Of a DNA stretch of 57,650 nt, positions 1 to 57,650 are shown one piece after another; positions within the stretch are counted from its first letter, which is position 1; every line of letters begins with the position of its first letter. The notes under the pieces are model-generated. The model was given only the letters and a program-made list of their open reading frames with translations, searched no databases and had not been told where the DNA came from. This DNA is from Cytophagaceae bacterium. GTDB lineage: Bacteria > Bacteroidota > Bacteroidia > Cytophagales > Spirosomataceae. The stretch lies in the NCBI GenBank assembly GCA_024642485.1, contig JAHEAY010000006.1:1-57650 (forward strand), in the 5' to 3' direction. The position numbers were made by a program, and so were the translations under genes.

Positions 1-1441
1 CCGGTTTTCCTACTGTTGCTTTGGTTGCAGCAGGATTTTGGTATGGATTCTCAAACAATCCTACTTGGAAGATATTGCGCAACAAACGTACTGCAGATTG
101 CTCCATGCGGGCACGCATGAACGCTTCGCCATGTTCTTTTACCCCCATCGCATAGGCATCGATGATGGGTTTCATGTCATTGTTTCCGCCAAATTGATCT
201 GCGCCTGCCATTAAAATCTTGTAATGGCGCTCGGCCATGTTCAGGTTTTCTACGCCCCAAACTTTTCCATCGATGAACACATCCATTGCTTTATGGTCTC
301 CAGTTACACTCCAATCCGTGCAAACCACCCCATCATATCCATATTGCTTGCGAAGTAAATCTGTCACCAAATATTTGTTGTAGTTATTCGCCACATTTTC
401 CTTCGTTTGATTCCAAGAAATCGTGTAATATGGCATTACCGCAGCGGCCTTTTTGGTTTGGCCAGATAATTTAAACGCCCCTTCCGTAAAAGGAATCAAA
501 TGTTCATTGAAGTTATTCCCTGGATAAACCGCAAATTTTCCATTGGCATAGTGCGCATCACGGCCCGCCTCACCGGCTCCACCTCCTGGCCAGTGTTTCA
601 CCATGGCATTCACACTTTGAGCGCCCCAGTTTTCATTCTGAAAACCATTGCAATAGGCTTCCGCCATCGCCGCAGAAAGTTTAGAACTTTCGCCAAAGGT
701 TCCGTCAAAACGTAACCAGCGCGGCTCCGTCGCCATGTCTACTTGAGGTGATAATGCGGTTGCGATACCTAAAGCACGGTATTCTTGTGCCGCTACCCGA
801 CCGAATTGTTGGATCAATTCCGGCTTAAATGTCGCGGCCATACCTAAAGAACTTGGCCACATCGAAATCAAACCACCCGCTGCTGCATTGAATTCTGCGC
901 GCGCTTGAGTCCCATGACGCGGGTCGGTACTGTTGTTGGCAGGAATTCCTTTGCCCACCGACTCGCAAAATGCCTGAATTTTATTGTTCCATTTCGCGGC
1001 ATCTTCGGGTGATGAAACCGTTGTGACTAATACGTGACGTAGATTGTCTTCTTTGAGGAATTTCTTTTGTTGGTCCGTCAACTCACTCGCATCCATCGTC
1101 TTTGGATCGAAGGGTTTGCCGTTGTAGGTCCCAGCAAAATAGCCATCAGGTCTTGCGGGAATCGCTTGATGGCCTGAATACAACATCAAGCCTGCGATTT
1201 CTTGCACACTTAATTGCTTCGCTAAATCGGCTGCTCGAACGTCAACGGGTTTCCGCCAATCTTCGTAAATATCTAATTTCCCGTTCTTATTTAAATCTTT
1301 AAAAGACAGGCCGTCTTTTTTGATGATTTTAACAGATGACTGGGTTGAATAAGCCAAGGTTGGACCTTTGGCTTGTTTGATTTCCACATGTTGTGCGAAT
1401 GCAGCCGTAGAGAGGGCTAAAAGGCTAAGTATTTTTTTCAT
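1..1441 (-). CDS. GH3 family beta-glucosidase-like protein (3' end cut off)
   Basis: This reading frame is open to the window edge, so it is absent from the ORF track; about 480 N-terminal residues are present. It starts MKKILSLLALSTAAFAQ, a typical signal peptide, so the enzyme is exported. An EF-hand-like loop (DLNKNGKLDIYED) lies near residue 45. The GH3 (alpha/beta)8 domain is recognised from KHWPGGGAGEAGRDAH and from GYDGVVCTDW, whose Asp is at the family's nucleophile position. Family knowledge: GH3 enzymes remove terminal beta-linked glucose or related sugars by a retaining mechanism. The C-terminal domain lies outside the window. A TACATTTG box sits 21 nt upstream of the ATG. The exact substrate cannot be told from sequence. 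The neighbour transcribed in the same direction is another exported glycosidase. Confidence 0.9.
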   Translation of the reverse strand, partial: MKKILSLLALSTAAFAQHVEIKQAKGPTLAYSTQSSVKIIKKDGLSFKDLNKNGKLDIYEDWRKPVDVRAADLAKQLSVQEIAGLMLYSGHQAIPARPDGYFAGTYNGKPFDPKTMDASELTDQQKKFLKEDNLRHVLVTTVSSPEDAAKWNNKIQAFCESVGKGIPANNSTDPRHGTQARAEFNAAAGGLISMWPSSLGMAATFKPELIQQFGRVAAQEYRALGIATALSPQVDMATEPRWLRFDGTFGESSKLSAAMAEAYCNGFQNENWGAQSVNAMVKHWPGGGAGEAGRDAHYANGKFAVYPGNNFNEHLIPFTEGAFKLSGQTKKAAAVMPYYTISWNQTKENVANNYNKYLVTDLLRKQYGYDGVVCTDWSVTGDHKAMDVFIDGKVWGVENLNMAERHYKILMAGADQFGGNNDMKPIIDAYAMGVKEHGEAFMRARMEQSAVRLLRNIFQVGLFENPYQNPAATKATVGKP

Positions 1442-1462
1442 GTTGTTTAGGGTAATATCTTA

Positions 1463-1470
1463 CAAATGTA
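1463..1470 (-). promoter_or_regulatory. -7 promoter box of the GH3 gene
   Basis: On the minus strand the sequence reads TACATTTG, matching the Bacteroidota -7 consensus TAnnTTTG, 21 nt upstream of the GH3 ATG. The -33 position reads TTT rather than TTG, so only half of the promoter is convincing. Confidence 0.4.
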
Positions 1471-1496
1471 GCAAAATGATACAATAATAAAAGATG

Positions 1497-3725
1497 CTAT
1501 TTTAGGATAATTTTCCAGTTTTTGGTTTGAGTCACGCGGGGCGTTTGGCCCTGTAGATAATGTATGGTGATTCGATTGTCACCGATTTCGACATTCTCAA
1601 TGTGCGCCTCTTTCCAGCTCGAAGGCATGCGTGGCGCAATGGTAATCTCATGCAAATCAGCCCGGGGTTGTATTCCAAAAAACTGTTCTACAATGGGAAC
1701 CGCAAAGCCAAATACATTCCATGCTTGGGTCATCATCCCAAAATCTGGGGACACTTCATACATGCTGCCAGGCAAGGCGTAACTGAATGAGCGAGTGAGT
1801 TTTTGCATGTAATCCAGGGCTTGGTCGGGTCGTCCGTAATTGTTTTCGGCCACAGCCATCACGCCAGTGGGCAAGGTCATGACCGCGCCTGTGTACGTAA
1901 AAATTTTGGGTGCTTTGTAAGAACCGGCATCGTTCCCAGCGGAGGCATCTCGGTCGATTCCCGTCACGAATAATCCAAATGGGTTCGTGTATTTATTAGC
2001 CGTTTCGAGTGCTTTTATGGCTTTTTCGGGATCCGCTAAGCCCATTTCCATGGGAGTGTTAACGACCCAATTATGATGTACCACAAAGGGTCTTGCTTGA
2101 TCGCTTGGATGGGTTTGGATGTATTTTTCGGTTTGTTTTAATTCCGCTACAGCCCAGGGTTTTTGTAAGGTATCTGCCCGAATAATGGCTTGCTTGATTA
2201 ATGCAAGCGCCGGTCGGTCTTGGCTACGGAAGTCGGCATAGGACCGAAAATCGTCATTCCAAAATTGGGTATTAATCTGTTGTTTCAATTGAGAGGCTTT
2301 GGCCTTATATGCTCGTGCTATGCGATTTTCACCTAAAACCTGCGCCATCTCCGCAGCATCTTGCAAGGCTTTCTGCGTATAGGAAGCCACGTCGATCATT
2401 TCACTATGTAGGCCTTGGATTTCCATCATACCCGACCCATCCGGGAAGCCGTTGTGATCTTGGTCGTTGTCAGTGACCAACCACTGCAATCCTTTTTGGA
2501 TACTTGGGAAATAGGTTTTAAGCAGCTCCTTGTCACCTGTCCATCGAAATACTTTCCATACGAGCGAGGCAAATTGGGCCGTTTCATTCAGGTTGCCTGG
2601 ATTATACACCGCGCCATTGGTGGAAACTTCATGGACGACCCGACCGTTTTTGTTTGCCTTTTGGGAAAGTTTATGAATGAGTTGGATGGAGTTTAGTGTC
2701 AGGTCTTTTTGGCCAATCGCGATCGCGCCTTGCAAGGCATATTCGCTATCCACGCCAAACCACCATGGGTAGTCGGGTAGCCCGGCGCTGATGCCCCGAC
2801 CGATTCCCGGAACATCGCGTGTCAACCCGTCGGTATTGTATTGCAACCAGGTATAGGCTTCTTGAATGTTTTTGTCGGGGATATTAATCTTACTTTTTTG
2901 TGCCAATGCGTTGACGCGGTCCCATTTTTGTTGGAATAATTTTTCGGTATTTTTCTGAAGTTCAGCGTAGGTTTTTAATGCCTGAGCCTTTGATATGGAA
3001 GATCCAGCGATATAGAACTGAAGGATTTTTTTCCCGCCGACAGGGATACTTAGTGAGTAATTGATGGATTTAGCGATTCCCTTCCCAATGGAACTAAAAG
3101 GAATCGGAGCAGCACCGGGAATTCCTTTTTCGCTTGCTCCTAGAATGGCAAACCAGGGATTTTTAGCGTCTTTGAAAACCCATTGGTCGTTTACAAATTC
3201 TGCATAATCTTCTTCGTCGATCATGTTGGTTCGTTCTCCCAACCAAGTAGGCCGCAAGTCGGATTTAGCTTGAAAAACAAAGGGAATGTTTTGTGTTTGC
3301 AGGCTTTTGTTTTCGATTTCAAACTCAATGACACATCCTGCGAGTCCATCCGGAACGAATTGCGTGCGAAGAATTTCAAGGTTTTTCGTTTGGTAGCGAT
3401 GTTGATTCGCCATGGGAAAATTGCGAAAACTCACTGCATTTGTTAAATCTTGTCCATCCACGGAAACAATAAATCCGTCCAGGAGTTTAATGGGATGTGC
3501 CCAAATGCCGCCCATTTCGCCCGTGATGTGCCAGCCCAAATCAGGGAATTGCCCGTTTTGATGGCCGACGAGGTATAATCGGTCGCCAGTGGTGGCAAAT
3601 GGGGAGGCGAGGTAGGACTGTTTTCCGTCAATATGCGGTAAGACATTTACGAGCTGTGTGATGCCTTGGGCGCATAAACTTGTGGATGCAAGGATTGTTA
3701 GTAAAAAGGTGCGAATGGAGAACAT
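1497..3725 (-). CDS. Exported glycogen-debranching-like glycoside hydrolase ((alpha/alpha)6 barrel)
   Basis: 742 residues beginning with a signal peptide (MFSIRTFLLTILASTSLCAQ). The N-terminal third (about 20-280) looks like the beta-sandwich of glycogen-debranching and trehalase-like enzymes. The C-terminal two thirds is an (alpha/alpha)6 barrel, with PWWFGVDSEYALQGA near residue 325 and DQDHNGFPDGSGMMEIQG near 435, the kind of acidic segments that form the active site in amylo-alpha-1,6-glucosidase relatives. Family knowledge suggests hydrolysis of alpha-glucosidic linkages, but the subfamily is uncertain and a different alpha-glycosidase activity is possible. It lies 55 bp upstream of the GH3 gene on the same strand, so the two may be co-transcribed. 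The ATG at 3725 directly precedes the signal peptide. Confidence 0.75.
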   Translation of the reverse strand: MFSIRTFLLTILASTSLCAQGITQLVNVLPHIDGKQSYLASPFATTGDRLYLVGHQNGQFPDLGWHITGEMGGIWAHPIKLLDGFIVSVDGQDLTNAVSFRNFPMANQHRYQTKNLEILRTQFVPDGLAGCVIEFEIENKSLQTQNIPFVFQAKSDLRPTWLGERTNMIDEEDYAEFVNDQWVFKDAKNPWFAILGASEKGIPGAAPIPFSSIGKGIAKSINYSLSIPVGGKKILQFYIAGSSISKAQALKTYAELQKNTEKLFQQKWDRVNALAQKSKINIPDKNIQEAYTWLQYNTDGLTRDVPGIGRGISAGLPDYPWWFGVDSEYALQGAIAIGQKDLTLNSIQLIHKLSQKANKNGRVVHEVSTNGAVYNPGNLNETAQFASLVWKVFRWTGDKELLKTYFPSIQKGLQWLVTDNDQDHNGFPDGSGMMEIQGLHSEMIDVASYTQKALQDAAEMAQVLGENRIARAYKAKASQLKQQINTQFWNDDFRSYADFRSQDRPALALIKQAIIRADTLQKPWAVAELKQTEKYIQTHPSDQARPFVVHHNWVVNTPMEMGLADPEKAIKALETANKYTNPFGLFVTGIDRDASAGNDAGSYKAPKIFTYTGAVMTLPTGVMAVAENNYGRPDQALDYMQKLTRSFSYALPGSMYEVSPDFGMMTQAWNVFGFAVPIVEQFFGIQPRADLHEITIAPRMPSSWKEAHIENVEIGDNRITIHYLQGQTPRVTQTKNWKIILK

Positions 3726-3768
3726 AATGCCGGATAATTATCTGCCGAAATTACATTAAATTGCTGAG

Positions 3769-4410
3769 ATGAAAATAGAAATTTGGAGTGATATCATGTG
3801 TCCGTTTTGTTACATAGGCAAACGGCATTTAGAGAAGGCCTTGGAAACCTTTCCGGGGCGTGATTCGGTGGAGATAACTTGGAAAAGTTATCAATTAGAT
3901 CCTACGATTCCGATGTCATTTGAGGAACCAGTGGGCGTATATGAATATTTGGCAGATCGGAAGGGTTGGTCATTAGAGCAATCAGAGCAAATGCACGAAC
4001 GTGTCGTGGAGATGGCTGCTTCTGTCGGTTTGGAATACAATTTTGACAAGGCCGTGGTGGCGAATTCGTTGTATGCGCACCGCGTGATTCAATTGGCCAA
4101 AGAAAAAGGTTTAGATGATGCGATTGAGGAGATTTTCTTCCGTGCTTACTTTACGGAGGGAAGGGATTTGGCTTCCGTTTCGGAATTGGTTGCTTTAGGT
4201 GAGGAGGCTGGATTAGCTGAGGCAGACATTCGTGCGGCGATTGCCAGTGAGGAATATGCTTATCGGGTAAGTCAAGACATTCAAGAAGGAGTAAATTTAG
4301 GGGTTCGTGGGGTGCCATTTTTTGTTTTTGATCGGAAATATGGCATTTCAGGAGCGGAGCCCATTCAAGTTTTTATCGATACATTAAACCAAACACAAGA
4401 TGCAAGTTAA
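3769..4410 (+). CDS. DsbA-family oxidoreductase, FrnE type
   Basis: 213 residues with a thioredoxin-fold redox motif CPFC at residues 11-14 (SDIMCPFCYIGKRHLEKAL) and a C-terminal cis-Pro region GVRGVPFFVFDRKYGISGA. This is the arrangement of FrnE and 2-hydroxychromene-2-carboxylate isomerase-like proteins. There is no signal peptide, so a cytoplasmic dithiol-disulfide role is expected. Its last 11 bases overlap the start of the downstream alcohol dehydrogenase gene, so the two are translationally coupled. It is divergent from the debranching-like glycosidase, with 43 bp between them. A frnE name is plausible but not assigned because orthology cannot be tested here. Confidence 0.9.
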   Translation: MKIEIWSDIMCPFCYIGKRHLEKALETFPGRDSVEITWKSYQLDPTIPMSFEEPVGVYEYLADRKGWSLEQSEQMHERVVEMAASVGLEYNFDKAVVANSLYAHRVIQLAKEKGLDDAIEEIFFRAYFTEGRDLASVSELVALGEEAGLAEADIRAAIASEEYAYRVSQDIQEGVNLGVRGVPFFVFDRKYGISGAEPIQVFIDTLNQTQDAS

Positions 4411-5443
4411 AGGGTATGGCGCTACGAGCGCGGAGGTGCCAGTGGCGCCAATCGTTTTTGAACGCCGCGAGGTAGGTCCTCACGATGTTCAAATTGATAT
4501 TGAGTATTGTGGCGTTTGTCATTCCGACATTCACATGGTACGTAGTGAATGGGGCCCATCGATTTATCCGATAGTTCCGGGACATGAAATCGTGGGAAAA
4601 GTTGTTGCGATTGGATCGCACGTAACGAAGTTTAAAGTGGGCCAAACGGCCGGTGTAGGCGTATTTGTGGATTCTTGTCGGGAATGTCCTTCCTGTCAAG
4701 CTGGCCAAGAGCAATATTGCGATGAGGACATGACGGCTACCTACAATGATTATTACCGTGATGGAAAGACGCAGACATTTGGTGGGTATTCAGCAAATTA
4801 TGTGATTGATGAAAAATATGCCTTACATGTGAATTTTGAGCAAAAAGATTTGGCTCGCGTGGCACCTTTGTTGTGTGCCGGAATTACAACCTATTCGCCA
4901 TTGCGTTTTGCGGGCGTAGGCAAGGGTCATAAAGTTGCCGTGTTGGGATTAGGTGGCTTGGGTCACATGGCCGTGAAATTTGCGGCGTCATTTGGGGCGG
5001 AGGTAACGATGTTGTCAACTTCGCCATCGAAGGAAGCGGATGCACGTTCGTTGGGTGCACATCATTTTGCTTTATCTACAGATCCTGAGCAAATGAAGGC
5101 GTTGAAAGGTTCTTTTGATTTTATCTTGAACACCGTTGCTGCCAAACATGATTTGGATGCATTTTTAGGCTTGCTGAAAGTAGAGGGTAAAATGTTGTTA
5201 GTGGGCATTCCGCCCGAAGCCAATGAATTTGGCGCTGCGACATTGATTTCAAAGCGTCGGAGCATCGTGGGTTCGATGATCGGGGGTATTGCTGAGACGC
5301 AAGAAATGTTGGATTATTGCGCGGAGCATAACATTTTGTCGGATATCGAAATGATTTCGATGCAAGATGTGAATGCGGCATATGAGCGGGTGATCAAGTC
5401 GGACGTGAAGTATCGATTCGTGATTGATATGAAGACTTTGTAG
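4400..5443 (+). CDS. Zinc-dependent NAD(P) alcohol dehydrogenase (cinnamyl-alcohol dehydrogenase type)
   Basis: 347 residues, full length for a medium-chain dehydrogenase of the YahK/CAD group. Visible features are the catalytic zinc site (YCGVCHSDIH near residue 37 and GHE near 62), the four structural-zinc cysteines at 93, 96, 99 and 107, and a Rossmann motif GLGGLGHMAVKFA near residue 175. Members interconvert a broad range of aldehydes and alcohols, usually with NADPH. The gene starts inside the end of the FrnE-like gene (11-nt overlap). Co-expression with a thiol oxidoreductase suggests a role in detoxifying reactive aldehydes, which is an inference. A hairpin with a T-rich tail follows the stop. 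Confidence 0.92.
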   Translation: MQVKGYGATSAEVPVAPIVFERREVGPHDVQIDIEYCGVCHSDIHMVRSEWGPSIYPIVPGHEIVGKVVAIGSHVTKFKVGQTAGVGVFVDSCRECPSCQAGQEQYCDEDMTATYNDYYRDGKTQTFGGYSANYVIDEKYALHVNFEQKDLARVAPLLCAGITTYSPLRFAGVGKGHKVAVLGLGGLGHMAVKFAASFGAEVTMLSTSPSKEADARSLGAHHFALSTDPEQMKALKGSFDFILNTVAAKHDLDAFLGLLKVEGKMLLVGIPPEANEFGAATLISKRRSIVGSMIGGIAETQEMLDYCAEHNILSDIEMISMQDVNAAYERVIKSDVKYRFVIDMKTL

Positions 5444-5465
5444 ACTTCTTGGAATTTATTTTAAG

Positions 5466-5500
5466 GCGCTGTCGGGCTTATCGCTCGGCAGCGTTTTGTT
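5466..5500 (+). terminator. Hairpin terminator after the alcohol dehydrogenase (repeat-like sequence)
   Basis: An imperfect stem, CGCTGTCGGGC and GCTCGGCAGCG around TTATC, is followed by TTTTGTTTTT, consistent with Rho-independent termination. The arms resemble the GACGCTGCC palindromes at 8116, 11822 and 34303, so this may be a degenerate member of that repeat family used as a terminator. Confidence 0.65.
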
Positions 5501-5591
5501 TTTAGGTAGCGAAAAAACCCATTTTGGTCTATATGTTTTCGGGATATTATGGGTAAATTTTAATTTCACTGACTCACATAATCATTCGCAC

Positions 5592-6968
5592 ATGAATTCA
5601 TTTTCATTCTCCATGGCCGCGCTGGCTGCTGTTGTACCTAATCAATCGGGCGTTTTAGCTGCACATTTCGAACATATTTTAGGGACGTCATTAGACGTGA
5701 AAATTCTAGCAAATTCGTTTGAATTAGCGGAAAAAGCGGAGGCGAAGGTCTTAGCGGAATTCCGTCGATTGCAGGAAATTTTGGGGAGTGGAGAGAATCA
5801 TGAGTTTGGGGAATGGGCTCGTTCGCAGGGGGAAGAAATTTCGGTTTCGGAAGAATTACATACGGTTTTAGGATTGTTTGATACGTGGCGTGAAGCGACA
5901 AAGGGAGCTTTGAATGCAGCTGCGGATGATGTGCGTTTGAACGGTTTTTCGGATCGAGTGAATCATTCACATTGGGAATTAGGTGATGGAACGGCGACGC
6001 GTTTAAGTGATGCGGAGTTGCGTTTACATACGTTTACGAAAGGTTTTATTATGGAACAGGTGGCGGATGCTGTGATGGCGGAGGCTGGTGTTCGTGGTGT
6101 GATGTTGAATGTAGGGGGTGATATGCTTGCCAAAGGCGATTTACGCGAAGCGGTTCGTGTTTCTGATCCGAATTCAGATGCGGAAAACGGTTCTTCATTG
6201 AGCACGGTTTCAATTCAAAATCAAGCGATTGCCACGAGTGGGGTGAGTCGGCGAGGTGCACATATTGTTGATCCTCGTACAGGAGAAACGGCTTCTGGCA
6301 GTATTTCAGCTACGGTCATTCATCCCGATGCGGTGACGGCAGGGGCTTTGGCGACGGCATTTAATGTGCTTTCGGTGGACGAGTCGAAAGCTTTGGCAGT
6401 CGAATATCCAGGAACGGAATATTTGCTTGTGGATGCTGCGGGAACGCAACATGTCAGCGAAAATTGGTCGGGTCGTTCTGTGGCTACAGAATCCGCGATC
6501 GAGCTGGTACATGTGAAAGATAAGGTTTGGACAGCGGGTCAGGAATTGTTGATCAATGTGGAATTAGCGGATTTGGGTGGTTATGCGCGGAGGCCTTATG
6601 TGGCAGTTTGGATTGAGGATGAGGCTCATAAACCAGTACGTCGTTTGGCCCTTTGGTACCGCAAACCTCGTTGGCTACCGGACTTACGTTCCTTCTCCGA
6701 TGCACAGCGTGAGGTACCGATTGACTTGATGTCAATTGCTTCTGCGACACGTTCGGCGGGGAATTATTCGTTGATTTGGGATGGTAAAAATGATCAAGGA
6801 GAATATGTAGCCTTGGGTAATTATACAGTATTTATTGAGGCGGCACGGGAGCATGGTTCGTACCAATTGATGAAGCAGACGATGAAATTTGATGGGAAGG
6901 CGAAGTCGCAGGCTTTGGCAGGAAATGAGGAGATTTCAGGAGCGAATTTAGTTTACAAGACGAAATAG
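5592..6968 (+). CDS. ApbE-like FAD:protein FMN transferase fused to a DUF2271 domain
   Basis: I place the start at the internal ATG (5592, MNSFSFSMAALAAVV), giving 458 residues; the ORF-track start adds 32 residues that resemble untranslated leader. Residues about 20-310 are an ApbE domain: GTSLDVKI near the N-terminus, FTKGFIMEQVADAV, MLNVGGDMLAKGD, then ATSGVSRRGAHIVDPRTG and the late DAVTAGALATAFNVL segment that holds metal-binding residues in the family. ApbE enzymes attach FMN covalently to Thr or Ser of extracytoplasmic redox proteins. Residues about 315-458 match DUF2271 (VAVWIEDEAHKPVRRLALWY, WDGKNDQGE). The next gene, 1 nt downstream, is a PepSY-type membrane protein, a known genomic partner. 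A strong signal peptide is not obvious, although the hydrophobic N-terminus may serve. Confidence 0.85.
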   Translation: MNSFSFSMAALAAVVPNQSGVLAAHFEHILGTSLDVKILANSFELAEKAEAKVLAEFRRLQEILGSGENHEFGEWARSQGEEISVSEELHTVLGLFDTWREATKGALNAAADDVRLNGFSDRVNHSHWELGDGTATRLSDAELRLHTFTKGFIMEQVADAVMAEAGVRGVMLNVGGDMLAKGDLREAVRVSDPNSDAENGSSLSTVSIQNQAIATSGVSRRGAHIVDPRTGETASGSISATVIHPDAVTAGALATAFNVLSVDESKALAVEYPGTEYLLVDAAGTQHVSENWSGRSVATESAIELVHVKDKVWTAGQELLINVELADLGGYARRPYVAVWIEDEAHKPVRRLALWYRKPRWLPDLRSFSDAQREVPIDLMSIASATRSAGNYSLIWDGKNDQGEYVALGNYTVFIEAAREHGSYQLMKQTMKFDGKAKSQALAGNEEISGANLVYKTK

Positions 6969-6969
6969 G

Positions 6970-7557
6970 ATGAAGCGTAAATTAGCGGAGTGGTCGCGAT
7001 GGCTGCATATTTATTTGTCGATGTTTAGTTTCGTGATTGTGTTTTTTTTCGCGGTGACGGGCTTGACCTTGAATCATTTGGAATGGTTTCCGGAGAAAGA
7101 AACCTTGCATGAGGTGGACGGTCATTTGAATCCTGCTTGGGTGAATAGCCCTGATACGTCCCAAGTAAAGAAATTGGAAATCGTTGAACTATTTCGTTCG
7201 CAATACCAGGTTCATGGTGTTCTGAACGATTTCCGAATCGATGAAACGGAGGTTTCGGTTTCGTTGCAAGGGCCGGGATATACGGCGGATGCGTTTATTG
7301 ACCGTTCTTCAGGGACCTTTCATTTGACGGAAAGATCCCTAGGTTTTGTGGCCTGGATCAATGATCTGCATAAGGGCCGCGACACGGGTCAAGGCTGGAA
7401 ATGGGTCATTGATTTTTCCGCTATTTTCATGAGCTTGATTTCCTTGACAGGCATCATTTTGTTGCTTTTCTTAAAGAAAAAGCGTGTTAACGGAATTATT
7501 TGGCTTGTAATTGGCCTATTGCTCGTAATCGGTTTATACTTTTTTACGGGGCTTTAA
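6970..7557 (+). CDS. PepSY-associated membrane protein
   Basis: 195 residues with the start of a PepSY-TM protein (WSRWLHIYLSMFSFVIVFFFAVTGLTLNH, first membrane helix), a periplasmic PepSY-like segment of about 100 residues (EWFPEKETLHEV through INDLHKGRDTGQGWKWVIDF) and two more helices at the C-terminus. The WLHIYLS and DLHKGR histidines resemble those conserved in PepSY_TM proteins, some of which bind haem or pass electrons across the membrane. It starts 1 nt after the ApbE-DUF2271 gene, so the two form an operon. Its 3' end overlaps the convergent haem-binding gene by 24 bp. An electron-transfer role with the flavin transferase is inferred from family and context. Confidence 0.8.
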   Translation: MKRKLAEWSRWLHIYLSMFSFVIVFFFAVTGLTLNHLEWFPEKETLHEVDGHLNPAWVNSPDTSQVKKLEIVELFRSQYQVHGVLNDFRIDETEVSVSLQGPGYTADAFIDRSSGTFHLTERSLGFVAWINDLHKGRDTGQGWKWVIDFSAIFMSLISLTGIILLLFLKKKRVNGIIWLVIGLLLVIGLYFFTGL

Positions 7558-8031
7558 TTTCAGGCTATCTGCTGGATAATTTGCTTTCAAGGTATCCATT
7601 TGCGCTTTTGCCCAGGCGATTAGTGCATCTTTATCCGCTGCGCTTAGGTTCGCTTTCGGGTGCAAGCCAAAATAGGTATACGATGGCATGGGCATTTCGC
7701 CTTCATCTACGGTTTCGATGACTTCTTCCAACTTGTGGTTTTGAACGGCGATCGGCATTTTGGTAAATGTTGAAAAGTTTAAATGTTGTTTTCCTTCTTC
7801 GATGTGGTGATTGAGCCAAAAGCCTACCGGTTGAATGTTTGAATACCACGGATAGGTGCTTTGATTCGAGTGGCAATCGTTGCAGGCATTTTTTAGGGTT
7901 TCTTGTACCGGTGCGGGGATGCTATATTTTGTTGAAATGTCGTAAGTGTTGTCGTTGCTTTCGTTTTTTTCTGGGTGAATGAATTGAATGACGATGAGGA
8001 TTGCAACAAGTCCGAGGAGTGTTTTTTTCAT
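7534..8031 (-). CDS. Haem-binding domain protein (Haem_bd, cytochrome-like)
   Basis: I choose the ATG at 8031 (MKKTLLGLVAILIVIQFIHP), which gives an N-terminal membrane anchor or signal and 165 residues; the longer ORF adds 25 residues upstream. A single c-type haem motif CNDCH lies at residues 50-54, followed by SNQSTYPWYSNIQPVGFWLNHHI, the hallmark of the Haem_bd family, and GEMPMPSYTYFGLHP, which may supply a distal ligand. The protein probably sits in the periplasm tethered to the inner membrane and carries electrons. It converges on the PepSY gene with a 24-bp overlap of coding ends, so it is not in that operon but may serve the same redox module. Confidence 0.85.
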   Translation of the reverse strand: MKKTLLGLVAILIVIQFIHPEKNESNDNTYDISTKYSIPAPVQETLKNACNDCHSNQSTYPWYSNIQPVGFWLNHHIEEGKQHLNFSTFTKMPIAVQNHKLEEVIETVDEGEMPMPSYTYFGLHPKANLSAADKDALIAWAKAQMDTLKANYPADSLKLKPRKKV

Positions 8032-8115
8032 TATTTTAGGGTTTAGACTCAACAATTTACTGATAAAACGATGAATAGCTTGTGTAAATTGAGATAATTT
8101 TTCCAAATTTGGCTA

Positions 8116-8149
8116 AACGCTGCCGGTGTCTGAAGCCCTTGGCAGTGTT
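8116..8149. repeat. Degenerate GCTGCC-type palindrome
   Basis: AACGCTGCCGGTGTC and GCCCTTGGCAGTGTT flank TGAA. The arms are imperfect but resemble the perfect palindrome at 11822. It lies in the leader between the divergent haem-binding and DUF1684 genes. This is a low-confidence member of the repeat family. Confidence 0.4.
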
Positions 8150-8165
8150 ACCATTTTCTCCCGCT

Positions 8166-9002
8166 ATGATTCGATTTTCGCTATATACGATTTTGTGTTT
8201 TATTCTATTAGGTTTTCGTTCAGAGGATACCTATACCCGTCAAATTCAGGAGTTTCGCAAGGAACGAATTAACAGTCTTAAATCTGAGTCGGGCTGGCTT
8301 AATTTGGCTGGGCTATTTTGGTTGAAAGAGGGAAAAAATACGCTGGGAGGAGATGATAAAAATGATTTTGTTTTTCCTTCTGATCATGCGGATCCATTTT
8401 TGGGGGAATTAGTATTAAAAGATGGCAAGGTTATTTATCAAACTGTGAGCGATTCGATGCTTGTTTTTCAAGAGGGAATTAAAGCTCCAGTAATTTCGCA
8501 TCGTTCATTGCGTTGGTTTATCATCAAACGGGGAGATAAATTTGCTGTTCGTTTGCGTGATTTGGAGGGGGAATATTTGAAGGCCTTTAAAGGGATTGAT
8601 TGTTTTCCGACAGATTCTAGTTATCGGATTGTGGCAGATTTCATTCCGACCAAAGGTAAAATGATGACGATAATTGATGTGACAGGTAGGGCTTACGCTT
8701 TGGAGTCGCCAGGCTTGTTGCGTTTTAAAATAGGGAAGGCCTTTTACGAGTTGGAAACAAGTCAGGAAGGAAATAATTTATTTGTTGTTTTTGGGGATTT
8801 GACGAACAAAAAGCAGACCTATGGTGCGGGTCGTTTTATTGATACTGCTTTACCAGATTCAAAGGGGAAAGTGGTGATTGATTTCAATAAGGCTTACAAT
8901 CCACCTTGCGCATTTACGCCTTTTGCGACTTGTCCGCTGCCGACTCCTGCGAATAAATTGGCCGTTGAAATACGTGCCGGCGAGCAGTTTCACGGACATT
9001 GA
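8166..9002 (+). CDS. DUF1684 domain protein, exported
   Basis: The start is placed at the ATG at 8166 (MIRFSLYTILCFILLGFRS, signal peptide), giving 278 residues; the ORF-track start reads through the palindromic repeat in the leader. The body matches DUF1684: SGWLNLAGLFWLKEGKNTLGG near the N-terminus, YGAGRFIDT near residue 220 and the C-terminal YNPPCAFTPFATCPLPTPANKL, a highly conserved segment of the family. The function of DUF1684 proteins is not established to my knowledge. The protein is complete and probably periplasmic. It is divergent from the haem-binding gene and stands as a single gene; the following GNAT gene is on the opposite strand. Confidence 0.85.
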   Translation: MIRFSLYTILCFILLGFRSEDTYTRQIQEFRKERINSLKSESGWLNLAGLFWLKEGKNTLGGDDKNDFVFPSDHADPFLGELVLKDGKVIYQTVSDSMLVFQEGIKAPVISHRSLRWFIIKRGDKFAVRLRDLEGEYLKAFKGIDCFPTDSSYRIVADFIPTKGKMMTIIDVTGRAYALESPGLLRFKIGKAFYELETSQEGNNLFVVFGDLTNKKQTYGAGRFIDTALPDSKGKVVIDFNKAYNPPCAFTPFATCPLPTPANKLAVEIRAGEQFHGH

Positions 9003-9049
9003 TGCGATGGTTTCGTAAGTGGCCAAATGAGACGATGCCTAGGGCAAGC

Positions 9050-9535
9050 TCATTGATGCAGGCAATATTTGTGCATGACGTGTCCATCTTTTTCGAAAAC
9101 ATCTTCTAACATGAATTGTAGTTTTTGAAGTAATTTGATGGATGCCAGATTATCGGCCTGGCAAATGGCTAGTGCGGTTTTATGCGTTTTTTGCTGGTAG
9201 GCCAACCACGCTTGACTCGCTTCGAATGCATAACCCTTCCCTTCATATTCAGGTAGTAGCGCATAGCCAATATCGGGACTAGGTAGAAAATCGCGTTTGA
9301 CCCAAGTTACAACACCCACTGGCACTAGATAATCTTTGGTTTCGATAACCCAATAGGTGATATCGGGATTTGAGAGCATGTTTTGGAGGTATGTATTGGC
9401 TTGATCTAGTGTTCGGACTTTTCGGTCGCCTATAAAACGAATAAAGCCCGGGCAGTTTAGCAGTTTCAGTATAAACTCGACATCATCAAGGCCGATTGGG
9501 CGCAATAGAAGCCGATTTGTTTCGATGGATTGCAT
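9050..9535 (-). CDS. GNAT family N-acetyltransferase (RimJ/RimL-like)
   Basis: 161 residues from the ATG at 9535 (MQSIETNRLLLRPIGLDDVE), the usual start of RimJ/RimL-like GNAT proteins. The fold is supported by DIGYALLPEYEGKGYAFEA (beta4 and the acetyl-CoA pyrophosphate loop) and NLASIKLLQKLQF, the typical asparagine-containing helix before the last strands. Substrate unknown. The ORF-track start at 9586 adds MTLPESKQALFIKSFLI, which is translated repeat sequence rather than protein, so I reject it. The gene lies 57 bp downstream of the GH97 stop on the same strand. Confidence 0.88.
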   Translation of the reverse strand: MQSIETNRLLLRPIGLDDVEFILKLLNCPGFIRFIGDRKVRTLDQANTYLQNMLSNPDITYWVIETKDYLVPVGVVTWVKRDFLPSPDIGYALLPEYEGKGYAFEASQAWLAYQQKTHKTALAICQADNLASIKLLQKLQFMLEDVFEKDGHVMHKYCLHQ

Positions 9536-9598
9536 TATCAGGAAACTTTTAATGAAAAGCGCTTGCTTAGATTCCGGTAGCGTCAACCCTCCCTACAA
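9533..9598 (-). repeat. Partial copy of the palindrome-plus-tail repeat
   Basis: Read on the minus strand: GGGTTGACGCTACCGG followed directly by a tail AATCTAAGCAAGCGCTTTTC, then ATTAAAAGTTTCCTGATA. Head and tail match the copy at 11777-11860, but the second palindrome arm is missing. The tail runs into the GNAT start codon. Confidence 0.6.
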
Positions 9599-11656
9599 TT
9601 TTTTTAACACAACTGCACAACCGCCGCCACGCTGCAAGCGGAAGGTTAAATTCGAGCTTTTGGAAACCAATTTCTTTTCTACCACATATGCCTCCGGATT
9701 TTTCTCGAAATCCGCATCATCTGCATCCCGGTATAACATCGCTTCATAGGCCGTTCCCGCATCCAAGAAATCTAAAGCCAACGAAACATTCCGCGCATTC
9801 TCGTCCGTAATGGAGCCAATAAACCATGTATCTTTATTTTTAGCTTTGCGGGCAATCGTCACATAATCTCCTGGTTCAGCCGAAAGTACTTTTGTGTCAT
9901 CCCAGTCTACTGCTACATCTTTAATAAACTGAAATGCGTCCAAATGACCCTCGTAATTCTCTGGTAAATCCGCTGCCATTTGCAAAGGACTATAAACTGT
10001 GATATACAGCGCTAATTGCTTTGCCAATGTAGAGCGAACCTTCTGCGTACGTGTTGAATCAAACTGATTTAAAGACATGTGAAATAAACCAGGCGTATAG
10101 TCCATTGGGCCGCCCATCAAACGCGTGAATGGAAGAATCGTCGTATGTTCCGGAATGATTCCCAGCGTAGGTGCATTATTAAATTCAGACCCGCGCGCTG
10201 CCTCGGCTGCCATCCAGTTCGGATAGGTACGGTGCAAGCCTGTTGGGTGCACCGACTCGTGGGAATCAACCATCAAGTGATATTTAGCCGCTTTTTCCGC
10301 CACACGATTGTAATGATTTACCATCCATTGGCTGTCGTGATGTTCCCCACGCGGAATGATTTTCCCTACATAGCCAGTTTTCACCGTATTAATTCCTTTG
10401 GACACCATGTATTGATAAGCCTCATCCATCCGGCGTTCATAATTCGTCACCGACCCTGAAGTCTCATGGTGCATGATCAAACGCAAACCTTTGGCCTGCG
10501 CATATTGCGTCAAGGAATCAATCGCATAATCCGGATACGGGCTCACAAAATCGAATACTTCCTCTTTCCAATTTCCAAACCAGTCTTCCCAACCTTGATT
10601 CCAGCCTTCCACCAAAACGCCATCAAATCCATGTTGGGCCGCAAAATCAATATAACGCTTCACATTCGCCGTATTTGCCCCATGTTTTCCACCTGCCAAA
10701 GGCCAATTCGCCTTCCCAATATGCATCTCCCACCACATTCCCATGAATTTCTGAGGCTTAATCCACGTGGAATCCCCAAATTTGGCAGGCTCATTTAAAT
10801 TCAAAATCAATTTGGATTCCAAAATCTTCTCCGCCTTCTCACTCATGACCATCGTCCGCCAAGGTGTCGAAAACGGCGTTTGTAAATAAGCCTTATTTCC
10901 CACAGCATCCGGGACTAATACGGATTGAAAGGTCTGTGTTGTTTGATCCAAACGCAAATGCATTGCCGGATAATTGACCAAGGCCGCTTCGTGAATGTTT
11001 AGATAAAATCCATTTGCCGACTTCATCATCAAGGGTGTTTGTACAACATTCTTGCCCATCAAAGCCGTTACCGCAATATCCTTTTCCTTTGCTGCTGCAG
11101 TCGTTGCATCTATCTCACTCAACTTCGTCTTGTTGTAGGTATATTCGTTTGTGTCATAATCTCCCGGAATCCAGAAGGCAGTATGATCACCGGACATGTT
11201 GAATTGCGTCAACTCTTGATCAACAATGAAATGTTGGAAATTCGCCTGTACTGGAAAATGATAGCGCAATCCCACGCCATCATCGAAAATGCGAAAGATC
11301 AAATCGATTAAAATTCCATTGCTTGTTGTATGTAAAACTAATTCATTGTATTGGTTGGATATTTCCTTCACTTCACCCCAAATAGGCTTCCACGTCGATG
11401 AAACGGAGGAAGAATCGATGCTGAGCACGGTAAACTTCTTCAGCTCTACTGCCGGCTTTTTCAGAATAAATCCTACGATTGAGTTCGAAATAACCTCTTT
11501 CCCTTTCAGCTGAACTTGATAAGTCAAGGAACCGTCGACCGTTTTTGCAGTACTTAATTGAATGCCTTTATTGGGGGAATTTAGCACCGCAACTTGTTGG
11601 GCTAAACTTGGGAATACGACGAATGCCGAAAGCAGGCAAAACAAAAACTTCATCAT
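9593..11656 (-). CDS. GH97 alpha-glycosidase (SusB-like)
   Basis: 687 residues from ATG 11656 (MMKFLFCLLSAFVVFPSLAQ, signal peptide). The N-terminal domain (about 20-290) is the beta-super-sandwich of GH97, with GVGLRYHFP. The (beta/alpha)8 catalytic domain includes GFDGVLVEGWNQGWEDWF near residue 350, then KTGYVGKI, VDSHESVHPTG and ARGSEFNN. From family knowledge, inverting GH97 enzymes use glutamates in the last two segments and have Gly where retaining members have an Asp nucleophile; KTGYVG fits the inverting, SusB-like alpha-glucosidase type. That subtype call is my inference. There is no susC or susD beside it. A TTG-N20-TATTTTTG promoter lies upstream and includes the alternative TTG start of the longer ORF, supporting the ATG. 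Confidence 0.92.
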   Translation of the reverse strand: MMKFLFCLLSAFVVFPSLAQQVAVLNSPNKGIQLSTAKTVDGSLTYQVQLKGKEVISNSIVGFILKKPAVELKKFTVLSIDSSSVSSTWKPIWGEVKEISNQYNELVLHTTSNGILIDLIFRIFDDGVGLRYHFPVQANFQHFIVDQELTQFNMSGDHTAFWIPGDYDTNEYTYNKTKLSEIDATTAAAKEKDIAVTALMGKNVVQTPLMMKSANGFYLNIHEAALVNYPAMHLRLDQTTQTFQSVLVPDAVGNKAYLQTPFSTPWRTMVMSEKAEKILESKLILNLNEPAKFGDSTWIKPQKFMGMWWEMHIGKANWPLAGGKHGANTANVKRYIDFAAQHGFDGVLVEGWNQGWEDWFGNWKEEVFDFVSPYPDYAIDSLTQYAQAKGLRLIMHHETSGSVTNYERRMDEAYQYMVSKGINTVKTGYVGKIIPRGEHHDSQWMVNHYNRVAEKAAKYHLMVDSHESVHPTGLHRTYPNWMAAEAARGSEFNNAPTLGIIPEHTTILPFTRLMGGPMDYTPGLFHMSLNQFDSTRTQKVRSTLAKQLALYITVYSPLQMAADLPENYEGHLDAFQFIKDVAVDWDDTKVLSAEPGDYVTIARKAKNKDTWFIGSITDENARNVSLALDFLDAGTAYEAMLYRDADDADFEKNPEAYVVEKKLVSKSSNLTFRLQRGGGCAVVLKKL

Positions 11657-11676
11657 CTTGTTATCTTTAGGGTGAA

Positions 11677-11707
11677 CAAAAATAGCCAAATCTTTCTTTC
11701 TGCCCAA
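11677..11707 (-). promoter_or_regulatory. Promoter of the GH97 gene
   Basis: On the minus strand TTG (11707-11705) is followed after 20 nt by TATTTTTG (11684-11677), fitting the Bacteroidota TTG-N19/20-TAnnTTTG pattern. The gene's ATG is 20 nt downstream of the -7 box. Confidence 0.7.
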
Positions 11708-11776
11708 TTTTGATTTTGTTTAGGCAGTTTATCAGAATACATATAAATGAGCGGCTTTAGGCTATGTTTTCGCAGA

Positions 11777-11860
11777 TAATGATACAATATCAAGAAACTT
11801 TTATAAAAAGCTACTAACTTAGACGCTGCCGGGGTCGCAGACCCCGGCAGCGTCAACCCC
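11777..11860 (-). repeat. Palindrome-plus-tail dispersed repeat, best copy
   Basis: A perfect 15-bp palindrome GACGCTGCCGGGGTC (11822-11836) and GACCCCGGCAGCGTC (11840-11854) closes on a 3-nt loop. On the minus strand it is followed by the tail TCTAAGTTAGTAGC, TTTTTATAAAAGTTTC, TTGATATTGTATCA. Parts of head and tail recur at 9533 and 34303. It lies between the divergent GH97 and sterol-desaturase genes, ending about 16 nt before the latter's ATG. Confidence 0.75.
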
Positions 11861-11870
11861 TACCAGACCT

Positions 11871-12692
11871 ATGCTTGAAAATTTAACTCATTATTTTAAC
11901 ACAATTCCTAGCGCGCATCGCGCCTTCATTTTAGCCGGAGGAATTGCTTTTTTTTGGTTGGTAGAAGGGGGAATTCCTCTATTTCGTTTTGGCTATAATA
12001 AATGGAAACATGCAGGGCTCAACTTGTTTTTCACGCTCACAACGATCATCATCAACTTTGCATTTGCCACGCTGATTGTACGAGCAAGTGATTGGTCTAT
12101 TCAGCATGAATGGGGTTTGTTGCCTTGGCTTGGTCTTAGCGGTTGGGCTCAACTGATAGTTGGTTTATTGCTCCTAGATTTAGTTGGGGCCTATTTCATT
12201 CATTGGATTGAACATAAAATCAAGGTTTTGTGGAAGTTTCATATGGTGCACCATGCAGATACCATGGTGGACACGACAACGGCTAATCGCCATCATCCCG
12301 GCGAAAGTGTTTTCCGTGCAATTTTTACATTATTAGGGGTGTTGATTTGTGGAGCTCCTATGTGGCTGGTCATGTTATACCAAAGCATCAGTGCGCTCCT
12401 ATCGCAATTCAACCATGCGAATATTCGTCTGCCCAAAAGCTTAGATCGAGTGATATCTTACGTCATCGTTTCGCCTGATATGCACAAGATTCATCACCAT
12501 GTTACGCGGCCGCAAACGGACTCCAACTTTGGAAATATTTTCGCGATTTGGGATCGTATTTTTGGGACTTTCAACGTTACTCCCATTGAGCAAATTCAGT
12601 ATGGGTTGGATGTTTTACCTGATGAAACGACGGCAGATATGCGCTTTCAACTGGGTATTCCTTTCAATTCTCAGATCAAAACGGACGAATAA
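11871..12692 (+). CDS. Sterol desaturase / fatty acid hydroxylase superfamily membrane protein
   Basis: 273 residues with about four membrane helices in the N-terminal half and the eight-histidine signature of the di-iron hydroxylase superfamily: HWIEH, HMVHH about 15 residues later, NRHHPGES, and HKIHHH near residue 206. Members hydroxylate or desaturate lipids such as fatty acids, sterols or carotenoids at the membrane; the substrate here is unknown. The gene stands alone between GH97 (divergent) and the large surface protein. Its leader contains the 15-bp perfect palindrome of the dispersed repeat only about 16 nt before the ATG, where the hairpin could affect translation. Confidence 0.9.
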   Translation: MLENLTHYFNTIPSAHRAFILAGGIAFFWLVEGGIPLFRFGYNKWKHAGLNLFFTLTTIIINFAFATLIVRASDWSIQHEWGLLPWLGLSGWAQLIVGLLLLDLVGAYFIHWIEHKIKVLWKFHMVHHADTMVDTTTANRHHPGESVFRAIFTLLGVLICGAPMWLVMLYQSISALLSQFNHANIRLPKSLDRVISYVIVSPDMHKIHHHVTRPQTDSNFGNIFAIWDRIFGTFNVTPIEQIQYGLDVLPDETTADMRFQLGIPFNSQIKTDE

Positions 12693-12766
12693 TACAATTC
12701 CGTAAAATCCTCAATCTTTGAAAATGGGCATGCTCATAGGGTAAAATAGATCTAATCAGGATGGTC

Positions 12767-12797
12767 ACATGTCCGGATTTTCGAAAACAGGACATGT
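12767..12797. promoter_or_regulatory. Nested palindrome upstream of the surface-protein gene
   Basis: ACATGTCC and GGACATGT form perfect 8-nt inverted arms around an inner perfect palindrome TTTTCGAAAA. A TAATTTCG sequence, similar to a -7 box, follows 21 nt downstream (12819-12826). The position, about 190 nt before the ATG, suits a regulator-binding site. There is no T-run as expected for a terminator. Confidence 0.45.
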
Positions 12798-12889
12798 AAA
12801 TTTTCCCCGTTTATGCCTTAATTTCGCTCCCATGGCCTTTTTTTGATTTTGGTACATGTGTTTGATGGCTAAGCGAAGTCTTTTGGCTT

Positions 12890-12931
12890 GTTTTACTTTC
12901 CTTGATTGACGTACTTTTACGCAACGTAAAA
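12890..12931 (+). promoter_or_regulatory. Candidate promoter with overlapping inverted repeat
   Basis: TTG (12890-12892), 19 nt, then TACTTTTA (12912-12919) is one base off the Bacteroidota consensus. A perfect inverted repeat TTTTACG-CAA-CGTAAAA (12915-12931) overlaps the -7 box and likely start point, and further GACGTA sequences flank it. A repressor or activator site is plausible. The surface-protein ATG is about 46 nt downstream. Confidence 0.45.
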
Positions 12932-12976
12932 CATGACGTAAGCTTTATAGCTCCGTTTTCTAAATTATAATAAAAA

Positions 12977-15900
12977 ATGATTGATCAGTCTACTCAGACC
13001 TTTTCTGAGCAGCGATTGATGCCTTTTGCTCAGATAAAAGGTATTTTCAAATTGCTGTTTTTGAAGCTTAAAACTAAACCTGTTTTCGCCCTTCGGCTGG
13101 GATTTATTTCCGCTCTCTTGATGTTTTCGATGGTTGCTAATGCTGCTACGATTTACTTCAATACTGTTTATAAAGCTACAGGTACTTCATACACGGTGAA
13201 TACTCAATCGTTAGCCGGAACGCAACTCGTTAGTGGTTCAGGTTTCCGATTCACTTCGATTAACCCCAATGACGTAACTTTTGCCAACGGAAACAACGAA
13301 GCTGGTACATTAAGTTATATTAACAGTTCGGGTGTTGCCGTTTCCGTTGTTGGTACGATTTCCCGACAAAGTAAATCAGGTAATACAACACTTGCTGTCA
13401 ATTTAATTACTTCATCTGGCGAAGCTTATGTGCTTGTTGTTCCTACTAAGGAAAGTAACTTTTCGAATGGTGGTACTGTAGGAACTTCATCTGATCCCAT
13501 TGACCCTGTCTTGAACGCGTTATTGTCTAGCCAAGGAACGCAGCCAATCTTATCTGTTAGTTCACCAACAGTAACTGAAGGAACAGATTTATATGCTGAG
13601 TTTGTCGTGTCTTTATCGACTGCGGCGAATGCAGGTACTACGTTCACGGCATCTGTTAGTGCAGGTACAGCTTCGTTGACATCGGATTTTACCAATGCTT
13701 TAGAATATTACAATGGAGCGACTTGGGCTTCGCTCTCAGGAGCATATACCATTCCTCAAGGAGCAACGCAAGTTCGAATTCGAGTACCCATTGTAGACGA
13801 TTTTGTTTATGAGCCTACAGAAAATTTTACGCTGAGTACTGGCGTAATTACGGGTTCAAATGTTTTGAATAATGGTGGAGCTTTTGGAAAAGGAACAATT
13901 AATGACAATGATGCTCCTATCGTTCCTACGGTTTTAACAGCAGGAACGCTTAATCCATTTACGATTTGTGCGGGTACGGCTTCGACCGACCAAACTTTCA
14001 CGGTTTCAGGTACTTTGTTAACGGCAAATTTAGTCGTTACAGCCCCTACGGGATATGAGGTTTCCTTGGATGGAACAAACTTTTCAAGTTCAGTTTCCCT
14101 TACACCTACTACTGGGACGGTTGCTTCAACAACTATTTATGTTCTTTTAGTAAGTTCTGCGACAAATGGAGCTTCAGGTAATATTACTGTTACTTCTACA
14201 GGCGCAACACCACAAAACGTTGCTACGGGAGCTGCCGTTGTGAACGCATTACCTACCGTAACAGGTAGTACAGGTGGATCGCGTACAGGTGCTGGAACAG
14301 TTACTTTGAACGGAACCGCATCGGCGGGCGCTACATTAGATTGGTATGATGCCTCAACTGGAGGAAATTTATTAGGTTCAGGTACTTCTTACACAACGGC
14401 AAGTATTTCAACCACAACAACTTATTACATTGAAGCACGTAATACGACGACAGGTTGTATTTCGACAGCAAGGACGTCAGTCATTGCGACAATTAATGCG
14501 CCATCTCCTTCAGTTGCAAGTTCAGGGACATTGACTCAATTTACAACTTGCGCGGGAGCAGCATCAAGCGCTCAAACATTTACAGTTTCAGGTTCTGCTT
14601 TGACTGCAAATTTAGTTGTTACTGCCCCTACAGGTTATGAAGTTTCTTTGAATGGTACGAGTTATTTAGGTTCTGTTTCTATTACTCCTACTTCAGGAAC
14701 GGTCGCTTCGACTACTATTTATGTTCGTTTAACAAGTTCTGCAACAAACGGGGCTTCAGGTAATGTAACTGTTACCTCAACAAGTGCAACAACTCAAAAC
14801 GTTGCTACTGGTACAGCTGTTGTGAATGCTTTACCTACTGTAACAAGTACTACTCCAAATTCACGCACAGGTACTGGAACAGTTACTTTATCTGGAACAG
14901 CATCATCAGGCGCAACGCTAGATTGGTTTGCTGCAGCCGCTGGTGGATCTGCTTTAGGTTCGGGTACTTCATTTACAACTCCAAGTATTTCTAGCACTAC
15001 TACATATTATGTAGAAGCTCGTAATTCGACAACAGGATGTATTTCCTCAACAAGAACTGCTGTCGTTGCGACTGTTTCAAATGCTCCTGCAGACTCAGAC
15101 GGTGACGGTGTATCGGACGCCCAAGAATTATTAGACGGTACGGATCCAAACAATGGATGTAGTTATAATGCAAGCAGCCAAGTGCTAGCAAATACCTCAA
15201 CAGCTTGGAGAAATGCCGACTGTGACGGTGACGGTAATCCAAACGGTACGGATTCAGCGCCATTGAATTATTGCCAAGATGGATCTGGCCTTGCCCCACA
15301 AGTGGGTACGCCAGCGTATGACTTTTTCCGTGATGCGGATTGTGATGGTGATGGAATCTCAAACGGTTTAGAGTGTCATAATGGTGGTTCAAATTGTGAA
15401 GACTTTGATCGTGACGGAACTCCTGATTATTTAGATCAAGATTCTGATAATGACGGAATTTTAGATATTTCAGAAAAGCGTGTTGATTCAGATGGTGACG
15501 GACATTTTGATTATATCGATATTGATTCTGATAACGATGGTATCTTAGATAGCCGCGAAACGGCTGCTGATTTCGATAAAGATGGAACACCTAATTTCCT
15601 TGACTTGGATTCAGATGGAGACGGTATTCTAGATAGCTTCGAAGGCTTGATTAAATTCCGTAATCAAGTTGACAACAACAATGATGGTCGTGTAGATTGC
15701 ACGATTGATGCCAATGGAAATGGTTTATTAGATTGTGTTGAAACCGCGATGGGTGGAGCATCTGATGAAGTTCCTGACACAGATGGTGATGGCGCTGCCG
15801 ATTTCTTGGATTTAGATTCAGATGCCGACGGAATATTAGATCGTATCGAACTTCGTGGCGATATGGATGGTGATAACCTACCAAACTACCGTGATTTAGA

Positions 15901-17566
15901 TTCTGATGGCGATAAATTGGGCGATAGAATTGAAGGCACATCCGACAAAGACGGAGACGGTGCACCTAATTTCTTAGATTTAGATAGTGACGGTGATGGA
16001 ATTTTGGATCGAATCGAAGGACCTACAACATGCGTAACTTGTACGGATCGCGTTGATAACAATGATGATGGTTGGGACGATCGTGCCGAGTTCTCTACAA
16101 ACGGCTGGTCCGTTGATACAGATAAAGATGGTTCGCCTGATTTCTTAGATATCGATTCTGACAATGATGGCATTCCTGATGCGGTAGAAGCAGGCTCAGA
16201 TCCATTGAACCCAGTGGATACCGACAAAGACGGTACACCAGACTTTAGAGATTTAGATTCAGACAACGACGGTATTCCAGATGCCATCGAAGCGGGAAAA
16301 GATCCTTCAATTCCTGTAGATACAGATAAAGATGGAACGCCAGACTTTAGAGATTTAGATTCTGACAACGACGGCATCACTGATGCAATCGAAGCGGGAG
16401 TGGATCCAACGAAACCTTTGGATACTGATGGCGATGGCATTTACGACTTCCGTGAAACCGACAGTGATAATGACGGCATCTTAGATAAAACTGAAGCAGG
16501 TGCAGATCCAAGCAAGCCGATAGACACCGACAAAGATGGTTTACCAGATTACCGTGATATCGATTCAGATAACGATGGTATCATCGATAACATCGAGAAA
16601 GGACCAAACGGCACGCCGATAGACACGGATGGTGACGGATTACCTGACTACCGCGATTTAGATTCAGACAATGATGGCATCTCGGATAATATCGAGAAAG
16701 GTCCAACAGGCACACCGATAGATACGGATGGCGATGGCTTACCGGATTACCGTGATTTAGATTCTGATAACGATGGTATCTCGGATAACACGGAGAAAGG
16801 ACCTACATCTACCCCAGTAGACACGGATGGCGATGGCTTACCGGATTACCGCGATTTGGATTCAGATAACGATGGTATCTCAGATAATATCGAGAAGGGC
16901 CCAACAGCTAATCCAATCGACACGGATGGTGATGGTTTACCAGATTACAGAGATTTGGATTCAGATAGCGATACGTTATCAGATAACATTGAAAAAGGCC
17001 CAACGTCAACGCCAGTTGATACGGACAAAGATGGCAATGCTGACTTTAGAGATTTGGATTCTGACAATGATGGAATCACGGATAAAGTAGAGGCAGGTCC
17101 AGATCCTAAGAATCCATTGGATACTGATAAGGATTTGACTTATGACTTTAGAGATACAGATTCGGATAACGATGGTATTTTGGATAAAGATGAGGATAAC
17201 TTGAATATTAGTGGCTTAGCGGATTGCGACCATGACGGAATTCCAAACCGTTTGGATGCAGACAAATGTCCAAGCTTCATGCCACAAGGTATTTCACCAA
17301 ACGGTGATGGTAAGAACGACACGTTCATCATCCCAGGTATCTTGTCTTCGCAACCGAATACAGTAACGATCTTCAACCGTTGGGGTAATATTGTATATGA
17401 GAAAGACAATTACCAAAACGATTGGCGTGGTCAAACGGATCGTGCTTTTGATTTGCTAGTAAGCGATGGCTTGCTACCTGACGGAACCTACTATTATGTA
17501 GTGGATTACAAAGGCAACAAATCAAACGTGAAGTCATTTATCTACGTAAACCGATTAGAAAAGTAA
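12977..17566 (+). CDS. Giant T9SS surface protein with Calx-beta, Ig-like and thrombospondin type 3 repeats and CHU_C C-terminus
   Basis: 1529 residues. A long N-terminal extension leads to a signal sequence (LGFISALLMFSMVANA, cleavage near residue 56). About 190-300 resembles a Calx-beta domain (SSPTVTEG through VDDFVYEPTENFTL). About 318-705 holds two near-identical 195-residue modules, each with PTGYEVSL and an Ig-like TTTYYIEARN segment. From about 705 to 1428 are many thrombospondin type 3 calcium-binding repeats (DTDGDGLPDYRDLDSDNDG), several in 33-residue, 99-bp tandem units. The last about 95 residues (GISPNGDGKNDTF, FNRWGNIVYE) are the gliding-motility-associated C-terminal domain, a type B T9SS signal. 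It is probably a calcium-stiffened cell-surface adhesin. The next gene is a PorP/SprF protein, the usual partner for such cargo. Confidence 0.93.
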   Translation: MIDQSTQTFSEQRLMPFAQIKGIFKLLFLKLKTKPVFALRLGFISALLMFSMVANAATIYFNTVYKATGTSYTVNTQSLAGTQLVSGSGFRFTSINPNDVTFANGNNEAGTLSYINSSGVAVSVVGTISRQSKSGNTTLAVNLITSSGEAYVLVVPTKESNFSNGGTVGTSSDPIDPVLNALLSSQGTQPILSVSSPTVTEGTDLYAEFVVSLSTAANAGTTFTASVSAGTASLTSDFTNALEYYNGATWASLSGAYTIPQGATQVRIRVPIVDDFVYEPTENFTLSTGVITGSNVLNNGGAFGKGTINDNDAPIVPTVLTAGTLNPFTICAGTASTDQTFTVSGTLLTANLVVTAPTGYEVSLDGTNFSSSVSLTPTTGTVASTTIYVLLVSSATNGASGNITVTSTGATPQNVATGAAVVNALPTVTGSTGGSRTGAGTVTLNGTASAGATLDWYDASTGGNLLGSGTSYTTASISTTTTYYIEARNTTTGCISTARTSVIATINAPSPSVASSGTLTQFTTCAGAASSAQTFTVSGSALTANLVVTAPTGYEVSLNGTSYLGSVSITPTSGTVASTTIYVRLTSSATNGASGNVTVTSTSATTQNVATGTAVVNALPTVTSTTPNSRTGTGTVTLSGTASSGATLDWFAAAAGGSALGSGTSFTTPSISSTTTYYVEARNSTTGCISSTRTAVVATVSNAPADSDGDGVSDAQELLDGTDPNNGCSYNASSQVLANTSTAWRNADCDGDGNPNGTDSAPLNYCQDGSGLAPQVGTPAYDFFRDADCDGDGISNGLECHNGGSNCEDFDRDGTPDYLDQDSDNDGILDISEKRVDSDGDGHFDYIDIDSDNDGILDSRETAADFDKDGTPNFLDLDSDGDGILDSFEGLIKFRNQVDNNNDGRVDCTIDANGNGLLDCVETAMGGASDEVPDTDGDGAADFLDLDSDADGILDRIELRGDMDGDNLPNYRDLDSDGDKLGDRIEGTSDKDGDGAPNFLDLDSDGDGILDRIEGPTTCVTCTDRVDNNDDGWDDRAEFSTNGWSVDTDKDGSPDFLDIDSDNDGIPDAVEAGSDPLNPVDTDKDGTPDFRDLDSDNDGIPDAIEAGKDPSIPVDTDKDGTPDFRDLDSDNDGITDAIEAGVDPTKPLDTDGDGIYDFRETDSDNDGILDKTEAGADPSKPIDTDKDGLPDYRDIDSDNDGIIDNIEKGPNGTPIDTDGDGLPDYRDLDSDNDGISDNIEKGPTGTPIDTDGDGLPDYRDLDSDNDGISDNTEKGPTSTPVDTDGDGLPDYRDLDSDNDGISDNIEKGPTANPIDTDGDGLPDYRDLDSDSDTLSDNIEKGPTSTPVDTDKDGNADFRDLDSDNDGITDKVEAGPDPKNPLDTDKDLTYDFRDTDSDNDGILDKDEDNLNISGLADCDHDGIPNRLDADKCPSFMPQGISPNGDGKNDTFIIPGILSSQPNTVTIFNRWGNIVYEKDNYQNDWRGQTDRAFDLLVSDGLLPDGTYYYVVDYKGNKSNVKSFIYVNRLEK
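13930..15080 (+). repeat. Two tandem about 585-bp modules inside the surface protein
   Basis: Sequence from about 13930 and again from about 14515 repeats closely at the DNA level (for example GCAAATTTAGT, then GTTAC-GCCCCTAC), each encoding one 195-residue Ig-like module. It is a recent-looking internal duplication. Confidence 0.8.
16520..17030 (+). repeat. 99-bp tandem repeats encoding thrombospondin type 3 units
   Basis: About five consecutive units with 99-bp spacing (for example the GATAGACACGG start at about 16619 and GATAGATACGG at about 16718) encode DTDGDGLPDYRDLDSDNDGI and a short NIEKGPT linker. Copies differ mostly at third codon positions. Shorter, more diverged units extend on both sides. 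Confidence 0.85.
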
Positions 17567-17597
17567 TCGTCGGATCACATTAAGAACAAGCAATAGC

Positions 17598-18524
17598 ATG
17601 AAAGCAAATATAGATTTTAATCAGAGAGTAGATCAATTTAAGTGGACCAAGGGTCTTTTGACCCTTGTTTCCCTTGTTCTGTTGACCTTAACTGCTCAAA
17701 CAAGTATGGCACAAGTTGAGTCGATGTATTCATCTTACCGCTTAAATCCACAGATTCTATCTCCTACCCATGTGGGGAGCGATTCTGTGAGTGATATTAC
17801 GGTCATCAACCGCCAGCAATGGGTTGGTGTGGAAGGTGCTCCGGTAACTTACGCGATCTCCGGTGACTTTAAATTCAAGCAACAAAGCGGCATTGGCTTT
17901 AATGCAATGTACGATCAAGCTGGTCCTGTGAAAGTAACAGCGCTTAGTGGGGATTATGCTTACCATGTTCGCTTAAATGACGAATGGCGTTTTTCAGGGG
18001 GTATCCGCGCAGGCTTATCAAACTTGAGTTTGGACTTTGCAGGTTTGTCTTTAGTACACGATGGAGATGCCTTATTTAGCGGAAGCCGCTCGACGGGCTT
18101 GATGTTCAACACGGGCTGGGGTTTGAGAATTAACAAAGGAGACGGCTTTTTTGTCAGCTTATCTCAACCTCGTTTGTTTAAATATGATTTAGGTAGCGGT
18201 TCCTACAAAGATGTTGCTTACTTCTACACGATGGTTGGAACGAAATTAAAGTTGAACGACCAAGTGAGTATTTATCCTTCAGCCTTATTCCGCAGTGCGA
18301 AAGACGTTCCATTGAGTTGGGATGCCAACGTATATGCGCATTTGCATGATCGTTTTGATGTGGGATTCAACTACCGGCACTTAGATAGTTGGGGCGTTCG
18401 TTTAGGCGTTCAAGCTAGCAAGAAAATCTACGTGGGTTATATTTATGAGATGCCTACTTCCGCGATGAGCAAGATGAGCTTGCAGTCGCATGAGATTGCC
18501 TTACGATATTCATTAGTAAAGTAA
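17598..18524 (+). CDS. PorP/SprF family type IX secretion membrane protein
   Basis: 308 residues with a signal peptide (LVSLVLLTLTAQTSMAQ) after a 20-residue polar start, followed by the PorP/SprF signature (YRLNPQILSPTHVGSDSVSD, NRQQWVGVEGAPVTYAISGDF). The rest is a predicted outer-membrane beta-barrel with alternating strands and ends GHEIALRYSLV-like (SHEIALRYSLVK). In known systems SprF is needed to secrete or attach the partner adhesin SprB, and such genes usually follow the gene of their CHU_C-bearing cargo. Here it begins 31 bp after the giant surface protein and probably shares its transcript. A clear terminator follows. Confidence 0.93.
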   Translation: MKANIDFNQRVDQFKWTKGLLTLVSLVLLTLTAQTSMAQVESMYSSYRLNPQILSPTHVGSDSVSDITVINRQQWVGVEGAPVTYAISGDFKFKQQSGIGFNAMYDQAGPVKVTALSGDYAYHVRLNDEWRFSGGIRAGLSNLSLDFAGLSLVHDGDALFSGSRSTGLMFNTGWGLRINKGDGFFVSLSQPRLFKYDLGSGSYKDVAYFYTMVGTKLKLNDQVSIYPSALFRSAKDVPLSWDANVYAHLHDRFDVGFNYRHLDSWGVRLGVQASKKIYVGYIYEMPTSAMSKMSLQSHEIALRYSLVK

Positions 18525-18530
18525 AACGAA

Positions 18531-18559
18531 AGCCCCAGAGAAATTTGGGGTTTTTTTTA
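18531..18559 (+). terminator. Rho-independent terminator after the PorP/SprF gene
   Basis: CCCCA and TGGGG arms (AGCCCCAGAGAAATTTGGGG) are followed by eight T. It closes the surface protein-PorP/SprF transcript. Confidence 0.8.
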
Positions 18560-18581
18560 GGCCCTTGTTCAGATTGCAAAT

Positions 18582-18601
18582 AGACGCGAAGTATCGCGTC
18601 T
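18582..18601. repeat. Short AGACGCGA palindrome
   Basis: AGACGCGA-AGTA-TCGCGTCT is a perfect 8-bp inverted repeat, followed by CTAC on the right, in the gap between the convergent PorP/SprF and lactonase genes. It differs from the GCTGCC family. It resembles the GAGACGCGAT...ATCGCGTCTC type of intergenic palindrome found in many bacteria. Confidence 0.5.
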
Positions 18602-18628
18602 CTACAGTTAATATCCAGCGTCCAACGT

Positions 18629-19693
18629 CTAAAGTCCAATGTCCAATAGCGCCACCGGACTCTTCACCTCAATATCTGCTTTTAAATCAGCCATCTCACC
18701 GGTTTCCGGGTTGAATGAAAATTGCTGAATTCGGTTTTCATCTTTACAAGCAACAAATATCTTTTTACCTGATCTGTCAAATTGGAAGTTACGAGGAACC
18801 TTACCTACCATAATTTCACGTGTAAAACTTAGTCTACCTGACTCCTCTATACGAAACACAACTAAGGAATTTTGCGTGATGCGATTCGATGCTAATAACC
18901 ATTGGCCATTTGGTGAGATGTGAATATCGGCGCTTGCTTTAGGTTCTGTCCCTTTGGAAAAATCAATTGTCTCGCGTTGAATGGCTTTCCATTCTCCGTT
19001 TTGGACTGCATAAACATCAACCGTCCCACTTAGTTCTCCCACGATGTACACAAATTTTTCGTCGGCAGAAAACACAAAATGCCGCGGACCCGTTCCTTCG
19101 GGAAATTGGGTATAATTGAATTTTCCTTCTATTAGTCCATCAGGCCGCAGGTGATAATGATAAATTCTGTCGGCACCTAAATCGGAAATATGTATTTCTT
19201 GTTCATCCTGAGATAAAACCACCATGTGTGCGTGGGATGCAGATTGTTGTGGAAATATTCCGTGTCCGCTGAATTTAATTTTTTGAGCTAAAGGTGTAAT
19301 GATTCCTTCGTGGGTTTGGAATATGGAAATATTTCCTCCCATGTAATTTGCAGTATATAGTGTTTGGCTTTTCTTCCGAAAATTGATGTGACAGGGTGCA
19401 TCTCCTTCAGTCAATTGCTGATTGACAAATTCCCATTTGCCTTGCTTATTTTTCTTGAAACTATGAACCGCTCCCGCATTGTTTACTTGCTCCGAAACCG
19501 AAAATAAGTATTGCTTGTCTTGCGTCATGTATTGATACGATGCCTGCGGAACGTCCAAGGTTTCCATCACCTGTTTGGTTTTGGTATCCATGAGTGATAT
19601 GCCCGGATTTCCTTGCTGGGTGTAGGAGCCCACTAACAATGTGTCAGCGGATGTGCTAAACAATGAAATCAAGGTGTGAATGAATACCAACAT
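18629..19693 (-). CDS. Lactonase family beta-propeller protein (6-phosphogluconolactonase-like), exported
   Basis: 354 residues from ATG 19693, 6 nt after the upstream gene's stop; the ORF track starts two codons earlier at TTG. The N-terminus (MLVFIHTLISLFSTSA) is a short signal-like segment. The body is a seven-bladed propeller of the lactonase family: VGSYTQQGNPGIS, GDAPCHINF, YTANYMGGNISIF, SASHAHMVVLSQD, GTGPRHFVFS and ISPNGQWLLASNR are the repeated blade motifs with the expected His and Arg residues. Cytoplasmic relatives hydrolyse 6-phosphogluconolactone; exported Bacteroidota members have uncertain substrates. It is co-transcribed with the ferritin-like gene upstream. Confidence 0.88.
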   Translation of the reverse strand: MLVFIHTLISLFSTSADTLLVGSYTQQGNPGISLMDTKTKQVMETLDVPQASYQYMTQDKQYLFSVSEQVNNAGAVHSFKKNKQGKWEFVNQQLTEGDAPCHINFRKKSQTLYTANYMGGNISIFQTHEGIITPLAQKIKFSGHGIFPQQSASHAHMVVLSQDEQEIHISDLGADRIYHYHLRPDGLIEGKFNYTQFPEGTGPRHFVFSADEKFVYIVGELSGTVDVYAVQNGEWKAIQRETIDFSKGTEPKASADIHISPNGQWLLASNRITQNSLVVFRIEESGRLSFTREIMVGKVPRNFQFDRSGKKIFVACKDENRIQQFSFNPETGEMADLKADIEVKSPVALLDIGL

Positions 19694-19699
19694 CGCCAA

Positions 19700-20320
19700 T
19701 TAGTTTAAAGGATATAATGTAGCCAGGCTCTGAATCCAGGCTTGAAATAATTTGTTTTCTAGGTCACAAGCCACCGCGGCATGCGTTTCCCAGTCGGAGG
19801 AGAATTCCGCCAACTGCGCCTTCATCTCATTCAAATGGCCAACCTCCTCCACAATGATTGATTTCACTTGGATTTTGGATTGTTGGGCTGTTAAAATATC
19901 TTGATAAATAGGATACAATTCATCTGCGCGCACCTCGATGGCATAAGTAACTAACAGGTAGGAAGCCCATTTAAGCTCATAACCACATAAACCCAAGGTT
20001 TTTTTGATGTATTTACTTACCCACACATCTAACATATCTAAATAATATTTCGACGTTTGGGGACTGATTAACCATGCGTCATCATAATTTTCAAAGCCTT
20101 TGGGAGCTAATTTCGAAATCTGCTTCTTTAAATAATACGCATGGCGATGTTCCTCTGCTGCATGTTTTAGGATGAGCAAACTCACATCTGTCTTAGACTC
20201 AAAACGGGATATTTTTTTTGCTCCTGTATTCTCCATAAACGATAGTGTATTCAACCATTGTGCATGGACAAAGGGGTCTTTGGTAATTTGTTCGATTAAG
20301 GGTTTTAGCAATTGTGTCAT
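19700..20320 (-). CDS. Ferritin-like helical protein with EExxH motifs (hypothetical)
   Basis: 206 residues, no signal peptide, predicted mostly helical. Candidate di-metal ligands are spaced as in ferritin-like carboxylate proteins: AAEEHRHAYYL near residue 55, YAIEVRADELYP near 128 and IIVEEVGHLNEM near 157. Families with this pattern include rubrerythrin-like oxidases and tRNA hydroxylase MiaE relatives; I cannot assign one. It is the first gene of a two-gene operon with the exported lactonase (6-nt gap) and is divergent from a GNAT gene. If it binds two irons it would be a small oxidase, peroxidase or hydroxylase in the cytoplasm. Confidence 0.6.
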   Translation of the reverse strand: MTQLLKPLIEQITKDPFVHAQWLNTLSFMENTGAKKISRFESKTDVSLLILKHAAEEHRHAYYLKKQISKLAPKGFENYDDAWLISPQTSKYYLDMLDVWVSKYIKKTLGLCGYELKWASYLLVTYAIEVRADELYPIYQDILTAQQSKIQVKSIIVEEVGHLNEMKAQLAEFSSDWETHAAVACDLENKLFQAWIQSLATLYPLN

Positions 20321-20380
20321 GAAGGCGGATTTTAATTCGCTGTAAAGATAAGTTCTCTGGGCTGAAATGAGAAAATAAAT

Positions 20381-20388
20381 TAAATTTG
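20381..20388 (+). promoter_or_regulatory. -7 promoter box of the GNAT gene
   Basis: TAAATTTG matches TAnnTTTG exactly, 21 nt before the ATG at 20410. No TTG is found at the proper -33 spacing. The box includes the TTG used by the ORF track as a start, which argues for the downstream ATG. Confidence 0.5.
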
Positions 20389-20409
20389 ACGCAATTAATT
20401 CCTATTGCA

Positions 20410-20820
20410 ATGTCTATCACCTATCAAGTTAGCCCACCCATTAATGCCTCTCATTTCATCGACATTTTGCAGCGTTCAACCTTGGGTGAGCGACGGCCTA
20501 TAAATGATTTAGCGGCCATGGAACAAATGTTTAGCCTTGGGAATGTGTATGTTGGCGCTTACGATGCGTCGAAACTCGTTGGGTTGGCACGCGTAATGAC
20601 CGATTTTGTTTTTACTTCCTACTTGTCGGACCTAGCGGTAGACGAAGCTTACCAAAATCAAGGAATTGGGAAACAACTTATTCGTGAGGTACAAAAAGCG
20701 ATACCTAAAGCCAAGATTATTCTATTAGCTGCACCTGCCGCCGAGGGCTATTATCCGAAAATCGGCATGCAGCATCATGAACATTGTTATACGCTGGCCC
20801 CAGGAGAGGAATTAATGTAA
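20410..20820 (+). CDS. GNAT family N-acetyltransferase
   Basis: 136 residues from ATG 20410. The GNAT core is visible: VGLARVMTDFVFTSYLSDLAVDEAYQNQGIGKQLI contains strand beta4 and the acetyl-CoA loop QNQGIG, and EGYYPKIGMQHHEHCY is the typical end of small YhbS/ElaA-like acetyltransferases (G-Y-Y-x-K-x-G-M). Substrate unknown. Its last 9 bp overlap the end of the convergent SGNH esterase gene. Confidence 0.9.
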   Translation: MSITYQVSPPINASHFIDILQRSTLGERRPINDLAAMEQMFSLGNVYVGAYDASKLVGLARVMTDFVFTSYLSDLAVDEAYQNQGIGKQLIREVQKAIPKAKIILLAAPAAEGYYPKIGMQHHEHCYTLAPGEELM

Positions 20821-22578
20821 CACAACCAAACGTTTGCTATAAGTTCTTCCTGTGTTTGATTTGAACGAGACGAAGTAATTAGCCGAAATCCAGGTGCTCG
20901 TATTGATTGCTAGATATTTAGCCTTCGTCAGTGCATTTCGATAAACCATTTTACCGGCCATATCATAAATTTCCAATTCGCCATTCGCAGGGTTTTCCCA
21001 CGATAGTTCTACCTGATCAGTGCTTGGGTTCGGGGTACAATTAAAATCAAAATTTAACTTATCCAACGAAATAACAGGAAATGCGGAAAACGCGAAAGCG
21101 CGCATTCCTAACTTATTTTTGATGAAGGGGCCTTGGAAGGCAAATTCGCTTTTCCCGCCAATGAAATCGCGGTTATAATCAGGTAAATATCCGATCACAT
21201 TACCCAAGTAGTCTTGTGTAAATGTGATAACAACTTTGTTTTCAGTCGCCTCAATCGATTTAATGTAGGGCTCAAATGAACCCATATTGATGGAATCCCA
21301 AAAGAAATTTTTGGCTAATTTTCTCGTTACACGGTTCCCTTGATTATCTATGATCGTGGTATCCTGCGTAATACTGATCTCTTGACCTTCATCAAATTCC
21401 AAAAAGAGCTTATTTCTTGTTTGCTCTGACTCAAAATATGCACGCTTAATGTTAGGGCTTTCAATCTGTGGGCTATACGTTTTTTTATAGATGTATTTCG
21501 AGATTAATCTAAATTGCTCGAGCGCCGTTTGCTGGTATCCTTTAATCGAATAATGAAGTCGGTCAAACCCAACGGTCCCAACCGTTGCAAAAGACTTGAC
21601 ATACGGATTACTGGTATGTAATTGTCTTACTGTTTCACGCAATTTTGAAGCCTCAGAACAGGTGAATTCATACACGTTTAATTGTGGCGCGAATACATAC
21701 TGCACCGATGGGAAAAACTGCTTGTATTTAGCCAATAACTGGTTGAGTTTCCCCGACCAAAGTAATGCTGCATCCTTTTCCGCTGTTTCATTTTCTCCTT
21801 GCCGGTATATGATTCCTTTTACATCATTTAGGACACCCGACTTCAGTGCTTTGTAATACATGATATTACCCCCATCGATATTACCATCTATTTTACCATC
21901 TAATTGTAGGTGAAAGTCTATGTAACTTCCGCCTGCGCCAGAATTGATCATGGCAACCGGGATGTTTTCGGATTCAATAATTAACCTGGCCATTTCTGCG
22001 GCAAATGGTCCTATACGATTGACTTGTTTCGTCGAAACATCGTTTGGAACTGACCATAATGTATCTGCTTTATTATAGGGCCCATAATTATTGGGTGGCT
22101 GAACCAGGCCAAATGAGCGAACCCACTCTTTCATATAAACCGTTTCGTCAATCCCCCCAGTCCATGCATTGGATTGCCCAGTAACAAAATATACATCACC
22201 TGCGACTAAATTAGTCCTCGATGTGATTTTGGTTGAATCTTTCCCCGTATATGCATATACCTCAACGCCATATTCTGCTAGCTCAGCTTTAATTTGAAAT
22301 TTCTGCGTAAATGGCGCCGAGGTGCCAGAAAATGTCAATTTTTGTTTTGATTGAGCTGCCAATTTCCCATTTCGCAACAGAAAAAAGCCTATATCAGAAT
22401 AGGTGTTTTTAGTTGACTTGCCGACAATCGAAATTGTCGCTTCATTGGTTGATTTTCTTGGATATAGCTGAAAATCTTGCGGCAAGGCTGAAAAAGAAAA
22501 GTCACCAATTTGCTGCGCAGAAATATTCGTCGTTCCGAAAAATAGGAAAACACAAAATGGCAATAATTTACGAAGCAT
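20812..22578 (-). CDS. T9SS-secreted SGNH/sialate O-acetylesterase-like protein
   Basis: 588 residues: signal peptide (LLPFCVFLFFGTTNISAQ), a beta-rich N-terminal domain, then an SGNH-hydrolase domain with FVTGQSNAWTGG near residue 137 (block I serine), the RQGENE block near 259 and DRLHYSIKGYQ near 344 (Asp-x-x-His). These are the landmarks of sialate O-acetylesterase and acetylxylan-esterase-like enzymes. The last about 75 residues (CTPNPSTDQVELSW, LEIYDMAGKMVY, YSKRLVVLH) form a type A T9SS sorting domain, so the enzyme is secreted or surface anchored. It probably removes acetyl groups from glycans. It stands alone and converges on the GNAT gene. Confidence 0.88.
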   Translation of the reverse strand: MLRKLLPFCVFLFFGTTNISAQQIGDFSFSALPQDFQLYPRKSTNEATISIVGKSTKNTYSDIGFFLLRNGKLAAQSKQKLTFSGTSAPFTQKFQIKAELAEYGVEVYAYTGKDSTKITSRTNLVAGDVYFVTGQSNAWTGGIDETVYMKEWVRSFGLVQPPNNYGPYNKADTLWSVPNDVSTKQVNRIGPFAAEMARLIIESENIPVAMINSGAGGSYIDFHLQLDGKIDGNIDGGNIMYYKALKSGVLNDVKGIIYRQGENETAEKDAALLWSGKLNQLLAKYKQFFPSVQYVFAPQLNVYEFTCSEASKLRETVRQLHTSNPYVKSFATVGTVGFDRLHYSIKGYQQTALEQFRLISKYIYKKTYSPQIESPNIKRAYFESEQTRNKLFLEFDEGQEISITQDTTIIDNQGNRVTRKLAKNFFWDSINMGSFEPYIKSIEATENKVVITFTQDYLGNVIGYLPDYNRDFIGGKSEFAFQGPFIKNKLGMRAFAFSAFPVISLDKLNFDFNCTPNPSTDQVELSWENPANGELEIYDMAGKMVYRNALTKAKYLAINTSTWISANYFVSFKSNTGRTYSKRLVVLH

Positions 22579-22733
22579 AGCTGTCCTTTAAATGAAGGTG
22601 TTTCTTTTCGCCCACAATTTACAATAAATCGGGTATTAATAATAATTGAAGAATGAATATCGCCGCTCACAACAAGATGGAGCGAAATATTGAAAATTTA
22701 ACTAACTTGTCTGTTCATCAATAAAGCATACCT

Positions 22734-25700
22734 ATGAAAATATTCTCCTACCGGAGTCTCGGGGTCCTACTCGCTTTCCTCGTGCATGGACTTCAAGCCC
22801 AAGTAACTTTTCCCATCAATGATGTCGCCAATCCACGCGCAGGTTATTATGCCTTCGTACATGCGACAGTCGTAAAAGATGCCAAAACAACCTTGCAAAA
22901 TGCGACCCTAATTATCAAACAAGGACGCATTGAGGCAGTTGGAACATCGGTTGCCATACCCAAAGATGCCGTTGTCATCGAATGCAAAGGCAAATTTATC
23001 TATCCAAGTTTCGTGGATGCATTCAGTGATTATGGCATGGATGCTGTGACAGCTAGCAATTATAGCTACCGCGCACCTTCTCAGATGCTGAGTAATACCA
23101 AAGGACCATTCTCTTGGAATCAAGCATTAAAGTCAGAAGTAGAACATGCGAAACATTTCGCAGTCAATGAATCCAAAGCGAAAGAACTTCGCAAATTGGG
23201 ATTCGGTGCAGTTTCTACCTTGCAGCCTGATGGAATCTCTCGCGGAACAAGTGCCCTAGTTTCTTTAGCGAAAGACCGAGAGAACATGGTCATTCTAAAA
23301 GAAAAAACGGCCGCTCATTTCTCTTTTGAAAAAGGTTCTTCTACGCAAGATTATCCAGGCTCTTTGATGGGTAGCGTTGCATTGCTTCGCCAAAATTACT
23401 TGGATGCGCAATGGTATAAATCAAAGCCTGCACAAGAAGGTTTGAACTTAAGCTTAGACCGATTCAATCAAAACGCTGGCCTTCCACAGATTTTTGCGGT
23501 GACCGAAAAATGGAATGTTTTACGCGCTGATAAAATCGGCGACGAGTTCGGTGTGCAATACATCATCAAAGGTTCTGGGGATGAATACCAACGAATCGAT
23601 GAAATGAAAGCGACGAAAGCGTCCTTCATTTTGCCACTAGCTTTTCCACAGACAATTGATGTGGATGACCCGACCGACATGCGTTTTGTAAACGTGGCGG
23701 AATTGAAACATTGGGAACTAGCCCCTACGAATCCAGCGGCTTTTGAAAAGGCAAATATTACGTTTGCTTTAACAGCGAATGGACTGAAAGAAACAAGTTC
23801 ATTCTTGCCTAACCTCCGCAAAGCCATTCAATATGGTTTGTCGGAGCAAAAAGCAATGGAGGCATTGACGACAATACCAGCACAATTATTAGGTGTTTCG
23901 GATTTAGTGGGTAGTCTAGATCAAGGCAAAGTAGCCAATTTTTTCATTGCAAACGGACCGGTTTTTGCTGAGAAATCAGCCATCATCGAAAACTGGGTGC
24001 AAGGCAGTGGCTACGCCGTTCAGTCCGATTTATGGACGAATTTAGCCGGAACTTACCAAATCAACTTAGGTTCACCAGCGAAATTAGTCATTCAGGGAGA
24101 GCCAGGTTCTTACAAAGCGTCCTTGATCGCTAGTGATACGACGCAAGTAGATTTGACTCAAAAAGAGCAATTAGTGAATCTTGGCTATGCAAGCAAAGCG
24201 GATAAATCACAACGTGTTCGTTTGACAGGATCATTTGATGGATCTAGCATTTCAGGTACAGGCCAATTAGCATCAGGCAATTGGATTTCTTGGAAAGCCG
24301 TTCGTTCTGAAGCTGCGAAATCAGATTCTGTTCAAGTAAAAACGAATAAACCTGAAGCCATTGGCGATGTGGTTTTCCCTTTCAATGGTTTTGGTCAAAA
24401 GACGATTGCTAAACAAGAGAACTTGTTGATTCAACACGCTACGGTTTGGACGAACGAAAAACAAGGGGTGTTGAAAGATGCCGACGTACTCGTAAAAGCG
24501 GGTAAAATTGTCCAAATAGGCAAAGGTTTGAAAGATCCTACTGCACGTATCGTTGATGGAACGGGTAAACATGTGACAGCAGGTATTATTGACGAACACT
24601 CGCATGTGGGTGCTACCGGTGGAATTAATGAATGTACACAATCCGTTACGGCTGAGGCACGTATCGCCGATGTCATCGATCCCGATGATGTGGATATCTA
24701 TCGCCAGTTAAGCGGTGGTGTGACAGCAAGTCATATTCTTCACGGAAGTTGCAACGTGATCGGTGGACAAACTCAATTGTTGAAGTTCCGTTGGGGTCAA
24801 AACGCGGAGGCGTTGAAATTTGCCAACTGGGATCCTTTCATCAAGTTCGCTTTAGGTGAAAACGTGAAGCGTTCTTGGAACACATCTAATCCACGTTTCC
24901 CGGATACGCGTATGGGGGTTGAGCAAGTGTTGACGGATGCGTTTACACGTGCAAGAGATTATGAGAAATTAGGTCCAGGTAAGCGGATTGATTTGGAGTT
25001 AGAAACGCTTTTGGAAATCTTAAACAAGAAACGTTTTATTACTTGTCACTCCTATGTACAAAGTGAGATTAATTCCATCTTGAAAGTGGCTGATAAATTC
25101 GGTTTTACGGTGAATACGTTGACGCACATTTTGGAAGGTTACAAAGTAGCTGATAAAATGAAAGCGCACGGGGCGAATGCCTCTACATTCGCGGATTGGT
25201 GGAATTATAAAATGGAAGTATTGGATGCCATTCCACAAAACGCGGCGATCATGCAGGCGGTGGGTGTGAATGTTGCGATCAATTCGGATGATGCGGAAAT
25301 GGCGCGTCGTTTGAACCAAGAAGCAGCTAAATCAATCAAATATGCAGGCATGTCGGAAGAAGATGCTTTGAAAATGGTGACCTTGAATCCTGCCAAAATG
25401 TTGCACGTCGCGGATCGCGTGGGTAGCATCGCACCTGGAAAAGATGCCGATTTAGTTATTTGGTCAGATCATCCGTTAAGTATCTATGCTAAGTCTGAAA
25501 AGACAATTGTTGATGGTACCGTTGTATTCGATCGTGCAGAAGATGCCAAATTGCAAGAGGCGTTAAAAGTTGAGAAGCAACGTTTGATTCAAAAGATGAT
25601 TGCATCGAAAAAAGGTGGAGCGCCTACGCGTCCATCTGCTCCATCTGTGAAAAAGCAAAACATGTGTGAAGAAGATCACAACCATGATAAGAGCCTTTGG

Positions 25701-25748
25701 GAGCGTATCGCAAGTCGTTTTATTGATGAAGACCATATTAATGAATAA
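22734..25748 (+). CDS. Exported two-module amidohydrolase-like protein
   Basis: 1004 residues with a signal peptide (LGVLLAFLVHGLQAQ). Module 1 (about 35-440) has the amidohydrolase sandwich (ATLIIKQGRIEAVGT, then DLVGSLDQGKVANFF) but lacks the HxH metal motif: the site reads YPSFVDAFSDYG. A beta-rich linker (about 440-545) follows. Module 2 (about 560-940) keeps the motifs: GIIDEHSHVGA, CHSYVQSE, THILEGYK and NSDDAEM, and closes with VGSIAPGKDADLVIW. So one active metal site is expected. The extreme C-terminus carries MCEEDHNHDKS, which looks metal-binding. The next gene, 4 nt downstream, is a third amidohydrolase-like protein. Relatives are often annotated imidazolonepropionase-like or dipeptidase-like; the substrate is unknown. 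Confidence 0.88.
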   Translation: MKIFSYRSLGVLLAFLVHGLQAQVTFPINDVANPRAGYYAFVHATVVKDAKTTLQNATLIIKQGRIEAVGTSVAIPKDAVVIECKGKFIYPSFVDAFSDYGMDAVTASNYSYRAPSQMLSNTKGPFSWNQALKSEVEHAKHFAVNESKAKELRKLGFGAVSTLQPDGISRGTSALVSLAKDRENMVILKEKTAAHFSFEKGSSTQDYPGSLMGSVALLRQNYLDAQWYKSKPAQEGLNLSLDRFNQNAGLPQIFAVTEKWNVLRADKIGDEFGVQYIIKGSGDEYQRIDEMKATKASFILPLAFPQTIDVDDPTDMRFVNVAELKHWELAPTNPAAFEKANITFALTANGLKETSSFLPNLRKAIQYGLSEQKAMEALTTIPAQLLGVSDLVGSLDQGKVANFFIANGPVFAEKSAIIENWVQGSGYAVQSDLWTNLAGTYQINLGSPAKLVIQGEPGSYKASLIASDTTQVDLTQKEQLVNLGYASKADKSQRVRLTGSFDGSSISGTGQLASGNWISWKAVRSEAAKSDSVQVKTNKPEAIGDVVFPFNGFGQKTIAKQENLLIQHATVWTNEKQGVLKDADVLVKAGKIVQIGKGLKDPTARIVDGTGKHVTAGIIDEHSHVGATGGINECTQSVTAEARIADVIDPDDVDIYRQLSGGVTASHILHGSCNVIGGQTQLLKFRWGQNAEALKFANWDPFIKFALGENVKRSWNTSNPRFPDTRMGVEQVLTDAFTRARDYEKLGPGKRIDLELETLLEILNKKRFITCHSYVQSEINSILKVADKFGFTVNTLTHILEGYKVADKMKAHGANASTFADWWNYKMEVLDAIPQNAAIMQAVGVNVAINSDDAEMARRLNQEAAKSIKYAGMSEEDALKMVTLNPAKMLHVADRVGSIAPGKDADLVIWSDHPLSIYAKSEKTIVDGTVVFDRAEDAKLQEALKVEKQRLIQKMIASKKGGAPTRPSAPSVKKQNMCEEDHNHDKSLWERIASRFIDEDHINE

Positions 25749-25752
25749 GAAC

Positions 25753-27048
25753 ATGAAAAAGCTATTAATACCTATATTTTGCTTTTTGGGCCTATCATTG
25801 ATGGCTCAAGAAACCATGCATCCTTCCCCGGCACAAACGAAAAAAATCGTGATTACCGGGGCAACCTTGCATATCGGCAATGGCCAAGTGATTTCCAATG
25901 GAACCGTTTCTATCGATAAAGGGAAGTTGACGATTTTGTCCTCGGCCCCGGCTATATCTGCAGATGTGGAGCACATCGACGCGACCGGAAAACACATCTA
26001 TCCGGGTGTTATTGCATTGAATACCAATTTAGGTTTGGTGGAAGTAAGTTCCACGAAATCGACTGTTGACTTCGACGAATTAGGCGAAATGAATCCAAAT
26101 ATTCGTTCGATTGTTGCCTACAATACGGATAGTAAAGTGATCAATACCTTGCGTACAAATGGCGTATTGTTAGCCCAAATCGTTCCACAAGGAGGCCTGA
26201 TTTCGGGTTCTTCGACGGTCGTTCAATTGGATGCCTGGAACTGGGAAGATGCGGCGTATGCCTTGGATAATGGCGTACACATGACTTTTCCTGCTTTGAT
26301 CAATCGGCCGAATGGCGGAGGCGGTCGTCGCGGTGGCGATTCGGATGCCGTGAAAGCAGGATTAGATCGAATCGAAACGGCGCGTGTATTTTTCCGTGAG
26401 GCAAAGGCGTATTTGAATGAGAAATCACATACGGCGGTCAACTTGAAATTTGAAGCAACAAAAGGCCTTTTTGACCGTTCAAAATCGCTTTATGTGCATT
26501 GTGATTTGGTGAAGGAAATGCTTACAGCGATTGATTTTGCCAAAGAATTTAACTTCAAATTAGTCATTGCTGGGGGTGCTGATAGTTGGATGATTGCTGA
26601 TATTTTAGCTGCTAATCAGGTAGCGGTTATCTTACATGAGCCACATGCCTTACCTGCTGCCGAAGATGATGCGGTGGACCAACCTTATAAAACAGGTGCT
26701 CAATTGCAAAAAGCAGGTGTACTATTTACAATCTGCCAAGACACGGGTGATGGTTATACCCAGATTCGTAATTTGCCTTTCATGGCAGGTACGATGGCGG
26801 CCTATGGCTTAACTCGCGAAGAAGCATTGTCTGCAATTACCCTAAACCCAGCCAAAATCCTAGGCATCGCTGATCGCACGGGAAGTTTGGAAAATGGAAA
26901 AGATGCGAACATCGTTATTTGCCAAGGGGATTTGTTAGACATGAAATCCAGCGTTGTAACGCATGCGTTCATTCAAGGACGTGTCGTGGATTTGAACAAC
27001 AAGCATACCCAATTATACAATCGTTACAAGTACAAGTATAACTTGTAA
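25753..27048 (+). CDS. Exported amidohydrolase-like protein lacking the HxH metal motif
   Basis: 431 residues from ATG 25753 (MKKLLIPIFCFLGLSLMAQ, signal peptide), 4 nt after the previous stop; the ORF-track start lies inside the upstream gene. The amidohydrolase scaffold is present (GATLHIGNGQVISNGTVSI, TLNPAKILGIADRTGSLENGKDANIVI), but the usual HxH position reads YPGVIALNTNLG, and no histidine matches the standard set apart from LHEPHALP. A catalytic role without the metal is doubtful; it may be a structural partner of the two-module protein encoded just upstream. A glycine- and arginine-rich loop (NGGGGRRGGD) is notable. A strong terminator follows. Confidence 0.85.
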   Translation: MKKLLIPIFCFLGLSLMAQETMHPSPAQTKKIVITGATLHIGNGQVISNGTVSIDKGKLTILSSAPAISADVEHIDATGKHIYPGVIALNTNLGLVEVSSTKSTVDFDELGEMNPNIRSIVAYNTDSKVINTLRTNGVLLAQIVPQGGLISGSSTVVQLDAWNWEDAAYALDNGVHMTFPALINRPNGGGGRRGGDSDAVKAGLDRIETARVFFREAKAYLNEKSHTAVNLKFEATKGLFDRSKSLYVHCDLVKEMLTAIDFAKEFNFKLVIAGGADSWMIADILAANQVAVILHEPHALPAAEDDAVDQPYKTGAQLQKAGVLFTICQDTGDGYTQIRNLPFMAGTMAAYGLTREEALSAITLNPAKILGIADRTGSLENGKDANIVICQGDLLDMKSSVVTHAFIQGRVVDLNNKHTQLYNRYKYKYNL

Positions 27049-27069
27049 GTTTTGTGTTTATTCTTGGGA

Positions 27070-27100
27070 GGGTCGGCAAAGCTATTTGCCGACCTTTTCA
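27070..27100 (+). terminator. Rho-independent terminator after the amidohydrolase operon
   Basis: GGTCGGCAAA-GCTA-TTTGCCGACC is a perfect 10-bp stem followed by TTTT. It ends the two-gene amidohydrolase transcript. Confidence 0.85.
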
Positions 27101-27111
27101 TTTATTTAGCC

Positions 27112-27119
27112 TATTTTTG
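27112..27119 (+). promoter_or_regulatory. -7 box very close to the glycosyltransferase start
   Basis: TATTTTTG matches TAnnTTTG and lies only 4 nt before the chosen GTG start at 27124. If real, the transcript would be almost leaderless. AT-rich sequence makes a chance match possible. Confidence 0.3.
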
Positions 27120-27123
27120 TTTT

Positions 27124-28299
27124 GTGAAACAGCGAATTCTTTTATTTGATACGATTCTAGATGGTCATCATCCAGATTACCTTTTCAATCTAATTGGCTA
27201 TTACAGCGCGTTTCCGGAAATTGATTTATTTGTTGCAACGGGGGCTATATTTCAAGAACAATTTGAATCTAGGAAACAACAAGAGCAGCTCGTTTGGGGT
27301 GAAAACATTACATTTTTGCCCATTCCCATGGAGAAAATCCAGCGCATCCATGCGCTGTCGATTTACAAACGCTCTTTTGTCGAGTGGAATTTGATGTTAG
27401 CATTGGCCAAGCAGGTTCATGCAAGTCATTCACTCCTCATGTATTTTGATTATTTTCAGTTAGGAGCATGGCTGGGTAAAAGAGCGTCTATTCCTGTTTC
27501 AGGGATCTATTTTAGACCTAATTTTTTAGCGAATCAACAAGGTTTTTATCCCCGATTGAAAAAATGGATTCTAAAAAAATCGTTGCAATCTGGCCAAATA
27601 AAAAACTTGTTTTGCCTTGGTACGGAATCACTATCTGTCATTCAGGCATTATCGAAAAAGGTTAATGTTGCGGATCTATGCGATCCCGTTAGATTATTCA
27701 ATATTAATCAAAAAGACCTTTCGGACTTACAAGAGAAATTACAGTTACCTGCGAATAAAAAAGTATACTTAAATTTTGGACACCTGGATAACCGAAAAGG
27801 GATTGAATCCTTTTTAAAAGGATGTGAAAATCTGCCAAATTCGGTTTTAGAATCGATGTGCTTGCTGCTCGTTGGTCCTATACGGCCGGCATACCAACAA
27901 GTCATCGAAGCTGCAATTGCTCGAGTACCGGGTTTACAGGTTATTTGTCGATTTGGGTATCTGCCTGCTCCGGAGGTACAGATGTGTTTTGAAGCGTCTG
28001 ATGTGGTTTTATTGCTATATCAAGGACACTTAGGTTCTAGTTCTGTTCTTGTACGCGCAGCCATGGCGAAGAAGTTGATGTTAGGTTCCGACAAGGGTCA
28101 AATTGGCGCCCTAATACAAAAAAACCATTTTGGCTTGGCTGTTGATTCCTCATCACCATCAGCAATTAAGGCTGCAATTGAGGAATTGCAAGGCAATAAA
28201 GTATCCTTGGATATTTCTTCTTGCGACGCATTTGCATCTTCAAATTCAATTCAAAAATTTGGTGATACTATAAGGCTAGGTATTGAATCTTCGTACTAA
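27124..28299 (+). CDS. Glycosyltransferase (GT4-like)
   Basis: 391 residues from GTG 27124; the ORF-track start is a TTG inside the upstream terminator region, so I reject it. KQRILLFDTILDGHHPDYLFNLIGYY is the first strand and the loop of a GT-B fold. The C-terminal Rossmann domain is visible in NFGHLDNRKGIESFLKG (donor-binding start), LLLVGPIRPAY, ICRFGYLPAPEVQMCFEASDVVLLLY and the SSSVLVRAAMAKKLML segment typical of GT4 enzymes. Donor and acceptor are unknown. No other glycan-assembly genes adjoin it. The 3' end overlaps the convergent recF by 32 bp. Confidence 0.8.
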   Translation: MKQRILLFDTILDGHHPDYLFNLIGYYSAFPEIDLFVATGAIFQEQFESRKQQEQLVWGENITFLPIPMEKIQRIHALSIYKRSFVEWNLMLALAKQVHASHSLLMYFDYFQLGAWLGKRASIPVSGIYFRPNFLANQQGFYPRLKKWILKKSLQSGQIKNLFCLGTESLSVIQALSKKVNVADLCDPVRLFNINQKDLSDLQEKLQLPANKKVYLNFGHLDNRKGIESFLKGCENLPNSVLESMCLLLVGPIRPAYQQVIEAAIARVPGLQVICRFGYLPAPEVQMCFEASDVVLLLYQGHLGSSSVLVRAAMAKKLMLGSDKGQIGALIQKNHFGLAVDSSSPSAIKAAIEELQGNKVSLDISSCDAFASSNSIQKFGDTIRLGIESSY

Positions 28300-29365
28300 G
28301 ATCCTTCAATAAATTCTTGGTTCGTTCGGGACGGGCATCTGTGATAAACACCTGACCAAAATGATCTTCTGCCATCATTTCAATCAATCGTTGAATCCGT
28401 CGGTCGTCCAATTTATCAAAAATATCATCTAACAGTAGGAGCGGCTTCCGCGGTTTGACTGCGGTTAATGCATCAAATTGTGCCAACTTTAACGCCACAA
28501 CAAAGCTTTTGGTTTGGCCCTGAGAACCGTATTTTTTCAAGGGATAGTCATTAATCTCAAAATCAAAATCATCCCGGTGTATACCGATCGTTGTTCGTTG
28601 GGCCGCAAAATCTTGCCGCTCCGCCTGTTTCAAGGCCTCGTCTAATTGACCCGCCAAAAACGTTGACTCCAAACGAATCATGACCTGCTCTCGATCATCC
28701 GATAGGGCAGCATAATGCGCCTGAAAACGAGGTAAAAAGTCCTTCAAAAACTCAATCCGGGCATTATTGATGGATTCGCCTAATATAACTAGCGGCTCAT
28801 GGTAGCTGGCAAGCATCAAAGCGTCATGTGTTCCCGTTTCGGCAAACATTTTCAAGAGGCTATTACGCTGCTGGACAATGCGATTGTAGCGCATCAAGTT
28901 CTCTAAAAAACCGCGGTCTAATTGCGCCATCACGCCATCGAAGAAACGTCTACGTGTATCGCTGCTGTCGCGCACTAAGTCCGTATCGTGGGGATCCATC
29001 AATACGATGGGGAAGTTCCCAATGTGGTCTGCGAGGCGAGTATAGGGTTTTTGGTCTCGTAATAAGGCTTTTTTCTGGCCCTTTTGCACAGCACAGGTGA
29101 TTTGGGTTTCCGTTTCGGGAACATGCTCATCTTTTTGGAAGATGAAACTGCCCTGAACCATGAAAAAGGTATCGCCATGTCGGATACAAAGCGGATCCGC
29201 GACACCTCGGGCACTTTTGGTCAGGGAAAGAAAATGGATCGCATCCAGGAGGTTCGTTTTACCGATTCCGTTCTCGCCCACGATGCAATTGATGTTGGGA
29301 ATAAATTCAAATTGCGCCTCCTCGTAGGATTTAAACTGTTTGACCTGTAAAGATTTTAGGTACAT
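28268..29365 (-). CDS. recF: DNA replication and repair protein RecF
   Basis: 365 residues, full length. Walker A GENGIGKTNLLDAIHFLS near residue 31, ABC-type signature YGSQGQTKS near 275 and Walker B LLLLDDIFDKLD near 312, in the order found in RecF. RecF loads RecA at single-stranded gaps with RecO and RecR. The N-terminus MYLKSLQVKQFKSYEEA is the standard start. It is divergent from pdhA and overlaps the glycosyltransferase gene by 32 bp at the 3' ends. It is not next to dnaA/dnaN as in many bacteria, which is usual in Bacteroidota. Confidence 0.95.
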   Translation of the reverse strand: MYLKSLQVKQFKSYEEAQFEFIPNINCIVGENGIGKTNLLDAIHFLSLTKSARGVADPLCIRHGDTFFMVQGSFIFQKDEHVPETETQITCAVQKGQKKALLRDQKPYTRLADHIGNFPIVLMDPHDTDLVRDSSDTRRRFFDGVMAQLDRGFLENLMRYNRIVQQRNSLLKMFAETGTHDALMLASYHEPLVILGESINNARIEFLKDFLPRFQAHYAALSDDREQVMIRLESTFLAGQLDEALKQAERQDFAAQRTTIGIHRDDFDFEINDYPLKKYGSQGQTKSFVVALKLAQFDALTAVKPRKPLLLLDDIFDKLDDRRIQRLIEMMAEDHFGQVFITDARPERTKNLLKDLSTKIQYLAL

Positions 29366-29419
29366 AGAGACGAGTGAATGGGCACAATGCTGTAAAAATA
29401 AAGAATAATACGCGATTTT

Positions 29420-29450
29420 TTGGCTGCTTGCGTGTTTTGTTTTAATTTCG
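29420..29450 (+). promoter_or_regulatory. Candidate promoter of pdhA
   Basis: TTG (29420-29422), 20 nt, then TAATTTCG (29443-29450), one base off TAnnTTTG. The ATG is 56 nt downstream. Confidence 0.45.
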
Positions 29451-29505
29451 CCTTGATTTTGACTGGGGCATTTTCCCTAGGCAACAAAAAATTTCCGATC
29501 GACAG

Positions 29506-30516
29506 ATGGCAAAGAAAGAAACACAAGCACCTAAGTATTCCAAAGAGACCTACATGTATTGGTATGAGTCTATGCAATTGCAACGCAAATTCGAAGAGAA
29601 ATGCGGTCAATTATATGGGATGCAAAAAATCAAAGGTTTTTGTCACTTATACATTGGCCAGGAGGCATGTTCTTCTGGTTCTAAATCTGCCTTACGTGAA
29701 GGCGATAAATACATTACAGCTTACCGTGACCACGGTATCCCGTTAGCTTTAGGTACTTCACCGAACGCAATCATGGCGGAATTATACGGTAAAATTACGG
29801 GTGCTTCCAAAGGAAAAGGGGGTTCGATGCACATCTTCGATAAAGAAGTTGGTTTCGTAGGCGGACACGGTATCGTAGGGGCGCAAATCCCTTTAGGTGC
29901 TGGTTTAGCTTTTGCTGAAAAATATAAAAAAACGGGTAATGTTTCGATCACGTATTTCGGTGATGGTGCGTCACGTCAAGGAGCTTTGCACGAAGCGTTC
30001 AACATGGCAATGACATGGAAATTACCTGCGATCTTCGTCGTAGAAAACAATGGTTACGCGATGGGTACTTCAGTTGCTCGTACATCGAACGTAACAGAAT
30101 TATACCAATTGGGAGAAGCTTATGACATGCCATCAGAAGCGGTTGACGCGATGGATGTAGAGGCTGTTCACGAAGCGGTTTCTCGTGCTGCGGCGCGTGC
30201 TCGTGCGGGTGAAGGTCCTACGTTTTTGGAATTCAGAACATACCGTTACCGTGGACACTCCATGTCTGATCCACAAAAATACCGTTCAAAAGAAGAGGTT
30301 GAAGCTTACAAAGAGCGTGATCCGATCGAGCAAGTAAAACAACGTATTTTCGAACATGGTATCGCTACGCAAGCGGATTTAGATGCAATCGATGCAAAAA
30401 TCAAAGTTCAGGTTCAAGAATCTGTTGATTTTGCTGAGGTTTCTCCTTTCCCTACAGCGGATGAAGCATACAAAGATGTATATGTACAGCAAGATTATCC
30501 GTTCATCGCGGAGTAA
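29506..30516 (+). CDS. pdhA: Pyruvate dehydrogenase E1 component, alpha subunit
   Basis: 336 residues. The thiamine-diphosphate motif runs from GDGASRQGALHEAFN to ENNGYAMGTS near residues 150-188, preceded by GGSMHIFDKEVGFVGGHGIVGAQ. The C-terminus has TYRYRGHSMSDPQKYR, the E1-alpha phosphorylation-loop equivalent. With E1-beta it decarboxylates pyruvate and transfers the acetyl group to E2 lipoate. No E1-beta, E2 or E3 gene is next to it, and a terminator follows 22 bp after the stop, so it is a single-gene unit and its partner must be encoded elsewhere. Confidence 0.95.
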   Translation: MAKKETQAPKYSKETYMYWYESMQLQRKFEEKCGQLYGMQKIKGFCHLYIGQEACSSGSKSALREGDKYITAYRDHGIPLALGTSPNAIMAELYGKITGASKGKGGSMHIFDKEVGFVGGHGIVGAQIPLGAGLAFAEKYKKTGNVSITYFGDGASRQGALHEAFNMAMTWKLPAIFVVENNGYAMGTSVARTSNVTELYQLGEAYDMPSEAVDAMDVEAVHEAVSRAAARARAGEGPTFLEFRTYRYRGHSMSDPQKYRSKEEVEAYKERDPIEQVKQRIFEHGIATQADLDAIDAKIKVQVQESVDFAEVSPFPTADEAYKDVYVQQDYPFIAE

Positions 30517-30538
30517 TTTTACAGACAATTATATGAGA

Positions 30539-30566
30539 GGCGCGGGATGTATTCCGCGCCTTTTTT
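30539..30566 (+). terminator. Rho-independent terminator after pdhA
   Basis: GGCGCGG-GATGTATT-CCGCGCC followed by TTTTTT: a perfect 7-bp GC stem with a T-run. It ends 2 nt before the uvrB stop codon and may work for both convergent genes. Confidence 0.9.
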
Positions 30567-30567
30567 A

Positions 30568-32586
30568 TTATACCAGTAATTTGTCGATAGCCAAAATCTC
30601 GTCTCGGAACTTCGCCGCTAATGGGAAATCCAAATCCCGTGCCGCACGTTCCATTTCTTTTTGAACCGCCTCTTTTTGTTTCTTGAGCTCGGGTTTGCTC
30701 ATATAGGCCAATAGTGGATCTGCCGCCTGTAAGGATTCTTTTGGTGTAATGCCATACGATTTCATCGGTTTCGCCATACGATCCGCAATGGACGTCTGCT
30801 CCATGATTTCATCATGACTGCGCCAAATGGTTTTCGGTGTGATGCCATGTTCCGTGTTATAGGCCATTTGTTTTTCTCGCCGACGATTCGTTTCGCTAAT
30901 CGCTCGTTCCATCGAGCCGGTCATCTTGTCCCCATACATAATCACACGGCCATTTTCGTTACGCGCTGCCCGACCAATCGTCTGAATCAAGGAACGAATA
31001 TCTCGTAGGAAACCTTCTTTGTCGGCATCCATAATGGCTACCAAAGAAACCTCCGGCAAATCCAATCCTTCGCGTAATAAGTTGACTCCTACCAAGACAT
31101 CAATAACCCCCAAGCGTAATTCCCGTAAGATCTCGACCCTTTCTAAGGTTTTAATCTCGGAGTGAATGTAGCGGCATTTGACACCCACGCGATCGAGGTA
31201 TTTGGACATTTCCTCGGCCATACGTTTGGTCAAGGTCGTGATTAATACACGCTCTTTTTTCTTGATGCGGTCGTAGACTTCGTCAAGTAAATCGTCGATT
31301 TGGTTTTTCGTCGGACGAACCTCGATTAATGGATCCAAAAGTCCTGTAGGTCGAATGATTTGCTCGACCACCACACCTTCGGATTGTTTTAATTCATAAT
31401 CAGAAGGTGTCGCTGACACATAAATTGTTTGACCTACGATATCTTCAAATTCCTGAAATGTTAACGGCCGGTTGTCCATCGCGGATGGCAAACGGAATCC
31501 GTATTCGACTAAAGATTCTTTCCGCGAACGGTCCCCGCCGTACATGGCACGAATCTGCGGCATGGTTACGTGGCTTTCGTCCACGACCATGAGGAAATCA
31601 TCTGGGAAAAAGTCGAGCAAGCAGAATGGACGTTGCCCCGGTTTCCGCTGGTCAAAATAACGTGAGTAGTTTTCGATGCCGGAGCAATAACCCAGCTCGC
31701 GCATCATTTCTAAATCGAATTCCGTCCGTTGTTTGATGCGTTCCGCCTCTTGCAGTCGGCCATCTTTCCCGAAATACGAGATTTGATTCACTAAATCCGC
31801 TTGAATATCTGAGATGGCATTGTTCAAGGTTTCGCGACCTGTCACAAATAAATTCGCGGGGAAGATCGCGACCATCGTTTCTTTGGAAATTTTCTTGCCC
31901 GTCCAAGGGTCGATGCGATGAATCTCTTCGATTTCATCCCCAAAGAAAATGATGCGATACCCAAAATCAGCATAGGCTAAAAAGATATCCACGGTATCGC
32001 CTTTGACGCGGAAAGTTCCACGTAAGAATTCCCCTTCGGTTCTGGAATAAAGAATCTCGACGAGTCGGAAAAGGAATTGATTCCTTGAAATCGTTTCACC
32101 CACACCGATTCGCATGATCGAATTCTTGTATTCGTCGGGATTCCCCATACCGTAAATGCAAGAAACGGATGCGATGACGATGATATCTCGCCGACCGGAC
32201 ATCAGGGCCGCTGTGGTTGCGAGCCTTAATTTCTCAATTTCCTGGTTGATGGAGAGATCTTTTTCAATGTAAGTACCCGTGGAGGCAATGAAGGCCTCGG
32301 GTTGATAATAATCGTAATAGGATATGAAATATTCAACGGCGTTTTCGGGGAAAAAAGATTTGAATTCGCCGTATAGTTGAGCTGCAAGTGTTTTGTTATG
32401 GGATAAAATCAGGGTAGGGCGGTTGACCTCTTTGATGACATTCGCGATCGTAAAGGTTTTTCCGGAACCGGTTACCCCCAAAAGTGTTTGTGATCTTTCT
32501 TCTTTATGAAGCCCTTCCACCAATTCCTTGATGGCATTGGGTTGATCTCCTGTAGGTTGGTAGGATGAAGCGATTTTAAATTCCAT
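30568..32586 (-). CDS. uvrB: Excinuclease ABC subunit B
   Basis: 672 residues from ATG 32586 (MEFKIASSYQPTGDQPNAI); the ORF track begins two codons earlier at TTG. Walker A GVTGSGKT near residue 38, beta-hairpin YYDYYQPEAFI near 94, DEAD-like VVDESHVTMPQ near 338, helicase motif VI QTIGRAARN near 540, and the C-terminal UVR motif (LDFPLAAKFRDEI) that contacts UvrC. UvrB verifies DNA damage handed over by UvrA in nucleotide excision repair. A TACTTTTG box lies only 3 nt upstream of the ATG. The gene is divergent from GH16. Confidence 0.97.
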   Translation of the reverse strand: MEFKIASSYQPTGDQPNAIKELVEGLHKEERSQTLLGVTGSGKTFTIANVIKEVNRPTLILSHNKTLAAQLYGEFKSFFPENAVEYFISYYDYYQPEAFIASTGTYIEKDLSINQEIEKLRLATTAALMSGRRDIIVIASVSCIYGMGNPDEYKNSIMRIGVGETISRNQFLFRLVEILYSRTEGEFLRGTFRVKGDTVDIFLAYADFGYRIIFFGDEIEEIHRIDPWTGKKISKETMVAIFPANLFVTGRETLNNAISDIQADLVNQISYFGKDGRLQEAERIKQRTEFDLEMMRELGYCSGIENYSRYFDQRKPGQRPFCLLDFFPDDFLMVVDESHVTMPQIRAMYGGDRSRKESLVEYGFRLPSAMDNRPLTFQEFEDIVGQTIYVSATPSDYELKQSEGVVVEQIIRPTGLLDPLIEVRPTKNQIDDLLDEVYDRIKKKERVLITTLTKRMAEEMSKYLDRVGVKCRYIHSEIKTLERVEILRELRLGVIDVLVGVNLLREGLDLPEVSLVAIMDADKEGFLRDIRSLIQTIGRAARNENGRVIMYGDKMTGSMERAISETNRRREKQMAYNTEHGITPKTIWRSHDEIMEQTSIADRMAKPMKSYGITPKESLQAADPLLAYMSKPELKKQKEAVQKEMERAARDLDFPLAAKFRDEILAIDKLLV

Positions 32587-32589
32587 GTT

Positions 32590-32597
32590 CAAAAGTA
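32590..32597 (-). promoter_or_regulatory. -7 box adjacent to the uvrB start
   Basis: Minus-strand TACTTTTG matches TAnnTTTG and ends 3 nt before the ATG. It would give a leaderless or nearly leaderless transcript if used. The -33 triplet at N19 reads TTC, not TTG. Confidence 0.35.
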
Positions 32598-32643
32598 CAT
32601 AATATTCGCTTGCGGAGAATAGGAAATGTGGCGGGAATCGGGT

Positions 32644-32651
32644 TATTTTTG
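32644..32651 (+). promoter_or_regulatory. -7 promoter box of the GH16 gene
   Basis: TATTTTTG matches TAnnTTTG, with 18 nt to the ATG at 32670. It supports the internal ATG as the start, because the longer ORF would begin upstream of the promoter. Confidence 0.5.
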
Positions 32652-32669
32652 AGGGTAAAAAATCAACAG

Positions 32670-33521
32670 ATGATCAAAACGATAGCTTTATTAGGCGTAG
32701 GCTTTTTAGGATGTGCGTCCAAGGAGGTTTCTTCTCCATTTCTGCCTACGGAGCCTACTACGCCCATAGCGCCTAAGGTGTATACATTTACAAAGGATCC
32801 GATTTGGTCGGATGAATTTGAAACGCCGGGTTTGCCAAATGAGAAATTTTGGTCTTACGATGTTGGCGGTTCGGGTTGGGGTAATAATGAGCTACAATAT
32901 TATACCAAAGCTGATTTGGATAATGCACACATTGAAAATGGAATTTTAACCATTGAGGCAATCAAGGGAAAAACGGGTTCGATGGACTATTCATCTGCTC
33001 GTATCGTCACCAAAGGCAAGCAAGATTTCTTGTATGGGAAAGTGGAAGTCCGTGCCAAGATACCTGCGGGTCGTGGAAACTGGCCGGCAATCTGGATGTT
33101 GGCTAGCCAATCGGATTATGGCGCTAATTATTGGCCTGACAATGGCGAGATTGATATTTTGGAACATGTGGGATATGATCCTGGGGTCATGCATTTTTCG
33201 GTTCATACCAAATCATTTAACCATGTAATCGGGACGCAAAAAACGGCAACGACGCGTATGGATGATTTTGATACCGTTTTCCATGTCTATACGATGGAGT
33301 GGACACCGCAAAACATCAAGTCTTACATTGATGGTAAATTGTATTTTACGTTTGAAAATACGGGTCGAGGATGGGAGGAATGGCCCTTTGACAAGAAGCA
33401 ACATATCTTGTTGAATTTGGCAATTGGTGGAAACTGGGGAGGCCAAAAAGGAGTAGACGATACGATCTTCCCGAATAAATTTTTGATTGATTACGTCCGC
33501 GTGTACGGATTAAACCCATAG
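32670..33521 (+). CDS. GH16 family lipoprotein glycosidase (laminarinase-like)
   Basis: 283 residues from ATG 32670. MIKTIALLGVGFLGC is a lipoprotein signal with the acylated Cys at 15. The GH16 beta-jellyroll has SDEFETPGLPNEKFW near the N-terminus, the catalytic motif NGEIDILEHVG (E-I-D-I-x-E nucleophile and acid/base) near residue 155 and LNLAIGGNWGG near the end. These are features of beta-1,3(4)-glucanases; laminarin or mixed-linkage glucan is the likely substrate. The mature enzyme is about 268 residues, a bare catalytic domain on a lipid anchor. mazG starts 2 nt after its stop. Confidence 0.92.
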   Translation: MIKTIALLGVGFLGCASKEVSSPFLPTEPTTPIAPKVYTFTKDPIWSDEFETPGLPNEKFWSYDVGGSGWGNNELQYYTKADLDNAHIENGILTIEAIKGKTGSMDYSSARIVTKGKQDFLYGKVEVRAKIPAGRGNWPAIWMLASQSDYGANYWPDNGEIDILEHVGYDPGVMHFSVHTKSFNHVIGTQKTATTRMDDFDTVFHVYTMEWTPQNIKSYIDGKLYFTFENTGRGWEEWPFDKKQHILLNLAIGGNWGGQKGVDDTIFPNKFLIDYVRVYGLNP

Positions 33522-33523
33522 AA

Positions 33524-34321
33524 ATGAGATACCCAGCAGCGGCGGAGGCCTTTGATCGATTATTGTGCATCATGGATGATTTGCGGGAGAAATGCCCGTG
33601 GGATAAGAAACAAACGATGGAAACCTTGCGTCATTTGACGATCGAGGAGACTTATGAGCTGGCCGATGCCATCCTCTCCAAAGACATGGCTGAAATTCGC
33701 AAAGAGATTGGCGATGTCATGTTGCATTTGGTGTTTTACAGTAAGATTGGTTCAGAGACGGGTGATTTTGATGTGAAATCGGTTTTGCATGGCATTTGTG
33801 AAAAGTTGATTTCGCGGCATCCGCATATTTATGGAGATGTGGTGGCTGAGACGGAGGAGCAGGTGAAGGCCAACTGGGAAGCCTTGAAACTCAAAGAGGG
33901 AAATAAGTCGGTCTTATCAGGCGTGCCTAATTCCTTGCCGGCTTTGGTGAAGGCGATGCGGATTCAGGAGAAGGCGCGGGGAGCGGGCTTTGATTGGGAG
34001 GAAAAGGAGCAGGTTTGGGAGAAGGTGGAAGAGGAGCTAGGAGAGTTTAAGGAAACGTTCGTGGGTAAAGAATTAACCGTGGCTCAAAAAGAGGAGGCGG
34101 AAGGAGAGTTGGGAGATTTGATTTTCAGCTTGGTGAATTTTGCGCGCTTTATTGATATTAATCCGGATCAGGCAGTTGAGCGGACAAATCGGAAATTTAT
34201 TTATCGTTTTCAGCATTTAGAGCGTCGTGCGGCCGAAATGGGCAAGAATTTGCAGGATATGACGCTGGCAGAGATGGATATACTGTGGAACGAAGCAAAG
34301 GTGACGCTGCCAGGGTCATGA
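33524..34321 (+). CDS. mazG: Nucleoside triphosphate pyrophosphohydrolase MazG
   Basis: 265 residues, the two-domain MazG length. The first domain has REKCPWDKKQTMETL, then EETYELADAI and KEIGDVMLHLVFYS, the EExxE...ExxD metal-binding pattern; the second repeats it with EEELGEFKET and EGELGDLIFSLVNF. The C-terminal NPDQAVERTNRKFIYRFQ is typical. MazG hydrolyses NTPs to NMP and pyrophosphate, removing damaged nucleotides and tuning (p)ppGpp responses. The ATG lies 2 nt after GH16, so the two are co-transcribed. The last residues (VTLPGS) and the stop codon are encoded by the palindrome of the dispersed repeat. Confidence 0.95.
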   Translation: MRYPAAAEAFDRLLCIMDDLREKCPWDKKQTMETLRHLTIEETYELADAILSKDMAEIRKEIGDVMLHLVFYSKIGSETGDFDVKSVLHGICEKLISRHPHIYGDVVAETEEQVKANWEALKLKEGNKSVLSGVPNSLPALVKAMRIQEKARGAGFDWEEKEQVWEKVEEELGEFKETFVGKELTVAQKEEAEGELGDLIFSLVNFARFIDINPDQAVERTNRKFIYRFQHLERRAAEMGKNLQDMTLAEMDILWNEAKVTLPGS

Positions 34322-34363
34322 CCCTGGCGGCGTCTACCGCCCAATGTATATAAAAGTTGATTA
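34303..34363 (+). repeat. Palindrome-plus-tail repeat overlapping the mazG stop codon
   Basis: GACGCTGCCAGGGTCA directly abuts TGACCCTGGCGGCGTC (34303-34334), an inverted repeat with one mismatched pair. It is followed by CTACCGCCCAATG and the tail TATAAAAGTTGATTATTGTA, which matches TATAAAAGTTTCTTGATATTGTA of the copy at 11777. The head encodes the end of mazG and the tail reaches the galM-like stop codon. The hairpin may also terminate both convergent transcripts. Confidence 0.7.
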
Positions 34364-35500
34364 TTGTACAGAAAACTGATAAACAGTCTTTGATGTATAT
34401 TTTTCTCCCGGACGCAGCACGGTAGACGGGAAGTTTGCTTGATTGGGTGAATCAGGGAAATGTTCCGTTTCTAGGCAAAAGCCTGTTCGTTTATTATAAA
34501 TCGCGCCATATTTCCCCGTTAGGTGGCCATCCAAGAAATTTCCCGTATAGAATTGTACCCCAGGTTCTGTGGTGTAGACATCCATGACACGTCCGGAAAT
34601 AGGTTCCGTTACGTGTGCAATTTGTTCAAATGCACCCGGAGCTTTTTTCGTCGCAAAGCAATGGTCATAGCCACCACCTGCTTTAATCTGCTCGTCATTT
34701 GCGTTAATCTCCAAACCCATTTTCTTTGCCTTGGTAAAATCAAATGGAGTTCCGGTAACGGATTTGATCTCGCCTGTTGGAATGAGCACTGAGTTCACGG
34801 GAATGAAGTAGGGGGTATTTAATTGGATGCTGTGATCAAGGATATCACGTTTGTTATTTCCTGAGAGATTGAAATAGGAGTGATTGCAAAGGTTTAACAC
34901 GGTCGATTGGTCGGTTGTAGCTTCGTAAGCAAGCGATAAGGCATTTTCTTCGTTCAGGCTGTAAGTGATTTGAACCTGCAAATTACCCGGGAAGCCTTCT
35001 TCGCCATCTTGAGATAGGTAGGCAAAAGTGACGCTATTAGCTGTTTTGGCAATGGTTTTCCAAACCCGTTTATCGAAACCTTTCAGTCCTCCGTGAAGGT
35101 GCTGGCCATTATTTTGAGCGGCAAGGGTATAATTTTTCCCATCTAGGCTAAATTTTCCGGCGGCGATGCGGTTGCCATAGCGACCCACTACGGCACCGAA
35201 ATAAGGGGAATCTTTGATGTAGTCCTCTGCTTTGTCGAAACCTAACACCACATCTTCCATGACTTCGTTTTTATCCGGGACGATGATTTTGGTGATGATC
35301 GCACCATAATTCATGATTTGGACCTCCATCCCCTGTGTGTTTTTCAAGGTGTAGAGTGTGACGGCTTCATTCGTCGGAGTTTTGCCAAAAGGCTTTTCGG
35401 TAACTAACATGTTGGTATTGTGTGATTTAGATTGTGCCATTCCCATGAAAGCGGTGCAAGCAAAAACGGCTGACGCGAGCCAGTGAACGGTATTTTTCAT
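34361..35500 (-). CDS. Aldose 1-epimerase (galactose mutarotase), exported
   Basis: 379 residues from ATG 35500 (MKNTVHWLASAVFACTAFMGMAQ, signal peptide); a second ATG seven codons upstream is less likely. The mutarotase fold is recognised by YGAIITKIIVPDK, VGRYGNRIA near residue 110, CNHSYFNLSG with the acid His near 208, GYDHCF near 275, and TEHFPDSPNQ with the base Glu near 343. The family interconverts alpha and beta anomers of glucose and galactose. Export to the periplasm fits feeding of sugars from secreted glycosidases into uptake. It is convergent with mazG and divergent from rpsA. Confidence 0.92.
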   Translation of the reverse strand: MKNTVHWLASAVFACTAFMGMAQSKSHNTNMLVTEKPFGKTPTNEAVTLYTLKNTQGMEVQIMNYGAIITKIIVPDKNEVMEDVVLGFDKAEDYIKDSPYFGAVVGRYGNRIAAGKFSLDGKNYTLAAQNNGQHLHGGLKGFDKRVWKTIAKTANSVTFAYLSQDGEEGFPGNLQVQITYSLNEENALSLAYEATTDQSTVLNLCNHSYFNLSGNNKRDILDHSIQLNTPYFIPVNSVLIPTGEIKSVTGTPFDFTKAKKMGLEINANDEQIKAGGGYDHCFATKKAPGAFEQIAHVTEPISGRVMDVYTTEPGVQFYTGNFLDGHLTGKYGAIYNKRTGFCLETEHFPDSPNQANFPSTVLRPGEKYTSKTVYQFSVQ

Positions 35501-35539
35501 GGTTAATAGGTTATTGAACATCCAATTTAAAGAATTTGC

Positions 35540-35569
35540 TTGAAAATAAAATTATTCTCCCTATCTTTG
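35540..35569 (+). promoter_or_regulatory. Consensus promoter of rpsA
   Basis: TTG (35540-35542), exactly 19 nt, then TATCTTTG (35562-35569): a perfect match to the Bacteroidota TTG-N19-TAnnTTTG promoter. The leader to the ATG is about 70 nt. Confidence 0.85.
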
Positions 35570-35602
35570 CACCCCAATTTAAAAATTGTTTTACACTTAA
35601 TT

Positions 35603-35627
35603 TCAGCACGTTAGCCCAGCGTGTTGA
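35603..35627 (+). promoter_or_regulatory. Hairpin in the rpsA leader
   Basis: TCAGCACG and CGTGTTGA pair with one G-U around a 9-nt loop (TTAGCCCAG), 20 nt before the ATG. Ribosomal protein S1 is autoregulated through its leader in enterobacteria; this stem is a candidate for an equivalent role here, which is inference. Confidence 0.4.
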
Positions 35628-35647
35628 TGTATCTAGGGCGATCAAAT

Positions 35648-37468
35648 ATGTCAAAAGTTAAAAAAGATTTCGACTGGGATTTAGTTGAAGGAAAAGGATT
35701 CGGTGGTAACTATACTGCTGATCAAAAAGCACAAATGGAGGCAGCTATTGAGGCTACTCTAAACTCGGTAACTGAGAAGGAAGTTGTGAAGGGGGTTGTT
35801 GTGAGCAAGACAGACCGTGAAGTAATTGTAAACATTGGATTCAAATCTGATGGTTTAGTATCTGCATCTGAATTCCGCGATATGCCGGATTTGAAGGCTG
35901 GAGATGAAGTAGAAGTTTACATTGAGAATCAAGAAGATGCAAACGGCCAATTGATTTTATCTCGCAAATTAGCGAAGGTAATGGGCGCTTGGACGAACAT
36001 TGAGAAAGCTTTGGAAGAAGATACAATCATCAATGGTTTCGTAAAACGTCGTACAAAAGGTGGTTTGATCGTGGATATTTTTGGAATCGAGGCATTCTTG
36101 CCAGGATCTCAAATTGATGTGAAGCCAATCCGTGATTTCGATATTTTTGTTGGCAAAAATATGGAAGTTAAGGTGGTTAAGATCAACCATACAAATGACA
36201 ACGTAGTTGTATCTCACAAAGTATTGATCGAGAAAGATCTTGAGGCACAACGTCAATTGATCTTGAACAACTTAGATAAAGGTCAAGTATTAGAAGGTGT
36301 GATCAAAAACATGACTAATTTCGGTGTGTTCATCGACTTAGGTGGTGTGGATGGTTTATTGCACATTACAGATATCTCGTGGGGACGTATCAACCACCCA
36401 CAAGAGGTGTTGAAATTAGATCAAAAAATCCAAGTAGTTGTATTAGACTTTGATGAGAACAAGAAACGTATCTCATTAGGCATGAAGCAATTGCAAGCAC
36501 ACCCTTGGGAAGCATTAGCTGCTGAGGTTGAGGTTGGATCAAAAGTAAAAGGTAAAATCGTTAACGTTGCGGATTACGGTGCTTTCTTAGAAGTATTGCC
36601 AGGCGTTGAAGGTTTGATCCACGTTTCTGAGATGTCATGGTCTCAGCACTTGCGTAACCCACAAGATTTCTTGAAAGTTGGCGATGAAATGGAAGCAGTT
36701 GTGTTGACATTAGATCGTTCTGAGCGCAAGATGTCTTTAGGTATCAAGCAATTGACTGAAGATCCTTGGAACAAGACAGATTTATTGTCTAAATATGCTG
36801 TTGGAACGAAGCACAAAGGAACGGTTCGTAACTTGACTAACTTTGGTTTATTCCTTGAGTTAGAAGAGGGAATCGATGGTTTGGTTCACGTTTCTGACTT
36901 GTCTTGGACAAAGAAAATCAAGCACCCATCTGAATTCGTGAAAGTAGGCGATTCATTGGATGTTATCGTGATTGAGTTAGACGCGGACAACCGTCGTTTG
37001 GCATTAGGTCATAAGCAATTAGAAGAGAATCCTTGGGATACATTTGAAAGTGTGTTCACAGTAGGTTCAGTACATAAAGCAACTGTTATTTCGAAAAATG
37101 ACAAAATGGCTACTTTGGAATTACCTTACGGTATCGAAGGTTTAGCTGCTTTGAAACAATTGACGAAAGCAGATGAGTCAGTAGCTGAAGCGGGTGAGGC
37201 ATTGGATTTCGTTGTAACGGAATTCCACAAAGAAGATCGTAAGATTATTCTTTCGCACACACGTACATTCTCAGGTGCGCCAGTTGAAGAAGTAAAAGTA
37301 GAGAAGAAAAAAGCAACAAAATCTACAGAGAAGACGGCTACAGTTACAGCTGAGAAGTCGACAATGGGAGATATCGGAGCTTTATCTGCTTTGAAAGAGC
37401 AAATGGAAGGTGCTGAGCGTGAGCAAGCGATCAAAAAATTAGAGAAGAAATCTAAGAAAGCAGAATAA
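35648..37468 (+). CDS. rpsA: 30S ribosomal protein S1
   Basis: 606 residues from ATG 35648 (MSKVKKDFDWDLVEGKGFGG), the usual Bacteroidota S1 start. Six S1 RNA-binding domains follow one another from about residue 45 to 550; domains 3-5 show the classical form, for example MTNFGVFIDLGGVDGLLHITDISW, with lists of NxxxFG and GLxHxSxxSW. The tail is lysine- and alanine-rich (KVEKKKATKSTEKTATV) and ends in a charged helix. S1 helps mRNA bind the ribosome, important in this phylum where strong Shine-Dalgarno sites are rare. The gene has its own consensus promoter and a strong terminator. Confidence 0.96.
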   Translation: MSKVKKDFDWDLVEGKGFGGNYTADQKAQMEAAIEATLNSVTEKEVVKGVVVSKTDREVIVNIGFKSDGLVSASEFRDMPDLKAGDEVEVYIENQEDANGQLILSRKLAKVMGAWTNIEKALEEDTIINGFVKRRTKGGLIVDIFGIEAFLPGSQIDVKPIRDFDIFVGKNMEVKVVKINHTNDNVVVSHKVLIEKDLEAQRQLILNNLDKGQVLEGVIKNMTNFGVFIDLGGVDGLLHITDISWGRINHPQEVLKLDQKIQVVVLDFDENKKRISLGMKQLQAHPWEALAAEVEVGSKVKGKIVNVADYGAFLEVLPGVEGLIHVSEMSWSQHLRNPQDFLKVGDEMEAVVLTLDRSERKMSLGIKQLTEDPWNKTDLLSKYAVGTKHKGTVRNLTNFGLFLELEEGIDGLVHVSDLSWTKKIKHPSEFVKVGDSLDVIVIELDADNRRLALGHKQLEENPWDTFESVFTVGSVHKATVISKNDKMATLELPYGIEGLAALKQLTKADESVAEAGEALDFVVTEFHKEDRKIILSHTRTFSGAPVEEVKVEKKKATKSTEKTATVTAEKSTMGDIGALSALKEQMEGAEREQAIKKLEKKSKKAE

Positions 37469-37493
37469 TATTTGTTTTAAGTTTTGATCAAAA

Positions 37494-37522
37494 GGGGATT
37501 CGGAAACGAATCCCCTTTTTTT
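37494..37522 (+). terminator. Rho-independent terminator after rpsA
   Basis: GGGGATTCG-GAAA-CGAATCCCC, a perfect 9-bp stem with a GNRA tetraloop, followed by seven T. Confidence 0.92.
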
Positions 37523-37662
37523 GTGCTATCCTGACTGAGGCACACAGATTTGTAAAATATCAAGAAAAGAATTGCTTATTTCGAGGTATTTTGACAACTT
37601 AGGGGCTTGACTTTAAAAGGGGCAAAACCCTTTGCGTCTTACCAAACTAAATCATTTAAATT

Positions 37663-39096
37663 ATGGGAAATAATTCACGGAGAGACTTTCTTAAAAAAGC
37701 TGGATTAGCTGCAGGAAGCTTTTACATTGTACCGCGGCATGTATTAGGTAAGGGTTTTACGGCTCCTTCCGACAAATTAAACATCATGGGTATTGGTGCT
37801 GGTGGAAAAGGCCAGAGTGATATCATGAATTCATTCAATAAAGGCAAAGAGAACATCGTTGCTCTTGTCGATGTAGATGATCGTCGCGCGGTTCAGTCGC
37901 GTAAAGATTTTCCCAAAGCGAATTATTATCGGGATTTCCGTAAAGCTTTGGAAGCTGAAGGAGATAATGTAGATGCGGTGATTGTATCAACTCCCGACCA
38001 TACACATACAACGATTGCCATGGAAGCCATGCGTCGCAAAAAACACGTGTATGTTCAAAAGCCATTGACGCATGACATTTATGAGGCGCGTATGATGACT
38101 GAAAAGGCACGTGAGATGAAAGTGGTGACTCAAATGGGTAACCAAGGATCTTCAGGTGATGGCGTTCGTCAAATGGTTGAATGGTTTGATGGTGGAGTAA
38201 TTGGTAAAGTATCTGAAGTATTGGTTTGGACGAATCGTCCAGTTTGGCCACAAGGAATTTCGTATCCAGCTGCGGGACATCCCGTACCGGCTGAATTGGA
38301 TTGGGATTTATGGTTAGGACCTTCAAAATATCGTGAGTTTAACCCTGCTTTCGTTCCCTTCAAATGGAGAGGCTGGTGGGATTATGGTACAGGTGCATTA
38401 GGTGACATGGGTTGCCACTTATTAGATCCTCCATTTAAAGTATTGGGTATCCGTGATGCCTTAAACGTAGAATGTTCAGTAGGTTCTGTATTCTTAAATG
38501 ACTGGGTTCCTGAGTGGATTCCAGAAGGATGCCCTCCATCATCAATGGTAACGTTAAATTACGGACCATCTGCAAAGAATAAATCGAATGTAAAATTAAC
38601 TTGGTTTGATGGTGGCCTTCGTGCACCACATCCTGCAGGTATTCCAGCAACTGAAATCATCGGAGATCCAGATGGAACGAATGGTGTTATCTTGATTGGA
38701 ACAAAAGGTATCATGACTTGTGGAACTTATGGTATGTATCCAAAAGTATTCAAGAACGGTAAACGTGTAGATGAAGCGGATCTACCAAAAGCATCTCTTC
38801 CACGTGTTGATGGTGGTGCAGGTGGGCATAATACCCAATGGGTAGAAGCTTGTAAAGCGGGTTACGGAAATATGGAAGTAAGTTCTCCTTTCGATTATGC
38901 AGGTCCATTTACGGAATCTGTGTTGATGGGTAACTTGGCTATCCGTTCGTACATGTTGCGTGAAGGTGAAGGCCGGAATGCGAAGTACATTGGACGCCAA
39001 CAACTCGAGTGGGATGCGGCGAATATGCGCATTACCAATTTCGAAGCAGCGAATCAATTCGTGAAGCGCGAATACCGTGCGGGTTGGACCATGTAA
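37663..39096 (+). CDS. Gfo/Idh/MocA family oxidoreductase with Tat signal
   Basis: 477 residues. The N-terminus NSRRDFLKKAGLAAGSFYIVP is a twin-arginine signal, so the enzyme is exported folded with its cofactor. GIGAGGKGQSDIMNSF is the Rossmann nucleotide loop, VIVSTPDHTHTTIAMEAMRRKKHVYVQKPLTHDIYEA holds the conserved EKP-like segment (here QKP), and GALGDMGCHLLDPPFKVL is the GxxxDMGxHxxD catalytic block. Families of this type use NAD(P) to oxidise or epimerise sugars and inositols, and some exported members act as glycosidases; the substrate here is not known. The gene is a single unit between two terminators. Confidence 0.92.
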   Translation: MGNNSRRDFLKKAGLAAGSFYIVPRHVLGKGFTAPSDKLNIMGIGAGGKGQSDIMNSFNKGKENIVALVDVDDRRAVQSRKDFPKANYYRDFRKALEAEGDNVDAVIVSTPDHTHTTIAMEAMRRKKHVYVQKPLTHDIYEARMMTEKAREMKVVTQMGNQGSSGDGVRQMVEWFDGGVIGKVSEVLVWTNRPVWPQGISYPAAGHPVPAELDWDLWLGPSKYREFNPAFVPFKWRGWWDYGTGALGDMGCHLLDPPFKVLGIRDALNVECSVGSVFLNDWVPEWIPEGCPPSSMVTLNYGPSAKNKSNVKLTWFDGGLRAPHPAGIPATEIIGDPDGTNGVILIGTKGIMTCGTYGMYPKVFKNGKRVDEADLPKASLPRVDGGAGGHNTQWVEACKAGYGNMEVSSPFDYAGPFTESVLMGNLAIRSYMLREGEGRNAKYIGRQQLEWDAANMRITNFEAANQFVKREYRAGWTM

Positions 39097-39120
39097 TAAG
39101 TTATTACTTGATTAATTGAA

Positions 39121-39150
39121 AAGACGGGGGTTCTCTCCCGTCTTTTTTTT
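39121..39150 (+). terminator. Rho-independent terminator after the Gfo/Idh/MocA gene
   Basis: AAGACGGG-GGTTCTCT-CCCGTCTT followed by a T-run. The last T begins the TATTTTTG box of the next gene, so terminator and promoter are nested. Confidence 0.88.
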
Positions 39151-39157
39151 ATTTTTG
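39150..39157 (+). promoter_or_regulatory. -7 promoter box of the cupin gene
   Basis: TATTTTTG matches TAnnTTTG, 14 nt before the ATG at 39172 and overlapping the GTG used by the ORF track, which argues for the ATG. Confidence 0.45.
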
Positions 39158-39171
39158 TGAAAAGATTTATT

Positions 39172-39690
39172 ATGCTCCCTTCGTTTCATTCCTCCCTTCA
39201 GGCCTCCGATGTTTTCACGCAAGTGAACGCTTTTATCCAACAGGAGGGATATGAAATTGCTTCACATGATTTTGACCGACCGTGGGGAGGGTTTTTTGTT
39301 TTGCAAGAAGATCAAGCTGCTAAGTTTGCTAGTCAGTTTTTCCCATCAGTTGATTTCGATTCCATTCAAATTACCCAAAAGCTGAGTCCGAAGTTTTTAG
39401 TGGTTGCCCCTAATAAGCGTTTATCTTGGCAGTATCATTTCCGCCGTGCCGAATTATGGTCTGTGACCTCCGGCCCTGTAGGCGTTGCGATTTCCGAAAC
39501 CGATGAACAAACCTTACCTGGCACCTATCAGGTCGATGATATCATCACATTGCCGATAGGTACCCGCCATCGCTTAGTGGGTTTAGACCAATGGGGTGTT
39601 GTGGCAGAAATCTGGCAACACACGGATGTTGCGAATCTGTCTGACGAATCTGATATCGTCAGATTACAAGACGACTTTGGCCGTTCGTCG
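39172..39690 (+). CDS. Cupin protein, mannose-6-phosphate isomerase type II-like
   Basis: About 173 residues from ATG 39172 (the stop codon ends at 39693). RPWGGFFVL near the N-terminus, NKRLSWQYHFRRAELW in the centre and IWQHTDVANLSDESDIVRLQDDFGR at the end match the cupin domain of type II phosphomannose isomerase/GDP-mannose pyrophosphorylase proteins, including the C-terminal E(D)DI-R-DDYGR block. Usual metal-binding histidines are partly replaced (QYHFRRAE, GTRHRLVG), so isomerase activity is uncertain. It may act on mannose-6-phosphate or a related sugar phosphate. Confidence 0.75.
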
Positions 39691-39725
39691 TAATTTTCCG
39701 CCACTCATCTAAAAATAGTACAAGA

Positions 39726-39749
39726 AAACTTTGTAGTCTTCGAAAGTTT
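39726..39749. promoter_or_regulatory. Inverted-repeat operator candidate of the efflux operon
   Basis: AAACTTT-N10-AAAGTTT, perfect 7-nt arms, covers the -33 TTG of the tetR promoter and extends into the spacer. Size and position fit an autoregulatory TetR-family operator. Confidence 0.6.
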
Positions 39750-39760
39750 CCATAGTTTTG
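39731..39760 (+). promoter_or_regulatory. Consensus promoter of the tetR-tolC-RND operon
   Basis: TTG (39731-39733), exactly 19 nt, then TAGTTTTG (39753-39760) matches the Bacteroidota promoter consensus. The tetR ATG is 28 nt downstream. Confidence 0.8.
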
Positions 39761-39788
39761 CTTCCCGATTAATTAAGGGGTCAGGCAA

Positions 39789-40394
39789 ATGAAATCGCGT
39801 ATTCTAGAAAAAGGAACTGAATTATTCTTCCGCTACGGTGTAAAGACTGTAACGATGGATGCTATTGCAGCCGAATTAGGGATTTCGAAAAAAACGATTT
39901 ATCAACATTTCCCTGATAAAGAATCCATGGTTTTTGAAGTCGTTCAGGTCTTCATTGAAAAAGATCTAGTGAAGTGGAAGGAACTTGATCGATTGTATTC
40001 CAATGTGATCGAGAAGATGTTTAAGTCGTTCGAAATGACGAAGGATTTATTGTTAACCATGAATCCGCGTTTACTTTTCGAAATACAAAAATACTTCCCG
40101 AAGGCCTTCCAACTATTTAAAGCGCATGGAGAAAATTGTATCCATGAAAATCTCATCGCAGATTTTAAGAAGGGTGCCCAATTTGGCTATTTTCGAAATG
40201 ATATCGATTTTGAATTACTTGCGCGCCTGCGCATGGCAGAAGTTGATCTCGCTTTCAACCCTGATTTTTACCCAAGCAACAAACTCTCCTTATACGAAAC
40301 GCAAATGGCTCTGATGGATATTTTCCTCCGAGGCATTTTAACGGAAAAAGGATTAACACTTTATACATCTTACCAAAACAATTTAAAATCATGA
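39789..40394 (+). CDS. TetR/AcrR family transcriptional regulator
   Basis: 201 residues. The N-terminal helix-turn-helix is clear: ILEKGTELFFRYGVKTVTMDAIAAELGISKKTIYQHFPDKESM (residues 5-47), the standard TetR pattern. The C-terminal ligand-binding region is not recognisable in detail. It is the first gene of an efflux operon and its stop overlaps the start of the tolC-like gene (ATGA, 4 nt), so it probably represses its own operon and is released by a pump substrate. An inverted repeat over the promoter is the likely operator. Confidence 0.93.
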   Translation: MKSRILEKGTELFFRYGVKTVTMDAIAAELGISKKTIYQHFPDKESMVFEVVQVFIEKDLVKWKELDRLYSNVIEKMFKSFEMTKDLLLTMNPRLLFEIQKYFPKAFQLFKAHGENCIHENLIADFKKGAQFGYFRNDIDFELLARLRMAEVDLAFNPDFYPSNKLSLYETQMALMDIFLRGILTEKGLTLYTSYQNNLKS

Positions 40395-41734
40395 TCCGCC
40401 TAAGAAAAATTTATGCCGGTCTATTTTTACTTTGCTCCGTGTCAGCAAATGCCCAATCATTCAGCTTAAAAGACGCTGTGGATTATGCCATTGTACATCA
40501 CGTTCAAGTGAAAAATAGCCAGATCGACTTGCAAAACGCAGGTGCGAAAATCAATGAAATTAAGGCTATGGGCCTTCCGCAGGTGAATGCTTCGCTGGCA
40601 TTAACGAACAACGTAATCATGCAACGTATGTTTATCCCTGCAAAAATCTTTAATCCAGCTGCTGCCGAAGGAGAGTTAATCGCTGCTAAATTCGGTGTGG
40701 AAAATTCAGGTTTTTCAAGTGTAGGCATCAACCAATTGGTTTTTGATGGCAGCTATTTATTAGGCTTAAAAGCATCTCAAGTGTACAAGGACCTTTCCGT
40801 AAAAACCTTGACGCAAAGCAAACAACAAGTAGCAGAAAACGTAACCAAAGCCTATTATGGTATTTTGGTGAACGAAAAACGCTTATCAATTTTGCAAGCG
40901 AACGTGGGCCGATTGGATACCTTGTTGAAAGAATCCAAAGCGCTTAATGCACAAGGTTTCGTCGAGAAAATCGATGTGCAACGTTTAGAAGTTCAAGCGA
41001 ACAATTTGCGTACGGAATTGGAAAATGTCTATCGTCTACAAGAATTGAGCTACTCCTTATTGAAGTTCCAAATGGGTTATCCGATGGAAACACCTATTCG
41101 TTTAGCTGAAACCTTAGAGCAAATCGAATTGAGCCATCGCTTATTGGAAGATCAAGATTTGCCTTTCAACTACGGCAATCGCATCGAGTATTCGATTCTA
41201 AAAACACAAGAAAATTTGGCTGAGCTAGATTTGAAAAGCATCAAGGCTGGTTATTTACCGCGTGTGTTATTGGCAGGTAATTATGGATACAATGCTGGGG
41301 CAAATGCGCTTGGTGATTTGTTCAGCAAACAATGGTTCGATAATGCGGCAATCACCTTGTCGATCCAAATCCCAATTTTCGATGGATTTTCGAAGAAATA
41401 CAAGGCAGTACAATCAGCGAACAATCTTCAAAAAGTACGCCAAAGCTATGATTTGTTGAAATCATCAATCGATTTACAACGTAGTCAATCCATCATTTCT
41501 TTGAAGAATGCTTTAGAGTCTTTGAAAGAACAAAAAGCAAATCTTGACCTTGCCAACGAAATTTCCCGCGTAACGCGTGTGAAATACACACAAGGGGTAG
41601 GTTCGAATTTGGAAGTTCTGAACGCAGAAACTTCTATCAAGGAATCTCAAGGAAATTACTTTACCGCACTTTACAATGCCTTAATCGCAAAAGTAGAGCT
41701 CGCAAAATCTAACGGAACATTATACTCAGAATAA
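40391..41734 (+). CDS. TolC family outer-membrane efflux protein
   Basis: 447 residues with a signal peptide (IYAGLFLLCSVSANAQ) and the two internal repeats of the outer-membrane efflux family: long coiled-coil helices (for example VDYAIVHHVQVKNSQIDLQNAGAKINEI and ISLKNALESLKEQKANLDLANEISRV), with barrel strands between. YTQGVGSNLEVLNAETSIKESQGNYFTALYNALIAKVEL is the typical C-terminal repeat. It forms the outer-membrane exit duct for the pump encoded by the next two genes. Start overlaps tetR by 4 nt. Confidence 0.93.
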   Translation: MIRLRKIYAGLFLLCSVSANAQSFSLKDAVDYAIVHHVQVKNSQIDLQNAGAKINEIKAMGLPQVNASLALTNNVIMQRMFIPAKIFNPAAAEGELIAAKFGVENSGFSSVGINQLVFDGSYLLGLKASQVYKDLSVKTLTQSKQQVAENVTKAYYGILVNEKRLSILQANVGRLDTLLKESKALNAQGFVEKIDVQRLEVQANNLRTELENVYRLQELSYSLLKFQMGYPMETPIRLAETLEQIELSHRLLEDQDLPFNYGNRIEYSILKTQENLAELDLKSIKAGYLPRVLLAGNYGYNAGANALGDLFSKQWFDNAAITLSIQIPIFDGFSKKYKAVQSANNLQKVRQSYDLLKSSIDLQRSQSIISLKNALESLKEQKANLDLANEISRVTRVKYTQGVGSNLEVLNAETSIKESQGNYFTALYNALIAKVELAKSNGTLYSE

Positions 41735-41741
41735 TACGAAC

Positions 41742-42854
41742 ATGAAAAAAATTACGATCATCCTAAGCGCCATTGTCTTATTCGCGGCATGCAATAAGTC
41801 GGCAGATAAGAAAACAGAATTGGCCAACTTAAAAGCAGAGGCCAAAGAAATTAATGCGAAAATCGCTTCCTTGGAAAAGGAATTAGGTGCAGGTAAAGAA
41901 TCGGCATCATCGAAAGTAATTGCGGTTACAGTTACTCCAATCGCACCCGTTGCCTTCAAACATTTTGTAGAAGCACAAGGAAATGTAGTTGCAGAAAACA
42001 CGGTATTGGTTAGTCCGCAAACAGGTGGAATGATTGTTTCCTTGCCGGTTGTGGCGGGCCAACAAGTTTCCAAAGGACAATTGATTGCAACCTTGGATAA
42101 TAGCATCTTGAAGGAATCCATGGAAGAGGTGAAACACCAATTGGAATTAGCGAAGACGTTGTTTGATAAGCAGAAGACGCTTTGGGACCAACAAATTGGT
42201 ACTGAGGTACAATACTTAAGTGCGAAATCGAACAAGGAATCATTAGAGAAGCGTTTGGTTACTTTACGTGCGCAATTGGGATTGTCACGCGTAGTGGCTC
42301 CTATCTCAGGAACGATTGAAATCGTGCGTCAAAAAGCAGGTGAAATGGCATCACCAGGAATGCCAATCGTTCAAATTGTCAACCTTGGCAACTTGAAAAT
42401 TTCTGCGAAAATTGCGGATGCTTATGTAGGTTCTGTGAAGCAAGGAGATCCGATCAACATCAAATTCCCAGATATCAACAAGGAAATTACGGCACGTATT
42501 TCTTTGGTTTCAAAAATGGTGAACCCATTGACACGTACGTTTGATATCGAGGCACGCATTCCTAATGCTGGAGGTGATTTGAAGCCGAATCAATTAGCGG
42601 TGATCAACATCAATGATTTGTCTAAGGCAAATGCGTTGGTTTTGGATGAAAACATCATTCAAAAAACAGAAAAAGGTAATTTGGTCTATGTAGCAGTTGA
42701 AGAAAATGGCAAAAAAGTAGCTAAGGCACGTGTCGTAACCATCGGTTTGTCATACAATGGACAAGCAGAAATTGCTACAGGTTTACAAGCTGGAGACCTA
42801 GTTATCACACAAGGCTACCAAGATTTAGTAGACGGTCAAGTAATTTCATTCTAA
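41742..42854 (+). CDS. RND efflux periplasmic adaptor (membrane fusion protein)
   Basis: 370 residues, a lipoprotein: MKKITIILSAIVLFAAC with the Cys at 17. A short coiled coil (KKTELANLKAEAKEINAKIASLEKEL) follows at about 23-50, which is unusual that near the N-terminus. Then come the half-lipoyl domain (VSPQTGGMIVSLPVVAGQQVSKGQLIATLD near 90), the alpha-hairpin (LELAKTLFDKQKTLWDQQIG), the second lipoyl half (SRVVAPISGTIEIVRQKAGEMASPG) and the beta-barrel and membrane-proximal domains. It bridges TolC and the RND permease. It starts 8 nt after tolC. Confidence 0.93.
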   Translation: MKKITIILSAIVLFAACNKSADKKTELANLKAEAKEINAKIASLEKELGAGKESASSKVIAVTVTPIAPVAFKHFVEAQGNVVAENTVLVSPQTGGMIVSLPVVAGQQVSKGQLIATLDNSILKESMEEVKHQLELAKTLFDKQKTLWDQQIGTEVQYLSAKSNKESLEKRLVTLRAQLGLSRVVAPISGTIEIVRQKAGEMASPGMPIVQIVNLGNLKISAKIADAYVGSVKQGDPINIKFPDINKEITARISLVSKMVNPLTRTFDIEARIPNAGGDLKPNQLAVININDLSKANALVLDENIIQKTEKGNLVYVAVEENGKKVAKARVVTIGLSYNGQAEIATGLQAGDLVITQGYQDLVDGQVISF

Positions 42855-42861
42855 GTCAAGT

Positions 42862-45800
42862 ATGGAAAAGAATTTAAAAAACGAGCAACTGCCCGAGGGG
42901 AAAGGCTTTATTTATAACATGGTCGGCTGGTTAGGCCAAAACCGTACCACTGTTTATATTTTTACATTTATCATTTTTGTTGCGGGATTGGGTATTTACT
43001 CACGCCTTCCGAAAGAGCAGTTTCCGGATATTGTTGTTCCGCAAATGGTTGTTCAAACGGTTTATGCAGGAACGACTCCTGCGGATATTGAGAATACGAT
43101 CAACAAACCGATCGAAAAGCAATTGAAGTCGGTAACCGGCATTAAAAGTGTGAAATCCAATGCATTGCAGGATTTATCCGTGATTATTGTGGAATTCAAT
43201 ACGGATGTATCTGTTCCCGTTGCCAAACAACGTGTGCAAGATGCCGTGGACAAAGCGAGTAATGACTTACCAAAAGATTTAACACGCGATCCTGCAGTAG
43301 CAGAGGTGAATTTCTCGGAGTTCCCTATTATGAATATCAACATCGCTGGGGATTATCCATTAGATAAGTTGAAGAAATACGCGGAAGATTTACAAGACGA
43401 GATTGAGGGTATGCCTGAAATCACGCGTGTGGATATTATTGGAGCCTTGAAGCGTGAAATTCAGGTGAATTTGGATCTTTATAAGATGCAGAGTTATGGC
43501 TTGACTTTCTATGATATTCAACAGGCTGTGCAAGGTGAAAACGTGAACATTTCTGGGGGCGATTTGGATGTGAATGGTGTTCGTCGTTCTTTGCGTGTTG
43601 TGGGTGAGTTTAAGTCGGTGGATCAATTGGCCAACTTGATGGTCGGTTCTTCGACGGGCGCTCGCGTACGATTGAAAGATGTGGCGGATGTTCGTGATGG
43701 ATTTGAGGAGAAGCAAGATTTTGCTCGCTTGGACAATAAATCGGTTATTACCTTAAACGTAATCAAGCGTAGTGGTGCGAATTTAATTAATGCGGCGGAT
43801 CGTATTGAAAAGACGATTGAAGAATACCGCGAGAATCGTTTCCCAGCAGGTTTGGTTGTTTCCGTAACAGCTGACCAGTCGGAGCGTACGCGTGGTGATC
43901 TTGCCGATTTGATTAATACGGTAATCCTTGGATTCATTTTCGTGGTAGTCGTATTGATGTTCTTCATGGGTGTGCGCGATGCGGCATTTGTGGGGCTTTC
44001 TGTTCCTTTATCGGCCTTGTTGACCTTCTTGTTCATGCCAGGCTTAGACTTTACCTTGAATACCATCGTATTGTTTGCGTTCTTGTTGGGCTTAGGAATT
44101 GTAGTGGATGATGCGATTGTGGTGATTGAAAATGCTCACCGTTTGTTCAATAATTTCAAGAAATTAACGATCACTGAAGCGGTTAAATTAGCGGCATCTG
44201 AAGTATTTGTTCCGGTATTAACGGGAACGCTGACGACGATTTCACCCTTCTTGCCTTTGTTATTCTGGCCGGGTATTGTGGGTGAGTTCATGAAATTCTT
44301 GCCGATTACCTTGATCATTACCTTGTTTGCTTCCTTGTTCGTGGCTTATGTGATGAATCCGGTATTCGCGGTTTCGTTCATGAAACGTCATGATGAAGAA
44401 GTGAATGATGTGAAGGAACCTAAATTTGACGATATCCGTCGGACGGTATTTATCCTTTTAAGTTTAACCATCTTCGGATACGTGATTGGCTTGGGTTTAG
44501 GACATTTTGGCTTTGGTAACTTTGGTCTTTTGGCCTTGGTATTGTACGTGTTTAATCACTTTATTGTGACGCCAAAATGGGTTGTTCCTTTCCAAGAGGA
44601 AACTTTGCCTGCATTTAAAAATGCTTACCGCCGTGTAATTTCGTGGGTATTGGAAGGCAAACGTTCGGTTTATGCGACTGTTGCAGCATTTGGTTTATTG
44701 GTAGCTACCATTGTATTGATGGGCATCGTGAAGCCAAAGGTTATTTTCTTCCCAGCATCTGATCCGGATTACATTTACATCTATTCGAAAATGCCAATTG
44801 GGACAGATTCCAAAGTGACTGATTCTGTGACGAAGGTGGTTGAGGCGCGTGTATTTGCATTTATCAAGAAAGAAAATGCGGGCAAAGCGGTTAATTCAGT
44901 TATTTCCAATGTAGGTAAAAATGCAGGAGATCCGATGAATCCAGATCGTGGCGCGACACCACACAAGAGTAAGGTGACGATTGCATTTGGGCCAAAACAA
45001 GAGCGTGGCGATGTTTCATCAGCGGCTATGTTGGAGAAATTGCAAAAAGAGTTTTTTGAACACCCAATTCCAAGTGTGGAGATGGCCATTGAGCGGGAGG
45101 CTAAAGGGCCGCCAACCGGCAAGCCGATTTCAATCGAAATTGCTGGGGATGATTTCGCCGTGCTACAAGATTTAGAACAAAAAGTTCGGAAGGTTATTCA
45201 AAAGTCGGGAATCCAAGGAATTCAAGAGTTGAAATCGGATTTAGTTACGAATAAACCGGAAATCATTATTGATGTAAATCGTGAAAAGGCAAGTCGGGAA
45301 GGGATTTCATCAGCACAAGTTGCGATGGCTGTTCGTACGGGATTGTTTGGTGCGGAGATCTCGAAGTTCCGTGATATCAAGGATGAATATCCTATTCAAT
45401 TGCGTTTGAAAGGGGATTCTCGTAATCAAATTGAGAAATTATTGTCGATGAACATTACGTATCGTGACATGAATATGGGCGGTGCATTGCGTCAAGTTCC
45501 TCTGAATGCGATTGCGGATATTCGTTATGCAACCTCGTTTAGTCAGATCAATCGTAAAAATCAGGAGCGTGTGGTGACCTTGGGATCTGATGTGGTTCAG
45601 GGTTATAATGCGAATGAGATTGTAGGCGAATTGGAATCTTTGTTTGAAACGATGGAGATGCCACAAGGTTATAAAATTCGTATGGGTGGTGAGCAAGAGC
45701 AACAAAAAGAGTCGGGCGAATTCTTGGGAATGGCCTTTATGGCAGCCTTGGTGTTGATCTACTTGATTTTGGCGACGCAATTTAATTCGGCGGTGAAACC

Positions 45801-46290
45801 ATTCATTATATTCGCGACTATTTTGTTATCCTTGATTGGTGTATTCTTAGGCTTTATGGCCTTTGGAATGACATTCTCGGTGATTATGTCGGGCGTGGGG
45901 ATTATTGCCTTGGCAGGTATCGTGGTGAAAAACGGTATTTTGTTGATCGAGTTCATTGAGGAGCTACGTTTCAAACGTGGTTATGACTTGAAAGAAGCGA
46001 TCATTGAAGGTGGTGGAATTCGTTTGACGCCGGTATTATTGACAGCTTCGGCTGCGGTATTAGGTTTGATTCCATTGGCAGTAGGCTTGAGCATTGACTT
46101 CGTGTCGATGTTTACGGAGTTGAATCCACATATTTTCTTTGGATCGGAATCTGCGGATTTCTGGGGGATTTTGGCTTGGACGATCATTTTCGGATTGACG
46201 TTCTCGACAGTCTTGACCCTAGTGATTGTTCCGTGTATGTATTACATCTCGGAGCGCATTAAGCAGAAGTTCTTTCCAAATCGTGCTTAA
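42862..46290 (+). CDS. RND efflux transporter permease (HAE1/AcrB family)
   Basis: 1142 residues, slightly longer than AcrB (about 1050) because of extra sequence around 505-590 that includes added hydrophobic segments. Signatures: YAGTTPADIENTINKPIEKQLKSV in the porter domain, LGLGIVVDDAIVVIENAHR in TM4 with the proton-relay Asp pair, and the C-terminal half repeating the fold (AGIVVKNGILLIEFIEELR). It is a proton-driven exporter in the inner membrane that works with the upstream adaptor and TolC. Substrate class cannot be read from sequence. It is the last gene of the operon; a bidirectional terminator follows. Confidence 0.94.
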   Translation: MEKNLKNEQLPEGKGFIYNMVGWLGQNRTTVYIFTFIIFVAGLGIYSRLPKEQFPDIVVPQMVVQTVYAGTTPADIENTINKPIEKQLKSVTGIKSVKSNALQDLSVIIVEFNTDVSVPVAKQRVQDAVDKASNDLPKDLTRDPAVAEVNFSEFPIMNINIAGDYPLDKLKKYAEDLQDEIEGMPEITRVDIIGALKREIQVNLDLYKMQSYGLTFYDIQQAVQGENVNISGGDLDVNGVRRSLRVVGEFKSVDQLANLMVGSSTGARVRLKDVADVRDGFEEKQDFARLDNKSVITLNVIKRSGANLINAADRIEKTIEEYRENRFPAGLVVSVTADQSERTRGDLADLINTVILGFIFVVVVLMFFMGVRDAAFVGLSVPLSALLTFLFMPGLDFTLNTIVLFAFLLGLGIVVDDAIVVIENAHRLFNNFKKLTITEAVKLAASEVFVPVLTGTLTTISPFLPLLFWPGIVGEFMKFLPITLIITLFASLFVAYVMNPVFAVSFMKRHDEEVNDVKEPKFDDIRRTVFILLSLTIFGYVIGLGLGHFGFGNFGLLALVLYVFNHFIVTPKWVVPFQEETLPAFKNAYRRVISWVLEGKRSVYATVAAFGLLVATIVLMGIVKPKVIFFPASDPDYIYIYSKMPIGTDSKVTDSVTKVVEARVFAFIKKENAGKAVNSVISNVGKNAGDPMNPDRGATPHKSKVTIAFGPKQERGDVSSAAMLEKLQKEFFEHPIPSVEMAIEREAKGPPTGKPISIEIAGDDFAVLQDLEQKVRKVIQKSGIQGIQELKSDLVTNKPEIIIDVNREKASREGISSAQVAMAVRTGLFGAEISKFRDIKDEYPIQLRLKGDSRNQIEKLLSMNITYRDMNMGGALRQVPLNAIADIRYATSFSQINRKNQERVVTLGSDVVQGYNANEIVGELESLFETMEMPQGYKIRMGGEQEQQKESGEFLGMAFMAALVLIYLILATQFNSAVKPFIIFATILLSLIGVFLGFMAFGMTFSVIMSGVGIIALAGIVVKNGILLIEFIEELRFKRGYDLKEAIIEGGGIRLTPVLLTASAAVLGLIPLAVGLSIDFVSMFTELNPHIFFGSESADFWGILAWTIIFGLTFSTVLTLVIVPCMYYISERIKQKFFPNRA

Positions 46291-46312
46291 ATAATTTGGT
46301 GGTTCAAAATGT

Positions 46313-46343
46313 AAAAACCCTCGAACAATGTTCGGGGGTTTTT
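46313..46343. terminator. Bidirectional terminator between the RND operon and the PLDc_N gene
   Basis: AAAAACCCTCGAAC-AAT-GTTCGGGGGTTTTTT: a 14-bp stem with one G-U pair, A-run on one side and T-run on the other, so it can end transcripts from both directions. Confidence 0.88.
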
Positions 46344-46355
46344 TGTTTCAAGGCC

Positions 46356-46571
46356 TTAATTCTTGGAGGCATTTACAGCAAAATAGATGATCATTCCCCA
46401 ACATGGTAGGAACAAGACGAGTAGGATCCAATTAATTTTTTGAACATAGGAAAAGGTACTCGTTTGCAAAATCTGCCTGATAGCCCGCGCGACGATGAAG
46501 AAATATAAGAAAATTATTGCCCCAACAATTATTCTAAATAATTGAGCGGATTCGGGTGAAATTAGATTCAT
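46356..46571 (-). CDS. Small membrane protein, PLDc_N domain
   Basis: 71 residues with two predicted membrane helices (LFRIIVGAIIFLYFFIVARAI and INWILLVLFLPCWGMIIYFAV). The second, W-x2-LV-x3-P-x2-G-x-IIYF, matches the PLDc_N domain found at the N-terminus of cardiolipin synthases and as stand-alone small proteins. The stand-alone form has no known activity. Its start lies 2 nt after the stop of the AT-rich lipoprotein gene, so the two are probably co-transcribed. Confidence 0.7.
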   Translation of the reverse strand: MNLISPESAQLFRIIVGAIIFLYFFIVARAIRQILQTSTFSYVQKINWILLVLFLPCWGMIIYFAVNASKN

Positions 46572-46573
46572 GA

Positions 46574-47347
46574 TTAGCTAGCTATATTGCATTTGAAGGT
46601 TGAAATCGTAACACATCCTAAGGATTCAAAGAAACAAGAAGTACTAGTGCCAAGTAATGTACATTCATATTTTTTTATTTCATCAACAGAACCACCTCTA
46701 GCCGAGAGCTCATCATCAATAGATTGCTCCCTTGTAAATCCCCAACCAATCGTAAATGAATAGATTGATTTACCAATTGGGGATTCATTCTCACTACGTA
46801 TGCTTGAACCATTTACAAGGTATGGATTAGATACGCGAAATTCATCATAGTAGTTTAATAAAATTATTGCCACCAAACGCTGCCGACTTGTCATGTCTAA
46901 CTTCTTTTGAAGGTTAAATGAAACATTATTTAATTTCATAATGAATGAGTTTGTTGCATTATCTACGGAAAGACTTGCAGTTACTCCCCAATCCTTGAAA
47001 TAGGTATTGAGAGTATAACTTAGTGCAGTTATTTTTTTAAAAACTATTTTTGAATTATTTAAGTTGATAAACTCTCCGTTTATGATGTTGTTTTTCCCCA
47101 AAACGACCAATGTCATTTCATCAGGCTGGCTTTGTCGACTTTTCGTATATTTATTAACTCCTAATAAATAACTAATCTTAGAGATATCGGTTTTTACAGA
47201 GTCAAAAGAGACTTCTTCTGATTTGATTTCTATTCCTACATCAGAGGATTCTAAAGCATTTTTGTTAACACATCCTTGATTGAATATTAATCCAATAATT
47301 AATGAAAAAAAGATGATTGTTTTGTGTGTAGTTAGGTATGTTTTCAT
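46574..47347 (-). CDS. Unknown lipoprotein with Cys-rich C-terminus
   Basis: 257 residues I do not recognise. The N-terminus ends in a lipobox-like LIFNQGC (Cys 26), preceded by a hydrophobic stretch, so it is probably a lipoprotein. The middle is beta-rich and charged. The last 32 residues contain four cysteines (YECTLLGTSTSCFFESLGC, then STFKCN), possibly two disulfides in the periplasm or outside the cell. The gene is visibly more AT-rich than its neighbours, consistent with recent transfer. The 33-nt element in front of the start codon recurs ahead of the gene at 57030. Confidence 0.65.
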   Translation of the reverse strand: MKTYLTTHKTIIFFSLIIGLIFNQGCVNKNALESSDVGIEIKSEEVSFDSVKTDISKISYLLGVNKYTKSRQSQPDEMTLVVLGKNNIINGEFINLNNSKIVFKKITALSYTLNTYFKDWGVTASLSVDNATNSFIMKLNNVSFNLQKKLDMTSRQRLVAIILLNYYDEFRVSNPYLVNGSSIRSENESPIGKSIYSFTIGWGFTREQSIDDELSARGGSVDEIKKYECTLLGTSTSCFFESLGCVTISTFKCNIAS

Positions 47348-47365
47348 GATAAATAAATAATAATT

Positions 47366-47398
47366 TCCCTACTCTTGATTGGTTTTTCGGGGGCCTCC
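47366..47398 (-). promoter_or_regulatory. 33-nt shared upstream element, copy A
   Basis: Minus strand: GGAGGCCCCCGAAAAACC, AATC, AAGAGTAGGGA, ending 18 nt before the lipoprotein ATG. It aligns with copy B at 57058-57089 at about 26 of 33 columns, the two blocks GGAGGnnCCCGAAAAnCC and AAGAGTAGGGA being almost invariant. Role unknown: leader RNA element or regulator site. Confidence 0.6.
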
Positions 47399-47542
47399 AT
47401 TACTTGTTTTTTTAGGTTAGGTTATGATTTGAATGGAAAGCTAACATTAAAGAGGTTGATTTGTTATTCTATTTTCGACTAATTAAAAAAAGATTGTATT
47501 TCAACGAATGAAAACTTAATTTACCCCCTCAAAATCAACAAC

Positions 47543-49231
47543 ATGAAAAAACTTCTCCTTTTACTCGTATTGCCTTTTTTGGGCCAGGCACAAGATAGAA
47601 CCTATGGAAAATTATGGGCAACACGTTCACAGGTGATTGCCCAAAACGGGATGGCTGCTACGTCACACCCATTATCCACCCAAGCAGCTTTAGACGTATT
47701 GAAAGCAGGTGGTAACGCCATCGATGCGGCCATTGCGGCGAATGCGATGGAAGGGGTAGTTGAACCTCATGTGAATGGAATCGGAGGCGATTTATTTGCC
47801 ATCGTTTGGGATGCTAAATCTAAGAAACTATATGGCTTAAATGGTTCGGGCCGTTCGCCGAAATCCCTGACTTTAGCCGAATTTAAAAAGCGTGGATTAA
47901 CGCATATTCCTTCTCTGGGCCCCCTGCCCGTTTCTGTTCCCGGTGCTGTGGATGCTTGGTTTGAGTTACATAAAAAATTCGGGTCGATGCCCATGAATAA
48001 GGTGCTAAACGCGGCCGTTTCCTATGCGCGCAACGGCTTTCCGGTTCACGGAGAATTTGCCTCTGCCATAGCACGCGTCGAAGCGAATTATGGTAAATTT
48101 CCGAACGTAGCCCAACATTATTACCCTGCAGGTAAGGTACCTGTCGAAGGAGATATTTTTAAGAATCCGAACCTTGCGAATACGCTTGAGAAGATTGGTC
48201 GGGAAGGTCGTGATGCATTTTACAAAGGCGACATGGCGCGGACGATGGATGCATTCATGAAGAAAAATGGCGGTTTTTTGAGCTATGAGGATTTAGCATC
48301 GCATACGTCTACATGGATTGATCCGGTGTCGGTGAATTACCGTGGCTACGACGTGTGGGAATTACCCCCCAATGGTCAAGGCATTGCTGCATTACAGATG
48401 TTGAACATCTTAGAAGGCTATGATTTTTCCAAAATCAAGGTTGGTTCCGCGGAGCATGTCCACCTATTTACAGAGGCCAAAAAACTGGTTTTCGAAGATC
48501 GTGCGAAATATTATGCGGATCCAGAATTTGCTAAAATTCCTGTGAAGAGTCTTATCTCAGAGGAATATGCTGCTGAGCGTCGGAAATTGATTAATCCGAA
48601 TCGCGCATCCAAACATTTTGATGCGGGGAACCCAGCGTTGAAAGATGGTGATACCATTTATTTGACGGTGGCAGATAAGGATGGAAATATGGTTTCATTG
48701 ATTCAAAGTAATTACCGGGGTTTTGGTTCGGGGATGATGCCAGACGGTTTGGGATTCATGTTCCAGGATCGCGGGGAATTATATAGTTTGACGGAAGGGG
48801 AGAACAATACGTATGCGCCAGGGAAACGTCCTTTCCATACGATTATTCCGGCTTTTATGACGAAAGACGGTCAGCCAATCATGAGTTTTGGGGTGATGGG
48901 TGGAGCGTTCCAACCGATGGGACATGTGCAAATTGTGATGAATGTGGTGGATTTTGGAATGAATGTGCAAGAAGCAGGAGATTTTCCTCGGATTAATCAT
49001 GAGGGATCTTCAGAACCTACCGGGGAGAAGATGGAGCCTACGGGCGGTATGATTACGTTGGAATATGGCTATCCTTACGAAGTGATTCGTGAATTGCTTC
49101 AAAAAGGCCACCAAGTGGGTTATTTGAATGGTATTTATGGAGGCTATCAGTGTATCAAATGGGATCCTGTTCGCAAGGTGTATTTTGGCGCGACGGAATC
49201 GCGTAAAGATGGGCAAGCTGCCGGTTACTAA
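47543..49231 (+). CDS. ggt: Gamma-glutamyltransferase
   Basis: 562 residues with a signal peptide (LLLLLVLPFLGQAQ). The large subunit has GMAATSHPLSTQAALDVLKAGGNAIDAAIA near residue 35 and EPHVNGIGGDLFAIVWD. The autoprocessing site is near residue 375, DGDTIYLTVADKDGNMVSLIQSN, where Thr becomes the N-terminal nucleophile of the small subunit, followed by GFGSGMMPDGLGFMFQDRG. The enzyme splits gamma-glutamyl compounds such as glutathione in the periplasm. A few canonical positions differ from E. coli Ggt, so substrate preference may vary. It is a single-gene unit ahead of nagA. Confidence 0.9.
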   Translation: MKKLLLLLVLPFLGQAQDRTYGKLWATRSQVIAQNGMAATSHPLSTQAALDVLKAGGNAIDAAIAANAMEGVVEPHVNGIGGDLFAIVWDAKSKKLYGLNGSGRSPKSLTLAEFKKRGLTHIPSLGPLPVSVPGAVDAWFELHKKFGSMPMNKVLNAAVSYARNGFPVHGEFASAIARVEANYGKFPNVAQHYYPAGKVPVEGDIFKNPNLANTLEKIGREGRDAFYKGDMARTMDAFMKKNGGFLSYEDLASHTSTWIDPVSVNYRGYDVWELPPNGQGIAALQMLNILEGYDFSKIKVGSAEHVHLFTEAKKLVFEDRAKYYADPEFAKIPVKSLISEEYAAERRKLINPNRASKHFDAGNPALKDGDTIYLTVADKDGNMVSLIQSNYRGFGSGMMPDGLGFMFQDRGELYSLTEGENNTYAPGKRPFHTIIPAFMTKDGQPIMSFGVMGGAFQPMGHVQIVMNVVDFGMNVQEAGDFPRINHEGSSEPTGEKMEPTGGMITLEYGYPYEVIRELLQKGHQVGYLNGIYGGYQCIKWDPVRKVYFGATESRKDGQAAGY

Positions 49232-49240
49232 TCTCCCCCT

Positions 49241-49275
49241 TACCTTTGGCAATCCTCCAAGGTTTGCCAAAGGTA
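49241..49275 (+). promoter_or_regulatory. Perfect 12-bp hairpin between ggt and nagA
   Basis: TACCTTTGGCAA and TTGCCAAAGGTA around an 11-nt loop. There is no following T-run, so it is not a classical terminator. It ends 19 nt before the nagA ATG and could influence transcript stability or translation. Confidence 0.55.
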
Positions 49276-49294
49276 CAGGAGAAAAACGACAAAA

Positions 49295-50368
49295 ATGACA
49301 AGTAAACTGATATTCAAAAAGGTATTCACCGGGCATGCTTGGTTGGAAAATCAAGCCATTTTCATCGAAGATGGGCGGATCAAATCTCTCGAACGAGTGG
49401 CTGACGGAGTAGCCGATGGATTCTTAGTTCCAGGCTTCATCGACTTACAAGTATATGGAGGTGGAGGAATTCTTTTTTCGAATCATCAGACGGAAGAGGC
49501 GATTCAAGCCACCTTCGATGAGCATGCGAAAACCGGTACAATCGCTTTTCAGATTACACTAAATTGTTCTCCTAATAGCAGCATGTGGGCAGCCATCGAT
49601 GCTTGTAAACATTATAAAGGAAAAGGACTAGTTGGCCTGCATCTCGAAGGACCCTTTTTTAATCCAGTTAAACGTGGCGCTCACCAAGAGGCGTTTGTTC
49701 AAAAACCCACCATAGATTTTGTGAAAGAAATCATTGAACGCACGAATGGCCTTCCCTCCTACATGACGATTGCCCCAGAAATGTTTGAACCAGAGGTGCT
49801 GGATTTATTGAAAACCAGCCACATTATGTGTTCCATGGGGCATTCGGACGCGACCTATGAGCAAGCTCAAAAAGCCGGCATTTCACGCATCACGCATTTG
49901 TTTAATGCGATGTCGCAATGGCAAAGTCGGGCTTTAGGTTTGGTAGGAGCAAGTTTTCGTTCCGATGCATGGACAAGTATCATCGCGGATGGATTGCATT
50001 GTGACTTTGAGTCCTTACGTTTGGCCAAACAACTCAAAGGCGAAAAGCTCTTTTTAATTACTGATGCCGTCACACATGACGAGTCGGGGCCCTATGTTTT
50101 TTCCAAAAATGGTGCTCGATTCACGAATGAGGCCGGTGTACTTTCTGGATCCGCGCTGACCATGGATGAGGCAATTCGAAATTGTGTTAATAAAGCAGGG
50201 ATTTCCACCGAGGAGGCCATTCGCATGGCAACGGTATATCCCGCGGAAGTGGCGAATTTACATGATTTAGGGACTATTGAGGTTGGGAAGCGCGCTTGTT
50301 TTGTCCATTTATCTGATAATTTGCAGGTGAAGCAAGTTTGGTATGATGGAGAAGCTTTGATAAATTAG
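49295..50368 (+). CDS. nagA: N-acetylglucosamine-6-phosphate deacetylase
   Basis: 357 residues. GFLVPGFIDLQVYGGGG at the start of the barrel, LHLEGPFFNPVKRGAHQ with the metal-binding Glu near residue 115, MGHSDATYEQA and THLFNAMSQWQSRALG with the zinc histidines near 180 and 200, and FLITDAVT with the catalytic Asp near 255. Like E. coli NagA it has no HxH motif at the N-terminus, as expected for this subgroup. It removes acetate from GlcNAc-6-P in amino-sugar and peptidoglycan recycling. The aminotransferase gene starts 4 nt after it; no nagB is nearby. Confidence 0.95.
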   Translation: MTSKLIFKKVFTGHAWLENQAIFIEDGRIKSLERVADGVADGFLVPGFIDLQVYGGGGILFSNHQTEEAIQATFDEHAKTGTIAFQITLNCSPNSSMWAAIDACKHYKGKGLVGLHLEGPFFNPVKRGAHQEAFVQKPTIDFVKEIIERTNGLPSYMTIAPEMFEPEVLDLLKTSHIMCSMGHSDATYEQAQKAGISRITHLFNAMSQWQSRALGLVGASFRSDAWTSIIADGLHCDFESLRLAKQLKGEKLFLITDAVTHDESGPYVFSKNGARFTNEAGVLSGSALTMDEAIRNCVNKAGISTEEAIRMATVYPAEVANLHDLGTIEVGKRACFVHLSDNLQVKQVWYDGEALIN

Positions 50369-50371
50369 TAC

Positions 50372-51517
50372 ATGATTCATTTTCCTTCCAAACAGCCGCA
50401 GGTTCAAACGACGATTTTTACTAAAATGTCCCAACTCGCCTTGGAGGAAGGGGCGCTGAATCTTTCGCAAGGTTTTCCGGGTTTCGACTGTTCCGAAGAG
50501 CTACAAGAGTTGCTCAAATTTTACTCCAAAGGATTTAATCAATATGCTCCCATGGCGGGTGTTCCTGCCTTGCGAAATAGCATAGCAGAGAAAACGAGGG
50601 CTTTTTACGGAATTGACCTGGATGCAAATTCCGAAGTAACCGTCGTTTCCGGAGCGACAGAGGCTCTTTTTGCCGCAGTGCATTGCTGTGTTTCACCGGG
50701 TGATGAGGTGATTATGTTCGATCCTTCTTATGATGCTTATGATCCCATCGTGCGTTTGGCGGGTGGTATTCCCATACACATTCAGTTAAAGGCTAGCGAA
50801 GGTTTTCGAATCGATTGGGCTGAATTGGCCCGCAAAATTACGCCCAAAACGCGTGCGATCATGGTGAATACACCGCATAATCCGACGGGTTCTGTATGGT
50901 CGATGGAAGATTTGGATGCTTTTGCAGACATCGTGAATGGGACGAATATTCTGATTATTTCCGATGAGGTGTATGAACACATTGTATTTGATGGTGCCCA
51001 ACATGCCTCGGTTTTATTGCATCCTGAGTTGCGCAAACGTAGTTTTGTCTGTGGCTCTTTCGGAAAAACGTATCACATTACGGGTTGGAAAATAGGCTAT
51101 TGCCTAGCGCCCGAATATTTGACAAGTGAGTTTCGCAAGCTCCATCAATGGGTCACTTTTTCAAGTGCGACACCGCTCCAATATGCCTTGGCTGATTACC
51201 TGAAAACACCTGACCATTATCTAGGTTTATCCGATTTCTATCAAAAAAAGCGCGACTTATTCGCCTCTTTTTTCGTCGGTTCTCGCTGGAAGGTTTTGCC
51301 TTCGCAGGGTAGCTTTTTTCAATGTTTGGATTATTCGGCAATTAGTGATGAGGCAGATGTAGATTTGGCGGTCCGACTGACCCAAGAACTCAGAGTAGCC
51401 TCGATTCCTGTTTCTGTCTTTTATGAAACGCCTTCAGCGGATCGAATTTTGCGTTTTTGTTTCGCGAAAAACGATGACATGCTTCAAGAAGCAGCCCAAA
51501 GAATCGCGAATTTATAG
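50372..51517 (+). CDS. Pyridoxal-phosphate aminotransferase (methionine/kynurenine aminotransferase type)
   Basis: 381 residues, class I fold. ALNLSQGFPGFDCSEEL is the start typical of the YbdL/MtnE-like and kynurenine aminotransferase group, VVSGATEALFAAV near residue 92 lies around the cofactor phosphate, NTPHNPTGSVW near 168, and SFGKTYHITGWKIGY near 232 contains the pyridoxal-binding Lys. FFQCLDYSAISD and RILRFCFAKND give the substrate carboxylate-binding Arg. Likely substrate methionine or aromatic amino acids. Co-transcribed with nagA (4-nt gap). 3' end overlaps glycerate kinase by 6 bp. Confidence 0.9.
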   Translation: MIHFPSKQPQVQTTIFTKMSQLALEEGALNLSQGFPGFDCSEELQELLKFYSKGFNQYAPMAGVPALRNSIAEKTRAFYGIDLDANSEVTVVSGATEALFAAVHCCVSPGDEVIMFDPSYDAYDPIVRLAGGIPIHIQLKASEGFRIDWAELARKITPKTRAIMVNTPHNPTGSVWSMEDLDAFADIVNGTNILIISDEVYEHIVFDGAQHASVLLHPELRKRSFVCGSFGKTYHITGWKIGYCLAPEYLTSEFRKLHQWVTFSSATPLQYALADYLKTPDHYLGLSDFYQKKRDLFASFFVGSRWKVLPSQGSFFQCLDYSAISDEADVDLAVRLTQELRVASIPVSVFYETPSADRILRFCFAKNDDMLQEAAQRIANL

Positions 51518-52606
51518 GTATTTCAATGCAATAGCTTCCCCAATCTGCGTCAGATATTGCGCCGCATTTTCCATCGCATCTGTTGTGCTGGTTGCAACAT
51601 CCGTGATACTATAAACCTCGCGTGGGTCCAAAAACAAGGGTATTTTTTCCGGGTCCTCAAATAGCCCACAGACTAATATAGATTGCTTTAATTGCTTGTC
51701 GGCACGTTCCACGATGTTGGATACTAATTTCCCCGACCAGCTTTGTTGGTCTATTTTTCCTTCTCCCGTGATGATAAAATCTGCCTTGCGAATAGCGCGG
51801 TTGATGTGAATCTTGTTCAATAACCATTCCGCACCCGGCTCTAAGGTCGCGCCTAAAAAATAAACAGCTCCAGCTCCTAATCCCCCAGCAGCTCCCGCAC
51901 CGGGCATGTCGGCAGGAAGCCAATTACTTACATTAATTAGACCCTTGTCTAATTGTTTAATCATCGTGGCATTTGCCCCTTTTTGTTTGGCATAAACCTG
52001 TGCGGCTCCTTGAGTTCCATGTAAGGGATTGGAAACATCGCTCAAAACTATGAACTGAATATGGGGATAAGGGTTTGTGCCCTTGATTTCCGTGATTTTT
52101 TCGAGGGATGAACCAATCGGTTCAAGCGCCGCACCCGAGGCGTCTAAAAAAGTAAAACCTAATGCCGCAGCCATTCCAATTCCCGCATCATTCGTTGCGG
52201 AACCGCCGATCGTCAACACGATGCTCGTCGCACCGGCTTCCGCCGCATGACGAATTAATTCTCCCGTCCCGAACGTACTTGTTTTTAAGGGATTCTGCTC
52301 TTTTTTCAGCAATAAGCCTAAGCCGGAGGCACGCGCCATTTCTATGTAGGCTGTTTTTTGGTCGGCCAACCATAAATAAGATGCCTCGATAGGCCGAAAG
52401 AGTGGATCATTGACCTGAACGGAAACCCATTGTCCCCCGTGCATTTGTTGGACTACCTCCAAGGTTCCCTCCCCGCCATCGGCCAAAGGAATACATTGAA
52501 TAATGGATTTTTTCCGTTTATTAAGGATACCTTTGGCAAGCGCTTCGGCTGCTTCATGGGCACTTAAAGATCCTTTGAATTTGTCGGGGCAGATTAATAT
52601 GTTCAC
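51512..52606 (-). CDS. Glycerate kinase (GarK/GlxK family)
   Basis: 364 residues with a GTG start at 52606 (encoding MNILICPDKFKGSLSAHEAAEAL, the conserved family start). CIPLADGGEGTLEVV near residue 42, the block STFGTGELIRHAAEAG near 107, LTIGGSATNDAGIGMAAALGF near 128 and TGEGKIDQQSWSGK near 285 are family hallmarks. It phosphorylates D-glycerate to 2- or 3-phosphoglycerate, feeding glycolysis. No other glycerate or glyoxylate genes are adjacent. It is divergent from a small lipoprotein gene. Confidence 0.95.
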   Translation of the reverse strand: MNILICPDKFKGSLSAHEAAEALAKGILNKRKKSIIQCIPLADGGEGTLEVVQQMHGGQWVSVQVNDPLFRPIEASYLWLADQKTAYIEMARASGLGLLLKKEQNPLKTSTFGTGELIRHAAEAGATSIVLTIGGSATNDAGIGMAAALGFTFLDASGAALEPIGSSLEKITEIKGTNPYPHIQFIVLSDVSNPLHGTQGAAQVYAKQKGANATMIKQLDKGLINVSNWLPADMPGAGAAGGLGAGAVYFLGATLEPGAEWLLNKIHINRAIRKADFIITGEGKIDQQSWSGKLVSNIVERADKQLKQSILVCGLFEDPEKIPLFLDPREVYSITDVATSTTDAMENAAQYLTQIGEAIALKYL

Positions 52607-52655
52607 TTGTGCAAGTTAGGGACATTTCTTTAATTTGTATTGCTAACCCCCAGCC

Positions 52656-53030
52656 ATGAAGTACCTACTTTTTATCCTCATTACTTTTTTGATTTCTGCT
52701 TGCACGCACCAACCTGATTTGACAGGTTTTGACGCGGAGGCGTTTAAAATGGATAGAGGCGGCTGCAATGGCCAACGTGCTAAGCAAGTGGCCTGGTTAA
52801 AAGCGCATAAGATGGAATTGCGTGGGACAACCTCAAATAACATGGAGGATATTCTCGGCAAACCCGATATTCAGCAATTAGCCGATCGCAACCAAGAATA
52901 TTACATCTATTTTCTGGAGCCGGGTCCACATTGTAATCAAAAGGCATCCCAAGCCAAATCGATCGCCTTTCGTTTTAGCGCCATGGGCATCGCGACTGAA
53001 ATCACGTTTCAGGCTGGCGTGACCATATAA
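52656..53030 (+). CDS. Small lipoprotein of unknown function
   Basis: 124 residues, MKYLLFILITFLISAC is a lipoprotein signal (Cys 16). The mature part has GGCNGQRAKQVAWLKAHKMELRGTTSNNMEDILGKPD and YYIYFLEPGPHC. The 'ILGKPD...YYIYF' pattern is similar in style to SmpA/BamE-like small envelope proteins that judge a ratio of lengths, but I cannot confirm the family. Two cysteines in the mature protein could form a disulfide. Composition is like the surrounding genes, not like the AT-rich block downstream. Confidence 0.7.
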   Translation: MKYLLFILITFLISACTHQPDLTGFDAEAFKMDRGGCNGQRAKQVAWLKAHKMELRGTTSNNMEDILGKPDIQQLADRNQEYYIYFLEPGPHCNQKASQAKSIAFRFSAMGIATEITFQAGVTI

Positions 53031-53157
53031 TGAAGCCCTCAATTTTCTTGATTGACCTGTTAGCAAAAAGCAGTAGGATTTTAAACCAGAGGATTTCGGG
53101 TATCAATCTGAACAAAACTTATAAATAGATTTCAAATTAAAATTCAATCCTATGCTT

Positions 53158-55809
53158 TTAAAATCTATATTCAATTTTAAAAAGTAAATTAATTGGTCGA
53201 ATTTTATAATCAATCTCTGAATTATATTGATCAGAAATATATACATATTTAAAACTATCGTTATTTAATAAATTATTGCCAATTAATGAAAGAGTCAATT
53301 TATTATCCTTTAATATATAATTACCCGAAAAATCTATAAAGTATAATTCACTATTAACATTATTATAAAAATATTTTTCTGTTTGTATTTGGAGTTTCAA
53401 CTTTGAATCAATGTTGAAGTTAAAATCTAAAAAACTTATATTATAAGAATTTTTATGGACAATTGTATTTGTCATTTCAGAAAAAACCCATTTGGTCCCC
53501 ATGTGGTAATTAAAAACGCCTTTAAATCCTGATCGTAATTCTATGTCAAAATTTGTATTTAAACTATTTATTTCTAATAAACTTGAATTATTTATTTGAT
53601 AATTATATTTAGAATTTGAAAGACCAAGATTAAGTTTAAAATTAGAATTAATAAAATCTAAGTAATAATCAAAATTTGAAGAGATATTAATTAAATCTTT
53701 ATTGTTTAAAAGACCTTTTTGTATTACTGAATAATTTTGATTAATCGAATAGTTATTGCCAACATATTCATGATTTTTAATATAAAAAAATAAAGTATTT
53801 ATTAATATATCGTCTCCAAAATTTCCATATTTATAATTTAAAAATAGATTTGAAGTAGTATTTAAATTAAATCGCCAAATACCCTTTAAAAGAGACCTAA
53901 TATCTGTTTGTAAATACCCTTGGAATAAATTATTTTGTGAAATATTTTGCTTTTTTATTGAATAGGATGCTGTAAATATATTTTTTTTATTTATAAGCCA
54001 ATCAATACCAATGTTGGGAACAACAAAGAAAGGTTTTTCAGAAAGATTTTCATTTGCAACCTTTAAGAGATTGAATTGTTGATGAAAATCTGATTGTAAG
54101 TATATTTTTAGATTATTTAAATTAAAATTATATTTACTTGAGAAGTATAAATCATTCAAATTATAAATTCGATCATTTTGAAATCCATTCGGGACACTAA
54201 GGCTTACTTGATTTTCAAACAATTCCAATTGCGTTTTTAAAATATTACTTTGAATTTGATTGCCAAATTTTACTTCCAACAAATTTCCATTTATGCTTTT
54301 GTTCAATAAATACCCCTCTAGGCCTATAAGTTGAAATTCCCCTTCACTAAATTGCAAAGTATTATTGGCATTTTTAGGCAACAAATCAAAGTTTAGAACT
54401 TGATTTGTTGTAAAATATTGAGGAGTATTTTTCTTAAAATATCTTCCAGAAAATACCAAAACATTATTTTGATTTATTTTCTCAGTATATTCAAATTTTT
54501 GATCGTTTGATTTTTTTTCAAAAAACAAATTTTGATTTAACATTTTTTGATTAAATAATAATTCTATTTTATCATATTCGTTGCCTAAATTGAATTTCCC
54601 TGAATATTTTAATGATTTTACTGAACTTATATCGAACGCAAAATCAATTTTAGCTAACCCCCCAATTTTGTTTTTAATACCTTTAAAATCTTCTGAGTTA
54701 ATAAAGTTCAAATTTCCAATATTAAATTGATCTATATTATTTTTTAAAAAAACATTATTATCGGAATCTAAAAAACCTAAAATTTTGAATTTTAGGTTTT
54801 CCGAAATGTTTAAAATGCTATTTATGGAGAATAATTTTGATTTATTAAAATTGAATCTTTGAATTTTCAGATTTGGTGTTTCAAAAACACCTTTAATTAA
54901 TTCGCCATCATCAAAATTATCATCCAAATTTGATATATTATTATTGTCTTCAGATTGAAATATTTTATTTAAATCTTCAATTGCCTTATCCCCTATGTTA
55001 TTTCCATTAGACAATTGATAAAATTTAAATTTTTTCGAAAATTTCATTAAATTATCTCTGAACTCATACAACATTTCATTCTTAAATTTACCCCCACTTA
55101 ATTCCATATCCCCAAACCATTTATTCTTTGCCTTATCATTTAGTGTTAAATTAATCGCTACTTTATTTGAGTTTTCTATTCCTTTTAAAAGTTTATTATT
55201 TGAAAAATGTTGATAAATTTCAATATTTTGAATTGGACTCACAGGCATGTTTTTTGTTAAAATTTTATATCCTTTTTCAAAAAAGTCATCTCCTTCAATC
55301 ATTACTTTTTCTACCTCTTTCCCTCCAACTCGAATTGTGCCGTTATTGTCAACAACTAATCCAGGAATCTTCCTTAACAAATCCTCAATTACTTTTTCAT
55401 CCCCTTGTTTATAAAAATCAGCATTAAAAACGATGGTATCGCTTTTAATTTTCATAGAACTTGAGCTTTTTATTATAACTTCCTTTAATTCTGTAAAAGA
55501 AGGCTTTAAAATTAATTCTATGGCCGTTTTCTTTTCCAATAATTCAATTTCAATCTTTTTGTACTCAAATCCAATGGAAGATACTGACAAATAATAATGG
55601 CCGATTTTGATATTTTTAAGCTCAAATTCTCCTGATTGATTGGAATAACTATAAGAAATAAATTTATTTGAGGAATCTTTTAAAATTACACTTGCAGAAA
55701 TAATTGGTTTTTTCTCAAAATCAAATATTTTTCCAGAAATATTACACTGAGAAAAAATATCAAAAAATGAAAAAATTAGCAGTAAAGTTTGAACATATTT
55801 TTTAGCCAC
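53158..55809 (-). CDS. TonB-type outer-membrane barrel protein with carboxypeptidase-like N-domain
   Basis: 883 residues with a GTG start (no nearby ATG) and a signal peptide (VQTLLLIFSFFDIFSQ). Residues about 20-105 are a carboxypeptidase-regulatory-like domain (ISGKIFDFEKKPIISASVILKD). About 115-220 is a plug-like domain (VIEDLLRKIPGLVVDNNGTIRVGGKEVEKVMIEGDDFF), followed by a long beta-barrel rich in Asn, Phe, Ile and Lys. This is the Bacteroidota outer-membrane beta-barrel family related to TonB-dependent receptors; no TonB box is obvious. The paired upstream gene is GLPGLI, a known frequent neighbour. The gene is markedly AT-rich. Substrate unknown. Confidence 0.85.
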   Translation of the reverse strand: MAKKYVQTLLLIFSFFDIFSQCNISGKIFDFEKKPIISASVILKDSSNKFISYSYSNQSGEFELKNIKIGHYYLSVSSIGFEYKKIEIELLEKKTAIELILKPSFTELKEVIIKSSSSMKIKSDTIVFNADFYKQGDEKVIEDLLRKIPGLVVDNNGTIRVGGKEVEKVMIEGDDFFEKGYKILTKNMPVSPIQNIEIYQHFSNNKLLKGIENSNKVAINLTLNDKAKNKWFGDMELSGGKFKNEMLYEFRDNLMKFSKKFKFYQLSNGNNIGDKAIEDLNKIFQSEDNNNISNLDDNFDDGELIKGVFETPNLKIQRFNFNKSKLFSINSILNISENLKFKILGFLDSDNNVFLKNNIDQFNIGNLNFINSEDFKGIKNKIGGLAKIDFAFDISSVKSLKYSGKFNLGNEYDKIELLFNQKMLNQNLFFEKKSNDQKFEYTEKINQNNVLVFSGRYFKKNTPQYFTTNQVLNFDLLPKNANNTLQFSEGEFQLIGLEGYLLNKSINGNLLEVKFGNQIQSNILKTQLELFENQVSLSVPNGFQNDRIYNLNDLYFSSKYNFNLNNLKIYLQSDFHQQFNLLKVANENLSEKPFFVVPNIGIDWLINKKNIFTASYSIKKQNISQNNLFQGYLQTDIRSLLKGIWRFNLNTTSNLFLNYKYGNFGDDILINTLFFYIKNHEYVGNNYSINQNYSVIQKGLLNNKDLINISSNFDYYLDFINSNFKLNLGLSNSKYNYQINNSSLLEINSLNTNFDIELRSGFKGVFNYHMGTKWVFSEMTNTIVHKNSYNISFLDFNFNIDSKLKLQIQTEKYFYNNVNSELYFIDFSGNYILKDNKLTLSLIGNNLLNNDSFKYVYISDQYNSEIDYKIRPINLLFKIEYRF

Positions 55810-55838
55810 GAATTATATAAATTTCAACAAATTATAAA

Positions 55839-56588
55839 TTATTGATCTTCTATTTCTATTGATTTTGGGGAACTTGATTCTATTTCGACTTTAAATCGCC
55901 TATCGAGTTTTGATGACATTTTTTGAGTTAATTTTTCCAATTCTTTATTAACCATTTGGTTATACTCCATTCTTCTAATTTGTGGATAATTTACTTTTGG
56001 AAATTGTAGCTTTTCAAAATGCTTATTGATTAATATTTTTTTTGCTATTAATATTATTTCTTTTTTAGAGTCTGAAACTTCCAATATTAATCCAGGCAAT
56101 CCATGAAGTTTTAAAGGCCCAAAATATCCAGGAATGTCTGGGGTAAACCAAACTAAATATTCACGACCTTTAAATTTTTTCAAAGCTTTTAAAGTTTTAT
56201 AGCCTTCAATCATTTTGCTTTCTTCAGTTATCTCCCAATCAGAATTTTTTAATGAATCAACAATTTGATAATATTTTTTTGGTTCAAATCCTTTAACAAT
56301 TTCTAAATTTAATTTTTGAAACTTATCTGAAAAAATAAAATTTTCCATTTTGCTACCAATAGAAAAATTATAATTCCCATTCTTCTCTTTTAAATGGTCA
56401 TTCGATTCTGTGTTAAAATATTTAAAATATGAAACTGAATCATTTTGAATCAAAATTGCACTATAATTTTTTATATTATTTAATATCAATCTGAAATCAT
56501 ATTCAACGACCAAATTGTTACTCTGAGAATATATTTGAGTATTAATTAAAAAAGAGGTTGCAAAAAATAACAATATTTTAATCTTCAT
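55839..56588 (-). CDS. GLPGLI family protein
   Basis: 249 residues with signal peptide (ILLFFATSFLINTQIYSQ). The hallmark HGLPGLILEVSD lies near residue 163, after YLVWFTPDIPGYFGPLKL; DWEITEESKMIEGYKTLKA near 120 is also typical. These exported proteins are beta-rich, common in Bacteroidota and regularly encoded beside carboxypeptidase-like TonB-type barrels; their function is unknown. It is 29 bp upstream of the barrel gene on the same strand, one operon. AT-rich like the rest of the block. Confidence 0.92.
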   Translation of the reverse strand: MKIKILLFFATSFLINTQIYSQSNNLVVEYDFRLILNNIKNYSAILIQNDSVSYFKYFNTESNDHLKEKNGNYNFSIGSKMENFIFSDKFQKLNLEIVKGFEPKKYYQIVDSLKNSDWEITEESKMIEGYKTLKALKKFKGREYLVWFTPDIPGYFGPLKLHGLPGLILEVSDSKKEIILIAKKILINKHFEKLQFPKVNYPQIRRMEYNQMVNKELEKLTQKMSSKLDRRFKVEIESSSPKSIEIEDQ

Positions 56589-56652
56589 TACAAAATATTT
56601 TTAGGAAACAAAAGTTACTAACTTTTAATGTCAATAACCTTTGTTTTAATTG

Positions 56653-57030
56653 TTAAAAGCGTTTACGTATTTCAGTTTGAATCTGTTTCATAAGCTCTTC
56701 AGCTATCTGGCCTCCTTTAGCTCTTACCTCACCACAAGGACCAGAAACAGTGATACGAATTTCAAAACTAATCGGGCCAAGATCAACAGTTCCTGTAATT
56801 GATATCTCACATTCTAACTCATAAGGAAATGCGCTTAAACTTTCAGTTACAAAATTTTCAATAATACTATAAATCTTCCCGTCTGGTAAATCATTTATTT
56901 TTCCTAAGTTCAACTTTAAACTAACTTTATCATTAGGTTCAAACTTATTAAATGGGTTAAATGAATTATAATTTGCATGAATGCTTGCTCCAAAAAGCAT
57001 TAAAAACGCCACTATTAATATTTTTTTCAT
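56653..57030 (-). CDS. Small exported protein of unknown function
   Basis: 125 residues that I do not recognise. MKKILIVAFLMLFGASIHA is a clear signal peptide, leaving about 106 residues. The centre has two cysteines, in ELECEISIT and SGPCGEVRAKGG, which could form one disulfide, and strands between (TVDLGPISFEIRITVSG). The C-terminus is a basic amphipathic helix (AEELMKQIQTEIRKRF). It precedes the GLPGLI-barrel pair by 64 bp on the same strand and could share their transcript. The 33-nt element found ahead of the lipoprotein at 47347 lies 27 nt before its ATG. It is a candidate substrate or partner of that pair, an inference. Confidence 0.7.
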   Translation of the reverse strand: MKKILIVAFLMLFGASIHANYNSFNPFNKFEPNDKVSLKLNLGKINDLPDGKIYSIIENFVTESLSAFPYELECEISITGTVDLGPISFEIRITVSGPCGEVRAKGGQIAEELMKQIQTEIRKRF

Positions 57031-57057
57031 ATTTAATTTTAAATTATTACATGGTTC

Positions 57058-57089
57058 TCCCTACTCTTTTAGGCTTTTCGGGATCCTCC
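57058..57089 (-). promoter_or_regulatory. 33-nt shared upstream element, copy B
   Basis: Minus strand: GGAGGATCCCGAAAAGCC, TAA, AAGAGTAGGGA, ending 27 nt before the ATG at 57030. See copy A at 47366. Confidence 0.6.
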
Positions 57090-57153
57090 TAAGATTTGCG
57101 CTTATCTCGAAGTAAAATTATCAGTTAAGTGATTGGAACGCTATCCTACCTAG

Positions 57154-57186
57154 GTAGTATTTTAGTAGTATTTTAGTAGTATTTTG
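57154..57186. repeat. Three phased 11-nt direct repeats
   Basis: GTAGTATTTTA, GTAGTATTTTA and GTAGTATTTTG stand head to tail. The 11-nt period is one helical turn, as expected of sites for a regulator that binds one DNA face. Confidence 0.6.
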
Positions 57187-57254
57187 GGTATTTGTCGTTT
57201 TTATCAATGAAATGAAAAGGGTCAATGAAAATACAAATTGTATAAAGGCTATCC

Positions 57255-57298
57255 CGTCCTAAAATAAGTCGAATATTTGTCAACCTGTTTTTAGGACG
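57255..57298. repeat. Inverted repeat CGTCCTAAAA/TTTTAGGACG
   Basis: Perfect 10-nt arms around a 24-nt loop between the phased repeats and the RNase R gene. It may be a protein-binding site or a weak terminator of the RNase R transcript; no T-run supports the latter. Confidence 0.45.
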
Positions 57299-57462
57299 AC
57301 TCAATGAACGAATAAAAATGAATCTAATATAAATGGAATGAGCCCAGTAGAATACCGAGCTCATTATATAAATTCTATTGTTTAATTTTTTCCCCCAAAA
57401 CAGGTGCTCTCAAATGAGTGTCTAATTTTTTGGGCAGTCAATTTTTCATCAAGGGCTTCATG

Positions 57463-57650
57463 TTATCTTCTTCGTTTTCCTCTCGGAATTACTTTCGAAC
57501 TTCTTGCACCGCGTGGCATATCACGTTTACGTGAGCGGTTATTCGCATAAGCTCCTGCTCCACGCATCCCCACCATTTCTAAATCGATAGTTCTTTTAGC
57601 CAAATTTGTATCACGCACTTTGACTTTTACGGCATCGCCAAAAGTAAATA
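57463..57650 (-). CDS. rnr: Ribonuclease R, C-terminal fragment
   Basis: Only the last 61 codons lie inside the window. The frame reads FTFGDAVKVKVRDTNLAKRT, the end of an S1 RNA-binding domain (strand 4-5 with VKVRD...TIDLEMV), then a basic, Gly/Arg-rich tail (RGAGAYANNRSRKRDMPRG and SSKVIPRGKRRR) before the stop. S1 domain followed by a basic tail at the C-terminus is the layout of RNase R, a processive 3'-5' exoribonuclease. Another S1-domain protein cannot be excluded from so short a piece. Confidence 0.75.
   Translation of the reverse strand, partial: FTFGDAVKVKVRDTNLAKRTIDLEMVGMRGAGAYANNRSRKRDMPRGARSSKVIPRGKRRR

Follow-up and report, generated by a model that had tools for sequence, protein, structure and literature searches.

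The stretch of DNA analyzed here (the window) is 57,650 nucleotides long and is the whole of one contig (C203) in the assembly of a Cytophagaceae bacterium (2.54 Mb, 238 contigs, 89% complete). Toward its right-hand end lie three minus-strand open reading frames, transcribed in the order small exported protein, GLPGLI family protein, and barrel (Table 1). A preliminary description of the window had placed three genes here, and all of them were found as ORFs on the minus strand.

Table 1. Coordinates of the three-gene block, the insertion that carries it, and the ends of that insertion.
Feature	Position	Strand	Description or basis
Left copy of 8-bp direct repeat, TCAATTTT	53039..53046		Comparison with empty sites; left half of split terminator hairpin
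Inserted segment with the trio, about 4.39 kb	53047..57437		blastn against sister species
TonB-dependent-transporter-like protein, 883 aa, GTG start	53158..55809	-	Signal peptide, CarbopepD_reg domain, predicted plug and barrel
GLPGLI family protein, 249 aa, ATG start	55839..56588	-	Signal peptide; TIGR01200 114.4 bits
Small exported protein, 125 aa, ATG start	56653..57030	-	Signal peptide, variable stretch, predicted beta-beta-alpha domain with C74 and C99
Remnant of IS3-family-type element end	57304..57407		86-88% identical to an element end elsewhere in the genome (contig C61)
Right copy of 8-bp direct repeat, TCAATTTT	57438..57445		Adjoins right half of split terminator

An abrupt change in base composition after about 53.1 kb had also been proposed, and the sequence bears this out: GC drops from about 0.45 to 0.22-0.26, with 22-26% over 53.1-57.0 kb vs. 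38-48% for nearly all of the remaining window (mean GC 0.241 for the block and 0.431 for the rest of the contig). Codon usage likewise departs from the average: GC3 of the three block genes is 0.18-0.21 (0.21 for the small-protein gene, far from the non-block genes), and every other window gene of at least 150 aa is higher (the next at 0.27, the median at 0.43). This break is not a matter of chance, since it coincides with a precise insertion whose site is empty in three sister species (G154, G169, and G160; glycerate kinase 88-92% identical). In all three, blastn joins the window sequence up to 53047 directly to the sequence from 57438 onward, with an overlap of 8-9 bp. The empty site, AAGCCCTCAATTTTCATCAAGGGCTT, is a terminator-like hairpin (-9.0 kcal/mol in a sister) between two convergent genes—one for a BamE-like lipoprotein (52656-53030) and one for RNase R (TIGR02063 match in a sister species)—and in the window the insertion has broken this hairpin. 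The trio is thus newly inserted into the host genome, and the insertion is recent. Its flanking repeat is either a target-site duplication or microhomology. The segment holds the trio genes only, with no recombinase gene, and we found no convincing terminal inverted repeats; on the RNase R side, a stretch of about 100 bp aligns with one end of the C61 element, which carries two transposase-like ORFs (the IS3-type label comes from inspecting these ORFs).

The barrel protein matches CarbopepD_reg (PF13715, E 2.7e-12), and its AlphaFold2 model (mean pLDDT 80.7) is predicted to have a plugged outer-membrane transporter fold: the PDB matches listed by Foldseek are outer-membrane transporters of this type, the best being the plugged TonB-dependent transporters FoxA, FpvA, FhuE, and FhuA (best E 8.7e-18, with modest TM-scores of 0.3-0.5). 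The Pfam Plug profile (PF07715) gave no match in the window protein, and in one relative its match stops at E 0.025. SusC/SusD glycan uptake pairs have the same fold and also a CarbopepD_reg domain, but this block of three genes has neither glycan enzymes nor a SusD-like lipoprotein beside the barrel.

The middle gene scores 114.4 bits against TIGR01200 (curated cut-off 50), carries the motif HGLPGLILE, and is the only GLPGLI copy found in the genome. We know of no function for the GLPGLI family (TIGR01200/PF09697). A cysteine that is nearly invariant in the related subfamily, and that was not used to define it, is replaced by threonine in the window protein (alignment A3), which also lacks a tryptophan (GPWKL) conserved in its relatives; with both residues missing, this particular copy may be altered. 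We had considered a cysteine relay between GLPGLI protein and peptide, an idea weakened by the loss of this cysteine in the window.

The first gene of the block was described as coding for a small secreted protein with two cysteines and a basic helix, and this description holds: C74, C99, and a basic C-terminal helix are all present. Modeled as a single chain with AlphaFold2, the 125-residue protein is predicted to consist of a signal helix, a poorly ordered stretch, and a beta-beta-alpha domain (strands 73-83 and 88-98, helix 99-124; pLDDT about 80 in this domain). In the model C74 opens the first strand and C99 opens the helix, which makes a disulfide across the ends of the hairpin plausible. 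A fold search of the PDB with this protein gave nothing below E 0.8, and Pfam and NCBIfam gave chance-level matches only for it and the other small proteins. A profile of 23 cores from related units, built without the window protein, nevertheless scores it at 19-20 bits (20.2; E 8e-6 when every window ORF of at least 40 aa is searched) vs. a best of 7.1 bits in 5000 shuffled sequences; these cores were hand-picked for a C-hairpin-C pattern, which favors a good score, from genes that had been found by position and not by similarity. By this comparison of profiles, the small proteins of the trio units are homologous. Several closely resemble the window protein, such as that of locus L204 (FCEVSITVKVRLGVDSNFVEASATVSGIPCGE, vs. 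ECEISITGTVDLGPISFEIRITVSGPCGE in the window).

The preliminary description treated GLPGLI plus barrel as a known pair and asked whether a small exported gene is conserved beside it. For our survey we collected loci by homology of the barrel or the GLPGLI protein, not of the small gene; a generic TIGR01200 search was rejected as a survey, swamped as it was by other GLPGLI subfamilies that have no small genes. Homologous units occur in several genera, and directly upstream they have a short ORF that begins much like a signal peptide and encodes at least two cysteines, just as in the window, where a small exported two-cysteine ORF directly precedes the GLPGLI and barrel genes on the same strand. 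Scored automatically (same strand, within 900 bp, at least two cysteines, and a crude signal-peptide rule), all 13 GLPGLI genes with at least 200 bits to the subfamily profile have such an ORF upstream, vs. one of 13 in the antisense control and 7/41 among generic GLPGLI genes, those of less than 110 bits (with either the 200- or the 150-bit cut, Fisher p is about 1e-6); these 13 genes, each tandem copy counting as one, represent 11 loci including the window, and the majority also contributed rows to the subfamily profile. A second, independent set, drawn from Flavobacteriaceae after the rule had been fixed, gave 17 of 26 in sense and 3 of 26 in antisense (p 1.4e-4). Inspected by eye, two automatic positives of this set (L209 and L216) look spurious, and four negatives (L197, L198, L213, and L219) show a plausible small cysteine-bearing ORF. 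Hardly any close homologue lacks the small gene, though L038 does.

The reverse search supports the same link: run against 251 Flavobacteriaceae genomes, the small-protein profile gave 19 matches with E <1e-4 in 10 genomes, and all 19 adjoin a GLPGLI gene, a trio-type barrel, or both, including six genes that were not part of the profile. Weaker matches, which fall within long unrelated ORFs, look like chance. Thus the small gene is neither absent from most of the homologous pairs nor of average composition; it is conserved with the GLPGLI-barrel pair, within one subfamily. The notion of a known pair stands to the extent that this subfamily carries the trio. It fails in that such pairs are not one thing, since most GLPGLI genes (the top TIGR01200 scorers, for example) adjoin other barrels or other genes and have no small gene. 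What recurs is a three-gene unit, and it moves horizontally among Bacteroidota.

The block was acquired horizontally by its present host, as the empty site and the barrel tree together demonstrate; low GC alone would be no proof. The barrel tree, built from 37 proteins, places that of the window in a fully supported group (100/98) of 15, made up of 13 Flavobacteriaceae proteins, one from a genome (G025) of the host's own family, and the window protein itself. Family f7 was taken as Flavobacteriaceae because one of its genomes, G623, carries the same sequence as a Nonlabens contig (L033). When GTDB contigs were searched by DNA pattern for relatives of the barrel, a single match came up, in Nonlabens, and it proved very useful; from its sequence, this contig was also considered as a putative integron-cassette array. 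Relatives within the host genus (L171-L174) are only about 20% identical and lie at other genomic places with other small proteins. Low GC is common to these units: 13 of the 14 measured are lower than their surroundings, by 0.02-0.19. On a Flavobacterium plasmid a unit sits between transposase genes; it comprises two GLPGLI genes and four small ones, and these four paralogues have near-identical signal peptides and diverged cores.

Where long flanks were read, most units proved compact, amid ordinary neighbors, and within a unit small genes and GLPGLI genes do not match 1:1 in number. Standalone LuxR-type HTH genes (one of them confirmed by Pfam GerE) precede the small gene in L171, L173, L174, L036, L039, L111, L045, and L116/L257. 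Two trios (L034 and L044) adjoin response-regulator-like, histidine-kinase, and lantibiotic-dehydratase genes. At L224 the genes share one strand: a GLPGLI-barrel pair is flanked on one side by a GG-leader cysteine peptide, which follows a VKOR/C39/thioredoxin protein, and on the other by a C39 ABC exporter and HlyD. At L225 a diverged GLPGLI gene has a GG-leader peptide as its neighbor, together with radical SAM and P450 proteins. Of about 20 loci read with long flanks, only two to four have RiPP neighbors of this kind, and the window block, whose small protein has a Sec-type signal peptide, contains no GG leader, C39 exporter, or modification enzyme.

That a secreted peptide or protein is handled by the GLPGLI-barrel pair, as the preliminary description had suggested, is supported by these associations; the handling itself is our inference. 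The reading that we favor, at slightly less than an even chance, is that of a self-contained unit for a disulfide peptide that is secreted, with an outer-membrane transporter of its own and a GLPGLI partner in the periplasm, export being favored over import. The small protein would be exported by Sec, lose its signal peptide, and fold in the periplasm into a beta-beta-alpha unit closed by the putative C74-C99 disulfide; the GLPGLI protein may bind or escort it there as a chaperone or adaptor, and the barrel would then carry it outward over the outer membrane, on the model of Oar and PopC. Once released, the peptide would probably act on neighboring cells as an antagonist or a signal. The gene linkage, the reciprocal search, and the predicted transporter fold speak for this reading. 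Export is favored because GLPGLI, usually with this type of barrel, stands beside peptides that would reach the periplasm by different routes, so that the common element would be the outer-membrane step, and the near-identical signal peptides and diverged cores of the plasmid paralogues fit a diversifying secreted product. Analogy argues for it as well: Myxococcus xanthus needs Oar, a TonB-dependent transporter, to secrete PopC (PMC6434023), and relatives of TonB-dependent receptors are predicted to export graspetides in Bacteroidetes (PMC8939145). The Oar account also states that the direction of transport by TonB-dependent transporters is not readable from sequence (PMC6434023). Transporters of this fold are mostly importers, which speaks against export; the scarcity of RiPP neighbors, the unequal numbers of small and GLPGLI genes, the lack of a small gene at L038, and the two residues lost from the window GLPGLI protein also weigh against the favored reading. 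As a tentative extension, one that we consider possible and rather less than probable, the trio may belong to a new pathway by which Bacteroidota export peptides over the outer membrane: a dedicated TonB-dependent transporter, together with GLPGLI proteins, would release a diversifying family of disulfide peptides for use between cells.

The main rival to export is import: the small protein, secreted by a general route, would either capture a metal, heme, or another ligand outside the cell or serve as a pheromone, and the barrel would bring the loaded or free peptide back to be received in the periplasm by the GLPGLI protein. Hemophores, secreted binding proteins paired with receptors of the TonB-dependent type, offer a parallel, the fold matches of the barrel are siderophore and heme importers and bacteriocin receptors, and the LuxR-type genes before the small gene would suit a sensed signal. 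We nevertheless consider uptake unlikely, if still worth serious attention, since the small proteins share no conserved metal-binding motif besides the two cysteines, which the hairpin would pair, their cores are very diverse for a binder of one ligand, the units hold no inner-membrane importer, and export is the direction suggested by the C39/HlyD and RiPP genes found with some of them. Self-protection, with an antibacterial small protein released in some other way and the GLPGLI protein and/or the barrel as immunity protein or altered target, would fit the lantibiotic neighbors and a unit that moves on plasmids and insertions, units of antagonism being compact, mobile, and diversifying. An 880-aa transporter that is more conserved than the peptide would be unusual as an immunity protein, however, and GLPGLI and small gene numbers do not track each other, so that we regard this explanation as improbable.

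It is also quite improbable, in our judgment, that the small protein stays in the periplasm or at the surface as a subunit that gates or completes a transporter of other cargo: the constant gene order with the transporter would fit, but up to four diverged copies per transporter and a near-complete turnover of sequence are odd for a structural part. Nor do we give more than the slightest credence to chance, that is, to unrelated small secreted ORFs that happen to sit in an AT-rich region. Short ORFs with hydrophobic starts do arise easily in such DNA, and the antisense control finds some, but the sense vs. antisense counts (13 vs. 1 and 17 vs. 3), the homologous cores, and the reciprocal search already contradict this explanation. 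Returning to export, and to the case of a toxic peptide, no candidate immunity gene is evident.

The class of each of the larger proteins and transporter-dependent secretion as such were known already; of the trio, and of the link between a GLPGLI subfamily and a family of small secreted proteins, we found no published description in the literature searched (which lacks most subscription journals). That literature seldom names GLPGLI, and one study lists it only among regulated genes. Like the barrel of the trio, Oar is a TonB-dependent transporter; its architecture has been likened to that of SusC, and it is required to move a protein out over the outer membrane (PMC6434023). Unlike the small protein, PopC is a 50.8-kDa protease, and the available part of that account describes neither a GLPGLI partner nor a linked small cysteine protein. 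Graspetide and other RiPP clusters of Bacteroidota resemble the trio in having short peptide genes beside PF14905/SusC-like proteins that are predicted to be exporters (PMC8939145), but differ in that the trio peptide has a Sec-type signal, no GG leader, and no modification enzyme. Compared with the GLPGLI family at large, the middle gene is a member, above the curated cut-off, whereas most members stand beside other genes, without a small cysteine gene.

GLPGLI proteins are common in Bacteroidota, and a conserved substrate-like partner together with a dedicated transporter makes their function directly testable. If export is true, the Oar/PopC precedent for secretion through a TonB-dependent transporter would be extended, and small secreted proteins that Pfam and NCBIfam miss because of their shortness and diversity would come to light; if the peptide export pathway is true, part of the GLPGLI family would have its first function. 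A minor observation concerns two weak profile matches of the GLPGLI protein. One is PNGase F-II, in its N-terminal domain (4r4z, E 2.4e-4), and the other is 7zgn, annotated as a Glpgli family protein (E 0.056); both are domains of larger enzymes, and the trio has no glycosidase.

Among the loci of related GLPGLI and barrel genes in other Bacteroidota genomes, two different types of small protein repeatedly co-occur (L204, L207, L218 and L238), one carrying GPCD.SLA..R.AI at its end and the other containing CTVSITVKVR.G, and this recurring pairing suggests that the small proteins of these four loci are two-component peptides. At two other loci (L079 and L083), GLPGLI genes alternate with small exported multi-Cys genes to form arrays, and no barrel gene was seen within the short flank of either.

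The Flavobacterium plasmid unit includes a barrel gene, two GLPGLI genes that are near-identical to each other in their middle portion and four small proteins with nearly identical signal peptides and differing C-hairpin-C domains (the beta hairpin bounded by two cysteines). Two further loci bring GLPGLI genes together with GG-leader peptides: in L224, no TolC-like gene was recognised adjoining the operon genes. L225 resembles a cluster for a peptide natural product, one as yet uncharacterised.

Features and their coordinates
Feature	Location	Description
Trio-type unit, L195	Flavobacterium plasmid NZ_CP092371.1, 5944-12061	Transposases on both sides
Operon, L224	1929-10999	GG-leader Cys peptide, VKOR/C39, GLPGLI, barrel, C39 ABC exporter, HlyD
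Cluster, L225	2108-9379	GLPGLI gene adjoining GG-leader 55-aa peptide, squalene-cyclase-like protein, radical SAM protein, cytochrome P450
IS3-type element end, remnant	window 57304-57407	86-88% identity to end of the element on C61, another contig of the same genome
AT-rich gene, 257-aa lipoprotein-like protein	window 46574-47347	GC 0.32, GC3 0.27

Within the window, the gene for the lipoprotein-like protein has the lowest composition, the trio aside. Two loci from the window's own genus carry extra genes: in L174, a macrolide-type glycosyltransferase-like gene (8131-9462) separates GLPGLI from the barrel, and in L172 one trio is followed (4115-8306) by two more exported Cys proteins of small size, together with a MauE-like protein and a second 777-aa protein.
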